Shown here: in pieces, positions 1-64,000 of the stretch | Position numbering within the stretch: the stretch's first letter is position 1 | How the letters are laid out: each line of letters begins with the position of its first letter | From: Seiridium cupressi | Lineage: Eukaryota > Ascomycota > Sordariomycetes > Amphisphaeriales > Sporocadaceae | Reading direction: 5' to 3' | DNA: 64,000 bases | Assembly: GCA_036674765.1 (NCBI GenBank) | Contig: JARVKI010000012.1 | Location: 601,741-665,740, forward strand | Notes under the pieces: model-generated | Told to the model about the DNA's origin: nothing | The model's database searches: none | The model's input: only the letters and a program-made list of their open reading frames with translations | Made by a program: the position numbers and the translations under genes

Positions 1-2775
1 ACCTTGCCACACAATATTCGGTTGGTTTGATAGATGGATGCGGCCTCTTCTTACTCGGAAGACTTGAATTAGCAGGACACTAGAGGACAGCTGAAGTCAG
101 CCACGGCGTTAACCGATGGGCGAAACAAACCCCATTACGTCCTGTATCCGTATGCGAGCTGACGCGTACGCCATCAAAATGAACACCGGGCTTGCCACAA
201 CCGACAACTGCATATTCGGTGGTGTTTTAAAATTGTTGTGAAGACCAGATTGAGGGGGAGGTTTTCACGGGTGTGTGTGCAACATAAAGTAAAATACAGA
301 ACAGAAGGTTGGCTTACCGAAGCAACACAGTAGTTATGTGTAAATTCATATGCCTGCTTCCAACAGAACCAGTGGTATGATCGAACAGTGCCTCTCGAGG
401 AGGTGTCCAGACTCTTTTTTCAGTGCAGGATGAGGCTGATTGAGTCATCCTTCTAGCTCCGCTTGATGCTTTATATATACATGACTGTCAATATCGTAAG
501 CAGCCCTGCTCACCAGGTCCAAGGTAGCATTATGTACTGGGAGGCACGGGATATGTCCCGCCCACCTTGGCCGGAACCAATTTGGATATTCGGTCGGATG
601 ATAACAATACTATGACATTATTGCCGGGGGTTCTGTAACGTCTTCACACCCACAAAACCTCGTGTAATGGGTCGGGCGATATCCCGCGCGGGGGGAGGGG
701 GGAAGGGTTTTAGAAAAACAGAGTCAATGAGGCTCTGCGGGCTTTCGGAATAGCTCTGATAAAAGTTTTCTTATTGTATACATGCGGAGTACTATACAAC
801 GTTGTCGCCAGTAGGGAGGGATATCGCAGGTGTAGAGTAGAACGAGCGTCAAAGCGAAAACACAAGTGTCAAACTGGGAGGATTCATGGATAGGCATCCT
901 TCTGGAAACGCGAAAGAGGAGGCGAGCTCATCCTGCTTCAGCCCACAAACGCTGATCAGCCAACCAATTGAGGACATTATGCAGGAAGCGTCACCAGACT
1001 AGTGCATGTCGTGGCAGGAGGGTTTGGGCAGCAAGAGGTTATTACAACCCACTTTCCTTGCAGGTGACTCAATTTTTTTTTTTTTTTTTTTTTTTTGTTT
1101 ATCCAACTACCTTCGCCAGGTTTCGTACGTCGATGGAGGAGGGCACTCGCTCTTAGAGTGCCGAACAACCATTGACGCCCAAGCAGGACAATGACATGTC
1201 ACAAGTAAATAGGATATGTTCCTCCCCGTAGAAACGCAGGGCATGTACTGCCTCTATGAATGGTACTGCTATTGAATACCACCATCATTTCATTCTGTCA
1301 CTTATACCCTGCTTGGGTCTTGGGGCTGACGCGCGCATCTTGTCGAACCATTAGAATTACACCAAAACAACACTGGGAGCCTAAATCGTCTGAAGTTCAG
1401 CCTTGGCTAGACGTCCTCACCGATCGACCAGGAGAAGGCTGCTGTAAGAGTGAATGTAGGCTTTCTAGAGTGAGAACTAAGAGCAACCATGTGGATGGTC
1501 GCTCCGGTAGCTATCAGAAGCAGTTGTTGAGGTACCATAGATGCGTAGGACGTCGAGATTCTTGGGATCATGTATAAGAAGCCTTACATCTATCTTAATG
1601 GCTGAGTCCAGAGGAATCGCAACGAGAGCGTGGCGGCGCCTCTTTCTTGCTATTGCGTTGGTCTAGAGCCTAACAGCCTGCTTAGGAGCACTTTCGCCCC
1701 TGGAGTCTGGAGTCTGGAGTCTGGATGTCATTAGTGGCAGAAGGATGCGAGAATCTAAGGAGCAAAAGCTTAAACCAAACCACGTTCCATCGAACACTTC
1801 GCCCAAGTAATCCTGTTTTTTTTTGGGGTGGTCTGATAAATATTACGCCTCGAAAGTACTCGAAAACAACTTTTGAGATCAGACTTATCTGATTTGTACT
1901 ATCGTACCACCTAGCTTGCGCCCAAACCTCACGAAAATTTATAAGCCATGGCTTAAAGGAACGATTACAAGCCAAATTTAGTCATCAAAGCCCTTGAAAA
2001 TACCCACGTTGCGCCGTCGACCGCGAGCAAATTCCAATTTCCGAGTAGAGGAACATTATAGATGGAGTCCTATAAGGGCTTAAGCGACCGAACCTCTATA
2101 AACGGCCAGCTAAAGCTGTAAATGGGGGAAAAGCTTTTAGTATGTGTGTGCCGGTAGATCTTGAAACGACGAAAGATTGCGGCTCTAACAGGACTTATTA
2201 CCGTCATTTTATTGCTCCAGGCACATCCTAAAAAAGAAAGGTTTGAATCGAGTCGTTGAGGTGCAACAGGAAAGCCGCGAGAAGCTGGCCAAGGCTTAGG
2301 GTATGTGGAAATGAGCAAGCTGCCTAGGTTTGTAAATACTAACAGTATAACCACGATATACATGGGAATAGTAACACATGTCACTTTTATATATCTATTA
2401 CTTCGGTTTGGGATTTGTAAGTAGAGAAACGAAGTGACGGCATTGATCAACAACCATTTATTGGCGGTAGAAATTACAGCTACAGTAGATTTGCTATTTT
2501 CGCAAGATACTTTATTGATGCGAGAATCTGCGCATTCGAAAATGGGTTGCAATGGCCATGACTTGCTAAGATTTCCCCGTCTACATCGCAACGTGACGTG
2601 ATATGGTCGGCTATCATCCTCCATTGATCTGCTGGCATTCCTATATCCCCTGTTGTGTTTATCTGTGGGTACTAGTCCAGGACTTTGGAGGCTTCTGAGC
2701 ATCCTTCTCAACCTCAAGTCAGGTTGGATCATCTAGTTAATACCTAATTCGTCAATCCAGTACTCTTGTATAGTC
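1..2775. other. gene-free left flank
   Basis: I see no convincing gene here. There is a 24-nt T run at 1073-1096 and a 7-bp tandem repeat (unit TGGAGTC, about 3.4 copies) at about 1701-1725. The longest open frame is 220 codons on the minus strand (2070-2732). It has no recognisable motif and a composition unlike the neighbouring genes, so I do not call it. The right end probably contains the LSM7 3' UTR. Confidence 0.6.
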
Positions 2776-3302
2776 TCAATCCTCAGCTGCCTCGGCGAAT
2801 GGATTCTGAATCTCCTCGCTACCGTCTACAGGGCTGATCACGACGAGCAGTGTGCCTCGTGCGACAACCAGTCCGAGTGACCTTGTGCTCTCGTTGCCCT
2901 CGTCGTCTGTATATCACATTCGCGTTAGCCACCTTTACTTATCATCATAGTAGCTTCGATACCCGTCGAGCGCCGGCAAAACAACAGGCTCAACAAGGAC
3001 GTACCTCTGACCACCTCCTGCACCTCATCCAGCACAAGGTTCATCAAGGCATCGTAACCCTTTAGCGTGCCGGTGCACTCGCGGCCGCCGTTAAACTTGA
3101 CTGTGATCCGCTTGTCCATGTACTTGCCCAGGTCGAGGATGTTCTCCTTCTTGGGACGCTCGCCGCGCTCGCCCTGGTTGTGGCCGTCTCGGTCTCCCGC
3201 GTGGTGTCCTCCTCCGCGTCCACCGCCACGCCCGCCGCCGCCGCGACCTCCCCGGTAACCTCCTCCCCCGCGGCCGCCGCGCTGGTGGGGTCTGTCAGCC
3301 AT
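2776..3302 (-). CDS. lsm7: U6 snRNA-associated Sm-like protein LSm7
   Basis: LSm7 is a subunit of the heptameric LSm rings: LSm2-8 binds the U6 snRNA 3' end in the nucleus and LSm1-7 promotes decapping in the cytoplasm. The model has two exons, 3005-3302 and 2776-2906, joined across a GTACGT...CAG intron of 98 bp, giving 142 aa. The Sm1 motif is at about residues 52-90 (ILDLGKYMDKRITVKFNGGR, then GTLKGYDALMNLVLDE). The Sm2 motif lies in exon 2 (LGLVVARGTLLVVISP), followed by the usual NPF-type acidic tail. The first 45 or so residues are an RGG/RG-rich extension not found in human LSm7, though similar extensions are, I believe, common in filamentous fungi. The start at 3302 is the only ATG that keeps this extension open. 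The phase across the intron (AGAG|ACGAC) restores a clean family match. Confidence 0.95.
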
Positions 3303-5797
3303 GGTGGTGTGGTTGATGGGTGTCGGTGGTGTGGTGCTCGTGCGGGAAGCAGTGACGTGTGTCGAGGGCAGGCGGAATGGATGCGCGTGCAGGTCTCGGA
3401 TCGGAGCGGTGCGGGCCGAGTCAGGGTGGCCAGGTGAGATCTAGGTGAAGTAAGGTGCCTGTGTGCAAGCTGTACCTATGAATGGATAATGGATGGATGA
3501 CGGGCGCGATGGGGGTTGCAGCTAGGTAGAGCTTGACGAGCTGTCCCAAGGACGGTTAGGGTTTCCTGGGGGGCAACAAGGCCAAGGTTGGTGCACCCCC
3601 TGAAGGCGCGTGTAGCTCCCTAGCACGGTTAGGGTCTGCCACGAAATAGCGGGGTTCTAGGCCGTTCTGTAACAACGCCCGTCTTGCAGCTCAGTATAGT
3701 ATTTCAGGCGAGGACTCAGGGATCGGTTTGGGGCATGCCAATGGCACAAGACACAAAAGTCCCGTGCCTCTGATAACGTGGGAGATGTTCGACTGCAGCT
3801 CCTAATCAAGCCGTTTGCTTTTGTACCAAATTTTTTAAAATTTTCTTTTATTTACTTCCCACAGCAAGTGAGGGGCCCGTTGTGGAGATCGGCATAAGGC
3901 TACCCAAAAGCTGCTCGTGGCTGCATACTGCCGATGTTCTAGAACGCTTCGTCTGGCATGCCACCGCTACCATGGCAAGGGAACAGCACGGCGGAAACCC
4001 GGGAATAGCTCACGGAGCAGAGAGGCGGGACGACGGGGTGGTAGGACGGCGTGGGTGTGCTGGTTGATCTTGCAGTAGCTGCTAGCCATGGGCAAGGGTT
4101 CATGCAGAGTAGCAGAAGTAGGTGAGAAAAAGTAGCGGTCCTGTCTCTATGTAGGTTCATGTACGTTCGCTGATTCGCAGCGCTGGGCTACAGGGAACCT
4201 TGTCAGGCTTGACAAGCATGCAAGCTCTGGTCTCCGGGTCACAAAAAGCACTTTTCTGCTTATACCGATAGTCGAATCAGAGCGCAGTGAGGCTGGCTCT
4301 CGGACTTGCGTCCGCCGGCGCAACATTGAGCTGTTCGTTTTAAAGGGTCCATGCCTTATTAGAGGCTCCATCCAAAGAGTATAATCTCACCTCAAAGCTC
4401 GTGATATATATCTTGAGCAACCACCATCCTAGAGCAAGGCTGAGCGATGTCAATGCCGACCATCTGTTCGCAAGGCGACCATGCTCCTGAGCGTGCGGAC
4501 TCTTGGACTGGCAGATGGGGGAGACGTATTTGCCAAGTTTCGCTTGTCCGCCCTCGGCTGGCTATCGTTTGTTGCCATCTGCTGGGAGAACGTACCCATT
4601 GACGGTACCCGGGTATCGGATCACATCGAACTCTTAGGCGATCACTACCTAACTCCTGTGCAGCCACCATGCTGCCAGTATATGCCGGGGCTATGTGAGC
4701 AATGCCGATCGCAGACCCCGAGTTTTTTCTGCTGCGTGCGATCCTGGGGTCTAGATATGCTAGATATGCGCCCCCCAAAGACCAAATGCAGGAGGGTTGA
4801 ACGCCAAGGTGGTCAAGCTGTAGATCTTTGCCCAGTTGACTGGCTGCTCGAGGTGAGGAGCATGGATGGCAACATCCGCGACATCGAATTTCGAGGGCTT
4901 GCGGGATGCCAATGAACTGATTGCGGCGACTGTGATAGGGATTTGTGGCACCGATTGGCATGGGCGATTTCTTCACGTCCGTACCAGCCTAGCATGGCAT
5001 TTTCTCGCCCATCCCACGACCGGTCAGGCACAGCAAATGCTCTGGTTTCGAGAGTCCTCTTGGCAGCAGCTCGGACGCTGAATCCACTTACACGATCAGA
5101 ATTCCGCCTTGGCTCGTGCTCCTTCCTCTGGGTCGACTAACTACAGTACCAACCCGCAATTGCGGCTTCCGTCTCCTCTGATCTTGGCTTCGACTAATTG
5201 ATCCATTCATCTCATTATTTTATTGCCAGACCCCCGCCACTTTGGCTGCCAGGGTTTCTCCCATACACGGATTTGCCTTTTCTTTTTCTTATACTCGGTG
5301 TCTGCACCGCACACCTTATTGCAGGGTGCTTGTCTCTCGTTACTTTTCTGTTCCTGCTCTGCTCTGTTTTACTTGCCGCCCCTCTGCTATCGATCGCTGG
5401 TGCCAGTGATGCGCTGCACTGGCATCGCGCCCAGTCTCATACAGTGCCTTGGTAGCTTGGTGCCAAAGCTGCCGTCACTTTAGTCGGTCCAGTCCTCCAA
5501 CTCTCGGCACGCCGCGCATTCAACGCACAGTTCTACTTCCGGCAATATTTGCTGCTAGACCTGTACTCATATTCCCGGCTGCTGCGCCCGCACGCAGTGT
5601 CGCATCTGACCCGTAACCTGCCCTCCGCCTGACACTCTTCCGTATGTCAACCCGTCCGAGCGCTTCGGCATTCGACTGGGCCGGATCATTGGGACACATC
5701 GGCGCCGTTTCCGCCGGAGGATCGGCGACTCAGCCATCGTGGAGGCGCACCACCACAACAAACTGCTGCTGTCCAGGGCACTGCGAGATATCAAAGG
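3303..5797. other. 2.5-kb intergenic region, divergent promoters
   Basis: This lies between the divergent LSM7 and Zn2Cys6 genes. There are open frames on both strands at 4392-4976, but none has family motifs or believable splice structure. The T/C-rich stretches at 5220-5560 look like promoter or 5' UTR sequence of the gene starting at 5798. Confidence 0.5.
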
Positions 5798-7692
5798 ATG
5801 GCGCATGTCTCGGATTCCGAGCATCACAAGCGGAAACGACACGATGACGACAATGGGGCCAAGCCTCACTCCGATCGCATCCCGCAGCCCCCGCCACCTC
5901 AGTCAGGTACGTCGCCCTGTGTAGCAGGCATTTCCCACCAGAACTCCGGGAGGCAAAGCTATTGGCTGGAATTGTGTATCTATATGTCCCAACGTCTCAT
6001 TCCATCTCATGTTCCTGTCCTGTCCGTGACTGGAAATCTGTGCATCAGCGTAGCATGTCATCTCCGTGCTCGACATCATCCATCTTCGCTCGCGTTGCTG
6101 CTCCATGTCTCAGATTACTGACCGCAATTTAAGGCAATCAAACCCCGATCAACTACTTGGCAAGAAACAATGTTGGGAAACTCAAGCTGATCCATGGTGA
6201 CACGGAAACATTTTCCGACGTGCTCACGCTTATCAACGAATATGAAGGTACTACCAATCTAGACCAGCTTCGTATGCATGCCAGCTAACCGGTCTCAGGG
6301 GTCCTGAGTCGGCATGAAAGTTTTGCTTCAAATCTGGGCGCAAAACTCATGGGGCCACGTCTACTGAAGGCGATGGAGGTGATTTTCGAGGGGCCCATCA
6401 TGACTAGCCCTGCTCAAAATGCCATGAGTTCGGACCCGATAACCTGGCTTGACGTAGTCGAGTTTGCTAAGGCGAGGCCGGGCGATTTCAACCTAGCGAC
6501 CACGTCCAACGGCACCCGTTGCTGTCAATTCTTTTTGAAAGGTGTGCAAGCTGAAATCTCAGAAGACGATTGGAGGGTCATCGTCTCGGGCACACTTGAC
6601 AGAAACCGCTTGATTCCACCACAGCCACTCGAGGAGGATGAAACGGCCGAGCTTGCCACTCTCGAGATACTGGAACAGCGCCTGAAGGTCCTAATCAAGA
6701 AAGCAGATGAGGTGGCGGGTAAGGCACGTCAACTCAACTATCACCTGAGCGGTCGTAAAGCAGCTATCAGCAGTCGCCGGCCGCCCCAGCACGGTGCATC
6801 ATCAGGATCTGGCTTCCAGGCAGTAAACCAACCTGGCTTGCCCGCTAGCTCAAACCATCACGGTTATGACTTGCACGCGGATCTTCTTCAACAATTTCTC
6901 GCTCACAACCCGGCCAACCGCCTCCCGTCCATCAGTTCTGTGCCCCCAACTCCGGGGACTTTGGCTACAGCGATATCGACACCGCGGACATCCATTCAAC
7001 AGCAAGTGCTGACATCAATTAGCAATCGCCCATCTCCTGGGATCTATCCTTTAGAGTCTGGGTTGCGGGACCCAGATGACGAGCACCGTGCTCTTGTGAC
7101 GGCGAAGGTCGAGAAGTTATCTCGAGGAGACGAGATACTGCCTCCGTGCGACAGGTGTAGAAGACTAAAGACGGCGTGTATCAAACACTTGACAGCATGC
7201 CAGGGGTGCACTAAGAAGCATGCTAGATGTGTATGGAAGGGGCTCACCAAGGAAGAGGTCGCATGGCTGAAGCAGGAGGCCGGGGATAGCGATGACGGCG
7301 GAGACGAGAGCCGGGAACGCGGTCCCAGTAGCCACTCAGCGCCCAGCTCGTCGCAGGACCCGAACGAGCCTAGGCGCGACTCAGACCGCAGCGACGATCC
7401 TGGGCCAAGCAGGTCACAGTCACGAATAGCGATTGGTAGGAGCGCCGAAGACATTTGGAGGATGGGCACGAGCTCTATTAGTCGTCGGGCCTCTATGGAC
7501 ATTGACGTCGACCCTCGAGATACGCACAATCTCCGTCCTACCCCCACCAATATGGACCATTCGAGTCAACAAGACCTGCGGTCGCGAGACCCGGTGCTAT
7601 TGAGCCGCATAGCTACGACGGCCTCCGCCGCTAACGCAGACGGCAGCAGTGTCCCTTCAAGAAGCGGTGGAGGAGGACAGGGCGGACTCTAG
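5798..7692 (+). CDS. fungal regulatory-type protein with C-terminal Zn2Cys6 cluster
   Basis: The model has three exons, 5798-5906, 6134-6247 and 6299-7692, giving 538 aa. Introns are 227 and 51 bp (GTACGT...AAG, GTACTA...CAG) and the reading phase is kept across both. Residues about 37-190 form a well-structured, probably helical N-terminal region (for example NYLARNNVGKLKLIHGD) ending in a coiled-coil-like stretch (EILEQRLKVLIKKADEV). A long Ser/Pro-rich linker follows. At about residues 357-384 there is a perfect Zn2Cys6 pattern, C-x2-C-x6-C-x6-C-x2-C-x6-C (CDRCRRLKTAC...CQGCTKKHARC). The tail is acidic and disordered. Gal4-type clusters normally sit near the N-terminus and precede a fungal_trans domain, which I cannot see here. 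DNA binding is a reasonable inference, but the target and pathway are unknown. The 5' exon is short and basic (HKRKRH), so the AAG acceptor deserves transcript support. Confidence 0.85.
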
Positions 7693-8349
7693 TTTGGTCT
7701 GCATGGCTATCAGTCTCTGACATGAGCCGAGGGGTTGCAAGAAGAAAGTGGGAAGGCCCAACGCTTTTGCGAGCTTTCGCGAGTCGCAAGCAACACGTGA
7801 GTGTCTGGAAAAGCTTGGTGGACTTTTGGAACGGTAATGAAGGAGGACAAAACTATGCATTCCTGAAAGACTAGCATTGCTGGACAAACTAGCAACCACT
7901 CCAGATGAGTGAAGACATAGATGAACTTACGACGGAAGGACCGGCAAAGCCAAGATACCAACCTTTTTGACATGAGATGCATTAGATTTTGGTTGATGCA
8001 AGACAAATGCTTTGCTGTGAAGACTGGGAGACAGTAAAACTAGCAACTCAATTTCGCTGATCTATCTGCCCCATACTTGCCGACTCGTGCTACACCCAGA
8101 ATACAATCGGTGGAGATCTCTCAGTGGGGCTTTCCATCGACGTCCGGACTAGAGCCTGGATTCCCCAATACAGCGGGATACATTTTTTTTTGGGGGGCCA
8201 CGACCATGCCTCTCATATCTCCGTCACTCGCGTCTCTCTTGCTTAACTAACATCGGTCAATGCCCTTCATTGTTTGATATGGTTTATACCTTCAATGTCG
8301 TTTTCGCTGCAAACGACCCGAAAGGTTGTTCAAGGTCAAGAGCCTGCTG
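7693..8349. other. convergent 3' intergenic region
   Basis: This lies between the 3' ends of the Zn2Cys6 gene and PAN3. There is a short T/G homopolymer (about 8184-8198) and no coding signal. It should contain both 3' UTRs. Confidence 0.6.
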
Positions 8350-8499
8350 TCATTGGTAGGAATAGTTGTTATCATAAGATGGCATGTAATTGTAGCCTTG
8401 ATTAGCATATAGTTGGTTCTGGTTCTGGTTCCATGGAGGCTGTTGTTGCAGAGGCCGCGCATTCTCCTGGAGCTGCTGCTGCACAGTCTGGGCATTCTG
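8350..8499 (-). other. in-frame 49-codon extension after the PAN3 stop codon
   Basis: Directly after the PAN3 TAG (8500-8502) the same frame continues as CAG AAT GCC and stays open for 49 sense codons to a TGA at 8350-8352. The predicted peptide is rich in Gln, Asn and Tyr (QTVQQQLQEN, then QPPWNQNQNQLY, then GYNYMPSYDNNYSYQ) and looks like a low-complexity protein tail rather than UTR. It could be translated by readthrough, represent a lost C-terminus cut off by a recent TAG, or be joined by splicing out the TAG. See the findings for tests. Confidence 0.5.
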
Positions 8500-11400
8500 C
8501 TAGAATGCGCCGCGCGACGGCGCCACAGGTTTGGCCTGGCCGGCCTTCTGGAGCTCCTGGAAGGCATTGGTGACCTGCTTCTTCAGCTCCTTGTACGTGA
8601 CTACAAAAGCAGTCTGGTGGTCGCGACTGGTCAGATAAACCTTCTCATCAATGCCAGCATCGAGTTTATTGAGGCACGAGAGCATGTGGCCCAGGTTAAG
8701 TACCGGGTTGTTGTTGGCATCGACCTGGTGGAAGACATAGTCCCGGAAAAGCTTGAGCGTGTAGCGCTCGCCGTTCTCAGACCAGTTCGGATCATTGTCA
8801 AACTCGGGTCGCTCATTGATGGTCCCGAGCTTCAGCACGAGACGGGCAACCCTGCCGTTCTCAAGCGATTTGTTCAACTCGGAGGTGAGGTCGTCCGAGG
8901 CACGAAGCGATGCATCGAACGAATCAAATAGGTGGTGCGCAATAGACTGTGAGAGGAAGCCAATCGTCTTCTGGTCGGCAGCCTCAGCGGGCGGGGTTGT
9001 GATAAGCCAGAGAACAAGATCTTTGAGCTCATCGGAATAGTTCGTCTGCTGGAAGGTCTGCCAAGAGATCTGAGCGTTGTGGATGTGACTCTGGTTCAAA
9101 CATAGGCTCAGTACAAGTTTGCCAAGGTCTACCAGATCTTCATGTTGAAGCTCCGCCACAGGTCGAGGTGCGTCAAATTCCAAGACGTCCAAAATCATAC
9201 AAGCACTAAGCCTGATGCGATTCTGCTCCGTGAGGATGATTTTGGTAGGATGGATGCAACGCGCCGCGAGATCCCCATTATGAATGGTCCTGAGTGCGTT
9301 GCATAGTTGGGAGATATAGGTCCAGAGCAGGCTCTCTTGTATGGACGGGCGAAATCTATTGCCGCCAGACAGGTGATGCTCGGCCAAAGTCCTCGAGGAC
9401 GGATGGTAGTAGTGTATGAAGATAAGGGAAGTATCGCCAAAATCTCTGGATGTGAAGGCTTCGAGTGGTGTGACTATGCTACCGTTGTTGATTCGCTTCC
9501 ACTTTTTGAGTGGGGTATTAGTTGATTCTTTGCTACTGACTCGAGTCGCTTGAAGTCTACGCAGACAGTACACGTGGCCGTTCTTTTTCGACGTGGCTTT
9601 GTAGACCCAGCATACAGTGCTACCAAAGAGACTGTATTGGTTGTTCTTGGGGCCTTCGAGCGGTACTAGCGAGTGGTAAGGCTGGACGTCAGGCAATTGT
9701 GAATTATGTAACACTTGCCGAGCGTCTGCAGACTTTCTCTGGAGCTCCTCTCTCAAATCGTTCGACATGAAGAAGTCATGTGGCTGGCGCTGGTATGGCG
9801 TCAAATCAGACCTATGCTGTCCCACGGGCGCATATAAATGATATAGTGGTTGGAGCGGTGCTGTAAACACTCCTTGCGGTTGGTAGTAGGGCGCACCAGC
9901 CCCGGTCATCGAGGTAGGGTCTTCGGCATACGGATTGTATTGCGTGGTAGGCAGCGCTTGGTTGATCCCAGCCATGGCATAAGGATCGAATAGGGCACTG
10001 CTTGAATCACCCGCCATACCGTTGGTGGCGGAAGCGGTGTTCAAGTCATAATTCTGTGCTTGAGGCGTGAATTCACGGACACCGGCGGGATTGAGGAAGG
10101 ATGCCTCGGCATCTTGCGGAATGGCGGGGGTCGTTGCTGGTGAAACAGTTAACATAAGACAACAATGAACGTCGGGTATAGGCATATCCTACAATTTGAA
10201 GCAGCCTTGGGGGTGAAAGGCGCTGCATTGAGGGTTTGCGAAGAGAATGTGGATTTCTTGGCTCCCGATTGCAGTTGAGCGGGGGTGAAAGAGGGAGAAT
10301 CTACATTAAGCTTATTCTTGGCGCTATTAGAAATGTCAGTTAGTAGTTGGCCTCTCTCTGGCTCCATAGAGCGTGATGCTGGTTCTGCAGATTCGGTGCT
10401 TTCGGCTTCTGCCAAGGGTTGTCGCGTGAGACTGACAACCCGAAATGGCATCGCAGGGATCAAAGGTGTAGGCAGCTGGACTGGTAGAGCTTGTGGCTGC
10501 ACAATGGCAGCGGAAGGCGTATGATCCTTGTGAAGTTTTGACCATTTTTCTGCTGACGGAGAGACTGACAGCAGGGCTGTTGAAGAACTTGTGATATCTT
10601 CGTTGAAATTCAGGGATTCTAATGCTGTTTTCCGAGTCTGCTTCCGCTTTGGCAAGGTAGCGAATTTTGCAGCTGTCGAGCGGGATGGAAAACCGACCCT
10701 GTCCTCTATGTTCAAAGCTGGAGAACTGGCGGTATCATCTCTATCGTCCTGAACCCCAACACCTGCCTGGTCCTCCACGACCGGAGTGGAAGGCGGACTG
10801 TGAACCGCCGGAGAATCACGAGATTCTTCAGCGTCCCCAGAGGCAGTATCGTAAGCAGGCCGGCCCTCGTGATGAAAAACATCACTTGAAATACCACCAG
10901 CATCATGAATAGCGGGGTCGAGGGGTATGTCGCTCCAGCTCATGGTATGAAGCAGGCTCAATGTGAGGCTGTCGATTGAATATCTTCTAGCCCCTGCCTG
11001 ACGGCATGTATACAGAAGTACCAAGGCTGTGTAATGTGGTTGCGCAGTGAACATATGATTGCAGGGCCCTCGGTTATGATCCGGCGAAGCTGAGAAATAG
11101 TTGTAGTGTTTTCCAAGATCCATAGATGTGACCAGCCAAGTGTAGTGGTAGGTGTAGCAAAAACTCTCCAGGTTATCCACGGGTTTAGTTTTGCGGATTC
11201 CCACGAGCTAGCCATATAAACCTGCCCGCAATCCATCATGGTCTTTCCACTTCCGTTGCCTATCCAGTCGTAGCATCCCGTCGTCAAGCCAAGCCAAGCC
11301 AAGCCAAGCCGGAGCGGGCCATCGCAGTCACGCGCAGTCACAGTCCATGGAGATACGCTGACATGCAAGGAAACAACACTTACGAGTCTATCGTATTTGA

Positions 11401-11699
11401 CGATCCCTTGTTCTGATCATGGTTGAAGGCGCAGCCTTGGTCTTCATACCGGCAGTGGCCGTATATAAGCACATTCCGACACAGAGTATCCTTAGTATCT
11501 GGAAAGACCATGTGAGCAGGTTTCCTCTAGTGATGGGACAGAACCAGTCGCATTCATCGGCACAGGTCTTCCTGCAGTTCTGCATAGTCGACCAATCCGT
11601 TCTCGGCGCGTAGGCGTGGGTATGCTCACCTCGCGTCTTGGGTCGCGGGGAAGCCATCTGCCTTCCTCCGCTGGCTTGTGTGTATCGGGAAGTCGCCAT
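8500..11699 (-). CDS. pan3: PAN2-PAN3 deadenylase regulatory subunit Pan3
   Basis: Pan3 is the pseudokinase subunit that recruits the Pan2 nuclease to poly(A)-binding protein to shorten mRNA tails in the cytoplasm. Four exons are inferred: 11630-11699, 11384-11498, 10193-10323 and 8500-10136, giving 650 aa. Exon 2 encodes the CCCH zinc finger (CRNVLIYGHCRYEDQGCAFNH). Exon 3 carries the conserved PAM2-like segment (KLNVDSPSFTP). Exon 4 has the pseudokinase domain with degenerate motifs (GSTVCWVYKA, LAARCIHPTKI), the coiled coil and the C-terminal knob (NPVLNLGHMLSCLNKLDAGI). Exon phases agree throughout (CGAG|AT, GACTC|CGCC, AATT|CA). Two things are odd: the 1,060-bp intron 2 holds a long in-frame ORF, and the TAG stop is followed by an open coding-like frame. 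The core identification is secure; the donor of intron 3 (GTAGGA) is the weakest splice site. Confidence 0.93.
10324..10943 (-). CDS. possible alternative first exon of pan3 inside intron 2
   Basis: An ATG at 10943 in a good context (ACCATGA) opens about 207 codons that run without a stop through the intron-2 acceptor into exon 3, in the normal PAN3 frame. The frame itself is open from 11204. The product would start MSWSDIPLDPAIHD, be Ser/Pro/acidic and disordered with a basic patch (PKRKQTRKTALESLNF), and then continue as Pan3 from the PAM2-like motif onward, without the CCCH finger. I recognise no domain in the new part. It could be an alternative-promoter isoform, a spacer ORF kept open by chance, or an unrelated nested gene. 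Retaining the intron from the upstream transcript would instead stop just after exon 2. Confidence 0.35.
11286..11310. repeat. pentanucleotide repeat (AAGCC)5
   Basis: Five perfect AAGCC units lie inside PAN3 intron 2, upstream of the nested ATG. This could mark a promoter element for an internal transcript or be a simple microsatellite. Confidence 0.9.
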
Positions 11700-12961
11700 T
11701 GTTTCTCCTTATCTGTACGGGGGATGGACGTGGTCAAGCTGGCATCGAGTCGCGCTGGCACTCGCAGATTGTGACGTAGGGCCCACGGAGCGGCGCGTCG
11801 TCGCTGCTGCTCCTATCGAATTTGCAACCCCTACAGTGCCGGACGAGGATTAGCAATTGTGACGAGCGACTCGGTTCTTGACCGGATGGGAGAAGAGACG
11901 CCAGCGACGAGCAAATTTGCCATGTGGCAGTCGCCGATTAACGGTGCTGGTGCAGGCGCTGGTGCAGGTGCTTGTGCGAAAGTTATATGGAGGGGCTTGG
12001 TCCTCAGCCACGCGGTGGGCGACAAAGGACTCTGGGGAAGTTGGAAAAAAAATTTCAATGCACAGAGCACATACTCGGCCACCTATTCCGTTCCCATTTT
12101 AACACGTACACGGGCGACCCCTCGCCCATTCAAGAGATATGCAAAGCAGCTTTGGTGGTTGTGGGTAAGCAGTCTGGCGTGGTCAAGTCCGAGGGCAATG
12201 GGTGAGGTTGGCGATAAGATCAGGACGGGTAGGATACGCAACTGCAAAGGTGGGATGTGAAGCGCCCATTCAGCGCCAAGCCTCTGTGACTCTCGCGGTT
12301 AGCCTCTCGGCCGCGACAAGGATTCGCAATCGAGGCTCTCACATAGACGCCGCTAGTCCTTTCAGGGCAGTAATCACAGCTTGCTTCTCTGACAGCCCCC
12401 TTACATTGGGGCCGAGAGATTGCAGCAGTCGAAGTCCCTCACGAACATAGTATCTTATAAGACAGAATCATACTCCAGCAGGCTGTAAAAACAATCTACT
12501 GTCTGTTCTGTCCAGATTGGTGCTACTTGTACAAAAGAAGCCATGTACATACAGACCCGTAGCTTCTGTTGCAATTCCCACGACCAAATAGTGGGTGCAC
12601 TCGCTAGTCCTATCTAGGATTTCACTCCGTCATTCGCTAATGCCACGCACGCGGCTCCCCGGATTCTTATTGTCGTCGGTGATATCAATTATCAATGAGC
12701 TGTTGTACTGACTGCAGTCCAGTGGGTCCTCATCCTCCGGTAAACCTGTGCGATCCGTGGCATCATCTTCAGCCTTAAAGCTGTGTACAGACTTGATTCT
12801 GCGGCTACCTCAGGTTCCCCTTTCCAGCTCCTGAGATTGTCTACTGGAACGAGTTTTCTGGCTCAGCTCCTTACCCAGCAGAGTTCCTCGGACAGCGGCA
12901 AACACTCCATGGATTTGGAAAGCACTTCTACGTAACCTGGAGGAACGGCGCAAACGTCAAT
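11700..12961. other. divergent intergenic region between PAN3 and the UBX gene
   Basis: This 1.26-kb stretch between two divergent starts probably holds both promoters. A hexamer-like GCTGGT/GCAGGY repeat lies at about 11945-11974. The open frames here show no family signal. Confidence 0.6.
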
Positions 12962-14587
12962 ATGTCAGACGAGGCAGGGGTTGACATCAGCCAGCTATCG
13001 GCTGAGCAACAAGCTGCTCTCGAGCAGTATACAGCAGTAACTGCGCAAGAGATCAAGGATGCAGTCCCACTGCTAGAGAGGTCGCAATGGAATGTACAAG
13101 TAAGTGGCTATCTCTGCCTAGGCCCTCCCCCTTGAGTTACCACATATTGATCGAGTTTCCAGATAGCTATCGCCAAGTTCTTCGACGGTGAAGGGCCAGA
13201 TCCCGTAGCGGAAGCGATCGCAGCTCAAAATGCTATACCACCTCCCACCGCCGCACGACATGAGAACCTCCAAGAATCGCTTTTTGCGAGCTCGTCCCCG
13301 TTCGGCCAGCCTCACCATCGAAACCGCCCGAACCCGGCACCTAGAGTCGTACCGGCGCCCCTGACAACCCACAACCCTCCCCTCCTCCTCTCAATCCTGT
13401 TCGGCCCCTTTAACTTCGGATACCGCGCCGTGTCGACGCTCTTTCGAACTTTCATCTACATCCTCTCTTTCCTCCCGCCGCCGATCCGGCCCCGCGCGAT
13501 TACGACGAGTGTGACCTCGGGCTGGAAGGGCACAGCGGGTCGACGGATGCTCTTACCGAGAGATACAGCGGCACGGTTCAAGCGCGAGTTCGAGGAGGAA
13601 TACGGACCGGAGACGGGCCTCCCTTTTGTCGAGACCGGATTTGCGCAGGCTCTCGATGCCGCCAAGAAAGATCTCAAGTTCCTGCTCCTAGTGCTCATGT
13701 CCCCCGAGCACGATGACACCGAGTCTTTCACGCGGGAAACACTCCTGTCCGCTGAGGTGAAGTCGTTTATCAATGAACCGAGCAATAACATCATTCTCTG
13801 GGGTGGTAATGTGCTGGACTCGGAGGCGTACCAGGTGGCTCAAGAATACAACGCAACCAAATTCCCTTTCTCGTGCCTGATCTGCCTAACGCCCAAAGAG
13901 GGAAGCACAAGGATGAGCATAGTGAAACGTCTTGTGGGCCCTGTTTCAAGCTCAACTTACTTGGCCGAGATCCAGACGGCAATCAACAAGTACAGTCCGG
14001 ATCTGGTGGTAGCGAGGGCAGAGCGCACAGAGCAGGAAGCGGCACGGAATATGCGCGCGGAACAGGACAGCGCCTACGAGCGCAGTCTGGCCCGTGATCG
14101 GGAACGAGCACGGCAAAAGAAAGAGGCCGAGGCGGCGGCTCGGGATGCTGAGAAACGTGCTCTCGAGGAAGCGGCCACAGCAGAGCGGAGAGCCCAGCAG
14201 AAAGAGCAATGGCGCAGATGGCGCACGACGAAAATTGCCCCCGAACCGGATGCTAGTGTCAAGGATGTTGTTCGCTTGGCGCTCAAGATGCCCGAGGAAT
14301 CCGGCGCGGGCAGGATTGTAAGGAGGTTCGCCTCTTCTACTACAATAGAAGAGCTGTATGCTTTTGTGGAATGCTACGATATACTTGAGAGTGACGAAGA
14401 GGTGGATGAGGACCGAGAAGAGCCAGAAGGATACAAGCACGAATATGCGTTCCGTATTGCAGGACTGATGCCTAGAGTTGTATATGAACCTAATGATGTG
14501 GCTACGTTAGGAGACAAGATCGGCAAGAGTGGAAACTTGATCGTCGAGGGCACTGCGGATGAGGACGAGGACGATGACGAGCAGTAG
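12962..14587 (+). CDS. ubx2: UBX-domain ER membrane protein (Ubx2/FAF2 type)
   Basis: Proteins of this type sit in the ER membrane, bind ubiquitinated substrates and recruit the Cdc48/p97 ATPase during ER-associated degradation. Exons 12962-13099 and 13163-14587 (63-bp intron, GTAAGT...CAG) give 520 aa. A UBA-like helical region is at residues 5-55 (LSAEQQAALEQYTAVT, WNVQIAIAKFFD). A hydrophobic hairpin at about 118-154 (LLLSILFGPFNFGYRAV, TFIYILSFLPPP) matches the monotopic anchor of FAF2. A UAS thioredoxin-like domain follows at about 200-320 (FVETGFAQALDAAKKDLKFL). A charged coiled coil spans about 329-398, a UBX domain about 400-505, and an acidic tail ends the protein. The domain order is that of the UBXD8/Ubx2 family. 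Assignment to yeast Ubx2 rather than a sister fungal family is by architecture only. Confidence 0.9.
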
Positions 14588-15237
14588 ATGTATAATTTAT
14601 AGACCAGATGATTTGATTACGGTGGTTGTTATCCAGCTAAGGAGGAGGCAATGCTATATCAAGATATCTCTTGCCTCACAAGGGCGCCGTCTCTGTTGAT
14701 GAACTCAATTGAGTTTCTATAGATGATTGGCATGCCCCTGACGCCTAGTTTCCGGCTCCTGCATGGAGCTACGTCTATCGTATAGCCAAGTGCATGCCAT
14801 TACATGCACAATCAAGGCAGTCGCCTATACAGAAGCTTTCCATTATTATACACTTTACACATTACAAGCCCCTAACCAAGTCAGATTTGTATCATTCTGG
14901 GCATATTCATCTTCATAGTGTATAAGACCGGTTTGAAACAAAGGCGTAGCGGCGCTGAGATCAGTGTGCAAACCCCATAGTACTGGGATCACCCAAAGCT
15001 GTATTGAGGATGAGCATAAGAACAAATCAAGCTAAACACTGGGTGCGTTTACCTATTGCGACTTCCTATGCAGAATCCTACTGCACATGGTTCCCAGCGC
15101 TACTCAAGGCATCGTTTCCGCCTAAAACGCCATGAGATGTCCCAACCCGAAATGCCTAGACGCACAGTTCTGGCGAGCCCTTCACCTGAGGCTTTCATAT
15201 TTTGAACTTTGCTTTGGTTCAGCCGACCATGTAGTCC
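14588..15237. other. convergent 3' intergenic region
   Basis: This 650-bp stretch lies between the 3' ends of the UBX gene and SF3A1. It is moderately AT-rich and has no coding signal. Confidence 0.6.
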
Positions 15238-16926
15238 TCATCCTTGTTGGTTTTGTTGTGCAAATTTCTGGTGAATCGCGCGGATCTGGTCTGATACATT
15301 TGTGCTCTGCATCTGCGCCGTATGAGGAGGGTTACGAGGGTCGGGGACCCCGTCGTAGCTGTTCAAGGCAGCCCTCTTCCTCCGTGCTTGCTCCTCTTCT
15401 GTGATGGGCTGTCCTGTTACGCTGTCGAAGAGGTCACTCCGTTGACTGGCAAGCCTCTTGAGGTTATTGACCGCATCTGCCTGCACCAAGTTGGAGGTGG
15501 CATATCTTGCCTCGTGCTTGGCCTTCTGGTCCTTCCAGCGCGGATCTAGCAACTCAATGCGCATGTGCTCTTCGAGCTCGTTGAGCGCGATCTGTTGGTT
15601 ACAGTTAGGACACACTGCTATTTGTGCAGATTGTCTGCTCGCCGCGCGGGCTGCAGCTCGCGGCACGTAATTCTCTCTAATCTTCATGGGCGCGGTGCCA
15701 CCTTTGGCGTCGGCCTGTGCCTGTTGTAAACGAGCACGTGATTCCTCTCTTTCCCGTATCCTTGCTGCTTCGTCGTCGTCTTGGTAGCCATTCGGCCGCG
15801 GTGGCGGCGCCATTTGGTAAGCAGATTGAGATCCGGGAATCTGCTGTGCCTGATGCGACTGCACACCTGCCATGGGCTGAGCAGGGTATGCGGAAGGATG
15901 GTGAGGAATGTTGTAGCTTGGCTGGGCAGGAGCGGCATAGTTGGTATATGAACTGTCTTCTTCCGAAGGGAACCCTTCCTCAATGCGAAGGTTGGCACTG
16001 ACTGACACCCGGCCCTTCTGCTCGAGCGAAGCGTATTGTAAGTCGTTGAGGGACGTCGGGGGCGGCAGGTTTGCTTGGTCGTCGGCATCAGTGAAAACGA
16101 CGGTCTCAACAACAACGAAATCATGCCAATCAATTTGCGCATACGATTCCCGTTCCTTCTCGGCGTCTTCTTCTTTCTTCTGTTTCTCGTCTTCCTGGTA
16201 TTTGAGCCACTCTGCTCGTTGCCGAGCCCGAGCCAGCACATGAAACTTGTCGTCAATATTACGCTGCAACTCAGCAACACGCTCCTGCTGCTGCCGGCCG
16301 CCTTCTCCGTCGATACCGCTGGCGCGTAAGAGCATTGAGTACTGATCTATCAGGTGTTGAAAGAAGTTGTGCAGACTGTGGTTAGGCCGCAGGAAGTCAA
16401 ACTGGTAATTGCCAGTCTCCCTCTGAGACAAGGCCGTCATAAACTGTCGCCCATTCTTTGCGACGAACAGCGCAGTCAACTTCACCACCTCGAGATCCTG
16501 AGCACTGATATTGGGCATGCGCGCCGAGAACTTGAAGTCCGGAGGCTGGGGAGGGCCAACGGGTTTCTCTACCACAGGCACAACCTCGTTTGCGCGACCG
16601 GCCGAGACAGCATTGCCCCGGCCTTCCTTGATCTCACTGAGCCGCCATAGGTAGTAGGAGTTGTAGGGATCGGCGGTGCTCAGGAAGCTGAACTTTGGGT
16701 TGCTTCGCTCCTTCTCGCGGATGCGGTCTTCGAATACAATGCCATTACGCGCGACGAAGCCGGCCGTCTTCTCGAGAATAGCTGGATGGCGTGTTAGCAC
16801 TCTCCAATATTTGGATATGAAATCGTTGGTCATACTTCTGAATTCCTTTGGAGGGAGGACGACGCCTTGGGGGGGTTTGATGTCTTCTAGGACGACAGCT
16901 GCATCACCATTAGTCGTGGCGGCCAT
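15238..16926 (-). CDS. sf3a1: splicing factor 3A subunit 1 (Prp21/SF3A1)
   Basis: SF3A1 is part of the SF3a complex of the U2 snRNP, required for pre-spliceosome assembly at the branch point. The single-exon frame gives 562 aa from the ATG at 16926 (MAATTNGD). The frame stays open upstream to 17052, but those 42 residues look like 5' UTR. Two SURP/SWAP modules are visible: about residues 30-103 (YWRVLTRHPAILEKTAGFVA, NPKFSFL) and 142-201 (VVKLTALFVAKNGRQFMTAL, YQFDFLRPNHSLHNFF). The PRP21-like region follows, with a charged coiled coil (KQKKEEDAEKERE). A zinc-ribbon-like CPNC motif leads into the conserved HMRIELLDPRWKDQKAKHEA block and the GxPITEEEQ stretch. There is no C-terminal ubiquitin-like domain; the protein ends in a short Q-rich tail, unlike human SF3A1. 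Confidence 0.93.
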   Translation of the reverse strand: MAATTNGDAAVVLEDIKPPQGVVLPPKEFRSMTNDFISKYWRVLTRHPAILEKTAGFVARNGIVFEDRIREKERSNPKFSFLSTADPYNSYYLWRLSEIKEGRGNAVSAGRANEVVPVVEKPVGPPQPPDFKFSARMPNISAQDLEVVKLTALFVAKNGRQFMTALSQRETGNYQFDFLRPNHSLHNFFQHLIDQYSMLLRASGIDGEGGRQQQERVAELQRNIDDKFHVLARARQRAEWLKYQEDEKQKKEEDAEKERESYAQIDWHDFVVVETVVFTDADDQANLPPPTSLNDLQYASLEQKGRVSVSANLRIEEGFPSEEDSSYTNYAAPAQPSYNIPHHPSAYPAQPMAGVQSHQAQQIPGSQSAYQMAPPPRPNGYQDDDEAARIREREESRARLQQAQADAKGGTAPMKIRENYVPRAAARAASRQSAQIAVCPNCNQQIALNELEEHMRIELLDPRWKDQKAKHEARYATSNLVQADAVNNLKRLASQRSDLFDSVTGQPITEEEQARRKRAALNSYDGVPDPRNPPHTAQMQSTNVSDQIRAIHQKFAQQNQQG

Positions 16927-18265
16927 CTTGGCTTTGGTATCGAAACCCTCCTTCAAGTGATGATGCTGCGGCAATGCGAAGCGTTTGAGCGCAAGGCAGG
17001 GCAGATGAGTTAATGGATCGCGACACGGCGTTTGGCATGCAGCTGCCTCCAAGCTATGGCGAATTTTCCGAAAGCAGCGGTACGTACCGACAGGACGGCT
17101 TATTGTTGATCCGGCATCGAGTGCAGTGCATCCACCTATTTAATAAGACAGTCGCAAGAGCTTACAGTGTGTAACTTTGCTATAGCTCTCCACTAAAGGT
17201 GTCCGAAAATACTGGAAAATACGACAGAGCAAAGGCAAACCGGGGACTCGGATGGACCTGCAGCCTGGAACAGTACATCAGTTAGTGTGTAGTATTAGAG
17301 CCAAGCTAAATTACTAACTGGTTACCCTCCCTTTCTCGTATTTGCCTAAACCCTGCACGAATTGCACTCGACCGGATTGCTGGATTCACCATTCAGCTTG
17401 CTTGAATTCGGCGTTAGTGGTGATAGCATACGAGAACAGTGGCCGCAAAACAAATAGGGGCTTGCAGGCATATTCAGGAGCTAGTTCGGCTTGAGAGCTT
17501 TCACGGTGCAACATTGCGCTGGTTTAACATGACTTTTTTCAGACGGTCGTGGCATCCCATGGTAAAGACGCAGCAGATACTTGAACCGCAATCCGGGGTT
17601 GTATCAATCTAATCTAATGCTACTACCTGTTGCCGCTATAGTGTTACGTTATGGCCATAGCTGAAGGATCTGCACAAGCAAGAAGATGTGCTTCAAAGAT
17701 CGATCTATCCTGTTCGACGTGCGTACAGATGCTGAGGGACACATTAATTTTGGTATGCGGTCTTACGCCAACCCCCGTTTGGACGCGTTGGCCTGCAACC
17801 AAAGAGCTGAGCAACCCCCCCCTGTCCGACCTTAACGCGCCCGCAATTTTGGACTCTCGGATGAGGCCACATGTTGAAAGCTGCGGCGCTAGACGTAAGT
17901 TCATGATTCTGGCCGCCCCTGACGGAGCTTCGAACTCAGAATCCCTTTCCAACTCTAATCGCCAACTGCGACCAAAGGGACCATTCTGTCCAGTTCCTCG
18001 AAGCATCCTTCTTCTGCTCGGGGTTCCTCTTTTATGATTTCCTTGTAATAACCGATTCTTCTTCTCGACTCTCGTTTGCAACTTTGACCTTTCCTTCCCA
18101 TCGGGCCTATTTATCTGCGATTCCGAGGGTAGCACCAAGCTCCCGACTCAGCTCGGGACCTTGACTGGACGAAAAGTCGTTGACTGAAGCCACCCAAGCA
18201 ATTGGCACCCGCACGTCTCGCAATCCATCGCATCCAACAGTCTTGTTTTGCACAACCACCTTGAC
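16927..18265. other. divergent promoter region SF3A1/PMT1
   Basis: This 1.3-kb stretch lies between divergent starts. It is CT-rich just upstream of PMT1 (about 18000-18110). The frame at 17651-18037 has no motif and is probably non-coding. Confidence 0.6.
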
Positions 18266-21200
18266 ATGGCGAAAGCCGTAGCAACGAAGCCCAAGGGCGC
18301 TTCGTTCACGCCCGTGCCGCAATCGACCCAGGGGCCCGTAGTCAAGAAGAGCGATGACTACGCCTCCGACGGCGTCGAAGACAACGATGTCTTCCTGCTG
18401 CCCATATCTGACTACCAAGTCATGTTCGTCGTGACCATTCTGGGAGCTCTGGTTCGCCTCTTCCGCATTTACCAGCCCACCAGTGTCGTCTTCGATGAGG
18501 TGCAGTAAGTACTTGTGGCAGACCATACGCAGCAGCTCAGGAGAAGATGGCTAATATGACTGGATCTGCAGTTTCGGTGGTTTCGCTTCCAAGTATATCA
18601 AGGGCCGCTTCTTCATGGACGTCCACCCGCCGCTCGCCAAGATGCTCATTGCCCTCGTCGGTTGGCTCGCCGGTTTCGACGGTGAATTCGATTTCAAGGA
18701 TATCGGCAAAGACTACCTCGAACCAGGCGTCCCGTATGTCGCCATGAGACTGTTCCCTGCCGTTTGCGGTATCCTGTTGGTCCCTACCATGTTCTTGACT
18801 CTCAAGGCTGTGGGATGTCGGACCGCAACTGCTGCTCTTGGTGCATCTCTGATCATCTTCGAGAATGGTCTTCTTACCCAAGCCCGTCTGATCCTCCTCG
18901 ACTCGCCCCTTGTTCTTGCCACCGCTTTTACTGCCCTTGCCTTTACCTCGTTCACCAACCAGCAAGAACAGGGCCCTACCAAGGCATTTCAGGCGAGTTG
19001 GTGGTTCTGGTTGATCATGACTGGCCTAGGGCTGGGCGTCACCTTCAGCATCAAGTGGGTGGGCCTCTTCACCATTGCCTGGGTCGGGTCCTTGACTCTA
19101 GTTCAGCTCTGGGTCCTCATCGGCGACACTAAGACGGTCACAATGCGCATCCTTGCGAAGCACTTCTTGGCTCGTGTCTTCTGCTTGATCATCATCCCTG
19201 CCACGTTCTATATGTCCATGTTCGCCATTCACTTCCTTTGCCTGGTCAACCCTGGCGATGGAGATGGTTTCATGAGCTCTGAATTCCAGGCTTCCCTGAA
19301 CAACAAGGGTATGCAGGATGTTCCCGTCGATGTCGCCTTTGGAAGCAGACTTAGTCTCAGGCACGTCAACACTCAAGGTGGCTACCTACACTCTCACCCA
19401 CTCATGTACCCTGGTGGCAGCCAGCAGCAGCAAATTACTCTGTACCCTCACAAGGACGACAACAATGTCTGGCTCATTGAGAACCAGACCCAGCCCCTGG
19501 ATATCAATGGCGAGCCCATCAACGGCACAGCTGCGTGGGATAACGTCAAGAACATAACCGAGAATTACATCAAGGACGGTGATGTCATTCGCTTGTACCA
19601 CATCTCTACCCACAGGCGCCTTCACTCTCACGACGTACGACCTCCGGTTACTGAGGCCGACTGGCAAAATGAGGTTTCCGCCTATGGTTATGAAGGATTC
19701 CCTGGCGACGCTAACGACTTGTTCCGCGTCGAGATTGTTAAGAAGCAGTCAATCGGGGATTTGGCTAAGGAGCGTCTCCGAACCATCCAGACCAAGTTCA
19801 GACTCGTTCATATCATGACCGGTTGTGTTCTTTTCTCGCACAAGGTCAAGCTCCCTGATTGGGCCTCTGAGCAGCAGGAAGTCACCTGCGCAAAGGGTGG
19901 TACGCTGCCTAACAGCGTTTGGTACGTTGAATACAACGAGCATCCCTCGCTTGGTGAGGATGCTGAAAAGGCAAACTACGTCCGCCCCGGTTTCCTGGCC
20001 AAGTTCTGGGAGCTTCAGCAGGTCATGTGGCGAACTAACGCCGGCCTTGTCGAGTCTCACGCATGGGACTCACGTCCTGAATCATGGCCTATCATGCGTC
20101 GTGGTATCAACTTCTGGGGCAAGGATAATCGCCAGATCTACTTGATCGGTAACCCGGTCGTTTGGTATTCTTCCACCGCTGCTGTTGTCATCTATGTGCT
20201 ATTCAAGGGCCTCGCCGTTTTGCGGTGGCAGCGCAGCTACCGGGACTACGATGATGCCACCTTCAAGCGTTTCGACTATGAGATTGGTACTTCGGTTCTT
20301 GGCTGGGCTCTGCACTACTTCCCTTTCTACCTCATGCAGCGTCAGCTCTTCTTGCATCACTACTTCCCGGCGCTCTACTTTGCGGTGATGGCATTCTGCC
20401 AGGTGTACGACTTTGCTACCGCCCGATTCCCCCTGCCTGGCATCCGCAGCAACCCAATCGTTAACAAGGCTGGCGCAGTTGCCCTCTTGGCACTGTCTGC
20501 TGTTGTATTCTCCCTACTTTCACCATTGGCATACGGAAACGCCTGGACCAAGGCCGAGTGTAGCCGAGTCAAGGTGCTCGACACTTGGGATTGGGATTGC
20601 AACACTTTCCTCGAAAGCGTAAGTGTCCCTCCCCAGGGTGTACCATCTAGAGGAAGAGGGTGAATGGTCTGCCCCCAACCCCCAAGCCGCAGCGCGGAGG
20701 AAGAGTGGGACAGTCGAAAATACACGCATATACAAACAGCGAGTTTGGAACAATTAGATGGTAGACTAATTCATTCATCTTAGTATGCCGCCTACGACAA
20801 AATCACTCAGAGCAACGCCAAAATCGCGCAAACTTCTCAGCCTGCCGTAGAGAACAAGGCCGTGCCGCCTCCAGCTCAGCAGCAGGCGCAGCAACCGATC
20901 GAAAATGCCCCAAACGAGGGGGAGGGCGCCGCGGGAATCTCCGGGGCGCCCCAACTCGAGCCCCAGGGTCAGAAGGTCATCGGGAAGGAGGAGCGCGTCG
21001 AATACCGCGACCAGGACGGCAACTTGCTGAACGAAGAGCAGGTGAAGGCGCTCGAAGGGAAAGTAGAGTTCAAAACGCGTTACGAAACAAGGACGCGCGT
21101 CGTCGACGCCAACGGGAACGAGGTCCCCGGCGCCGAGATACCCGTGGCCCCTCCTCACCCTGACGTCGAGGGCGCCGATTCCAGCACCAAGCAGAAGGCT

Positions 21201-21323
21201 CCCGAAGCGCCCGTCGCGGATGTTGAGCAACAGAAAGTGGTCAAGTCCAAGGACGGTGAGAAAGAAAAGGAGGCCGAGAAGCCCAAGCCTGCTAGTGAGG
21301 GAAATGAGGCTACTGCTCAGTAA
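18266..21323 (+). CDS. pmt1: protein O-mannosyltransferase, Pmt1 subfamily
   Basis: The enzyme transfers mannose from dolichyl-phosphate mannose to Ser/Thr of secretory proteins in the ER lumen, normally as a heterodimer with a Pmt2-type partner. Exons 18266-18504, 18572-20618 and 20784-21323 (introns 67 and 165 bp) give 941 aa. The catalytic luminal loop has the Asp-Glu pair at residues 77-78 in FDEVHFGGFASKYIKGRFFM, followed by MDVHPPLAKML. Several membrane helices frame a luminal MIR domain at about 326-506 (LRHVNTQGGYLHSHPLMYPG, RRLHSHDVRPPVTEADWQNE, GCVLFSHKVKLPDWA). The C-terminal membrane block has LGWALHYFPFYLMQRQLFLH. MIR wording and loop motifs fit Pmt1 better than Pmt2 or Pmt4. The last exon adds about 180 charged, disordered residues (KEERVEYRDQDGNLLNEEQV) beyond the yeast length. 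Confidence 0.95.
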
Positions 21324-24150
21324 ATGGAAACTGAACCTTCCATAGCTCGGAGTTTTTTCTTTCTTTCTCTCTTTTGCCATATGGCTTGCGCATCAGAGGC
21401 GGTATGGCGTTCATGTATACCAGAGCTACATCTACACTTAAATCACAGCGTAATGAGGATCATGGGAAAAGGGTCAGGCGAAGAGCGGATCAGGAATGAA
21501 TGAAAAGGAATGGCTACAGGGCATCTACACTGTAGTTTTCAACGTAGCTACACGCTATTTTTCTTTAATCTATGATTTCAGCCCATAGTAGATTTGTATC
21601 TAGCATGCTTCATAGGAAAAGCATGAACTCTATTTGTATGTGTGAAAGGTGGGTCGCGGCTCAATTTCTCTTGGTAAAGAACACGCTCAATTCATCACAC
21701 AACTGAGTAGTCCAACACACATGGGCCATGAAGACAGGCAAGTGGATGGAAGCGATGACTAGCTATGTGTATGCTTCGAGATTGGCTCGATTCAACATGA
21801 GCGGTTGTCATGCACTCGAATACCTCTGAACACTGTGGTTAAAAGGGAGAAGCTTTATTAATACTTTTGCGAGGTAAGAACATTTACTGGCTGGTGTATG
21901 GATTCAACGTAATTCGACCTGAAAGCCACCACTCTGTATGATGACATTGATATAGAGCGCACACGGTGGACCACTCTGGACGAGTCAGACCCGGTGTCTC
22001 GTCATAATTTATATACGGCTCGTGTAGTTTATATCCATGTACGATATACGGGCCATTGACCAATATAGCTTCATGCACTCACTCCCTTGCACCGTTTGAC
22101 ATGCAACTGACAATTGTACGGCTCTAGAAGTGTTCCTGGCAGGAAAGATACATATAGAATTACTGCTCCACGTTGTAATAGATGAAGGGGCACTTTTATT
22201 TGTTCTTAGTCACCAGTAACTCCAAGTGGGGATATAATGTTTCCATCTCGTAGCGTTAATGGTCTCCAATTTGACATCTTTTTGATTAGTCCTCACATGC
22301 ATACTGGTGATAACACTAAATCATTCTTTCGGTAGATGGCTACTAACGAATTGTTGCCGGACAGAATGGACTACTTAGCATGTCCACCCAAAAAGAACCC
22401 CAGAGACTAGCATTACAAGACTTTACTGTATTTGGTTTTAAAGTACCACGTCAAATTGTATTATACATGCCCACCACCTAGATATTATTTTGGGTATGTT
22501 GAATTTGATCTCTGTATTTAAGGGCCTTGTATCTCTCTAAACCATTATAGTCGATAAGAAGGCTTAGTCCTAGGAGGGGAATTACCGAGTTGGTGAATAG
22601 GGCTACTTACACCTAAGCGAGGTCTCAGGGTCAATTCTAAAAAGCTAGGACAAGTCGTCAACGGTTTGTTGTTGCCTGCATAAGAAACAAACACCTGTAA
22701 CCGCAAAGCTCTTGAGTATGAAGAATGAGGGAGGACACGCGATCGCAAATCGTTGAAGCATGGTGGTTAACAGGTGGTAAGCGTGGAACCTTCAATGAAA
22801 AACATCTCACTATATCTGACGCTGCGGTAAGGTCATATTTTCTGGTGCAGAAACTGGACTGCCGATTGGCAAGTACATCTTTCATTACCAACTCCGTCAT
22901 CAATGTTGCATTGGGAAATCTCCGCCAAATAACGCAAACACACTCGTCATGGTTAGTTCTAATAATTATCATTATTGATATACCCATCATCCATAGGCTG
23001 TGTTTATATCATTCAAGTATACAATTGGATGGTAGCACGGATCATGCATCTGACCCACCACATTGCGGCACGATGTAGGGCTGTCCTTGGAATTATGTGG
23101 TATTGAGTGGTTGACAACCAGTGTATGTCCATGCCGGAGTAAAGTGGAAGACTTTGGCCGCTTGGATGGTAAAATTCCGAGTCACAAGCTGCAGTTGCTC
23201 CAGGAGGAGATTCACGAACACCATTAATTTCATGCTACATGTAATGACGAAGGTAGCTTACTTTTTTTTCGAAGGGAATTGTGAGTTATGTAAGACATAG
23301 TGCTAAGTGTTGGCGATGCCTCCTCTTCTCTTTTTTCTCTTTCTTTCTTTCTTTTCTTCTATCTTTTTCTTTGTTCGCGACAACTTAACCGTTCGACGTT
23401 GTACCGTATAAGAGAGAGCATTGATAGAGACGCAGTGAGTGAGAATGCTTAACAGATTTCTTACCTTCATTCATAGATTCACCTGTGCTCTCCTGTATTG
23501 CAAACGTTATATACCTCAAGTTCTTTCTTGATCATGACATGTTTCTTCCAAGATCAATAAAATCAGTGAAACATTCTGTATTTTGCCGCCAAACTAAAGA
23601 CGCCACGCTGAGTGCTCTGTCTGTGCCTGAAGTCGGTTCTTTACGCGACATTCTAGCCTAGAGAGATGAAACCTTATGCTTGGAACAGCCGGAGCGATGA
23701 GCCTTTCTACCAAACATCGCACTGTGCAGTCATTAGTTGGAGTGTCATGACAGGATGGGAATCATTAAGTGCCCCTGTTCTAGAGAAGTTCCAGGTGCAC
23801 GGCTCAGGCAATCTCGCACTAGCGCCTGCCATTTCCGCTACGTTGGACACCTGGTGAAAATGTCATTGCGTCATAGCGACAGATGCTCCAAGACCTTGGA
23901 AATGTGGCGCTAAACCTTTAATTCACGAGGGTCTCAAATTTGAGCAATCTGCCGGCTTCATTCTTTAGGAAGCACCTGTCTCCCTTCTCCATCTTCCCGG
24001 GCATTCCAGACACGCGTGTACTTCAAACGACACAAGCCCGTTGACTTCGAGCACCCTGCGCGATATTTCGTCCAGAGTCAGACACTCGACCCTGCCCGGC
24101 AGCACATTGGCAAGACCCGCACCGCAAGGCACAAGACAGCAACAGTCAAG
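21324..24150. other. 2.8-kb gene-free region
   Basis: It holds the PMT1 3' UTR, AT-rich sequence and a TTTC-type pyrimidine tract at about 23325-23370. No open frame shows a family match or a coherent exon chain. The right end is probably the promoter of the MARVEL-like gene. Confidence 0.55.
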
Positions 24151-24740
24151 ATGGGGCTATTTGGCATGGCCCTGAGCTATCTGCTCTTCTCAGTACTTCA
24201 CTTTTTCCAGTTTGTCATGGGATTGGTTGTCATTGGTCTCTACGGTGTGGACCTCGACAATGCGCGCAAAGCTGGTAAATATACCGATGGCAAATGGGTA
24301 AGATTATTATCCTTATTACCATGCAGTTTTGGGTGCAGTCATGCATATTGGATTTGAACTTTCACTAATAGAGCGAGCAGGTGTATGCCGTCGTCGTCGG
24401 AGCGCTCTCGTCATTGACGGCCCTCCTCTACTTCATTCCATTTATCCTACGCTTCGCCGTGGTCCCAGCTTGGAGCTTGATCATCTTCATTCTCTGGTGC
24501 GCCGTCTTTGGGATCTTTGGCAAGATGTACATCCACGAAAACCCCGAGGGCAACGCCGGAATTACCAGAATGAAAAACGCTGTCTGGGTCGATCTTACAA
24601 ACTTGATCCTCTGGCTCCTTGGGACCATTGCAATGGCTGCATACTGGTGGGCGCACAAGGAGCGACACAGCCGTTTCACTGGACGCGCAGAGCTTGGACG
24701 CAATGCTTCAACGCGATCATCACCTGCCTGGAGAAAGTAG
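24151..24740 (+). CDS. MARVEL-like four-helix membrane protein
   Basis: Exons 24151-24297 and 24381-24740 (83-bp intron, GTAAGA...CAG) give 168 aa. Four hydrophobic segments are visible: about residues 4-33 (LSYLLFSVLHFFQFVMGLVV), 49-72 (VYAVVVGALSSLTALLYFIP), 75-97 (LRFAVVPAWSLIIFILWCAV) and 120-140 (LTNLILWLLGTIAMAAYWWA). Size, short loops and a basic cytosolic tail fit the fungal MARVEL-domain family of plasma-membrane or vesicle proteins. The specific role is unknown. The start has an AAGATGG context. Confidence 0.85.
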
Positions 24741-27700
24741 ATGTGGAGAATTTTCAGATTCATCGGGCATTTTGACGAAGAGATGGAGAACAGATAGTAA
24801 CATGAGGGTAACGAGGAACACGCACTGAACGACGAAGCAGGGACTAGGGATTGTAATGATGTGGCTCGGGTGGTTGTACTGCTCGTCGTTCTATATGATA
24901 CCACGGTCAGGCGTTTGCTATTGTTTTATGGCGATTTTCAGGAAAGCCAATCGCATTTGCATTTCGGTATACCCCTTTTGCTCGACGACAGGAGTGTTAT
25001 GGAGTAACAGGATTTCAGCAACAATAGCGTAATAATACGAACAAGTAACCTTTGGCATTTGTGCATTCCCGCAGGTTAGATAGTGACCGAACTGATTGAT
25101 CCTGAGGCGCGGCAATTTTGAACATCTAGCAGCATTGACACGAACTTGGTACATTGAAGTAGGCGCGTAGCCAAAATGTGGTTCACCGACAATGAGATAT
25201 GCCCCTATTAAGATCATGTACCGAAGGTAATTTCCAGCGAATCTAGTGCCTTGGTGATCTACAAGGAAGGACCAAGCAGCCAAGCTAGACAGACGGCGGC
25301 AAAAGCGGGTGGGCTACATTGACGCTTTACTCTAGCGACATGATCGATCACGGGCCCTTGCCCCAAGGCTGATATCAGGGTCTCCCGCGCCCACCCCCCT
25401 ACGTCATCGGCGTCGCAGAAAAGCATTGACCAGAGCATTGTGAGTGGCCCATTACTCCTGACACATGGAACATGAGGCCAGGTGCTGATTGGACTAGTCA
25501 GTATGATTTCTTGACCACCATTCTGACGACGACTCGGGATGCGAAATGCATTGGAGTGGAGTGGGAAGCCATGATGTTGGATCCGGCCTGCGCTTTTAGG
25601 AACAGCTGTTTTGCCACCCAGGATGAGATATTCGCTGGGCTCTTTTCCAACACGCTCAAGGCTTAGAATATGGGGTCCGAAGGTGTGCTGGCACAGTTGT
25701 CAGATTGCCGTGATCAGCGTTCGCCCAGCGAAGTGTGGCTTTGTTTTCCAAGGCATCACGCCAGAATCCGTCCGTTTGCAGCATCGATCAACCAGATCGA
25801 CGTGCCGTCTCTGAAACAACCCAAAGAAGGTGGATTTCTGGTTCGTGCACGGGAGGAGTTCTCAAACAAATGCAGCAGAGTGTATAATTGCCACCCCGCT
25901 GTCCACCATCAAGTGGCGATAAAATGCCAGACAGAACACATAAACACCACAGCTGAGTCATGATGCTCGGCACATCGACAGCAAATGCGACAGGGTCCTT
26001 CAAGCAGGGGGAGGTCAGTAAGAGAGGAGAAGACGCTCGTCGGACATCAAGATCGGCTATCCACCAGACCCAAAGACCGGTCCAGTGCAACGTGCAGGCT
26101 TGAGTTGCCAGTACGATAACCGAAGGGTGGGCGGGAGATGCTGCAGAAAATCTTGCGCCGTTATGATTGCCGGGGCCCTTCAATAAGAAAGCAAAGCAAC
26201 ATCTGAAACCTAGAATTCTGCAAAGATCATGTGCCAGCCAGCAGCAAGCGCGATCCCTCGCAGGAGCTGCGCGTTGCCCACAGGTCGATGAGGTTGGGGA
26301 TAGAAATGCTCAGTATCAGGACCGTGGCGGCGGTCGTTCCCACGCAGATCTCCTGCACGTTAGGTCACACGTAGTACATAGTAGTCTCGTCATATGCATT
26401 GCACTCCGGGAATAATCAAACTACCAATACCAGTAACTGTACACCGCACTGCAAACTGCAGGCGCAACTGGCCATTATGGTAGTGCTATCCACTTGGGCA
26501 GTGCAAGTTGCAAGCGTCGTTGACTAGCCACAGCAAAGCACTCCATTGTCAGGCATTGCAATCCGACGCGAACAAACATGGGTTGCGACCCTCCAAGGAT
26601 TCCATCCCACCCAATGCGGGCTAACTGTGACAACCTCCAAGCAATGCAGACGACGTGCGGAAATCAAAGTACTCTCTTCATCTTTTGGCTGGTCATTTCG
26701 CATACCACGTAGGTAGGTCAACATACAGTGAGTGTACTTATAGCCCGGCCCGGGGAAAGAATCCACGCGGGAAAGGGATTGACCATTGATGTGCATGCAA
26801 CTCCATCGATAAAACGTATCTCCGTATGGGTCCAACCAATTTTAAACTTTCCGGAGGGTCCAACGTTGATTCTTCCAGGGTCTCTACTAACTTCAAGGCC
26901 CGATTTCCTGCCTGACTATATTCGTTCGGAGCTACTGCTGTCTTTGATTAAGACGTCTTGTTATTGCGGCACCCAGCTCAGAATTAGCAGAATCTCGTCC
27001 TCCGTGTTCGTCTGCTACGCTACCGTCGCCTGCCTAGAGTCTCATTCCCAAGAAACCCTATCTGACAAGTTACGAACATCAACCACCTTAGCTTTGCGAC
27101 GTTCAACGCGGGGAAAGTGACCGTACAGTCGGCCGACTAAGCAACTACACGGCAAGCCCTTTCAACAGCCTGGCGTTTCAGGGCCTCATCTACTGCCTTG
27201 TACCCTAGGAGTCAACACTCCTACTTCCGGCCACCCTCTTCGTCCGGACTGAACCCAATCCCTCACATGCAGGTTATCGTTCGACGCCCGGGGCTAGAGA
27301 CGCGCTGAGATTGATGGGAACTGTGGACGAGGTAAAACGGGTCAACCAGGACTACTCCAGCGTTTAGATGCGGGTCCTCCCATCCCACCTCACCTTTGCA
27401 GTTCGACAAATTGGCAGTGGAGACGTTGCGCCAGAAGGCGACGATCAGATTCAGCTATTTCAGCTCGTTCGAGCAAACTCGTGTCGTATTGTGTTTTGTT
27501 TACTAGTACCAAAGTCCGCCGCAATCCGGTCCGATTCATAACTTCCCGCGCTTGCAAGGTAAGAGCCATTTTCTCTGTTCGTTGCCAGATGAGCACTTCG
27601 GAACACCACTCGGCTTGCTATACATCTCCCGCGGGCTTAATAGCGGCGGGTCTCCAAAGACCTTGTGCTCCAGACGCGCGTTCCATACCAGCATCTGCAG

Positions 27701-27984
27701 GATCACAGCAACCAGATAAGACATTTCAGAGCTGCTGTGGTAGCTCCCAGTCTCTCCGGGAAACGACTTTGTCATGCTATCAGTCTCGAAACACCAAGAC
27801 AAACAGGATACCGGGCAGAGAGGCAGCCCAGATCGCATTGAGCTCGCAGAGATTGTCGACAAGAATCCCATGGGCCGCGATTTGTCTGTTCCCGCCGGAT
27901 TATATGCTAACTTGGATGTTTGTGCTTTAGAACGCCAGACGAGGGAATAATTGTTCCCTGCAACTCCTTGCGACTCATCAAGCA
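24741..27984. other. 3.2-kb gene-free region
   Basis: No frame here shows a domain or a plausible exon chain. The part from about 27.4 kb to 27.98 kb is pyrimidine/CG-mixed and probably promoter plus long 5' UTR of the next gene. This is the largest unexplained gap in the window. Confidence 0.5.
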
Positions 27985-30065
27985 ATGGCGAATCTTGGTC
28001 GTTCGCTAAAATCGCCATCGCTACTATCGCCGATGGCTTCACGCCGCCCAGGCATGGCGAGGAGGTCCGTGTCCAACATGTCGAACGTCTCGGAGGTATC
28101 GTCGGCAGCGTCATCGCCTGGCGAATTCTTCCCAGAAGACATCATCTTCTCTGCGAAGACATCTCCAATGCCCCAGCAAGCGAGCCCGTGGAGCGACCCT
28201 GCCACGAAAGCGAGTGTGCTGCATTTGGAAATTCCTGGTACGTTTATACATACCTCAAATCCGCTCTCTGGACCCACCATGTTTCCCATCTTCCTGTCTC
28301 AAGCCCAGCGTTTTCTTGGGTTTCAACATCATCATGGTCACATACTTCTGTCCGCAACGCATCGCAGGGTGGTTTATTCGGGTGGTTTGGGCCGACGTTG
28401 TGCTCTGCCATCGCTTGTGAGACGGCGCATGGGGGCCTTGCTGCCGTCTTGCCGAAGAGCATCTGCGACACGGAGCATAGTTGCCTCATTCCGACCCGGC
28501 GCTCCGTTGCAGGCACCGGCCATTGGGTGGCTTCGAACCAAGCAGGCCACTAACGCTCCCCGCCACACAAATGGCTCGTACCAGTGCTAGGGTGATAGCG
28601 GGGTGCGTCGTCGCTGACGGTTGGTGGGATGGGTGGTCTTCCCAAGGGTCCTTTGCATCCCGCTCTTGTGCCAATGGCTCCTTGACGCCTCTTTGCAGTT
28701 TCTCACTAGAGAGCCGCCAAGCCGCAAAGTCCCAGCGCCGCCCAAATCCCAAATCCCAAATCCCCTGCAGTTGGGCGGGTTTCCCATCCTGACCCTGATT
28801 GGGATTCCCGGTTTTCTGGCCGGCCGACCCGGATTGCCCATTCCAATGCCGTTTGGTTAAGCGACCATGTGCGTCATGTAATGCAACAATGCTTCAAGCC
28901 ACTACTACAGTTACAGACGATTGCAAAAAAAAAAAAAAAAATTACCACAATTGCTGACTCGATATACTAGAATCTTCACAAACATCACCCACTTCTGCCA
29001 GTCGGCCAATCGCCATTGAACTTCCAACCGTCAAAAAGGCAACGCCCAACAGCTCTTCTGTCTATACTCCACCGGCGCCATTATCCGCCCGCGGAGATCT
29101 TCCTGGGTACGTTATTTGTTGGCGCCCGACTTTATACTCAAATGTTTTTTTTTTTTTTCCCCCTCTCCGAGTACAACGAAGAAGACCACCCATACCCCAC
29201 GATCTACTTACATATGCTGACTTGACTGCTATGTGTTAGTGGATACTTCCCTTTGCATGAGGAGCAGAGCCGAGTCTACCGGAGCCACCCGTTCCACTTG
29301 GACGTCTCGAAAGCACGAGAGCGATCCCATCAGCGTGCTTCGCAGTCTTGTTCGCCAGATTCGCTCCCTGCTTTTACCGCTCCGCCTGTGATAGGTCGCG
29401 CGCCCTCGCCGGCGAAATTGCCAATGCCAGTCCACATGCCGTCCCAGGCTTCCGCTCCGCCTCCCACGGCGACTGGTAGTAGCAGCAGCCGTGCTAACAC
29501 GCCCGTCGCATCCTACATCCCCAGTGGCGTACATGCAAATCCCCTACCCATGGGAAAGTACTACCCTTCCAACTATGAAAACAGTAGACCTCCACAACAG
29601 CTGCAGTCCACGCGACCGCCCGTCTCAGGATCCCTATCCCCGGCGATTAAGTCTGATTCCCAGGTGCCTACTCTCCGCGGCGACGCATCAATGGGGCAGT
29701 CGCGGCACGAGTCGGAAGCCAAGCGCAGACTGCAACAGTACCAAAGGGACATGATTGCACAAGCTACGTTGGCACTCAACGGCGGGAACGTTAATGCAGC
29801 CGCTCTCAACGCCTTATCTCTCAGAAATATCGGCTTTACCAGTGTACCTACAAAGCCTAGCAAGCCAAACTTGGCTCCTCTTGGAAGTCCTGGCCCAGTA
29901 ACGCCCCTGGACCTCGAAACCAATGATGACGGCTACCTTGGTGTCCGGCTACGTAGTTCGGATGATCAGCCGCCTATGGAAGAAGTCAGCCGAGCAATAC
30001 GGGCCGAGGAAGAGCGACGTCGAAGGGAAGGTACTCGATCACCTGCTCTCAGCCCCGTCTTCTGA
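27985..30065 (+). CDS. conserved-looking disordered fungal protein of unknown function
   Basis: Three exons are inferred: 27985-28237, 28971-29106 and 29240-30065, giving 404 aa. Phases match at both joins (CCTG|AATCT and CCTGG|TGGATAC) and join into continuous sense text (VLHLEIPESSQTSPTSASRP, then LPGGYFPLHEEQSRVYRSHP). The protein is mostly Ser/Pro-rich and disordered. Three blocks look constrained: the N-terminal MANLGRSLKSPSLLSP, the central GYFPLHEEQSRVYRSHPFHL, and a helical block ESEAKRRLQQYQRDMIAQAT with ALNALSLRNIGFTS. The C-terminus is charged (IRAEEERRRREGTRS). I do not recognise a domain or function. Intron 1 is unusually long here (733 bp) and contains a 17-nt A run, so extra exons are possible. 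Confidence 0.75.
28925..28941. repeat. A17 homopolymer
   Basis: A run of 17 A just upstream of the acceptor at 28970 in intron 1 of the gene starting at 27985. Similar A/T runs occur at 1073-1096, 29145-29158, 48668-48690, 51760-51775 and 52288-52307. Confidence 0.95.
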
Positions 30066-31143
30066 GAAACTTTTTCTCTGGAATGTCTTTGCAGTTCCTT
30101 TCAGGCACGGTGATAGATAGGACGTCAGCGATCATCGTACCCGGTCTTTTCACTTCGTGAATCAACAGACCACTGAACGCTAGCACCTATTTACCAGGAC
30201 GCGTGCTGTCCCAACTTCTGATATGTTTGGATTTCCTTTCTGCCAACCGGCCCAGCTCTCGAAGTGTGAAACTCGAGAGCTTTGCGAAAGCGCGCGCAAG
30301 GATCATTCGATACCCACAGGCAACACTGCAGCATCGCTGTCATCATTCAGCACACGAATACGAATCCTCCATGATACCCAACATACTTTCTTATCCGGCC
30401 ACGATCTAGGGGGAAGACACGAGCCGGATCTGAATTTTAGAGCTTACTTTATTTTTACTGGTTATAGACTTGACCACGGAGTTCGGACATATCCTCCTTT
30501 TGTCCTAGGGCCTTGCTCCCACGACGACTTACGATCGCTTTTGTTTCATTTATTCGTTGCATGAATTTTGAGTGAGGTCGGAAACAAACAAAAAAAGGAA
30601 ACTAGATGACTGCCAAAACGCGGTTGAGAAACCAGGGCATGTAGGGGATGGGCAGGCCTAAATAGTCTTCCAATCAAACTGAAGGCGCATCAGAATTATG
30701 AACTGGCATTTCCGATCTGCAATGCCGATGCCGTGACTAGCAGTTCAAACCTCGAAGTATCGTACCCTAATGTGAGGCAGGTATATGAAACGCCAACACA
30801 AATTTCACAGTGAACAAAATCCGTCTCGTTCGGCCCAAGTTCTTGCTTATCGTTGGGAGTCTGATCAATGCCTTCTTGGACAGAGTAATACTCCAAACGT
30901 AATGAGCATAGCAATATAACGGAGCAATCGTTATCAGTCAAGTGAAAGAAAGTCTAGCAAACATGATCATTATTGTTCATATGTGATATTGTATTAATTC
31001 ATAATCTCGTTTTGCCAGTCAGCCGGCAGCCAAGGCGGGCCGGGCTGCTTTACGGGAGCAGAAGCATCCCCTTTTTGATTACCCGTTAAACACCAACTGT
31101 GTTAAAACAATGCTATACCACCCGCCACCTTTCATAGTCCACA
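30066..31143. other. convergent 3' intergenic region
   Basis: This 1.1-kb stretch lies between the 3' ends of the disordered-protein gene and the BAR-SH3 gene. No coding signal is seen. Confidence 0.6.
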
Positions 31144-32741
31144 TCACCCAGTCTTGCAATAATTCGCCGGGAAGCTGCCCTTGCGACCTCCGATTTCTCC
31201 TACCCACCAATCTTGATCCGTCCCGGTCTTCTTTACTACTTTGATCCGATCACCTTCCTGGAACGATAGATCTCCTGCACTCTGACCAGCAAAGGGGTAG
31301 AGTGCCACCACAAACTCTTCAGGTAGCTTGTTGGAAGCGATGCGCTTGGGGGGTGGGGGTGGCGGTATCTTCTTCACTATACCCGGCGAAACGCTGTTTG
31401 TGGAAATGGTGGACGGAGCTGTCGATGCGGCGCTCGGAGGCCGGGTCGAGAAGTAGTCGTTCCTCGGCTTCAGCGAGTTGGGCGAATAGGCGGGTGCTGG
31501 TGGTGAGTGTCCGAAGCCAGAGGCCGTCGTGAATTCAGTGGGAACGCCTAGATTTGAGCTTGAGCCGAAATTGGGATTGTTGAAAGTCGGACGCGGCCCG
31601 GGTGTAGGCCTTGGGGTACTGATTGTAGGTGTCGATGAAATGCGGGTTGGTCGCGGCGGTATGGGGCCCGGCCCGTCATCTTTTGGAGGTATTAAATTGC
31701 TTGAGGTGCGTCGGAAACCATTCGTTGAACTGGTCGAAGGTTTTCGATTCTCCTCAGCCTGAGCTTCTATGTTGACATTCATGGGTTGGCGTGCCGCTTT
31801 ACCATGGGCTATACAACTGATAGATTCGATTTCCTTCCTCGCCGGGTTGAACACTTCCTGCCATGAGATGATGACTCCGTCCATTGGCGGTGGCGGTGAA
31901 GGGAAATTGTGAGTCTCACAGTAGTTGTGCAAGACGGTATAATACAGGCCTAGAAGGCGATTCTGTATGAGGACGACGGCGCTGACCAGGGGAGGGACAA
32001 TACTGAATGCCGCATTGACAATTGGCGGGAGAGTTTCTCGGACATGATTGTCAATGACTTGGAATTCCTGTAGATTCGTGAGTACAATGCTGCTTGAGTT
32101 GCGCAACCCAGCGTTCATGGTGTTGGACGTACATCTGTAACCCTGGCCACTTCCTCCTGGGCTTTGGCCAGGGCAGCATCGTCCTTGGCCGATTTCCCAG
32201 GCTTTCTCTGCAGCTTCAAAGCCTTGTCTTGCGCCTTCTCATAGTCCAACCGTCTGTTCTCTCGCTTCTTGATAGTCTTCTTGAGCGGCGCAAGACAGTC
32301 TCGTGCCGTTGTGGCTGGAATGACGATGCTGTTCTCTATCTGGCCTAGCTCCTCCAGGAGCTCGTTCTTCAACCCTGCATAAGCTTCTTTCAACTCGAAT
32401 GTGCGATGTAGCTGTAGCTCGGGGGTTGCTGTGGTCGATCGCATGTTGGTCCTCCCAGTCCCCTCGATCGGGTCGTAGAGCCCTTCATATTCGGTGACGA
32501 TGCCGAGTTGTGAAGTCGTCAGCGCAACCCACGAGTCGCGCCATGATTTGGCATTTTCAATGATCTGTGATGTTGGCGTTTAGAACGATGCTTTGCTGGT
32601 AGTGTTTGGAAGGTATACCTTTGCTAAAACATTGTCGGCATCTTCGTAGTCGTTCAAGACAACGCTGACCTTGGCATTGTCACCGGGAGCTTTGTGTGTG
32701 AGTTTGCCGAACTGCCTCTGCATCGACTGCATCGACTGCAT
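31144..32741 (-). CDS. BAR-SH3 protein, Rvs167/Hob1 type
   Basis: Rvs167-type amphiphysins bend membrane and link it to actin during endocytic vesicle scission. Exons 32619-32741, 32133-32564 and 31144-32067 (introns 54 and 65 bp) give 492 aa. The BAR domain covers about residues 1-260, from MQRQFGKLTHKAPGD through WRDSWVALTTSQLGIVTEYE, PLKKTIKKRENRRLDYEKAQ and LPPIVNAAFSIVPPLVSAVV to FPSPPPPMDGVIISWQEVF. A Pro/Ser-rich linker follows, with a poly-Pro stretch (IPPPPPPKR). The SH3 domain fills the last 57 residues (ALYPFAGQSAGDLSFQEGD, WWVGEIGGRKGSFPANY) with the usual ALYPF, WW and P-Y ligand-binding residues. Filamentous fungi usually have more than one Rvs167-like gene, so I leave the symbol empty. 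The first codons are a 9-bp repeat giving three in-frame ATGs. Confidence 0.93.
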
Positions 32742-34211
32742 CGTAGCTGTTTCTGCCTAGCACAGCTATGGGGAGGCTATCGTCCTCCTGCGGGGTAACT
32801 AACAGGTGCTGCTCTCTCTTGTGTAGTGAGTGAGGCCTGGCTCGGACGGCGCAAAACGAAAGATTGGGTGCCGACGATCAGCAGGTTAAACGATTGAAGA
32901 TTCGCTTCTGCCAAGGACTCATTTGCCAAATTGCCCCAAAAATTGATGGGAGATTGGGGAGATGAGAGGAATAAGTTGCGGCGCCGAAGGAGCGTTACGG
33001 CACCGCTATTTGCGTCAGAAGGGCTCCCCACCACTACGGATCCTGGCAGACCAGACCTGGCAGTGGAGGATAGGCACATGGATGGACGGATGCAAGGCTG
33101 TGCAGCGCTCGGCCAGGGTCTGATCTTGGTAAAAAAAAAATAGGTGGGCTTGAAGTTAGGAGAAACCTACAGTAGGCTTCTAATTCACCAGAACCTACAT
33201 GTAGCATGCGAGCAAAACGTTTTGTTCCATCGAGTTACCTACGCTCGTTAGTTACCGGCGGGAAACACAATTGGTGGAGGCAAGTACAGCCGCATAGCCG
33301 GTTGTCGTTGAACCTACGACGACTTTAGGTAACCCAAGTACAGTACTTATCAAGCTAGTCGACCTGTGCGTGCTTGAGACTACCGTGTCAGCTTAAGCCT
33401 GGCTATGTTTCGATTCGCCAATGGACGGTGTTCACCGTCGAGTCCCTGGTCCATGGTCTGTTGTACGGCGGGCGAGTTGTGTGGCAGTGCGTGCTGGCTG
33501 CTGTGACGTAAAGCTGCTGCAATAAAACGCACCCAGCATTGTGTTTAGAAAGGTTGTCGGAGCGGTTCCGTTTTCTTTGGTGTCCCCAGCTGGATTGCGG
33601 ATGTTCTGAAACGGCGAGGTCTAAATTTCAGGTGAATTCGTCCGGTCCGGGCTGTTCCTTACGATGAATGAGCCGTCGTGGGAAGTCATTGAAGGGTAGA
33701 GACATCCATGATCCTATGTTTGAGCTAGCCTTAGTGGCGTCATAATGCCCGTCTCCAACTGCTCCGACTTGAGAAACATTTCCTGACCAGGTAAAATAGA
33801 ATGATGTACTCAGCATACAGGGAGGAATATTTCCCAAATTGTTTTCGGCTACAATAGGTACCGGTAGTCGAGCTTAGCGGCTTCCAGCAGTGCCAAGGGC
33901 CCCTCTGTCGTATAGGGCTGTTCTGTCACCCGTATCGGTGTTTTAATTGGAAAGCGCCGGTTTGCCCCTAGAACACGTGCCGTCGCGCTACAAACGCGCT
34001 GCCACCCGTGAGAACCACCTAATCGCAGCCAGGACGCGTCCGTCCACCGTTGCCATCACTGTCGCCATCGCAGCCCAGCCAAGTCTATCGCATGGCCATT
34101 TCGCCGAGAAACGAGGCGTTTGATACTGTCAACAAGATCATGTCCTCGCTGATTTGACCATGTATGCATAGTGGCCGGCTGTAAGCCAACATACCAGCCA
34201 CCACCTCGACC
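32742..34211. other. divergent promoter region
   Basis: This 1.5-kb stretch lies between the divergent BAR-SH3 and DUF2439 genes. The open frames are short and have no recognisable domain. Confidence 0.6.
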
Positions 34212-37200
34212 ATGCAGAGTTCGGCAGCATCAATCTCAGGTCAGCAAGGTGCTCCCAGCAGCGCTCCAGTGCTGGAGTATGTATGCCTCTTTACACATGA
34301 CCTTAAAAGAAAGCAAAAGCGCTGGCAGGATGGCCGTCTCAAGTTCCACGCCTTCAACAAGCGGATTATGGTCTACGATGAACGGGGGAATTTTATTGGC
34401 GACACTCATTGGCGTGAGGACTACGAGTTTGGCGACGGCGAAGAAGTCCAACTGGAGCGCGGTGGCGTGATCGTGCAGACGGCGGAATGCACCGGTAGCC
34501 ACAGTCAAGATCTCTCGGAACTCATCGACAAAAGGGTGCAGGAGAAGGTCGAGAGACAGTCTGCTGCTGCTGCTACGCGTCACACAAGACCAGTCCCTGG
34601 CGGAGGAAGGCCTGCAATACCTCAAGCCGGGACACCCCACTTCCAACTGCGACACGCCCCCCTTCATAATGTCTTGGGCACGCCCACAGGACATCATGGT
34701 CGCGCTGTGGTTCCCACTACGTCACCTTTCGAGGAACGGCAGAGGGCGAATGCCCAGCAGTCATCTGTACCGCAAGACGAGAGCCCGCGTCCCTCCAAAC
34801 GACGCAAACGGGACCCTTCACCTCCAAGCAAGAGTGGATATGCACAGAGTCTCTTTGGGGCCACTCTAACACTGTCGGGACGCCCTATGAGTAGTGCTCC
34901 CCTTCGCCACAAACCTCGGTCACAGCAGGTTTATCAACATGAGCAAATTCCTCCATCTTCATCCGATGTAAGCGATCGAAATGGCGACGAAGACGATGTG
35001 CACGAGGTATTTCCTCCGCAAAAAGCTCCGCCATTAGAGAATGGTCCGCTTGCCGAGAGACGACCCGCCGTCGTCAATATTCCTGGTGGTCGGACCGAGA
35101 CTCTAGTAGGAAAGAACACGCGATCCAAAGCGAACGTGCCATCTTTGCTGCGCCAGACGGAACCCCAAGCTGCTAAAAGCACTTATGAACCTGTCAGGGC
35201 CTCCGTTTCACGAGCTAGAAAGGTAAACAGGTTTTCTGACTCACGAAACGACTTTGAGCCGGTACTCGACAAAGACGCGCGAGCACCTCAGGAACAGGGG
35301 ACCGCCGATGACAGCGCACTGAGTGAACTGGATTCGGGGCGTCAACCTCACTCAAAGGTCCAGTCGTCTCAAAAGGCAACTAAAGAAAGGGGTCGTGCAC
35401 GCATCTCGAAAGAATCTGGAGTAATGCATGATATGGGCGATTCCGTACTTCTGCAGCGGCCCTCTGTTGTCCGTAAGGGTGTAGAGGCCCCTGCAGCTCA
35501 GCAAGCTCTTGCATCAGAACCACATCCGCCAAGGCATCCCACAACTGAGGACCGGGCGCCTCGCGAGCCACGAATAGAGTTGAGAATGGCACCAAGCAAG
35601 AAAAGGGGCTTACTTGTCCTCTCTGAGAAGGGAACCAAGAAAAAAGTGCGGAAGTCGAGCAAAGCTAAACTCGCTGACGATTCAGGCTACTCTGGACTCT
35701 CTCAGACTGCGATGAGTGATTATGAGGATGGCACCAAAACAGATGCGGGTGTTCGTTCTCGTGGGGGAAACAACCGCGCATCCGCGTTGGAAGCAGAAGA
35801 CCATACTAGTACCCTTGAGAAATTGCCCACTCAGGCTCCCACGACCCAGCCGAAGCATGACCCCGCAGAACATACCGAGGCAGCCCCAGATGTAAATGGA
35901 GTAATCATTAGTTCAGTTGGAGAGCCAGACCAGATCACTCAAAGTCGCGAGAGAAACAACAATCGCCAGACACACAGCGGAGGCATGGCCGGCGGTGATG
36001 GTCGGGCAACAGAGAAGTGCACTAATGACAAACCTGTCATCATAGCATCACCACGAAAGGAAAGGCATAGAGGACAAGATGCCGGCGCTACTTATGCTCA
36101 AAGCAAAGATGCACTTTCCAGACACGGAACACGAGAAGCACACGAGAAGCGTTTGACAAGTCCCAAACGGCAATCTGGCAGGGCTTGCCAATATAACGCA
36201 GACTCTACGACTACGGAAGAGTCTGAAATAGGAGACATTGCCAGCGCACAAGAGGTGCCTCAGCAAAGGTCGAACGCCCCAACAAAGAATACAAGAGATT
36301 TGGAAAAGGATTTCGACGAAATCTTTAGCAGGAGGCCCGAAAATGCACCACCGCCACGACTGGCACAACTCTCGCGAAAAAGTGTACGTAGTAGAGAGGT
36401 AATCGGGCTGTTCTACGAAGTTGAGGACGGACCGCCGCTTCAGCCAAAGAATGGCGCAATGTTGCAACAGCGACCTTCATCAGCCAATGAGACATACAGA
36501 AACGACAATCACCTCCCAGAGCCCGGCAACGTCGACGGTGGAACCATCGCAGCACAGTCGGCACAGTTAAAGCAGCGGCGGCAGGATTCCCTTAGAGGAC
36601 TTCCAGGCTCGGCGATACGTCAACCCATTTCTACGAGCCACCCCACAAACACAAAGCCCCCGGAAACTATAAAACCCAAACAACCTCAACAGCAGGGTCT
36701 GTCGGACCCAAAGGTACCTGATGCGTTGACCGAAACGGACCCCGGGCTGACCAAGGAAAACATGACGGATTTGATATCCAGGGAGCCCTCACCGCCTTTG
36801 GTCTTCAAAGAAAAAGAGGACCCTGCAGTTGCTCAGGTACTGTCTTCCTCGGAGATCTCAGCGCCAGCCAGGTGTAATGCAACCGGAGACACTCTACAAC
36901 ATGATGGCAATCTTGAAGCTCATAGCGACATGGAGCCAGTGAAAACAGGTAGTCTGCAGCAGGAGTCGTCGAGGTCCATCTTGGACCTATTGTCGGAGAG
37001 CCATGTGCCAGATTCTGACGTGCAGAAGGAAGCCATGAACACAACGGTGTTGAGCCGGAAACCAGTACCAAGGATAGTAAACCCTGCTACACGTGGAAAG
37101 AAGGCTGCCAGACCGTCTGATGCAGCCGGCCAAGTGCCCGAGAACATCCTCCCTGCAGATGACCGGGCCCTTGCGGATGTTCCCAAGAAACCAGCCAAGG

Positions 37201-37295
37201 AGGCAGCGACAGTCGTAGCCGGCTTCTCGAAAGCCAACGGGGGGCCCTGGAGCAGGGAGGCACATGACTTGTTCGAGTACAAACGGCCTGGCTGA
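34212..37295 (+). CDS. DUF2439 / ZGRF1 N-terminal-domain protein (Mte1-like)
   Basis: A single open frame of 1,027 aa. Residues about 20-100 carry the DUF2439/ZGRF1-N fold signature (VCLFTHDLKRKQKRWQDGRL, FHAFNKRIMVYDERGNFIGD, THWREDYEFGDGEEVQLERG). In yeast Mte1 and human ZGRF1 this domain occurs in proteins acting with Mph1/FANCM or Rad51 on recombination intermediates and telomeres, so a DNA-repair role is a reasonable inference. The remaining 900 residues are disordered, highly charged and rich in S/T-Q and basic clusters (PSKRRKRDPSPPSKS, KKRGLLVLSEKGTKKKVRKS). The C-terminus has a short conserved-looking end (NGGPWSREAHDLFEYKRP). No helicase domain follows, unlike vertebrate ZGRF1. The start at 34212 has context ACCATGC. 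Confidence 0.85.
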   Translation: MQSSAASISGQQGAPSSAPVLEYVCLFTHDLKRKQKRWQDGRLKFHAFNKRIMVYDERGNFIGDTHWREDYEFGDGEEVQLERGGVIVQTAECTGSHSQDLSELIDKRVQEKVERQSAAAATRHTRPVPGGGRPAIPQAGTPHFQLRHAPLHNVLGTPTGHHGRAVVPTTSPFEERQRANAQQSSVPQDESPRPSKRRKRDPSPPSKSGYAQSLFGATLTLSGRPMSSAPLRHKPRSQQVYQHEQIPPSSSDVSDRNGDEDDVHEVFPPQKAPPLENGPLAERRPAVVNIPGGRTETLVGKNTRSKANVPSLLRQTEPQAAKSTYEPVRASVSRARKVNRFSDSRNDFEPVLDKDARAPQEQGTADDSALSELDSGRQPHSKVQSSQKATKERGRARISKESGVMHDMGDSVLLQRPSVVRKGVEAPAAQQALASEPHPPRHPTTEDRAPREPRIELRMAPSKKRGLLVLSEKGTKKKVRKSSKAKLADDSGYSGLSQTAMSDYEDGTKTDAGVRSRGGNNRASALEAEDHTSTLEKLPTQAPTTQPKHDPAEHTEAAPDVNGVIISSVGEPDQITQSRERNNNRQTHSGGMAGGDGRATEKCTNDKPVIIASPRKERHRGQDAGATYAQSKDALSRHGTREAHEKRLTSPKRQSGRACQYNADSTTTEESEIGDIASAQEVPQQRSNAPTKNTRDLEKDFDEIFSRRPENAPPPRLAQLSRKSVRSREVIGLFYEVEDGPPLQPKNGAMLQQRPSSANETYRNDNHLPEPGNVDGGTIAAQSAQLKQRRQDSLRGLPGSAIRQPISTSHPTNTKPPETIKPKQPQQQGLSDPKVPDALTETDPGLTKENMTDLISREPSPPLVFKEKEDPAVAQVLSSSEISAPARCNATGDTLQHDGNLEAHSDMEPVKTGSLQQESSRSILDLLSESHVPDSDVQKEAMNTTVLSRKPVPRIVNPATRGKKAARPSDAAGQVPENILPADDRALADVPKKPAKEAATVVAGFSKANGGPWSREAHDLFEYKRPG

Positions 37296-38317
37296 TTCGT
37301 CACTTTGATATTTAGCCCGCATTGCGATCTAGCCTATGAAATGCTTAGCAGTCACACGAGCAGGGAGAGGGAAGCACAATGGGATTTTGTGTAACGAGAC
37401 TAACGCAATCATGATTTCTTCAACATCACTCAATCTACCAAATCTGACGCAGTGGCTTGACCTGAGAACTTGCATCTGACGAGTCCCATTGCGCAAAAGG
37501 TGAACTTCACAATATCCGAATCGTTTGGCTTTTGAATGTTGCAGACAAGTGGTTGAATACCTTGTACCTCGCAAGTTTTACACCGTTGTGATTTCGCACA
37601 TGGATATAAACCGGGCAATGGGCCATCCCTGTCACTCCCTTCCCTGGCGAAAAGGCGCACAGCGGTGCCTCAACGCCCATACGCTGCGGTCAATTGACAA
37701 AAACGTCGAAATTGATTGCCCCTCATTTGCCCTACTTTTCGCTCCTCTGTGTCCGCGTCCGCGCCCGATGCATTCGTTGGACTTTCTCACCGAAAGTACC
37801 CAGGAATCTGGTCTGGTCTGTCATGGCTTTCATCAACGCCGTTCCACGCGGTCGCAGAAACGCAACTGAGCTGCACCGTGTACGTTCAGACTACACCTTG
37901 CGGTTATACTTGCATGTCGCCAATGATGAGTGACGCAGCCGTGTCGCGAAATGGCCTCTAATAGCTCGTGGGGGCCGCGTGCTAAGCAGGCGACCCACGG
38001 CCTCATACAAATAAGGCAATCAGAAGGGGGAGCTATTCTGCCTTATTGTCAGCCTCGAGCCTCGCGCGCGATTTCATATTATCCCTTCGAGTCCTAACAA
38101 GTGTTGGGTCTCCCTCATGCTCTGTCACATCCTTCTTCACACCCACATTTTCCCGATCTGTTTGTTCCCTTTGGGTCTTAAGTTCCTCATAGTCGGGGGG
38201 TCCCCTGGGTAGCGGCCTGATTTCGTCTCCTTCTCCTAATTTTATACCTTACTTGCTTTGCTTTTCTACGCGAGGCTACGGACACCTTCTGACTCAGCTG
38301 AAAGCTGGGATCTCGTC
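37296..38317. other. intergenic region, tandem genes
   Basis: This 1.0-kb stretch contains the 3' UTR of the DUF2439 gene and a CT-rich presumed promoter for the gene at 38318. No gene is seen. Confidence 0.6.
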
Positions 38318-39534
38318 ATGATGTCTCCCAGCGGGTCAACCAAGCCACGAAGGTCGAGGACCAACGGGCAAGGGCCACCAAAGATCCTTGTAGAACCGAC
38401 CTTTGAGACGCAAGTAATCTATAACCAAATCCGAGAGGACGAAGTGCTGCATCAAAAGCAGCATTGCCTCCAGAATCATGTCACCTCGGAAGATCGCCTA
38501 TGCCCGCCTGAACCCCGGACGCCACGAAGTGTTACCAACGAAAGTCACATAAGTGGAAGCAGCCTATCTCCAGCCTCAACGGCAGATATTCCGGCGATAG
38601 AAATCTCGCCTACGACCGGGAAGCGTCCTCGAGGTCGGCGAGCTGGTCCTCTGGCCACAGAGAAGCGGTACAAGACGGCCATCAAGAGAAAGCTCGGCCT
38701 AGTCTGCGAGCACTGCAAGGTGAGGAAAGTAGTTGTATGGAATCTTCCAACACCTTTTGTCATTGTACTTCCGCTAACATCGAAGGATCCTAGTGTGATC
38801 ATTATGATCTCTCCAAATTTGAAGACGCTTATCAAGCGCCTCGAAGGACCCCGCAAACGGACTCCCGTGAATTCAGCCCTGCACAGGCTGATCTGTTCGG
38901 TCTCGAAGACAACCGCACTTTGCCGCCTGATTTGCCAGCCGATGAGGATCTTGCGAGCGATTTCAACGCAACATCCCCCGAGCCAAACTCTCGACAGCAA
39001 GACCTTCATAACCTTGTCAATAGCTTCGATGTCAGCTCAGTGAGTCTTGGCACTGGAACCCTCCAAGTTTCCTTCGGACGGTCGTACAACCCAGGTCTAT
39101 ACACCTCTGTCCGAGTGCCGCAAAGCTTATCCAACCCCGTTGCTGTCGGGAGTGAGATGCCTAGTTTCCCATCGCGGTGGAAATGTGAATATCGACGGCC
39201 AGGCTTGAGTTATCTGTCGGAAGACGACTGTTCGTGGACGGGACCGCTCAAGGACCTCGAAGCGCATTTTGCATCACATCATTTCCCATTCCAAGACCTT
39301 GAATATTGGTGTCAATGTTTACCCTGCTCCTCGTGTTCACCTGGATGGACGCCGCCGGCAAATTGCTTCGAGGCGGACTGTCTTGGGGGCATGTGGAGAA
39401 GATGGCTATATGGCCATGCGCTCGTCAATACGCCAGCCTTGACGCAATCCGGGGAGTCGGAGAGCGGGTTCTCGTTCGATGCGAGACCCTCCGGGAATCA
39501 GTTGCCATATGAAACTAATACCTGGCTCAGTTGA
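38318..39534 (+). CDS. fungal protein with a half zinc cluster (C-x2-C-x6-C)
   Basis: Exons 38318-38734 and 38794-39534 (59-bp intron, GTATGG...TAG with CTAAC branch site) give 385 aa. The intron splits a cysteine motif. With the GTATGG donor, Cys130-x2-Cys133-x6-Cys140 forms (CEHCKVRKVVCDHYDLSKFE), matching the first half of a Gal4-type cluster. A competing donor two codons earlier would give spacing of 4 and break the pattern. The motif is preceded by a basic stretch (GKRPRGRRAGPLATEKRYKT). The second half has many Cys and His (WKCEYRRPGL, CSWTGPLKDLEAHFASHHF, YWCQCLPCSSCSPGW), including a possible C2H2-like finger. Regulatory function is inferred only. Start at the first of two adjacent ATGs. 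Confidence 0.75.
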
Positions 39535-41354
39535 ATGGGTGGCATCGACGGCCGTCCCTGAGAATCTCTGAGATCGGGCCAGTCGTTGGTTCATGGCGTG
39601 CCATCAGTAGTTCTCGAAACTTGTATTCCTGTCAATCCTGCTTGGGTGTTGGTTGTTTTTCCTTTCAAATCTGCGGGTTTCGTCTGTACATGGAGTTGAC
39701 CAATTCGCTGGCGGTTATTTGGGATGGCTTTGTACATTGATACCCCTTTCTATTGATTGTTTTATATTTGCCCAAGTACCGTCACCGCCTTGTCTCGTCC
39801 ATGAGCGGTCCAGGCCAGTCACTGTCGTCAGGGTTGCATTCCCGAGATAATTTAGATGTTATTTTTGCAACAAGGCCTGAAAAAACAACGGCGAGGTGCC
39901 TGAGCGTGCCTGCAACCTGTAGAGGAGGTCGTGGGTATAACGTGGGTTTGTATGGTGGTTTGAACTAATGTGTTAAGAAATAGGCCACTTTGAAGCATCG
40001 AGTGCTATAAGAGTCTTATGGAGTGTCGCCGCAAACCCGTTCAAAGGTGGGCCGAATGGCAAAGAGACGAATCGTATCCAAGCATCAAGCAAGACCAGCC
40101 AAGTACTTGTCGTGGGACTAAGTTGGGTCTAGAAGCAAGGTACACAGACATCCTTCGAACCCGCTCCTGCTCCTACGGATGGCATCAAGATCTAGTGGGG
40201 TTGGCCAGCTTCTCTGACGTGCAGTGCATGCCATGCCAAGCATCTATGGAGTGCTTTCATGGCCGATCGTGTATGGATGGATCACTCAACAGCCGCATTC
40301 ATACAATGATGTTCTCTCTTCCCCTTCCACTCATTCTCCAACGTGCTCCTGATCCGTACTGTGAACCCCGCTTGAGAGCACTCCAAGCGAACAAAGCTTA
40401 CACGAGATGTACCGTACAGAGGTACGTAATGCAGCGCAAGGGTCTCTCGCAGCAGTGGAACGAAGAAGGGTGACTCTTCCGTACATAGAGCCATCGCAAG
40501 TCGCAAAGTCGGACCAAAGTGGACGGAGGAACAATGCAATTAATGACCTGTGGGTCCTCGGGATTGACTCATCGATGCCAAGGGCGAGCAATTGGCCAAT
40601 GATACACTCGCCGGTTGGGAGCCTGAGGCATTCATGCGTGCTGCATCACCAAAAGGTGCCGGCTAGGGTGACGAAAGTTCCCTCGAGCGTTTATTGTTAG
40701 TGCTTGGCTGTTGCTTGCATGGAGAGGCTAGCAGAAATTAGCCAGGGAAACTGGACTTTACAGTGGATGCGGCCATTCGCGAAAGACTCGTCTGCTATTG
40801 GTTCGAGGCTCAGCCCAGGCTTATCCCTTTTCGCTTCGCCGAATGTCTCATACCTCGTTCCCCACGCTCCGCCCTGTTGGATCTCGAGGCTTTGCAGCGC
40901 GCCAGGCCGCCATCAGAGAGTGAAATAGTCCAGTGACTCCCCCGGACAAGAAGATAGTTTGTTCCCTCCTTCCTCCCACTTACGCATTCACCGACACATC
41001 TCTGAGATCTGGAAGGCATTTCCATCTCGAGCCAGGCATTGTTCGCATCCCCAGCAACTTGCCCTCGACAATCACTCTTGCTCGGTACTGTCAGCATCCC
41101 GACCACCGAATATCACTGCTGCCAACTAACGATACACAACAGTCCGGCAATAGAGCCGAACCTCGTGGTTGATAGACTATCGAATCCCAATCTATACCAC
41201 CGCCTCTGGTAATCGAATTGGCGGGACCGGTATTTCTGCTTATCAAAACCCCTGCACCGGTGATTCCGTGCATTGACTCTCACCAACAATCCAATACACA
41301 CACTTCAAAGTGTATTCCGCCAAGACCAAAACTACCACCACGATTGACTTTCCA
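39535..41354. other. 1.8-kb intergenic region
   Basis: No supported gene. An open frame at 40018-40473 (151 codons) is Cys-rich but lacks family motifs or splice context. The right half is probably a promoter plus long 5' UTR. Confidence 0.5.
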
Positions 41355-43433
41355 ATGGACTCCATGTCTGGAAACTACTCTTCTCGGTCCTTGATGGGCT
41401 TTTCCGTCCATCAGCCCGCGCTTGGAGCTGCTCTGCAGTTCTTCCCTGCCATGGGATCCGTGCAGCTGGACGAGATGATCGACGCTTACATCCCTGGCAC
41501 GGCCTCAATCTTGGACAAGCGCACTGCCGTATCTCTGGAGTTCTTCGACCACACTCTGCAGACGGGTGAACTGTTCAAGTTCTTCCTCGTCTACCCTGCT
41601 GTCGGCTCCAGCACCGCCTCTCCTGCCAGCACAATGCAGGACTCTGGTTACGGTTCTAGCTTCAACACATCTCCTGTTATGAACGACAGCTTATGGAAAC
41701 AGACCACCAACGAGTGGTCCTTCAGCTCTTCCTCCAAGAAGGCTCGGATAGCCTCAAAGAAGACGAGCCCTTCTTCGTCCTCTCAGGGCAAGGCCGACTT
41801 CTCTCACATTCCGGGGATGAAGATCATGACCAAGGAGGGCCTCGACGTCACCAACTCGGCATCCCGGGGTTGCAAGACCAAGGAGCAGCGAGATCACGCC
41901 CACCTGATGAGAATCATCAAGGCATGCGATGCCTGCAAGCGCAAGAAGACGCGCTGCGACCCTAGCCACAAGAAGCGAGGTTCTTCCGTCGCCGTTTCCC
42001 CCGAGCCCAAGGTGTCTAAGAAAGCCAAGAGAAACACTGCTCCGTCTAACCAAAAGTCTCCGGCTTTCAAGGCAGATATAGAGTTCGCTACAACTTTGGA
42101 CCCTACAATACCTGACCCTTACTTTTTCGACGCTGATTTCATGACCGCCCCTGATCCAGCAACGAATGACTGGGACCAATACATCAAGTACGACGAGGAT
42201 GTGAACGACGTAATTCCTCAAGATTACGACTTCTTCTTCGATCCTGCGAAATACTTCTCACCAACGACTACTGACAGCTCCCAATCGGCTTCGGCATCAT
42301 CAAGCCAGATTCTCACTCCTAGCCAGAGCCAGCCGGTTACGCCAGCAAGCGGCTTGGATATTGGCAGCGGTGTGGACTTGGTTGGCCCTGGCCTAGTAGG
42401 ACTCGGCGGCGCCGTACAGCCCACGCTACCATACCTCCACCGCGGCGGCGTAGAAGGCGGCAACAACTATGTCGACTTTGCGCTCTACTCACCAGGCTCA
42501 TCTTGCCTGGACGACGAGACGGCGCAGTCCCAGGAAGTCGCTGCTTCACAGGGCCCCGATTCGCAACACTATCAGCAGGTCTCTAGTGGCCGCAAGCCAG
42601 ATGTGCGCTCTTCACTGAACGGTGGGGTAGCCAAATCGCCACAGGCTACTCGGGCTCGTGACCTTTTTACCCTTGAGACTGGCCACAACAAATTTACATC
42701 AAGCGGCGCGAACAGCCTCTTCGTGCAACAAGGACTTGTTCAGACTTCTGATCAGGCACACGTCGATGTTAGCCACGATCGAGATCCGGGCTCACAGCAA
42801 CCAGGCCGCCATGCCTCGGCTGTAAGCTCCTACAATGGACTGCCACCCAACCCAGTCAAGCAGCGGGTTCCTGGTGCGACAGTAATCCCAAGCGACATGC
42901 CACAAGGTCTTCCACCATCATCAGAACTCCGTGACACCGGGGCCCAACCCGGCCTGTTCCCAGTCAATGGGCTCCTTGCTGCATGCGTTGCAGTCGGTAT
43001 CAAAGCTTCAGTCTCAGTGCATGGCGGCAACGCCTACACATTCGTGCCCAGCCTACTTCCTCTGCTGGCTGTTCTGTCAAGCTTTGTCGCTGTAACTGTT
43101 TGCCTATGCTACGGCTTGTCCACGACATGGTCGCTTGTTGGTGGTAGCACTCAGTCTTCTGTCAGCGCAAGTCTGCTTGCCCTGACTCCTATTGCGATCT
43201 TGACGAGATGGCAACGGCACCCCGTCTCTTGTTTGAACAAACTGGACCCGTTCACACAAGCTCTCTCCGCTGCCCGACAGATGTCAGGCAGTGCCATTGA
43301 CAACGTGAAGTCGCAGATCCATGCAGCACATTGCGGGATTTCGAATTTCCAGCGAAGGACTCGGGTTGAACTGGGAAACATGAGCAGGCTTGCACACAAC
43401 GGTCTCGCTCCACGCATGGGAATGGTGTACTAA
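41355..43433 (+). CDS. zinc-cluster-like protein with C-terminal membrane segments
   Basis: A single exon of 692 aa from the ATG at 41355 (MDSMSGNYSSRS). At about residues 175-206 a basic block (RGCKTKEQRDHAHLMRIIKA) leads into CDACKRKKTRCDPSHKKRG, a C-x2-C-x6-C half of a Gal4-type cluster; the second half-cluster is absent. The middle is acidic and aromatic (DYDFFFDPAKYF, PYFFDADF), like an activation domain, followed by a long Ser/Gln-rich linker. Near the C-terminus there are two or three hydrophobic segments: about residues 536-553 (GLLAACVAVGIKASVSV), 566-590 (LPLLAVLSSFVAVTVCLCYG) and 603-619 (SASLLALTPIAILTRW). This arrangement suggests a membrane-tethered regulator, but that is inference. 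The frame is open upstream to 41310 without another ATG. Confidence 0.8.
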   Translation: MDSMSGNYSSRSLMGFSVHQPALGAALQFFPAMGSVQLDEMIDAYIPGTASILDKRTAVSLEFFDHTLQTGELFKFFLVYPAVGSSTASPASTMQDSGYGSSFNTSPVMNDSLWKQTTNEWSFSSSSKKARIASKKTSPSSSSQGKADFSHIPGMKIMTKEGLDVTNSASRGCKTKEQRDHAHLMRIIKACDACKRKKTRCDPSHKKRGSSVAVSPEPKVSKKAKRNTAPSNQKSPAFKADIEFATTLDPTIPDPYFFDADFMTAPDPATNDWDQYIKYDEDVNDVIPQDYDFFFDPAKYFSPTTTDSSQSASASSSQILTPSQSQPVTPASGLDIGSGVDLVGPGLVGLGGAVQPTLPYLHRGGVEGGNNYVDFALYSPGSSCLDDETAQSQEVAASQGPDSQHYQQVSSGRKPDVRSSLNGGVAKSPQATRARDLFTLETGHNKFTSSGANSLFVQQGLVQTSDQAHVDVSHDRDPGSQQPGRHASAVSSYNGLPPNPVKQRVPGATVIPSDMPQGLPPSSELRDTGAQPGLFPVNGLLAACVAVGIKASVSVHGGNAYTFVPSLLPLLAVLSSFVAVTVCLCYGLSTTWSLVGGSTQSSVSASLLALTPIAILTRWQRHPVSCLNKLDPFTQALSAARQMSGSAIDNVKSQIHAAHCGISNFQRRTRVELGNMSRLAHNGLAPRMGMVY

Positions 43434-44210
43434 GATGGATGTGGAGATTAAGATTTACATTTTCCTTCTATTGGGGAGCGCATGTCCCTCCTCTTGATTC
43501 ACATTATTTAGCGTGTTTGTATTTAGAAGCGATACCCAGTGATCTGAGATGGCGCTGAGAAGGTGGATAAGAAGAAAAGAGCTATCGATGGGGAAACACA
43601 CTGGTTGGGGAGTTGGTCCGGCTAATTGATACTTCTAATGGTACCGAATGCGCAACCTGCATAGAAACAATACGAACTACCAACCATTTAAATTATCCTG
43701 ACTGTATCATTGGAATTTCCTTTTCTGATTAGCCCGACAAATTAATTTTACCGTTTACATGTCGAAGTGGACAGGGCTGGAGAGAAGTACACGACTCCTT
43801 TCAATATTGAAAACTTAGTGCATACACCTGGCTGCTAGAGAATGAGAAGTTACATTCCACATGCATCGTTGGTCCTACATTCTGCGATAGAGTGTTCATT
43901 CTAGAAGTTCGTAAGCAGACTGAAGGTCCCCGAGACAAAATCCGGGTGTCCGATGCTCAAGAGCAAATTTTGCGTCTCCGTTCAGAGCTTTGATGGGTTC
44001 TGCGACAGGGATCTGGGTTCCTAGTCAAGTCCAGCAGCAGGAATCCATGCCATAGAGGATCAGAAGACTGCCGCGATTGCTCAATTTTGAACCGTTCCCA
44101 TATCAACCTAATGGGAGCGAATATTCGAAGCTACCAAAGCTTTCTTCATTCATCCCGATGTCGCTCTCATCTATCGTAACGTACTAGACGTCGGCCCCAA
44201 TGTATCCTCA
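43434..44210. other. 3' intergenic region
   Basis: About 0.8 kb holding the 3' UTR of the preceding gene. No gene is seen. Confidence 0.6.
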
Positions 44211-44830
44211 TTAGCCGTATAGGCAAATCCAACTCAGAGACACCCGCAAAGGTTCTCCTTGAAAAAAAAAAAGTGCCACCAGCTTATGCCGCAAAGACTT
44301 TATATTCCACACTGTAAAATCACCTTCGTGATTATTCATTGCACCTAGCCAAGGCAGTCGTAGCAGTTGTTCTGTGGACAAACGATTCGACAGGTTGATC
44401 CTCATAATTTCCTGCAGAAAAGAGACAAACTCATCTCTGATCTCGTGGTCGAGATCAGGCACGAACGCTTGTGGTGCTAATCCAGGGGGATGGAGCGGTG
44501 GACAGTCCGTGATCTTGCCGTCGTCGTCAAAAAGATCTTGAACAATTTCGAGTCTCCTTTTGCCAGAAGTTTCTAGGGAAATGGCCCAAAGATTTGCACA
44601 ATCTCGGCCAGATACTCCTTTAATTTGTAGCGCGCATCAGGCGTGACTCTTCCCCTAAACACTCGAACCACCCGGAAGACTTCGAGAATGACTACCCTAA
44701 AATTCCACCAGTCAGTGGCCGTACCCAGGGGTATCGATCAATACTTCAGGAGGCTGGAGGGCCACAGGCTGGATCTTCTCGCTGAGGTGGTTATATGATC
44801 AGCTTGAGATACCCCAGTCGTGCTTTGCGT
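44211..44830 (-). pseudogene. decayed SRPK-like protein kinase C-lobe
   Basis: Reading the minus strand from about 44830, the C-lobe of an SRPK-type Ser/Thr kinase can be followed in pieces: IQPVALQPPEVLIDTPGYG (the APE-like activation-segment end), TDWWNF (subdomain IX), LKEYLAEIVQIFGPFP, a DDDG patch, then FVSFLQEIMRINLSNRLSTE with QLLRLPWLGA (subdomain XI). The pieces are broken by a frame change and TGA near 44712-44714, a TAG at 44573-44575 and a frameshift near 44528. No N-lobe, VAIK lysine or HTD catalytic loop is convincing upstream, although open frames with weak resemblance reach about 45060. Fungal genomes often carry many SRPK-like kinases and fragments; this looks like one such dead copy. 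Confidence 0.6.
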
Positions 44831-45060
44831 CGGGCATTCTATGGAAAAAGCAGTTGTGAGTGTGCATAAGAGTTGGCTCGTCATTGTGGTTAAGTGGCAC
44901 ATGTAGGCAAACAAAGTCAAATTCCAAGCACCTGGCGAGCCACAAGTCGGTCAAGAAAATTCTTTCCATACCAAGGTCATTGTGCATGCAATGTATGCGC
45001 AGTTCTGATTTTATAAGATGCTTGCCAAGGGTATCGGCTATAGGTACAAATCTCGTTTAG

Positions 45061-45719
45061 GCCAAACCCCAGCTAGGCTTAGCCTCGCAGCAGCGCGGAC
45101 CTGGACCTGGACGACCATCAATGGACTATCGAGGTAGTAGTTAGTGGCTTGCGCTGACCGGGGCCTCTGCTCAACGGGCGGGTAGTGGGGACGGGTTGAT
45201 TCACTTCCAGGAAAATTCTGAGCCGCAATTGCTTTATACGACTCACTTATACCTCAGTTGAAATACCTTGCCAATTCAGTCCCAACCCTCCTCCCAGACA
45301 GTGACGACTGACGTTTTCGGCGAGTCCTGAGGAGAAACGGCACAGGCCAGGAGCCATCGCACGGAGCCCGATTGGGGGTGAGGAGACGATCCCGACTTCA
45401 CCAACCAACCATTCATTGTGCCTTGTGTTCCTTCATCGCTGCCACATAAAACCTCGTGTTTCGCATGTAACTCGGGCGGCGAGTGAGATACACCATTCCT
45501 AGAAGTTTTGAGCGTATATTGTTACCATTTGGGACGAACAGCTGTTGCGTTCTTCAGAGCTGATAATTGTTGTGATTGCTGAGAGGGGGTGAACGGGTGT
45601 TGGTGTGGTCACTCAGTGAGTCCGGGTGACTGGGTCGGCCGGCGTTGAATTGTATAATCAGTCGTCCATCCAAGGTCTGTTTTGATTATTTGGCATTGTC
45701 CAGGCAGGAACGGGGCAAC
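45061..45719. other. promoter/5' UTR region of the tad2 gene
   Basis: A 0.66-kb stretch with no coding signal upstream of the ATG at 45720. The frame is open back to 45645 but has no ATG there. Confidence 0.5.
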
Positions 45720-47786
45720 ATGGCGGGTCACAAATTCTCAGGTTACATTATGAGCCTTTGGCAGGCGCTGTTTGCTGCCTTTACTCAAACGTTCACCCGC
45801 ATCTTTCAACTCATCTCAAGCAGCACTTCCGCTGCATCAAAGCCGCGGCCCGCAACAACCTCTGGTCAAGATTCCCCAGAATCACAAAACCCGCCCGCAT
45901 CCACTCCCACTTCCGATACGCTGCCAACCACCGCGCCGCAGCTCGACAATCCCCCAGACCTTGAGAGAGGCCAACCCCAGCAAGAAGTCGAAGCCATGGC
46001 GGCTAAGAAGCGCGGTGGTAACAAGCGTTCCAGCATCAACGGCGCTCAGCCCACCACTACCAGCAGTGCATCTAACGCCCAGCAGAGAGGCAAGGAGAAT
46101 TTGGGCTCTGAAAAGCAAATGAGCCAAGCAGTCACATCAACACCTGCGGAGAACAGGAAAACCCCTCTCGGCGCACACAGTCAAACCGGTGTGACTGATG
46201 CCAGAGATATTTCCCAGAAATATGACACCCAGAAGCCGGCCGGTACCCTGGCATCTGGCAAGAATCCTAGTCACGCCTCGTCTACCAAGCAGTTCGGCAA
46301 CGGCAGCAGCAACAACAACAAGGTGGGCGGCTTGGCTTCAGACCGGGAGACACTAGAGGTGGCTGGCTTCCAGGCGCCAGTCACAACGGCCGTCGCACCA
46401 GCCGAGCGTCAACATGAGAATCAAAAGACGGGTAGCCACATCCAAACCGGCACACAAACGCCCGACTCTGTGCCCATGTCCAGCAACGCAACCAAGAAGA
46501 ATACTGCCATGCCTTATGATGGTCAGGTCGACCAAGCCGCCGCCTCGATTGACCGGCTGACCCTTGACGATCATACTCCGGGCCCCGAGAAAGCACTCAC
46601 CAAGGATACGGCTGCTGTCGAGGCAGCCGGGGTTCCCATTGTCGTGGTCAACCCGGCTCCTGGCCAGCCACCGATTGCACTGAAGCCACTTGCTCCCTTG
46701 GTGACACCCCCTAGTCAGGTGCTGCCTGGCTTGATTGAGCCGGAAACCGAGGAGGGTAAGAGGGAACGAGCGATTCATCTCAGCTTCATGAGAGAAGCTC
46801 TGGACATGGTAGGTTCGCCCGTACAACACACCATCTATGGTATTAGCTGACCAGAGGAACCAGGGAGATTCTGCCTTGTCCATCAATGAGACGCCTGTAG
46901 GGTGTGTTCTTGTCTACAAGAACCGTATTATCGCAAAGGGCATGAACGCCACCAACATAACCCGGAATGGCACTCGCCACGCCGAGTTCATGGCGCTGTC
47001 TGCTCTGCTTTCTCACCAGCCAGACGCCGACGTCAAGGACGTTGCGATCCATGATGAGGCCTTGTGGGGCGACGTCGACGCAAGTGATGGGCACATCTAT
47101 CCTTACGGACAGAAGCTCCATCCTTCTCCCAGAGTTGACCGCGATATCATCCAAGAGTGCATTCTCTACGTGACAGTCGAGCCGTGCGTCATGTGCGCCT
47201 CACTCCTCCGCCAGCTTCGTGTCAAGAAAGTCTACTTCGGTGCGGTCAATGACAAGTTTGGCGGCACTGGAGGTGTTTTCCGAATTCATGCCAATTCAAA
47301 GGCTGTTGCCAAGCCCAATAATGACAGGCCCTACCAAAATGGCTACGGTCCCCACGAGATCGACCGTATCCAACGCGGTCGGGCGGCCGCCATGCCTCGC
47401 GAAGATGACGATGGAGACGGCGGTAATGTTGAGCCCGGTTACCTAGCTGAGGGTGGCTTTCTACGTGATGAGGCTGTTTCGCTCCTCAGACGCTTTTACG
47501 TGCAGGAGAATGGCAGAGGTAAGTTCCCCAATGATGTTCCCCCCCTTTTCCTCCGTCTCTTTTTCTTTTCTCTTTTCTTTACAACCATATCAACTGTTAC
47601 TAACTGGTTGCAGCCCCTCAGCCTCGCAAGAAGGAAGGGCGAGCTGCTAGGTTGTACGCGATGGAAAATGCAGCAGCGAATGGCGGCGTACTAATCGACG
47701 CCGATGGCAACATCCTGCCGGAATCACCAAGCGAGGATGAACCACGTTCCCTTGACGGGGATTCCACGTCAGTTCTTGCTGCTTGA
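45720..47786 (+). CDS. tad2: tRNA-specific adenosine deaminase subunit Tad2
   Basis: Tad2 is the catalytic partner of the Tad2-Tad3 heterodimer that converts A34 to inosine in tRNA anticodons. Exons 45720-46808, 46864-47518 and 47614-47786 (introns 55 and 95 bp) give 638 aa. The CMP/dCMP deaminase fold starts at the first splice join (FMREALDM|GDSALSINETPVGCVLVY). The catalytic His-Ala-Glu (about 402-404, GTRHAEFMAL) and the zinc ligands in TVEPCVMCASLLRQL (Cys 471 and 474) are intact, followed by VYFGAVNDKFGGTGGVF. I chose the acceptor at 46863 over one at 46854 because it gives the normal helix length. About 350 disordered N-terminal residues (MAGHKFSGYIMSLWQALFAA, then KKRGGNKRSS) precede the enzyme. 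An ATG near 45995 (MAAKKRGG) is an alternative start. Confidence 0.9.
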
Positions 47787-49058
47787 TGGCCGACGGCACG
47801 GGACAAGACCCCATTGTCATGATTACGACCGCCCCTTAGACTTCTGCCGCGACATTTTTTCATGGATGTATCAATACGTACACACATACTAGATTTGCAT
47901 GTGGCCACTGCGACACCGCTGTGACACGTTGGGCGTTTTGGTCTGCTTTTGAAAGAAAATTACACGTTATGGCACGAGGTTCGCAATGATATCCCCAGGA
48001 TCACCTTCCAAGATAGATGGAAGAGTCGATATTTCTGAGCTTAGATAAGAAGTCTGTCTCACCACGGCTGCGATTTTGCGGTATCTGACGTATGCAATCG
48101 CTCACTGGTTCTTGTGAAATGCAGCCGGGTGTTTTGTGATGTAGCCTTGCTATGGTAGAAGAGCACTTCAAGGTCTTCACTTCGCAACTAGAGTACATGG
48201 TCGCTAAAGTGAGAAAATACCTGATGTGGATTCTAATAGTGATCATGTTCAGCATTAGTAAATTCCAATCTGTGAAGGGTAGCGGTGCACTAACCGGCAC
48301 TTCCTACTGAGCGGTTGGATGATGCTGTGTTTGAAGGACCACTGCTTCTCATAACCATCCCTGTTGTTGTAGGGCAATCGTTACTGGCTTAGTAGTACAC
48401 CTTTCTCGCACGCCAAAGGTTGAATATTCACTCCTATTGCACAGCTGGTAAGGAAGAATCATATAACGCAATATTTTCTTGTTAGTCTTTTAGTAGATAT
48501 AGTAACGAATGTTTTTATGTACCGACAGGAGTATAAAACTCAACCCTCTTGTCGGTCATAGTACAAAGGTACCAATGTGGGTAGAGAATTAAGAAGAGCT
48601 GTTTGGCGGTCGTGTGTATACAAAATGATATGTAGAAGACCCATCCCAAAAAGGGAGTGAGGGAAAGAAAAAAAAAAAAAAAAAAAAAAACCCACCTATC
48701 TTACACGGTCCTTTCGAACCCATAACACCTTTGGTAATATGGCAGCAAAGAAATGAGAGCAGCCAGATAACCAGCTCAGCCATGTAGCCAAGCAAGTGCC
48801 CGAAGGCGAAGGTATGGTCATCTGTCGTCGGTAATATGGTGTCAAGGCGGGCCAAAGCTCTCGAGGAATGGAGCAGCTGTGATGGGATGAAATAGGTGAT
48901 TAAGGTGAGGAAGGTACAATGATAATACCCAGAAAGAGAAAGCATGACCCTAAGGATGCCCCTGTCAATTTACGCCGACAGAATGCCTACATCTCATTCA
49001 CAGTCTGCCTTCGCCCCTTCGTGTTTCTCAGTGTCAATCCTGGCCGGTTTTCTTAACC
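47787..49058. other. intergenic region with A23 run
   Basis: A 1.27-kb stretch with the tad2 3' UTR and a 23-nt A run at 48668-48690. No gene is seen. Confidence 0.6.
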
Positions 49059-51149
49059 ATGTTCCAACCATCATTACTAACAAATCACGATTACAGGGTT
49101 TGCACGCAGCACGAGAGTGTCCAAACTCGAGGAAGTTTTGATCTCGGTCTTATTCGAAAAAGAAAATGCAAGTTGGCCCAACACCCGCGACAGCACAATG
49201 CAAAGAGTTCTAATGTGATTAGGTCCTTGTCAATATCTCAAACCGCATTCGTACCTGCACCCATACAGGCGCCCTCTGAAACCGGGGAGATAGAAAAACA
49301 TGGATGTATAATTACCTGTTACTGTGGCTGGATGGATCAGCAAGTCATTCTCCAGAACACCTCCGGTGAGCTTGCTCTCCTCCACAGCGAATACTACCGT
49401 CGACTCTCCGGCACTCTATGTTGCTCCTTCGATCCTATCGAGCAGCCAAGCGAGGTGATGCTGGAAAATCTCAAGAGAAGCCGGTATTGGCTAAGCCAAT
49501 CAAAGAATGAGCGTATCATACATTACCACTGCGGGCGATGTGGATGTCAAATCTTTGCCCAGTGGTGGCGCAACGTTCAAGGTGACGAGAAAAACTTGTG
49601 GGCTGTTGCCTCAGGTACTCTTGTTGGCTGCAGTGATGAACAGGAGCCTTGCAAAGCTGTGGCTGAGTACAATTATCATGTTGGAGCTGAGGAAACGGGC
49701 GACGGTGGGATGAGTTCCTGGATTGAAAGTATTGGAGGACGACAACTAGAACATGTTTCTCTAAGATACCGTGGGGCAAACGGCGACGACAAGATCTTGT
49801 TCTCATCAGAAGTGGGCGACACTACTCCTTTCCAGAATGCACCTGGTGAAGCGCAGAGTGTTCATCTTGTGGATAAGCAGACCGCCCAAACAAAAGCAGC
49901 TAAGCGGGCACGGAAATCCGAGGGAAAGAATGCCAACGAGAAGTCTGAAGACTCTACCTGGACAGCCTTGATGACAGATCACTTCGCCTGTGACCTCTCT
50001 GATGAGTCCGTAGAAACGAATAACGAAGATGAGGGAGACATCATCTCATTCGAGGAGGCTTGGAATTCCAAGGGAGAAGGCAAACCTCATGGCATGAACG
50101 CCCCGGGCAAAGGAAACGTCCTCAGCTGCGAAGAACCCAATTGCCCTGCTCCTGGCCCCCAGGATTGCCTCAACGGTTCCTGCATCTGCGGGCAGGTCAG
50201 CTTCAAAATCGTCCGCCCGAATGTTGGAGGACGCGACAATCAGACGTGGCAGAAGAATGACCAAGGCCGGCGTCGCCAGAACGCTCGGAAGGGCAAACTC
50301 GGCGAGAAAATATGGATTGATCCACGACCAAGTTTCTTGAGTAATGAACCAGGAGGCGACGGAACCAACCTATCCCTCAGTCTGCATTATGATAATTGGT
50401 GGCTTCGTCCTCTCGGTCAGCCCGAAGCCAGCAAGTATCTTGCCACACTATGCGCCTGCGCCAGGTGCCGCCTTACTACGGGGTTCGAAATACAGGCTTG
50501 GGCCTATGTACCGAAACACAACATCCTCATCAAGCACAGGAAAGGATGGCAGGAGACCAGTCCGTCAGACGGTGGAGGTAGACGGAGCTCCTCCGCCACA
50601 TCTGATCACGGATCGCAGGACACCGAAGATAAAGAGTTTATCATGGGCTTTTGCTTCGAAAGGGAGGAAGTCGAGCAACCGAAGCCTGCCGCGGACAAAA
50701 ACATCTTGGACGAAAATATTGATAAGATGATTACCGATATCGAGTCCCTGACAGTGAACAAGCAGATTACATGGGCTCAAGTCGCCGCAAAGGCTAGCAG
50801 CAGTTCTCACAAAAAGGACAAGGGAAACGAAAAGGTCGATGAAAAGAAAGTTGATCGTAATAAAAAAGGGACCAGATTCCGCGCCTTCTGCCTCAAATGT
50901 GGTGCCACATGCTTCAACTGGCGGAGGGGTGAGGCCGTTGTCAAGGTCGCTGTGGGACTCTTGAAAGCCGCAGAGGGTGTAAAAGCCGAGGATTGGCTTG
51001 AGTGGTGGACTCGAGATGTACTCCATTCTGAAGGTGCTACCGATGGTAGAAGTGGCCAGGTCGCTCACAGAGCTCGCAACTTGGTTCAAGAGTGTCAACG
51101 AGGCTTGAGAGGGCATACCCATGACGGGGCAGAGCGTGGAAGGAAATGA
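49059..51149 (+). CDS. large protein with two GFA/Mss4-like zinc-binding modules
   Basis: A single open frame of 696 aa. Two modules of the GFA (glutathione-dependent formaldehyde-activating enzyme)/CENP-V, Mss4-like fold are visible. The first, about residues 80-185, has CIITCYCGWMDQQVIL, then LLHSEYYRRLSGTLCCSF and IIHYHCGRCGCQIFAQWW. The second is split: GSCICGQVSFKIVRP (about 373), TLCACARCRLTTGFEIQAWA (about 464) and FRAFCLKCGATCFNWRR (about 610), with two charged insertions. In this family the CxC and CxxC cysteines bind zinc. Fungal GFA proteins are usually one module of about 130-160 aa, so a double-module protein with long linkers is unusual. Substrate and reaction are unknown. The first 75 residues are basic and poorly conserved-looking, so the start may be wrong or an upstream intron missed. 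Confidence 0.8.
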   Translation: MFQPSLLTNHDYRVCTQHESVQTRGSFDLGLIRKRKCKLAQHPRQHNAKSSNVIRSLSISQTAFVPAPIQAPSETGEIEKHGCIITCYCGWMDQQVILQNTSGELALLHSEYYRRLSGTLCCSFDPIEQPSEVMLENLKRSRYWLSQSKNERIIHYHCGRCGCQIFAQWWRNVQGDEKNLWAVASGTLVGCSDEQEPCKAVAEYNYHVGAEETGDGGMSSWIESIGGRQLEHVSLRYRGANGDDKILFSSEVGDTTPFQNAPGEAQSVHLVDKQTAQTKAAKRARKSEGKNANEKSEDSTWTALMTDHFACDLSDESVETNNEDEGDIISFEEAWNSKGEGKPHGMNAPGKGNVLSCEEPNCPAPGPQDCLNGSCICGQVSFKIVRPNVGGRDNQTWQKNDQGRRRQNARKGKLGEKIWIDPRPSFLSNEPGGDGTNLSLSLHYDNWWLRPLGQPEASKYLATLCACARCRLTTGFEIQAWAYVPKHNILIKHRKGWQETSPSDGGGRRSSSATSDHGSQDTEDKEFIMGFCFEREEVEQPKPAADKNILDENIDKMITDIESLTVNKQITWAQVAAKASSSSHKKDKGNEKVDEKKVDRNKKGTRFRAFCLKCGATCFNWRRGEAVVKVAVGLLKAAEGVKAEDWLEWWTRDVLHSEGATDGRSGQVAHRARNLVQECQRGLRGHTHDGAERGRK

Positions 51150-52594
51150 TGATATTGACGCTGATGGTTTCGAGCGTATAGTCGATAGGAAAGGAAAGGG
51201 TCTTGCTGAGGGATGCGTTAGACTTTACTGAATGGAAGTTGGAAAGGGGCACTCTACGTCACACTATTGACAAATATAGACAAGAACACAGCGTTGATTA
51301 TGAGACAGCGGATGCTCGTAGATTTATGCCAGCACCAGAGATAGTGTTAAAGAATTTATTTTATGCAGAAATGCCGTCTCCTTCCAAGTCTCCTTGTCTC
51401 TCATTGGTGTTTTCTATTTCTGTTTTCCCGCCAGCCGCATCCAAACCAATCAGCCTCCTCTTGCGATGCCTATCTTGTAGCGCTAGACAAAGTAGTGCCG
51501 TAATAGACAAGCCTAGGCGTGCAAATCAGCGTCAGTAACAACGAATTGCACTGATATAGTAACCTTGTTCGAAATCCTTGCAATGGACTAGAGATTGTGC
51601 TTAACCTCCAGTACGTCTATGCCTGGCTAGGAAGCGATTCCCGGCCCTAGAACAAATTTGTTCGCGTAGTGCAGAGCTCACCATCATGAATGATTATGAA
51701 CACTGGTTTCACGATCCTTCAACAAATGCCGAAAATGTAATGAATATTATAATAGTTGCAAAAAAAAAAAAAAAATTGGTCCGATTTAGCTAACCCATAA
51801 GAACTAAACCAATGATGCTTAAGCCTCCAACGTCGATATAAGCAACCATGAGCCAGCAGCCCACAGGAGTGCACTTGCACCGTACTGAAGACGATAGTCA
51901 ATGTGTCCAGCATTTCCAAGGCAGAAACCATGGCCTACTACACTATCAAGTGCCACTGTGGTCCATCCCACCCTTTTCTGCAGACCCTGTAGGATAAGCC
52001 TCCTGGCTCTCGAAATAATACAGCTGCGGAGCCACCTCTCCCTTGCGCAAGAGCATGTACTTCCGAACCCACCAGGGAAAAGCCTTGGTTGCTTGAAAAA
52101 CAATTATGTGTTTTGGCTCCAGCGACAGGAGTTTCACGAAATGGGTAATTGGATCTTAGCTCAATTGCACTTGGATCAGAAAAGTAAAGATGAAATTGAT
52201 TTGTGACGCATTAAGCATCTATCCCTTATCTTGGTGTAATGATATGAACGGGATGAACTGGTAGGCCTGAGGGATGTCTTGCTCTACAAAAAAAAAAAAA
52301 AAAAAAATAGAAGTCAGTGTCTTGCTCAGCACCCAGTAGTTACAGACCTAGTTCTCCTGGTAGTATCTTCTCGAGCGATTTTGATATGCCATTATGCAGA
52401 GATTTGAATTCCATAATTATTTATTCAGTACCTCAAACGTGCATACAACTTCGTCACAACAACCACACATAAGCCAGGGTTGTCTTTTCTCCTATTCCTG
52501 ATTAATCTGGCTTAGTATATATCTTTCGAAATATGTCAAGCATGACAGCCCTCGCAGGATAGTGTCCACAGTCCTTGGGATAGGAATTGATTCC
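51150..52594. other. intergenic boundary between intact and decayed regions
   Basis: A 1.4-kb stretch with A runs at 51760-51775 and 52288-52307. Short minus-strand frames at 51819-52137 have no secure match. No supported gene. Confidence 0.5.
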
Positions 52595-53745
52595 TCAATC
52601 ATCTAGAACCTGTACTTTGACAGCCCTAGCAGATGGATCTGATGCTGTCTTGAATGCCTGCTCGCCTTCCTCCAACTTATACCGATGCGTGACCAGTAGC
52701 TTCAAGTCGACGAGTCCCGCAGAGACGAGACAATAGCCTTGGGATAAGTGTCGTGATAGCGGTATTGGAATCGGAGATCGATCTCCCTGGATGCCATGTG
52801 CATGAAGGGCATTGTTTGGAAGTCTTTGCCGCACCCGATCACGAATACCATGCCGCCAAAGCAGCAGGACTGTAAATAGTGAGCATCTTATATGATAGTA
52901 CCAATTAGTAAAAGCATGCTTACGTATATTCCAGTCTGCACACTCGACTCGACACCAGTGCACTCGAAAACCAATTTGGCTTCTGTCTTGAGGGCGGCTT
53001 TTACCTCGTTGGCAACCTCTGTAGGTTGCAGTTTGGTATTCACCTTGACAACCCGAACTCGTGGAACAAGCCGCTGAGCGAACTGGAGACGGTTCTCGTC
53101 CATGTCGGCGATGACTATAGGGTTCGCTCCTGCAGCGTGTGCTGCCGATAAAGTGGCAAGACCTATGGGACCAGCTCCGCAGATCAGGATGGGATCTCCC
53201 AATCTCACTCCCGAACGATCAATTCCAGCCAGAGCGACGGAGAGGGGCTCGAGAAGAGAACCCTCCTCAAAGGAAAGCTCATCCGGAATCTGATGCAGCC
53301 ATTCCTCGGGGTGCACATGATATCGGGTAAGAGTGCCGTGGTAAGGAGGCGTCGAGAAGAAGACGACCTCGGGGCAAGCATTGTAACGACCATTCCGACA
53401 GTAGTAGCAGGTCGCCTTCATGCATGGGATACCGCATTCTAGAGCTACTCGGTCTCCCGGTTTGAAGCGCGTGACCCCAGGCCCAACCTCCAGCACAACA
53501 CCGGCACTTTCGTGACCGAGGCCGTTCTCGCCCGTCACGACCATATCATTGATATGGCCTTTCTTCCAGAAGTGAACATCTGAGCCGCATATGCCAGTCG
53601 CTCGAACGTGAACTAGACATTGCCCCGCACTCAGGGTCGGGACCGGCCTGGACTGTAGATGCAGTTCATGCTTTGGGTTTGTGTAAACCGAGAGGTTCTC
53701 CGGCTTTCTTGAGCGCACATCGAGAGATCCGACAGCTGAAGCCAT
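52595..53745 (-). pseudogene. lad1: L-arabinitol 4-dehydrogenase with a frameshift
   Basis: L-arabinitol 4-dehydrogenase is a zinc, NAD-dependent medium-chain dehydrogenase of fungal pentose catabolism. Exon 1 (52924-53745) encodes the zinc domain (ATGICGSDVHFWKKG, GLGHESAGVVLEVG, GIPCMKATCYYCRNGRYNAC, VVFFSTPPYHGTLTRYH) and Rossmann motif ([23 protein letters not shown]). A 54-bp intron (GTAAGC...CAG) joins it to exon 2 from 52869 ([16 protein letters not shown]). At about 52730 the frame breaks one base short within the YPKAI...AGLVDLK region. The remaining sequence ([20 protein letters not shown] to the stop at 52595) is intact in the next frame. Apart from that base the length (about 365 residues) and all zinc ligands are normal. 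It is therefore a very young pseudogene, a strain-specific lesion, or a sequence error. A sorbitol or xylitol dehydrogenase assignment is possible but less good. Confidence 0.8.
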
Positions 53746-54339
53746 TGCGTCGGTCTGATCTGTGATGTAATATTTTTGGTGGGTTTGGAGGGGTGATCAA
53801 CGACAAGTTGAAATGGAATGCTTTTTGGAGATCTGAGGGGCGGGCTATAGCGAGGGGCCGGATTGGCCTTTTAAGCTTTGCTGGTCACTCTTGTTGTTAT
53901 GAGATCTGATTCGTTGATACGAAGATGGCGAGCGTTCCTCTCGTCGATTTGTACAAGTGGAAGCTGTGTCCAACATCATGCAGAAATAGTGCGCTCCCGC
54001 TGGTGTTGATCTGAGGAAATTTGACAGAGTAGACTCTTACAGAGACCTCCCCGTTTGGTCGATTTATGTTGTATGCGTGTTGCAGATATTCTGCTACGTG
54101 GACGGAGCAGAGCCTGTCACTTTTCTTTTGTCGGTAGTTTCACAGAAGCTAATCCCGTGTTCACTCGGTGGGTATGTAAGTGCCTTGGCAAATCATAACA
54201 AATCCTTGCGGGATCCAATTGTACCATAGTATTACTGATTCGTTGTTACGTACCGTTGTGAGTTATAAATTATGCTGCACGGGTGACGAAAATGAAGTCA
54301 ACCATCTTACCGCTTTTTCTACACTCAACATGTCACTCA
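53746..54339. other. promoter-like gap
   Basis: About 0.6 kb between the dehydrogenase start and the SDR remnant. The missing SDR N-terminus, including the TGxxxGxG cofactor motif, cannot be found here. Confidence 0.5.
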
Positions 54340-54907
54340 GGGGCAAGTGTAATGCATTGCGAGAGCGGCCTGTCTGCGTCATAGTAACAAGAGAGATTGA
54401 CATTCTTGTGAACAACACTAGACTTGGCGGCAATACACATCGAGAAGACGTCACCATTGAGGAATACGAGCGACTCATGGTGTCAATGTTCGTGCTGCAC
54501 TCTTCATGACACAAGCCGTCCTGCCCTATATGAATCGGGGGGGAGGGTTCGCATCACAAACCTATCTTCAATCTCTGCTCTTGGTCAATATGCCACTCAG
54601 TCAGTCTACGCGGCGGCAAAAGCGGCGGTAGAAGCCTTCACTGGGGTCTGGGCAACCGAGCTGGGTCATAAATACAGCGTCATTGTCAATGCAGTAAACC
54701 CTGATCTGGTTGATACGGACCATGTATCGAGCAGCCGGACCGGTACACCTTACTCGCATGGCGACTCAGAACACAAAGGTCCCTGCTGCACCAAGGTGTG
54801 GCAAGGAAGACGACATTGCCGATATATTGGTATCTTTGAGCGAGGAAAGGCCTCGCTGGGTTACCGGCGACGCCATATGCGCGAACGGCGGCATGTTGTA
54901 TTTCTAA
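54340..54907 (+). pseudogene. short-chain dehydrogenase/reductase remnant
   Basis: The C-terminal two thirds of a classical SDR can be followed: DILVNN (the NNAG motif, here NNTR), HREDVTIEEYERLM, then FMTQAVLPYMN, NLSSISALGQYATQSVYAAA (catalytic Ser and Tyr-x3-Lys) and VNAVNPDLVDTD. The C-terminus is WVTGDAICANGGMLYF. The pieces lie in different frames. Breaks fall near 54480, at a G7 run (54537-54543) and near 54720, where one extra base precedes an ATG. The N-terminal TGxxxGxG cofactor loop is absent. NNAG to NNTR can be explained by two G-to-A changes. It resembles reductases found in fungal secondary-metabolite clusters and is flanked by other broken genes. Confidence 0.75.
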
Positions 54908-55008
54908 TTGCTGAGCTCTAATTATTTCCTCTTTTACTATTTTGTTATACACAGTACAGCGTTGGGTACGGGGATTTCTCAATGGCTTCCTCCCTGCATA
55001 GTCCACCA

Positions 55009-55100
55009 TAAATAACTACGATTAAATCTATAATATTAGTGAAAATAATAATATAAATTTCGCTCTTTTTGCGTTTTATATAAAGCGTTATCCAGGACAG
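55009..55100. other. short AT-rich patch
   Basis: A roughly 90-bp strongly AT-rich stretch between the SDR and ABC remnants, similar in texture to the AT tail at the window's right end. It may be a small RIP-affected repeat remnant. Confidence 0.4.
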
Positions 55101-55178
55101 CTTATGCTATACCCTAATCTAAGAGCCTTTAGCCAATAGCCTCCGCGACATATGCTAGTTGAGAAACAAACCCCGCCT

Positions 55179-58100
55179 CTAGTGTTCGGACATATACGCT
55201 GTATAGAGCTCCCGGAACGGAGACTCGCGATCTAGCAGGACATGAGGCGTATCATACTCGATAACCTTGCCTTGTTTAAGCACTGCGACACGATCATACT
55301 GTTCTATTTTAGCGAAGCGGTGAACGACTGAGATGACGGTGTGTTCCTTGAACGTATTTTCGATCACATCCAACATAATTGACTCGGTCTTGTTATCGAC
55401 GCTATGACTGATCAGAATCATGATTGTTTAGGACCCGAACTCATCCTTGGGGAAAGATCTGGGACCGAGCTTTGACCGCGGATTTCATACATACCTGCTA
55501 GTAGCCTCATCTACGATCAATACCTTGCTGGGCGTCAACCAAGCTCGGGCCAGACACAAAAGCTGCTTCTCGCCCTGGGACCACTCGGTCGGATCCAAGT
55601 CAGCGTCGAGCCCCCCTATACTGCAAACTCTACCCCAAAGCCCAACTCCCTCAAGCGCTTTCTGCATGACGTCCGACGAGGAGGGTCCCCTCACATCAAG
55701 GTTCGATCTGACAGTGCCAGGAAGGAAGAAGGGCTCTTGGGGCAAAACAATGAGCCTGGAGTGGAAATCATCGCCAGATAGACGGGAAGTATCGATGTCG
55801 TCGATAGTTATGCGTCCTTGAACCTCGATCATACGAAGCAGAGCCATGAGAATCGTGGATTTGCCGCTCCCTGAGGGTCCACAAATAGCAACCTTCTCTC
55901 CAGGGTTGATTTCCAGGCTCAAGTCCGTTAAGACAGGGTGGCCTCCGGTCCTGTATTTTCCATGTAAGCAGCTGCATCTGTTCGACGAGCGCAAGGTAGA
56001 GGAGGCGGGCGGAAAAAGAGAGTTCTGGAGTTTCTCACGCATAGCTGGCAGTAACATTCCCAAGACGAATTGACCCCAAAGCTGGCCAGTCTGGTAAGGG
56101 GTTGTGGTTGCCGACAGGCTCCTGAGGGGTTTCCTCCACGAACTTCTGCACACGGGAAACAGCTCCTATCGATGTCTCTAATTTGGTCCACGGCTGTATG
56201 CTCTGGGAGAGTAGGTTGTTGAACTGTAGGATGATGACCAACGCAACACCCAGGTCCCCAGCGCTGATGCTGGTATTTGACGAGGACCTGGAAGGTGATA
56301 GGGCTATCGCAGCGATGACGACAGCAAGACCTCCCACCATGAGATCCATGATATCATCGAAAGAGTCCCAGCACTTCGACAGTAGTAAACATATACGGAC
56401 CAATTTCCGTTTTGTCTCTCGTCAAGTCCCATGGAATCCTCAGCTGGGCTATCAGTTGCTTGGTGCGGTGCTTGCGAGTGTGTGGATGTGTCATTGTCGC
56501 TTGAATGTGAGCCGGCAACTTCCGTTATTGTCTCGCTGGAGCTGTTGCGCTCAGAAAGCCCAGCACTCCAATGTCCAAGCTCATGGAAGGCCCCCGAGTG
56601 GATGAGCTTGCCACCCTCGGGGACCAGTACATTATCCATATACCGAAGGATCTTCTCTATCTCGAGCGTGAGTTGAATTAATTGGGTTCGCCTAGGATAT
56701 CAGGTACTCACGGTCATTTGTCGCTAGGATGACAGATATTCCAGCCCTGCGAAAATATCCATCGTTTCGGAAGAGTCGAGCTGACAAGATATTGGCGATC
56801 TTGGCGTCGAGTCCGCTCATTACATCGTCGAGGAGCACAATGGGAAGTCTTGAATAGATAGCACGAGCGAGGGTCTGCAAAGATTAGCGACAATCTCGGA
56901 ACGTTTGTTCGAAGCTGCAAACCGTCACGTACAAGTCGCTGCTGTTGGCCGCCGCTGAGAGAAACACCATTACTTCCAGCAGCCGTAAAATCACGTCGGG
57001 GAAGCGCGTCCAAGTCCCCCTGGAGACATGAATAATCTATTGAGAAGTTGTACCACTCTTGGTCAAACTCCGTGCCGAGTGTGATACTGTGACGGATAGT
57101 ATCGTCCATTATCCATGGCGTCTGAGAACAAAACGCAGCTCTTGTTACAGCTGATGTCATGGCACCAGCTTTTAGTTTCGTTTCACCCAGGATAGTCCAC
57201 AGCAGGGTTGACTTCCCGGATGCAACAGGCCCAAAAATTGCAGTTAGTCCGGAGGGCAGCTCGAGGGTCAGATCCTGGAGTACAGGGCTAGAGTTTGAGT
57301 CCCACGCGATGTGGGCATGCTCAAAGATCATCAAGGGACCACCCTTCTCGGGTTGTCTATAGCGCATCTCGCGAAGAACAAGAGTGTCATTGCTAGAGCC
57401 AGCGGGAGAAATCGACAAGTTTGTCTCTTCGAACGTTGATTCTTTCAAACAGAAGGTCTCAATACGACCGAAGCACGCTGCTGCTTGTGCAAGGCTTGGC
57501 AATGCTTGACAGAATCGTATCAACGGGGCAGTCGCGAGGCTGATGAGGGAAAGCGATGCGAATGCCTGAGCTGATAGCAGAGTTTCGCTCTTGGACACAA
57601 CTGCAATGATAATATACACGGCGAAAGTGATAAACGGCGCAAGTGTCACAGGAGCATTTCCTGGCATCCGGTCAGTATAACTTCAAGGTACAGTGCATCG
57701 CACTGTATGGCCATGTATAACCATGCTCCTTACCGAGGAGGATTTGCCATATGAGAAGCATTCTGAACTTTTCTGAAGTTCGAAGCTCAAGTTCTCTGAG
57801 CTTTGTAATAGCGTTTCTCAGAAAGCTTGTCATGCCAAGCTTTTGAACGGCCTTCATGTTACTCAACATGCCTGAAGTAACCGCTCACTCCATGCGGCAT
57901 GAGCTGAACCGATGCGATTAGACACCCCCCAAGTCATTAACACAGATGCTGTGCTGGGGTTAGTAAGGTAATGCCCGATTAAGTCTTCTCAGTGTAAATG
58001 GACTGCTTACTCAGAGTGATGATCAAGGACACAAGAAATGCCCATGACATTTGGCGCTGTAGGAGCCAGAGGGCTATGCCAACCTCCAAGATGGACGCCC

Positions 58101-59495
58101 AGAGCTCATGGATCAGTCTCAAGGCTTGAGCAATTCTCTCCTAACGAATCATTAGATACACAGGGGATAGAACTGGGCTAAAGGAATGATATTTCAGGAC
58201 TTGAGTCTGCGGAAATTGGATCGCACGATCCGGGAGCATCCACTACATCGGTTCCCATCAAGGTAACAATGGCTGTATCCTTGAGCTCCGCCGCCTTTAA
58301 GCCTGTCGTATGACGGTATATCATAGCTATTAGACATGACCGAATACTGGCGATTGTACGATTTGTCTGTCGCCAATGGAAGGCCCGCGATACCTATACT
58401 TGTTAGCTTAGATAGCAAGGGGTTGTATTGCAGATAGCTTACAGCAATACCAAGGTAGACGAGGACAAAAGCACCGATGAGGGCAAGCCCAAATTGTTCA
58501 TCCACATTGTCCTGTGCTCCGGCAGTCAAATACGATACCGATGCGTCGATCAGAAATGGTTGGCAAAAAACAAAGGCAGACAGGGCCAGTCGTGGCAGGA
58601 CTGCAGAGAACAGTAGCCGGGAGTGTGACCAAAAGGTAGCTCGCAATAATCGATACCGTCCTCTTCTGACACTGTGCCAGTAGTCATGGAGCTTTGTCCA
58701 TGTCGAATCCTCCCTCAGTTCGTGGTCGACTTGAGGAATCTGGCCCAGGATGAGAACGCTAGAGTACCCCTTTCGTAGGAATGGCAGGGCCCATGTGAAG
58801 AAGCATCGAATCCAGAGATCAACCAATTGCTCTTTCGACTCGGTCTTTTCCACCGGTCGCAAAAGGCCAAGTTTCCGGGCCGACTCGACAAAGACAACAA
58901 CAGTGGTCATTAGCAAAGTGACGATGGCCAGAGACCTCAGCGTGGTAGAGCATGGAACCAGCCAAAACGAACGAAGAGTTGGCAGAAGTAGGACGTCGGA
59001 TGCCGAGAAATACAGGACCAAGAGATCTGAGGGCCGAATCGATCGCTGGTCCTCAAAATACGACAGCACTCCAGCGGCGGCAACCGCGATAGACGCGAGT
59101 GTTGCTGAGGCGATTAACATCGATGCTCTCAGAAATGGTTCCTGTTGGCGAAATGCCAGAAGAAGCACATTGAAAACCAGGAGCACGAGATATAGGATCT
59201 GCATGCAATCAATCAGTGACGATCTGTGCGCGACCAGGCACACTTGGGTCTCCTACAGATTTCCATATTGCACGCGTATAGGAGCTCGCCTCCTTTGGGG
59301 ATCCGTGCAGTGTTCGTAGGCGGAAGGGTAGAAGGATGCGGAAGACCGCTGCTGGTAGGGCAGTAAAAAAAAAGTGTCCTCAAAGAGAAGCGTGGAGTCA
59401 AATGCGCGGCATGCAACGTCGACGCGTGGGCCAATCCCATCGTCGCTACCGATGGCGCATAACTCGGAATGCGTCGGCTGCAGTGCGCTCGTCAT
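55179..59495 (-). pseudogene. ABCC-type ABC transporter lacking most of transmembrane domain 2
   Basis: This is a fungal MRP-like full transporter read through about ten exons (59257-59495, 58443-59198, 58244-58393, 58011-58140, 57734-57948, 56933-57660, 56712-56874, 56039-56656, 55495-55950, 55179-55401). Nearly all joins have GT/AG sites with consistent phase. NBD1 has Walker A GPVASGKST, signature VSLSGGQQQRL and Walker B IVLLDDVMSGLDA. NBD2 has GPSGSGKST, WSQGEKQL, VLIVDEATS with the catalytic Glu, and a switch His (ISVVHRF). Three lesions break it: a 9-A run (59365-59373) one base out of frame in the first membrane segment, a frame change near 57885 before GMLSNMKAVQ, and a junction near 56350. 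At that junction the start of TMD2 (YYCRSAGTLSM) is fused out of frame to its last helix (MDLMVGGLAVVIAAIA), removing roughly 250 residues. It could not be a normal exporter. The start at 59495 is tentative. Confidence 0.85.
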
Positions 59496-59570
59496 CCCTA
59501 CCAAACCAGTATCTCTACTGGCGATGTTAAACTTCATCAAAACTACGACAACGTTGCGAAAAGACATGTC

Positions 59571-59628
59571 CAGCCAGAAAAACAGCCAGAAAAACAGCCA
59601 GGAAAACAGTCAGGAAAACAGTCGGAAA
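59571..59628. repeat. 12-bp minisatellite, about 4-5 copies
   Basis: Degenerating tandem copies of CAGCCAGAAAAA lie between the divergent ABC and MFS remnants. Later units carry C-to-T and A-to-G changes. A short frame reading KNSQ/ENSQ crosses it but looks incidental. Confidence 0.9.
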
Positions 59629-60099
59629 TCCTTCCGAACTGCCCCTGGACTGCTGTGCCGCTTACGAAGACGCTCCCAGGATCCCAGGATGAGAAGTCCT
59701 AGGCTTCGCTCTATGTCGATATAACTACTAACCCGTATACTCGCTTAAACTTTGGCCGAAAGCAGTGTAACCGATTAATAGAGGTTAGAGCGTCCTATCA
59801 CTTTCTACCATGATTTCACGTCCGTGCAATAGCCGGCATCAGACCAGCCCTGCAGGGATAAATAGAGGAGTAGCACAGCGTCTTTATCTGCATGTGTGCT
59901 AAGGGCGCCCACTACCCCAGGCTTGGCTCAGGGACCCGGGAAGTCAATTCATCAGACGGTCACTAAACATACATGTACATTGTAGGTGCCGGTTGCACTG
60001 GTCCCTTCTAGCGGCGACGTCTAGAGATATTTGCGCCTATCTTTCAAATTTTTTTTTTCTTCTTTCTTCATTTCGAATTAGATTATATTCACGCGTCCG

Positions 60100-62095
60100 A
60101 TGGCAAATACACGGCCCAAGGGGCAATCGAGGTTGGATCAGACAGAGCCCGAAGTCACACTGCCGCCGACGCTGCCATCTGCACAGAGCGCAACGCCAAA
60201 GCACAGTTCCGTCTGGAGCATTCTCCTCCCTGCCACGGCCGTCGTATTCATTCTAGGCGCTGGGAATCAATTGAGTCTCGCCCCAGCAGCTGCTACTCTG
60301 GAAAAGATCATTTGTGACAAGTACTATGGCACTAGTTCTGCTACCGCGGCCTTTCTAGGCTCAGTGGCCCCGGCGGCGCAGTTGACGATACTCGACGATG
60401 CGGATCGTTGCAAGGCGGAACCTATACAGAGCGAAATTTCCTTCATCCTTGGCTGGAGGGACGTGTTCGAAAATCTTCCAGGTTTGTTTTGGTCTCAGAT
60501 TTGCAATTGTGTACAAAACAGATATTGACTGGATGGCTCTAGCAATTCTCCTGGCCATGCCTTACGGAGTGCTCTCCGACAGAATTGGTCGCAGGAAAGT
60601 TATGATCCTAGCCACCATTGGCGTGGTCTTGAATGATACTTGGATTCGACTTGTCTGTGAGTCAAATCAACCTCTGCTTGCTACTGATTCGGACGTCCTT
60701 ACATTTGCTTAGATTGGTTCCCGAATCTTCCAATACGTCTCGTGTGGCTCTCCGGCATCTGGCAAATGATTGGCGCTGGTGCACCGACCCTGACGTCCAT
60801 AGTCTACGCTCAGGTCGCAGATGTGTGCCCCGTTGAGCAAAGGTGAGATCTAACTCTTCCGCCATTCATTCATTGATTCATCCATAGAAGAAGCTAGGAT
60901 TACTGACTTGCCTCAGGCCGGTTGCATTCTCCTTTATCCAGGCTGCACTTTTGGTGCCGCAAATCGTCTTTCTTCCCATTGGCTCAGCTTTCATGTCGAT
61001 CAATCCTTGGATTTCCTATGATTGCCACCACGGTACTCGGAGTCACCGCAATTTTGATCGCGTGTCTGATATTACCGGAGACTTCTCCTGCTGTGGCTGA
61101 ATCGAGTGGACAAGATGGGGAGAGAGAGCCACTGCTCAACCGAGAAAATGGCAGTGCACCTGCCAAGTCCGACGTGCGTTCGCGAGTCTTGGAAGCTGCC
61201 AAAAGTTTCAAGGCAATCTACCACAGAGCTTCAAGCAGCCTGGCGGTAACATGCGTATTGATCAGCCTATTCGTCTTCAACTTTGGGCTGCAGGCAGACG
61301 GTGTGCTATTGCTTCTCTACGCATCGAAGCGACTCCATTGGACCCTAGATGCGGTAAGAGCAAGAAGTGTTTTATCCCCATCTCAGGGAACTAACTTATG
61401 CTCTGTCATTAGGCATCGTTAATTTTATCGCTTCGGACCATTGTCACGTTGACTCTCCTTTCTGTAGTATTACCTGCGCTCCCCAGGTTCATCTTGGCGT
61501 GGCTGAAAATCCCCGAGAAAGCGAAGAATAAGTTGCTAACGCAGGTTTGCGGACTGTTCCTAGCCATTGGGGCAGCTATCATCTTCTTGGCCAATTCATG
61601 GGTGGCCATGATCGTCGGACAGCCTGTATTCTCTGCGGGAAGTGTGTTTCTCATCCCAGCTCGAAGTCTATTGGCTGGATTGACTGAGCAAAAACACACG
61701 GGCGCTCTTTTCACCCTTTCAGCAGTCAGTACGTGTGTCCAAACCCATTTATTTTCCCTTCCTTACTTGCCTCGGAAGCATACTTCCCTTCATGCATGTA
61801 CTACCAGTCACAAACCCCTAATCGTATCGAGAACTTGGGAAAATGAATCACTGATATTTTATGTTGTAGTGCTGCATGGAGGTTTCCTTGCCGCCGCGCC
61901 CACCATGGCTGCAACTTTCAAATGGGGCATGAAGCTGGGAGACTTTTGGATGGGAATGCCTTTCTCGTTTCTTTTGGCTGCTTCCTTACTGGTACCATGT
62001 TGTTATCATTGATTGTTGTTAAAGATGAGGAGCCAGTAGAAGATGATGACGAGTCAGTCACTGTAATAGGAGAAGAAAGTATCTATGCTATATAA
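60100..62095 (+). pseudogene. MFS transporter with two frameshifts
   Basis: A DHA1-like major facilitator of fungi in six exons: 60100-60481, 60543-60656, 60713-60842, 60917-61353, 61413-61728 and 61870-62095, with introns of 56-141 bp. Recognisable parts are an N-terminal helix (SILLPATAVVFILGAGNQLS), the cytosolic loop motif A-like GVLSDRIGRRKV, WLSGIWQMIGAG, and later helices (LGVTAILIACLILPETSP, QVCGLFLAIGAAIIFLANSW). The tail is acidic, ending at a TAA at 62093. The frame breaks at about 61012-61014, where a T run has one base too many before PMIATT, and at about 61980, where one base is out so that the true acidic tail lies in another frame. All splice sites look intact, so decay is recent or the indels are sequence errors. 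It is divergently arranged with the ABC remnant. Confidence 0.8.
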
Positions 62096-62442
62096 GAAGC
62101 GTCGATTGAATTCGGGTGCTCAATCACAACTAATCAGCATAACTGCTCCTTCGTCTACTCTAAAACGTCATGGCTCAAGGTTGACCTTACCATATCAGGT
62201 TTGAGGTTTTGACTTTTTCCGACATTCTACATTCAACACCACAATCATGACAGCAGTCAGGATCATGTATTTCCCTGAGACTAGCGCAAGAATTGTAAAA
62301 GTCCCCGAATGCACCATCATCTTAGCCACGCGATATCAATCGATAAGCGTCAGGATAATAGTCATTGTGGTTATTTCACTGTTAAATTGTTCATCAAGCA
62401 GCTAACATAACGCAGCAACATAGCAGTCCACTGAGGACTTCA
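62096..62442. other. short intergenic region
   Basis: About 350 bp between the MFS and UstYa-like 3' ends. No gene is seen. Confidence 0.6.
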
Positions 62443-63182
62443 TCACTGCTGAGGCATGACTTTCCTGCCAGCGTATATACTAGAGTTCATTGTGACAGGC
62501 ACATCAACCAAGACGTCGAGATCTATGGCTGGATTCAGCATGAGACGGGTGCAATGCTGGACATGGGACCATCTATGGAAGCGTTCCTCCATAACGAGGC
62601 CCGTCTCGCGCATGCGATACAGCTTCTGCAAAAGAAAAGACAGTGCGCTCTGTGCCATCTCCGCGACGCTCAGAACCTCACGCCTGTATCGCCTAGACCT
62701 CCCAACTCAGAAACCGCAAGTGGCTGAGTGCCCTCTGAGTCGGTAAAATAGCTCCAAGATCCGTCTGGCCCGTCACCGGAGTGATCAAACTGCGCCGTCA
62801 ACTCGGTGTCCCGGCAGTAGGGGGGCAGTCAAGCCGTCGCCAGTGTATCGTAGACACAGGACCGTGCGAGTGCCTCTTGGGTGTCAGACCCGCAGTCACA
62901 CAGCGTCATCCCTTCTGGGAGTGTCTCTGGGTGGTAGACGTCGAGCGAGGTCGTCGGGAAGGTTGATGTTGGCTTATTGCTTGCCGACCGGGGAAACACG
63001 GACTGAAAGATCTGGAGCCAGAGAGATATGAAGCTCCAGGCCGTGAGGAGATAGAGGATGATGTGGACGGCTGTTGAACGTCGTGAAGACGGCCTCTTCT
63101 TGGAGGTTAACGCGGCTTCATTGTCGTATTTCTCAGACGTCAATGGCTCGTCTTCAAGGGGACCGATACTGGGCGAGTCCAT
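62443..63182 (-). pseudogene. UstYa/DUF3328-like protein broken by Trp-to-stop changes
   Basis: From the ATG at 63182 (MDSPSIGPLEDEPLTSEKYD) the frame encodes a short cytosolic tail and one membrane helix (AVHIILYLLTAWSFISLWLQ). A luminal domain follows with CDCGSDTQEALARSCVYDTL, PPYCRDTELTAQFD and two HxxHC motifs (HRAHC, HVQHC). UstYa-family oxidases, which tailor fungal ribosomal peptides and other metabolites, have a single N-terminal helix and two HxxHC motifs. The wording here suggests a related but distinct subfamily. Lesions: TGA at 62829-62831 and at 62670-62672, each where TGG would continue the protein, and a one-base loss near 62630-62640 just after the first HxxHC. The rest is intact to the stop at 62443. 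Confidence 0.65.
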
Positions 63183-63477
63183 GTTCACTTCGATCCCATA
63201 TGGTCCATATGTCATGAGGGATTGGAAAAACTGGGTGAAAAGCTCAAGGGTGAGAATGGCAAAGTAGAGAGGCACTTGACAAGCTCAGTTTGAGGCCGCG
63301 AAGGCGACTTCGAGATCCACCGGCTTATCAGATGACGCACTGTGCGCAATATTCGCGCGATATCCCGTATTCGTAATGATATGGTCTATGAACCCTGTGC
63401 AGTAACTAATTGCTGAACGCATCCTGTAGGAGAGTCACGGGCGTCAACCCGGCGGGTCTAGCGCTGCAAGTAACGAA
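63183..63477. other. spacer before the AT block
   Basis: The frame of the UstYa-like gene stays open upstream to 63275 but looks like 5' UTR. No other feature is seen. Confidence 0.5.
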
Positions 63478-64000
63478 CGCGACTTACTTATACGTACGGC
63501 CCACTAATTATATAACGGTAAAAATAAATATAAACCGCGCTAATAAAACGTTAATTAATTAAATATATAAGTAAATAAACGAATTATAAAATTTAAAAAA
63601 TTATAATAATTTTAATTTTTTAAATAAAAATATTTTAAATGCGATAAAATAAAAAAAATAAAAATATATAATATTATTATTTTTATAAATTAAAACAAAA
63701 ATTATATATATTTTATAAAAAAAAATTATAATATATAAATATTTTAAGATTTTTTTTTATATTTTAAATTTTTTTAAAATAATAAAATTATATTTAATAT
63801 AATAATTTTTTTAAAAAAATTATTAAATATTATAATTATTATATTATATTTTTTATAATAATATAAAATTAAATTTTATTTAAAATTTTTATAATTATTT
63901 ATATTATTAATTATAATAATAATTATTTTTATTATAAATTTAATATTAAATAATTTTAATTTTAATTATAAAATATAATATAATATAATATAATATAATA
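63478..64000. other. extreme AT-rich block (AT isochore or RIP-mutated repeat edge)
   Basis: Base composition changes abruptly. From about 63540 G and C almost disappear, and from about 63965 the sequence is a simple AATAT repeat that runs off the window. No open frame is meaningful. The texture matches AT isochores or centromeric/subtelomeric repeats mutated by RIP. I see no telomere repeat (TTAGGG) and no transposon protein remnant. A mitochondrial insertion or misassembly at the contig end is also possible. Confidence 0.75.

What the first reader, a model, noticed from the sequence alone, without database searches (positions are those of the whole stretch)
8350..8520. PAN3 stop codon followed by a 49-codon in-frame Q/N/Y-rich extension
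The PAN3 frame meets TAG at 8500-8502, then CAG AAT GCC... and stays open for 49 codons to TGA at 8350. The extension has coding-like composition: many CAG/CAA/AAC codons and a tyrosine-rich end. UAG followed by C is a permissive readthrough context. A leaky stop would add a prion-like tail to a deadenylase subunit, which could tie it to RNP granules. Alternatives are a recent nonsense mutation, or splicing out an in-frame segment ending CTAG: 27 nt from a GTGGCG donor or 75 nt from a GTCACC donor, both poor.
Basis: partly seen in the sequence, partly recalled or inferred. Interest (0 to 1): 0.75.

Follow-up and report, generated by a model that had tools for sequence, protein, structure and literature searches.

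The report
Hidden protein tail behind PAN3 stop
In this fungus (Seiridium or very close kin) the stop codon of the mRNA-decay gene PAN3 is followed in frame by 49 codons that look protein-coding, and the stop sits in an RNA hairpin of the kind that related fungi are known to edit, so a longer protein may be made by RNA editing in fruiting bodies; this is not yet shown.

Summary
PAN3 (minus strand) ends at TAG 8502-8500; 49 sense codons follow to TGA 8352-8350. Length is ordinary: 16 of 86 long ORFs have as much open frame after their stop. Composition is not: Q+N+Y is 59%, the only case among 115,380 overlapping open 49-codon windows in 264 kb; 0 of 5000 shuffles reach it; the 3-base periodicity ends at the TGA. 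The stop is ancestral: 118 of 120 listed homologs end there, so it is no recent nonsense mutation. Splicing and the readthrough contexts compared do not fit. [quoted passage not shown] It is the only one of 56 TAG-ended ORFs with a stem of 6+. Tad2 and Tad3 genes are present. Best reading: sexual-stage stop-loss editing adds a Q/N/Y-rich tail to PAN3 (confidence 0.5). No RNA and no DNA of relatives was available, so editing and conservation are untested.

The parts
8503..10136 (-). PAN3 last exon: pseudokinase and C-terminal domain, ending S-R-G-A-F (acceptor placed by eye, joins as in P0002)
   Evidence: Pfam Pan3_PK; PDB PAN3 chain 4cyi_A E=1.3e-127; homologs; exon start
8500..8502 (-). TAG stop codon, ancestral position; A at 8501 is the candidate A-to-I editing site (UAG to UIG, read UGG, Trp)
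   Evidence: homolog C-termini
8492..8508 (-). Perfect 7-bp hairpin around the stop: arms 8508-8502 and 8498-8492, loop AGC (8501-8499); if the two inner pairs open, a 7-nt loop C-U-A-G-C-A-G with the stop A at its third place
   Evidence: fold in four window sizes, plus/minus 30-nt fold, letters; background counts
8353..8499 (-). 49-codon in-frame tail QNAQTVQQQ...YNYMPSYDNNYSYQ, 59% Q/N/Y, coding-like
8350..8352 (-). TGA that ends the tail; the period-3 signal ends here
45720..47786 (+). Tad2 gene (tRNA A34 deaminase subunit; its F. graminearum ortholog edits mRNA). Only the deaminase part 46843-47520 was tested; gene ends and introns are by eye
   Evidence: PF00383 at 46879-47241 (C12:648619-648981); PDB tRNA adenosine deaminase 2 3dh1_A E=6.3e-27 and yeast TAD2 7bv5_A 1.6e-24; ends

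Best explanation
The TAG is the true, ancestral PAN3 stop used in ordinary growth. The mRNA folds the stop into a tRNA-anticodon-like hairpin, which the Tad2-Tad3 deaminase, redirected to mRNA in fruiting bodies, can edit from UAG to UIG (read UGG, Trp). Ribosomes then add W plus 49 residues and stop at the TGA. The result is a sexual-stage PAN3 isoform with a disordered Q/N/Y-rich tail behind its C-terminal domain (which binds PAN2, general knowledge), plausibly tuning deadenylase recruitment or its partition into RNP granules. Shown here: the stop, the open tail, its coding-like composition, the predicted hairpin and the sequence context, the ancestral stop, genes for Tad2 and Tad3. Inferred: that editing happens in this fungus, that this A is edited, that the tail is translated, and what it does.
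For: Tail composition and periodicity are those of coding sequence and are confined to stop-to-TGA. The stop is ancestral in 118 of 120 listed homologs, so a coding signature that persists behind it asks for continued translation. UAG is the stop reported to be lost by fungal editing (PMC4817773, passages). The A lies in a hairpin loop with a 7-bp stem in the plus/minus 30-nt fold used in the field (protocol). Background over 5379 TAGs in 264 kb: perfect stem of 7+ 25 of 5379; A34-like geometry with stem 5+ 18 of 5379; hairpin loop 1772, with stem 7+ 143, with stem 7+ and at least 5 of 6 preferred bases 25 of 5379. Only 1 of 56 TAG-ended ORFs of 150+ codons has a stem of 6+, and it is PAN3. 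Context: -2 C, -1 U, +1 G, +3 A, +4 G are preferred bases, +2 C is not (motif from PMC9600606, passages). Enzymes: Tad2 in this window, Tad3 on C15, three DUF726 genes, one with four FgAme1 landmark residues at the right spacing. Stop-loss editing is reported for 323 F. graminearum genes, and peptides for 15 Sordaria stop-loss events (PMC6794485, passages).
Against: No RNA-seq, peptide or relatives' DNA could be examined. The hairpin was looked for after the idea of editing arose, and at about 0.5% per TAG it is no proof. +2 C is a depleted base. The predicted loop is 3 nt, not 7. In the longer windows (46, 81, 121 nt) the energy is no lower than shuffles (z -0.93, -0.43, -0.27); only the 23-nt core stands out (z -3.4). 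No paper on A-to-I editing that names Amphisphaeriales was found (0 papers); the one naming Pestalotiopsis is a plant circRNA review (listing only); with Xylariales one listed paper holds the word (listing only). The Ame1 candidate has S-L where FgAme1 has the essential M-V, and glycine at the catalytic serine. No homolog of the tail was found in the protein collection, though tails behind stops would not be annotated. Stop-loss editing sites are rarely shared between species (PMC5381528, passages).
Confidence: 0.5

Rival explanations
1. Translational stop-codon readthrough: a fraction of ribosomes reads UAG as Gln or Tyr and adds the tail, without any change of the mRNA.
For: Same coding signature of the tail; UAG is followed by C and has the CAR half of the CAR-YYA motif (motif PMC3542737, passages).
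Against: CAG-AAU fails YYA; the strong context described for fungi is UGA CU(A), and UAG lowers it (PMC4207609, passages); -1 C and -2 U are not the A/A that favours UAG readthrough in yeast (PMC12233894, passages). Readthrough-stimulating structures typically begin about 8 nt after the stop; here the stop itself is in the hairpin, which a ribosome at the stop would have opened (inference).
Confidence: 0.2
2. A 3' UTR with low-complexity CAG/AAC repeats that happens to be open in the PAN3 frame; the tail is never translated in quantity.
For: Length is ordinary (16 of 86); part of the tail is CAG runs and an AACCAG repeat, which give period 3 by themselves; 26 of 5383 genomic 147-nt windows have as strong a period-3 signal; no homologous protein found; conservation untestable here.
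Against: The non-repeat end (codons 30-49, LYANQGYNYMPSYDNNYSYQ) is as extreme as the repeat part, 0 of 20000 shuffles in any frame; no other open window in 264 kb is like it; the signal ends at the TGA; the same gene is also the only one of 56 with a strong hairpin at its TAG.
Confidence: 0.22
3. An alternatively spliced transcript removes the stop and joins the tail to PAN3.
For: The stop reads CTAG, a possible acceptor.
Against: No GTRNG-type donor in the 250 nt before the stop, and the only CTRAY-like branch site in those 250 nt is at 8634; the codons that would be removed encode the conserved C-terminus.
Confidence: 0.04
4. A recent nonsense mutation truncated a longer PAN3, or the tail is a moved piece of another gene; it is a decaying relic.
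For: Would explain a coding-like but untranslated tail.
Against: 118 of 120 listed homologs end at the same place, including those 72-82% identical; no PAN3-sized protein with a tail relative was found; no second copy of the tail was found in the genome at protein or DNA level at E up to 10.
Confidence: 0.04

Closest known systems
Stop-loss A-to-I mRNA editing in Sordariomycetes (F. graminearum, N. crassa, S. macrospora; Tad2-Tad3-Ame1 in F. graminearum)
   Same: Canonical UAG stop, U at -1, G at +1, purines at +3/+4, A in a stable predicted hairpin loop, in-frame C-terminal extension, Sordariomycete host with Tad2 and Tad3 genes
   Different: Editing not observed here; a different order (Amphisphaeriales); the tail has a strong coding signature, whereas the review read in part says no function of a stop-loss event has been reported
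white collar 1 stop-loss extension in Sordaria macrospora (131 aa, peptide evidence; PMC6794485, passages)
   Same: Regulatory protein extended at its C-terminus behind UAG
   Different: A peptide was shown there, only sequence evidence here; different gene and tail
Fungal programmed readthrough at UGA CU(A) (peroxisomal enzymes; PMC4207609, passages)
   Same: Extension isoform behind a stop in a fungus
   Different: Different stop and 3' context; the stop here is within a hairpin; the tail ends in SYQ, not a peroxisomal PTS1-type end (by eye, general knowledge)
Tobamovirus-type UAG CARYYA readthrough (PMC3542737, passages)
   Same: UAG followed by CAG (CAR)
   Different: Next three bases AAU, not YYA

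Membership tests
Fungal stop-loss A-to-I editing site | Canonical stop is UAG | tested here: met
   canonical by homologs
Fungal stop-loss A-to-I editing site | Preferred bases at -2 to +4 | tested here: met
   5 of 6 met, including -1 U, +1 G, +3 A; +2 C is a depleted base (motif)
Fungal stop-loss A-to-I editing site | A in a stable hairpin loop in the plus/minus 30-nt fold | tested here: met
   hairpin loop, stem 7, -22.7 kcal/mol; 73 of 5379 TAGs have an equal or lower energy. Against: windows of 46-121 nt are no more stable than shuffles
Fungal stop-loss A-to-I editing site | A-to-G change in cDNA of sexual tissue | not testable with these tools
   no RNA-seq held
Fungal stop-loss A-to-I editing site | Genes for Tad2 and Tad3 | tested here: met
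   Tad2 in window; Tad3 on C15
Fungal stop-loss A-to-I editing site | Ame1 cofactor of Sordariomycete type | tested here: inconclusive
   three DUF726 genes; the C14 gene has E+15, R+17, D+58, H+98 as in FgAme1 but S-L instead of M-V and G for the catalytic S; no FgAme1 sequence was available to align
Programmed readthrough, UGA CU(A) type | UGA followed by CU | tested here: not met
   UAG CAG
Programmed readthrough, UAG CARYYA type | CARYYA after UAG | tested here: not met
   CAGAAU
Conserved readthrough or editing extension | Frame maintenance and synonymous bias of the tail in relatives | not testable with these tools
PAN3 | Pan3 pseudokinase domain | tested here: met
   PF18101, 204.5 bits
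PAN3 | N-terminal PAN3 CCCH zinc finger | tested here: met
   window 11499-11407 matches PF25586, E=3.2e-20; that it is spliced to the rest is inferred

The most novel reading that the evidence does not exclude
PAN3 carries a hidden, selected C-terminal tail that is switched on only in fruiting bodies, because its stop codon mimics a tRNA-Ala(AGC)-like anticodon loop and is edited by the tRNA deaminase Tad2-Tad3. This would be a developmentally gated prion-like isoform of a general deadenylase subunit, and an early case of a stop-loss editing event with sequence evidence that the added tail itself has been under selection.
Probability: 0.35. Interest if true: 0.75.

Novelty: new member of a known kind. 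Interest (0 to 1): 0.55.

Why it matters
Hundreds of fungal genes show stop-loss editing, but a 2024 review (PMC11156358, parts 1 and 2 of 3 read) states that there is no report on the function of such events in sexual reproduction. A tail with a strong coding signature on a conserved mRNA-decay factor would make the question 'are stop-loss tails selected?' directly testable by comparing a few Sporocadaceae genomes and one fruiting-body RNA-seq set. If the tail drives granule partition, it would link RNA editing to mRNA turnover in sexual development.

Tried and rejected
Tail homologs: PAN3-sized proteins (25 candidates, none at E up to 10) and small proteins (no candidate); these searches cannot see unannotated 3' regions and are weak for low-complexity sequence. 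Recent nonsense, relocation, splicing: rejected or weak, see rivals. Length as evidence: rejected (16 of 86). tRNA-Ala(AGC) of this genome for a direct comparison of anticodon loops: a pattern from recall found none, and none of the 20 tRNAs fetched has that anticodon, so the likeness rests on general knowledge of tRNA (U33, A34 G35 C36, purine 37). Ame1 identity: not settled. Print searches with the word PAN3; on stop-loss editing or readthrough in general; on editing in this order of fungi. None listed a PAN3 stop event. PAN3 does not occur in three main texts searched for it (PMC4817773, PMC5381528, PMC6794485); supplementary gene lists could not be read, so PAN3 may be listed there.

Full report
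What is there. On the minus strand PAN3 ends ...APSRGAF-TAG at 8502-8500, and the frame stays open for 49 codons (8499-8353) to TGA 8352-8350. The protein is PAN3 by Pfam, PDB relatives and a best hit to Seiridium cardinale PAN3 at 99% identity over 91% of the query. The genome is therefore Seiridium or very close (Sordariomycetes, Amphisphaeriales, Sporocadaceae). The window is C12:601741-665740 of a 45.4-Mb, 228-contig assembly.

Is it more than chance? Length is not evidence: among 86 largely non-overlapping ORFs of 200+ codons in 264 kb of contig C12, 16 have at least 49 open codons after their stop (7 of 46 at 300+ codons). Composition is: Q+N+Y is 0.59 in the PAN3 frame, 0.08 and 0.04 in the other two; among the listed post-stop frames of 30+ codons the next highest is 0.19; of 115,380 overlapping open 49-codon windows on both strands it is the only one at or above 0.5. 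Dinucleotide shuffles: mean 0.14, sd 0.05, 0 of 5000 in any frame (the shuffler was checked). The tail cut in three (codons 1-16, 17-29, 30-49) gives 0 of 20000 for each, so the tyrosine-rich end, which is not a simple repeat, carries the signal too. Period-3 power is 7.2 in the tail, 4.1 in the last 147 nt of the CDS and 0.95 in the 147 nt after the TGA; 26 of 5383 genomic windows reach 7.2. The simplest reading is that the tail evolved as protein-coding sequence in the PAN3 frame.

Is the stop real? The protein search gave 2,363 homologs, of which the best 120 were listed and examined; the other 2,243 were not. 118 of the 120 end at the ordinary place, 33-59 residues after the conserved TSRD motif (here 43): 117 at 33-50 and P0092 at 59 with a Q-rich linker before its RGGF end. 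The two others, P0022 (60) and P0117 (97), have unrelated annotated tails. Close relatives (S. cardinale 99%, Pestalotiopsis and Neopestalotiopsis 75-78% identical) end there as well. So the stop is ancestral, and a recent nonsense mutation is out. No protein with a relative of the tail was found, and no second copy in the genome.

How could the tail be made? Splicing: no GTRNG-type donor lies in the last 250 nt and no CTRAY branch site within 130 nt before the stop. Readthrough: UAG CAG AAU meets neither UGA CU(A) (PMC4207609, passages) nor UAG CARYYA (PMC3542737, passages), and the -1/-2 bases are not A (PMC12233894, passages). A-to-I editing: Sordariomycetes edit mRNA in fruiting bodies; in F. 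graminearum the tRNA A34 deaminase Tad2-Tad3 does it with Ame1 (PMC11087585, passages; PMC11156358, parts 1 and 2 of 3). UAG is a preferred triplet, U at -1 is the strongest feature, 62% of sites lie in predicted hairpin loops, and 323 F. graminearum genes lose their UAG stop (PMC4817773, passages; PMC9600606, passages).

The hairpin. The PAN3 stop lies in GCAUUCU-AGC-AGAAUGC (8508-8492): seven Watson-Crick pairs, the stop's U closing and its A first in the loop. It forms in all four windows folded and in the plus/minus 30-nt fold. The 23-nt core is far more stable than shuffles (-9.2 against -3.0 kcal/mol, z -3.4, 2 of 200 as good), but the longer windows are not (z -0.93, -0.43, -0.27). If the two inner pairs open, a 7-nt loop C-U-A-G-C-A-G places A where A34 lies in a tRNA, after U33; U-A-G-C-A is what a tRNA-Ala(AGC) would show (general knowledge, not confirmed from this genome). 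Among 5379 TAGs in 264 kb, PAN3 included, 25 have a perfect stem of 7+ and 18 the A34 geometry with stem 5+; a third of all (1772) are in a predicted hairpin loop, so the loop alone means little, but 143 also have a stem of 7+ and 25 combine this with at least 5 of 6 preferred bases. Among 56 TAG-ended ORFs of 150+ codons (not filtered for overlap, so not all genes) PAN3 alone has a stem of 6+. The strongest hairpin and the strange tail thus fall on the same gene. The hairpin test was made after the editing idea, so these rates are guides, not formal p-values.

Machinery. A Tad2 gene lies in this window (about 45720-47786; yeast TAD2 7bv5_A E=1.6e-24), Tad3 on C15 (7bv5_C E=1.6e-13). The DUF726 (Ame1-type) family matches at three places, C1, C14 and C18. 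Taking FgAme1 residue numbers from PMC11087585, the C14 gene has E, R, D and H at the spacing of E546, R548, D589 and H629; the C1 gene has only the E and D, the C18 gene only the D. But C14 lacks the M-V pair reported as essential and has glycine at the catalytic serine, which that paper found dispensable. Ame1 is therefore a candidate, not established.

Verdict. The tail is probably coding in origin and the stop genuine. Stop-loss A-to-I editing explains both, and the hairpin, better than readthrough; chance in a repeat-rich 3' UTR is not excluded. No RNA, peptide or relatives' DNA was at hand; two searches found no PAN3 locus in the collections allowed. Editing in Amphisphaeriales has no paper in the library searched. 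The idea is cheap to test.

Noticed in passing
window 45720-47786 (+): A Tad2 gene (tRNA A34 deaminase, whose F. graminearum ortholog edits mRNA) lies 37 kb from the candidate editing site in the same window.
   Followed up: partly
window 11699-10150 (-): PAN3 seems to have two N-termini: a first exon MATSRY... (11699) plus a PAN3-type CCCH zinc-finger exon (11499-11407, PF25586 E=3.2e-20), and, downstream of it, a 351-aa ORF that ends in the PAN3 frame; the S. cardinale model (P0002) uses the latter and has no zinc-finger match. The alignment consensus shows a shared FPSL...LP stretch there, so an alternative first exon may be real.
   Followed up: partly
G000:C14:402359-403445 (loci L026, L028): DUF726 gene with four FgAme1 landmark residues at the right spacing but glycine in place of the catalytic serine; a possible fast-evolving Ame1.
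   Followed up: partly
protein P0092 (C-terminus): A PAN3 homolog with a Q-rich insertion inside the ordinary C-terminus, before its RGGF end: Q-rich PAN3 tails may also be encoded openly elsewhere.
   Followed up: no
window 6349-7692 (+): 447-aa ORF convergent with PAN3, with a weak Zn(2)-Cys(6) cluster match (17.9 bits, below the cut-off).
   Followed up: no
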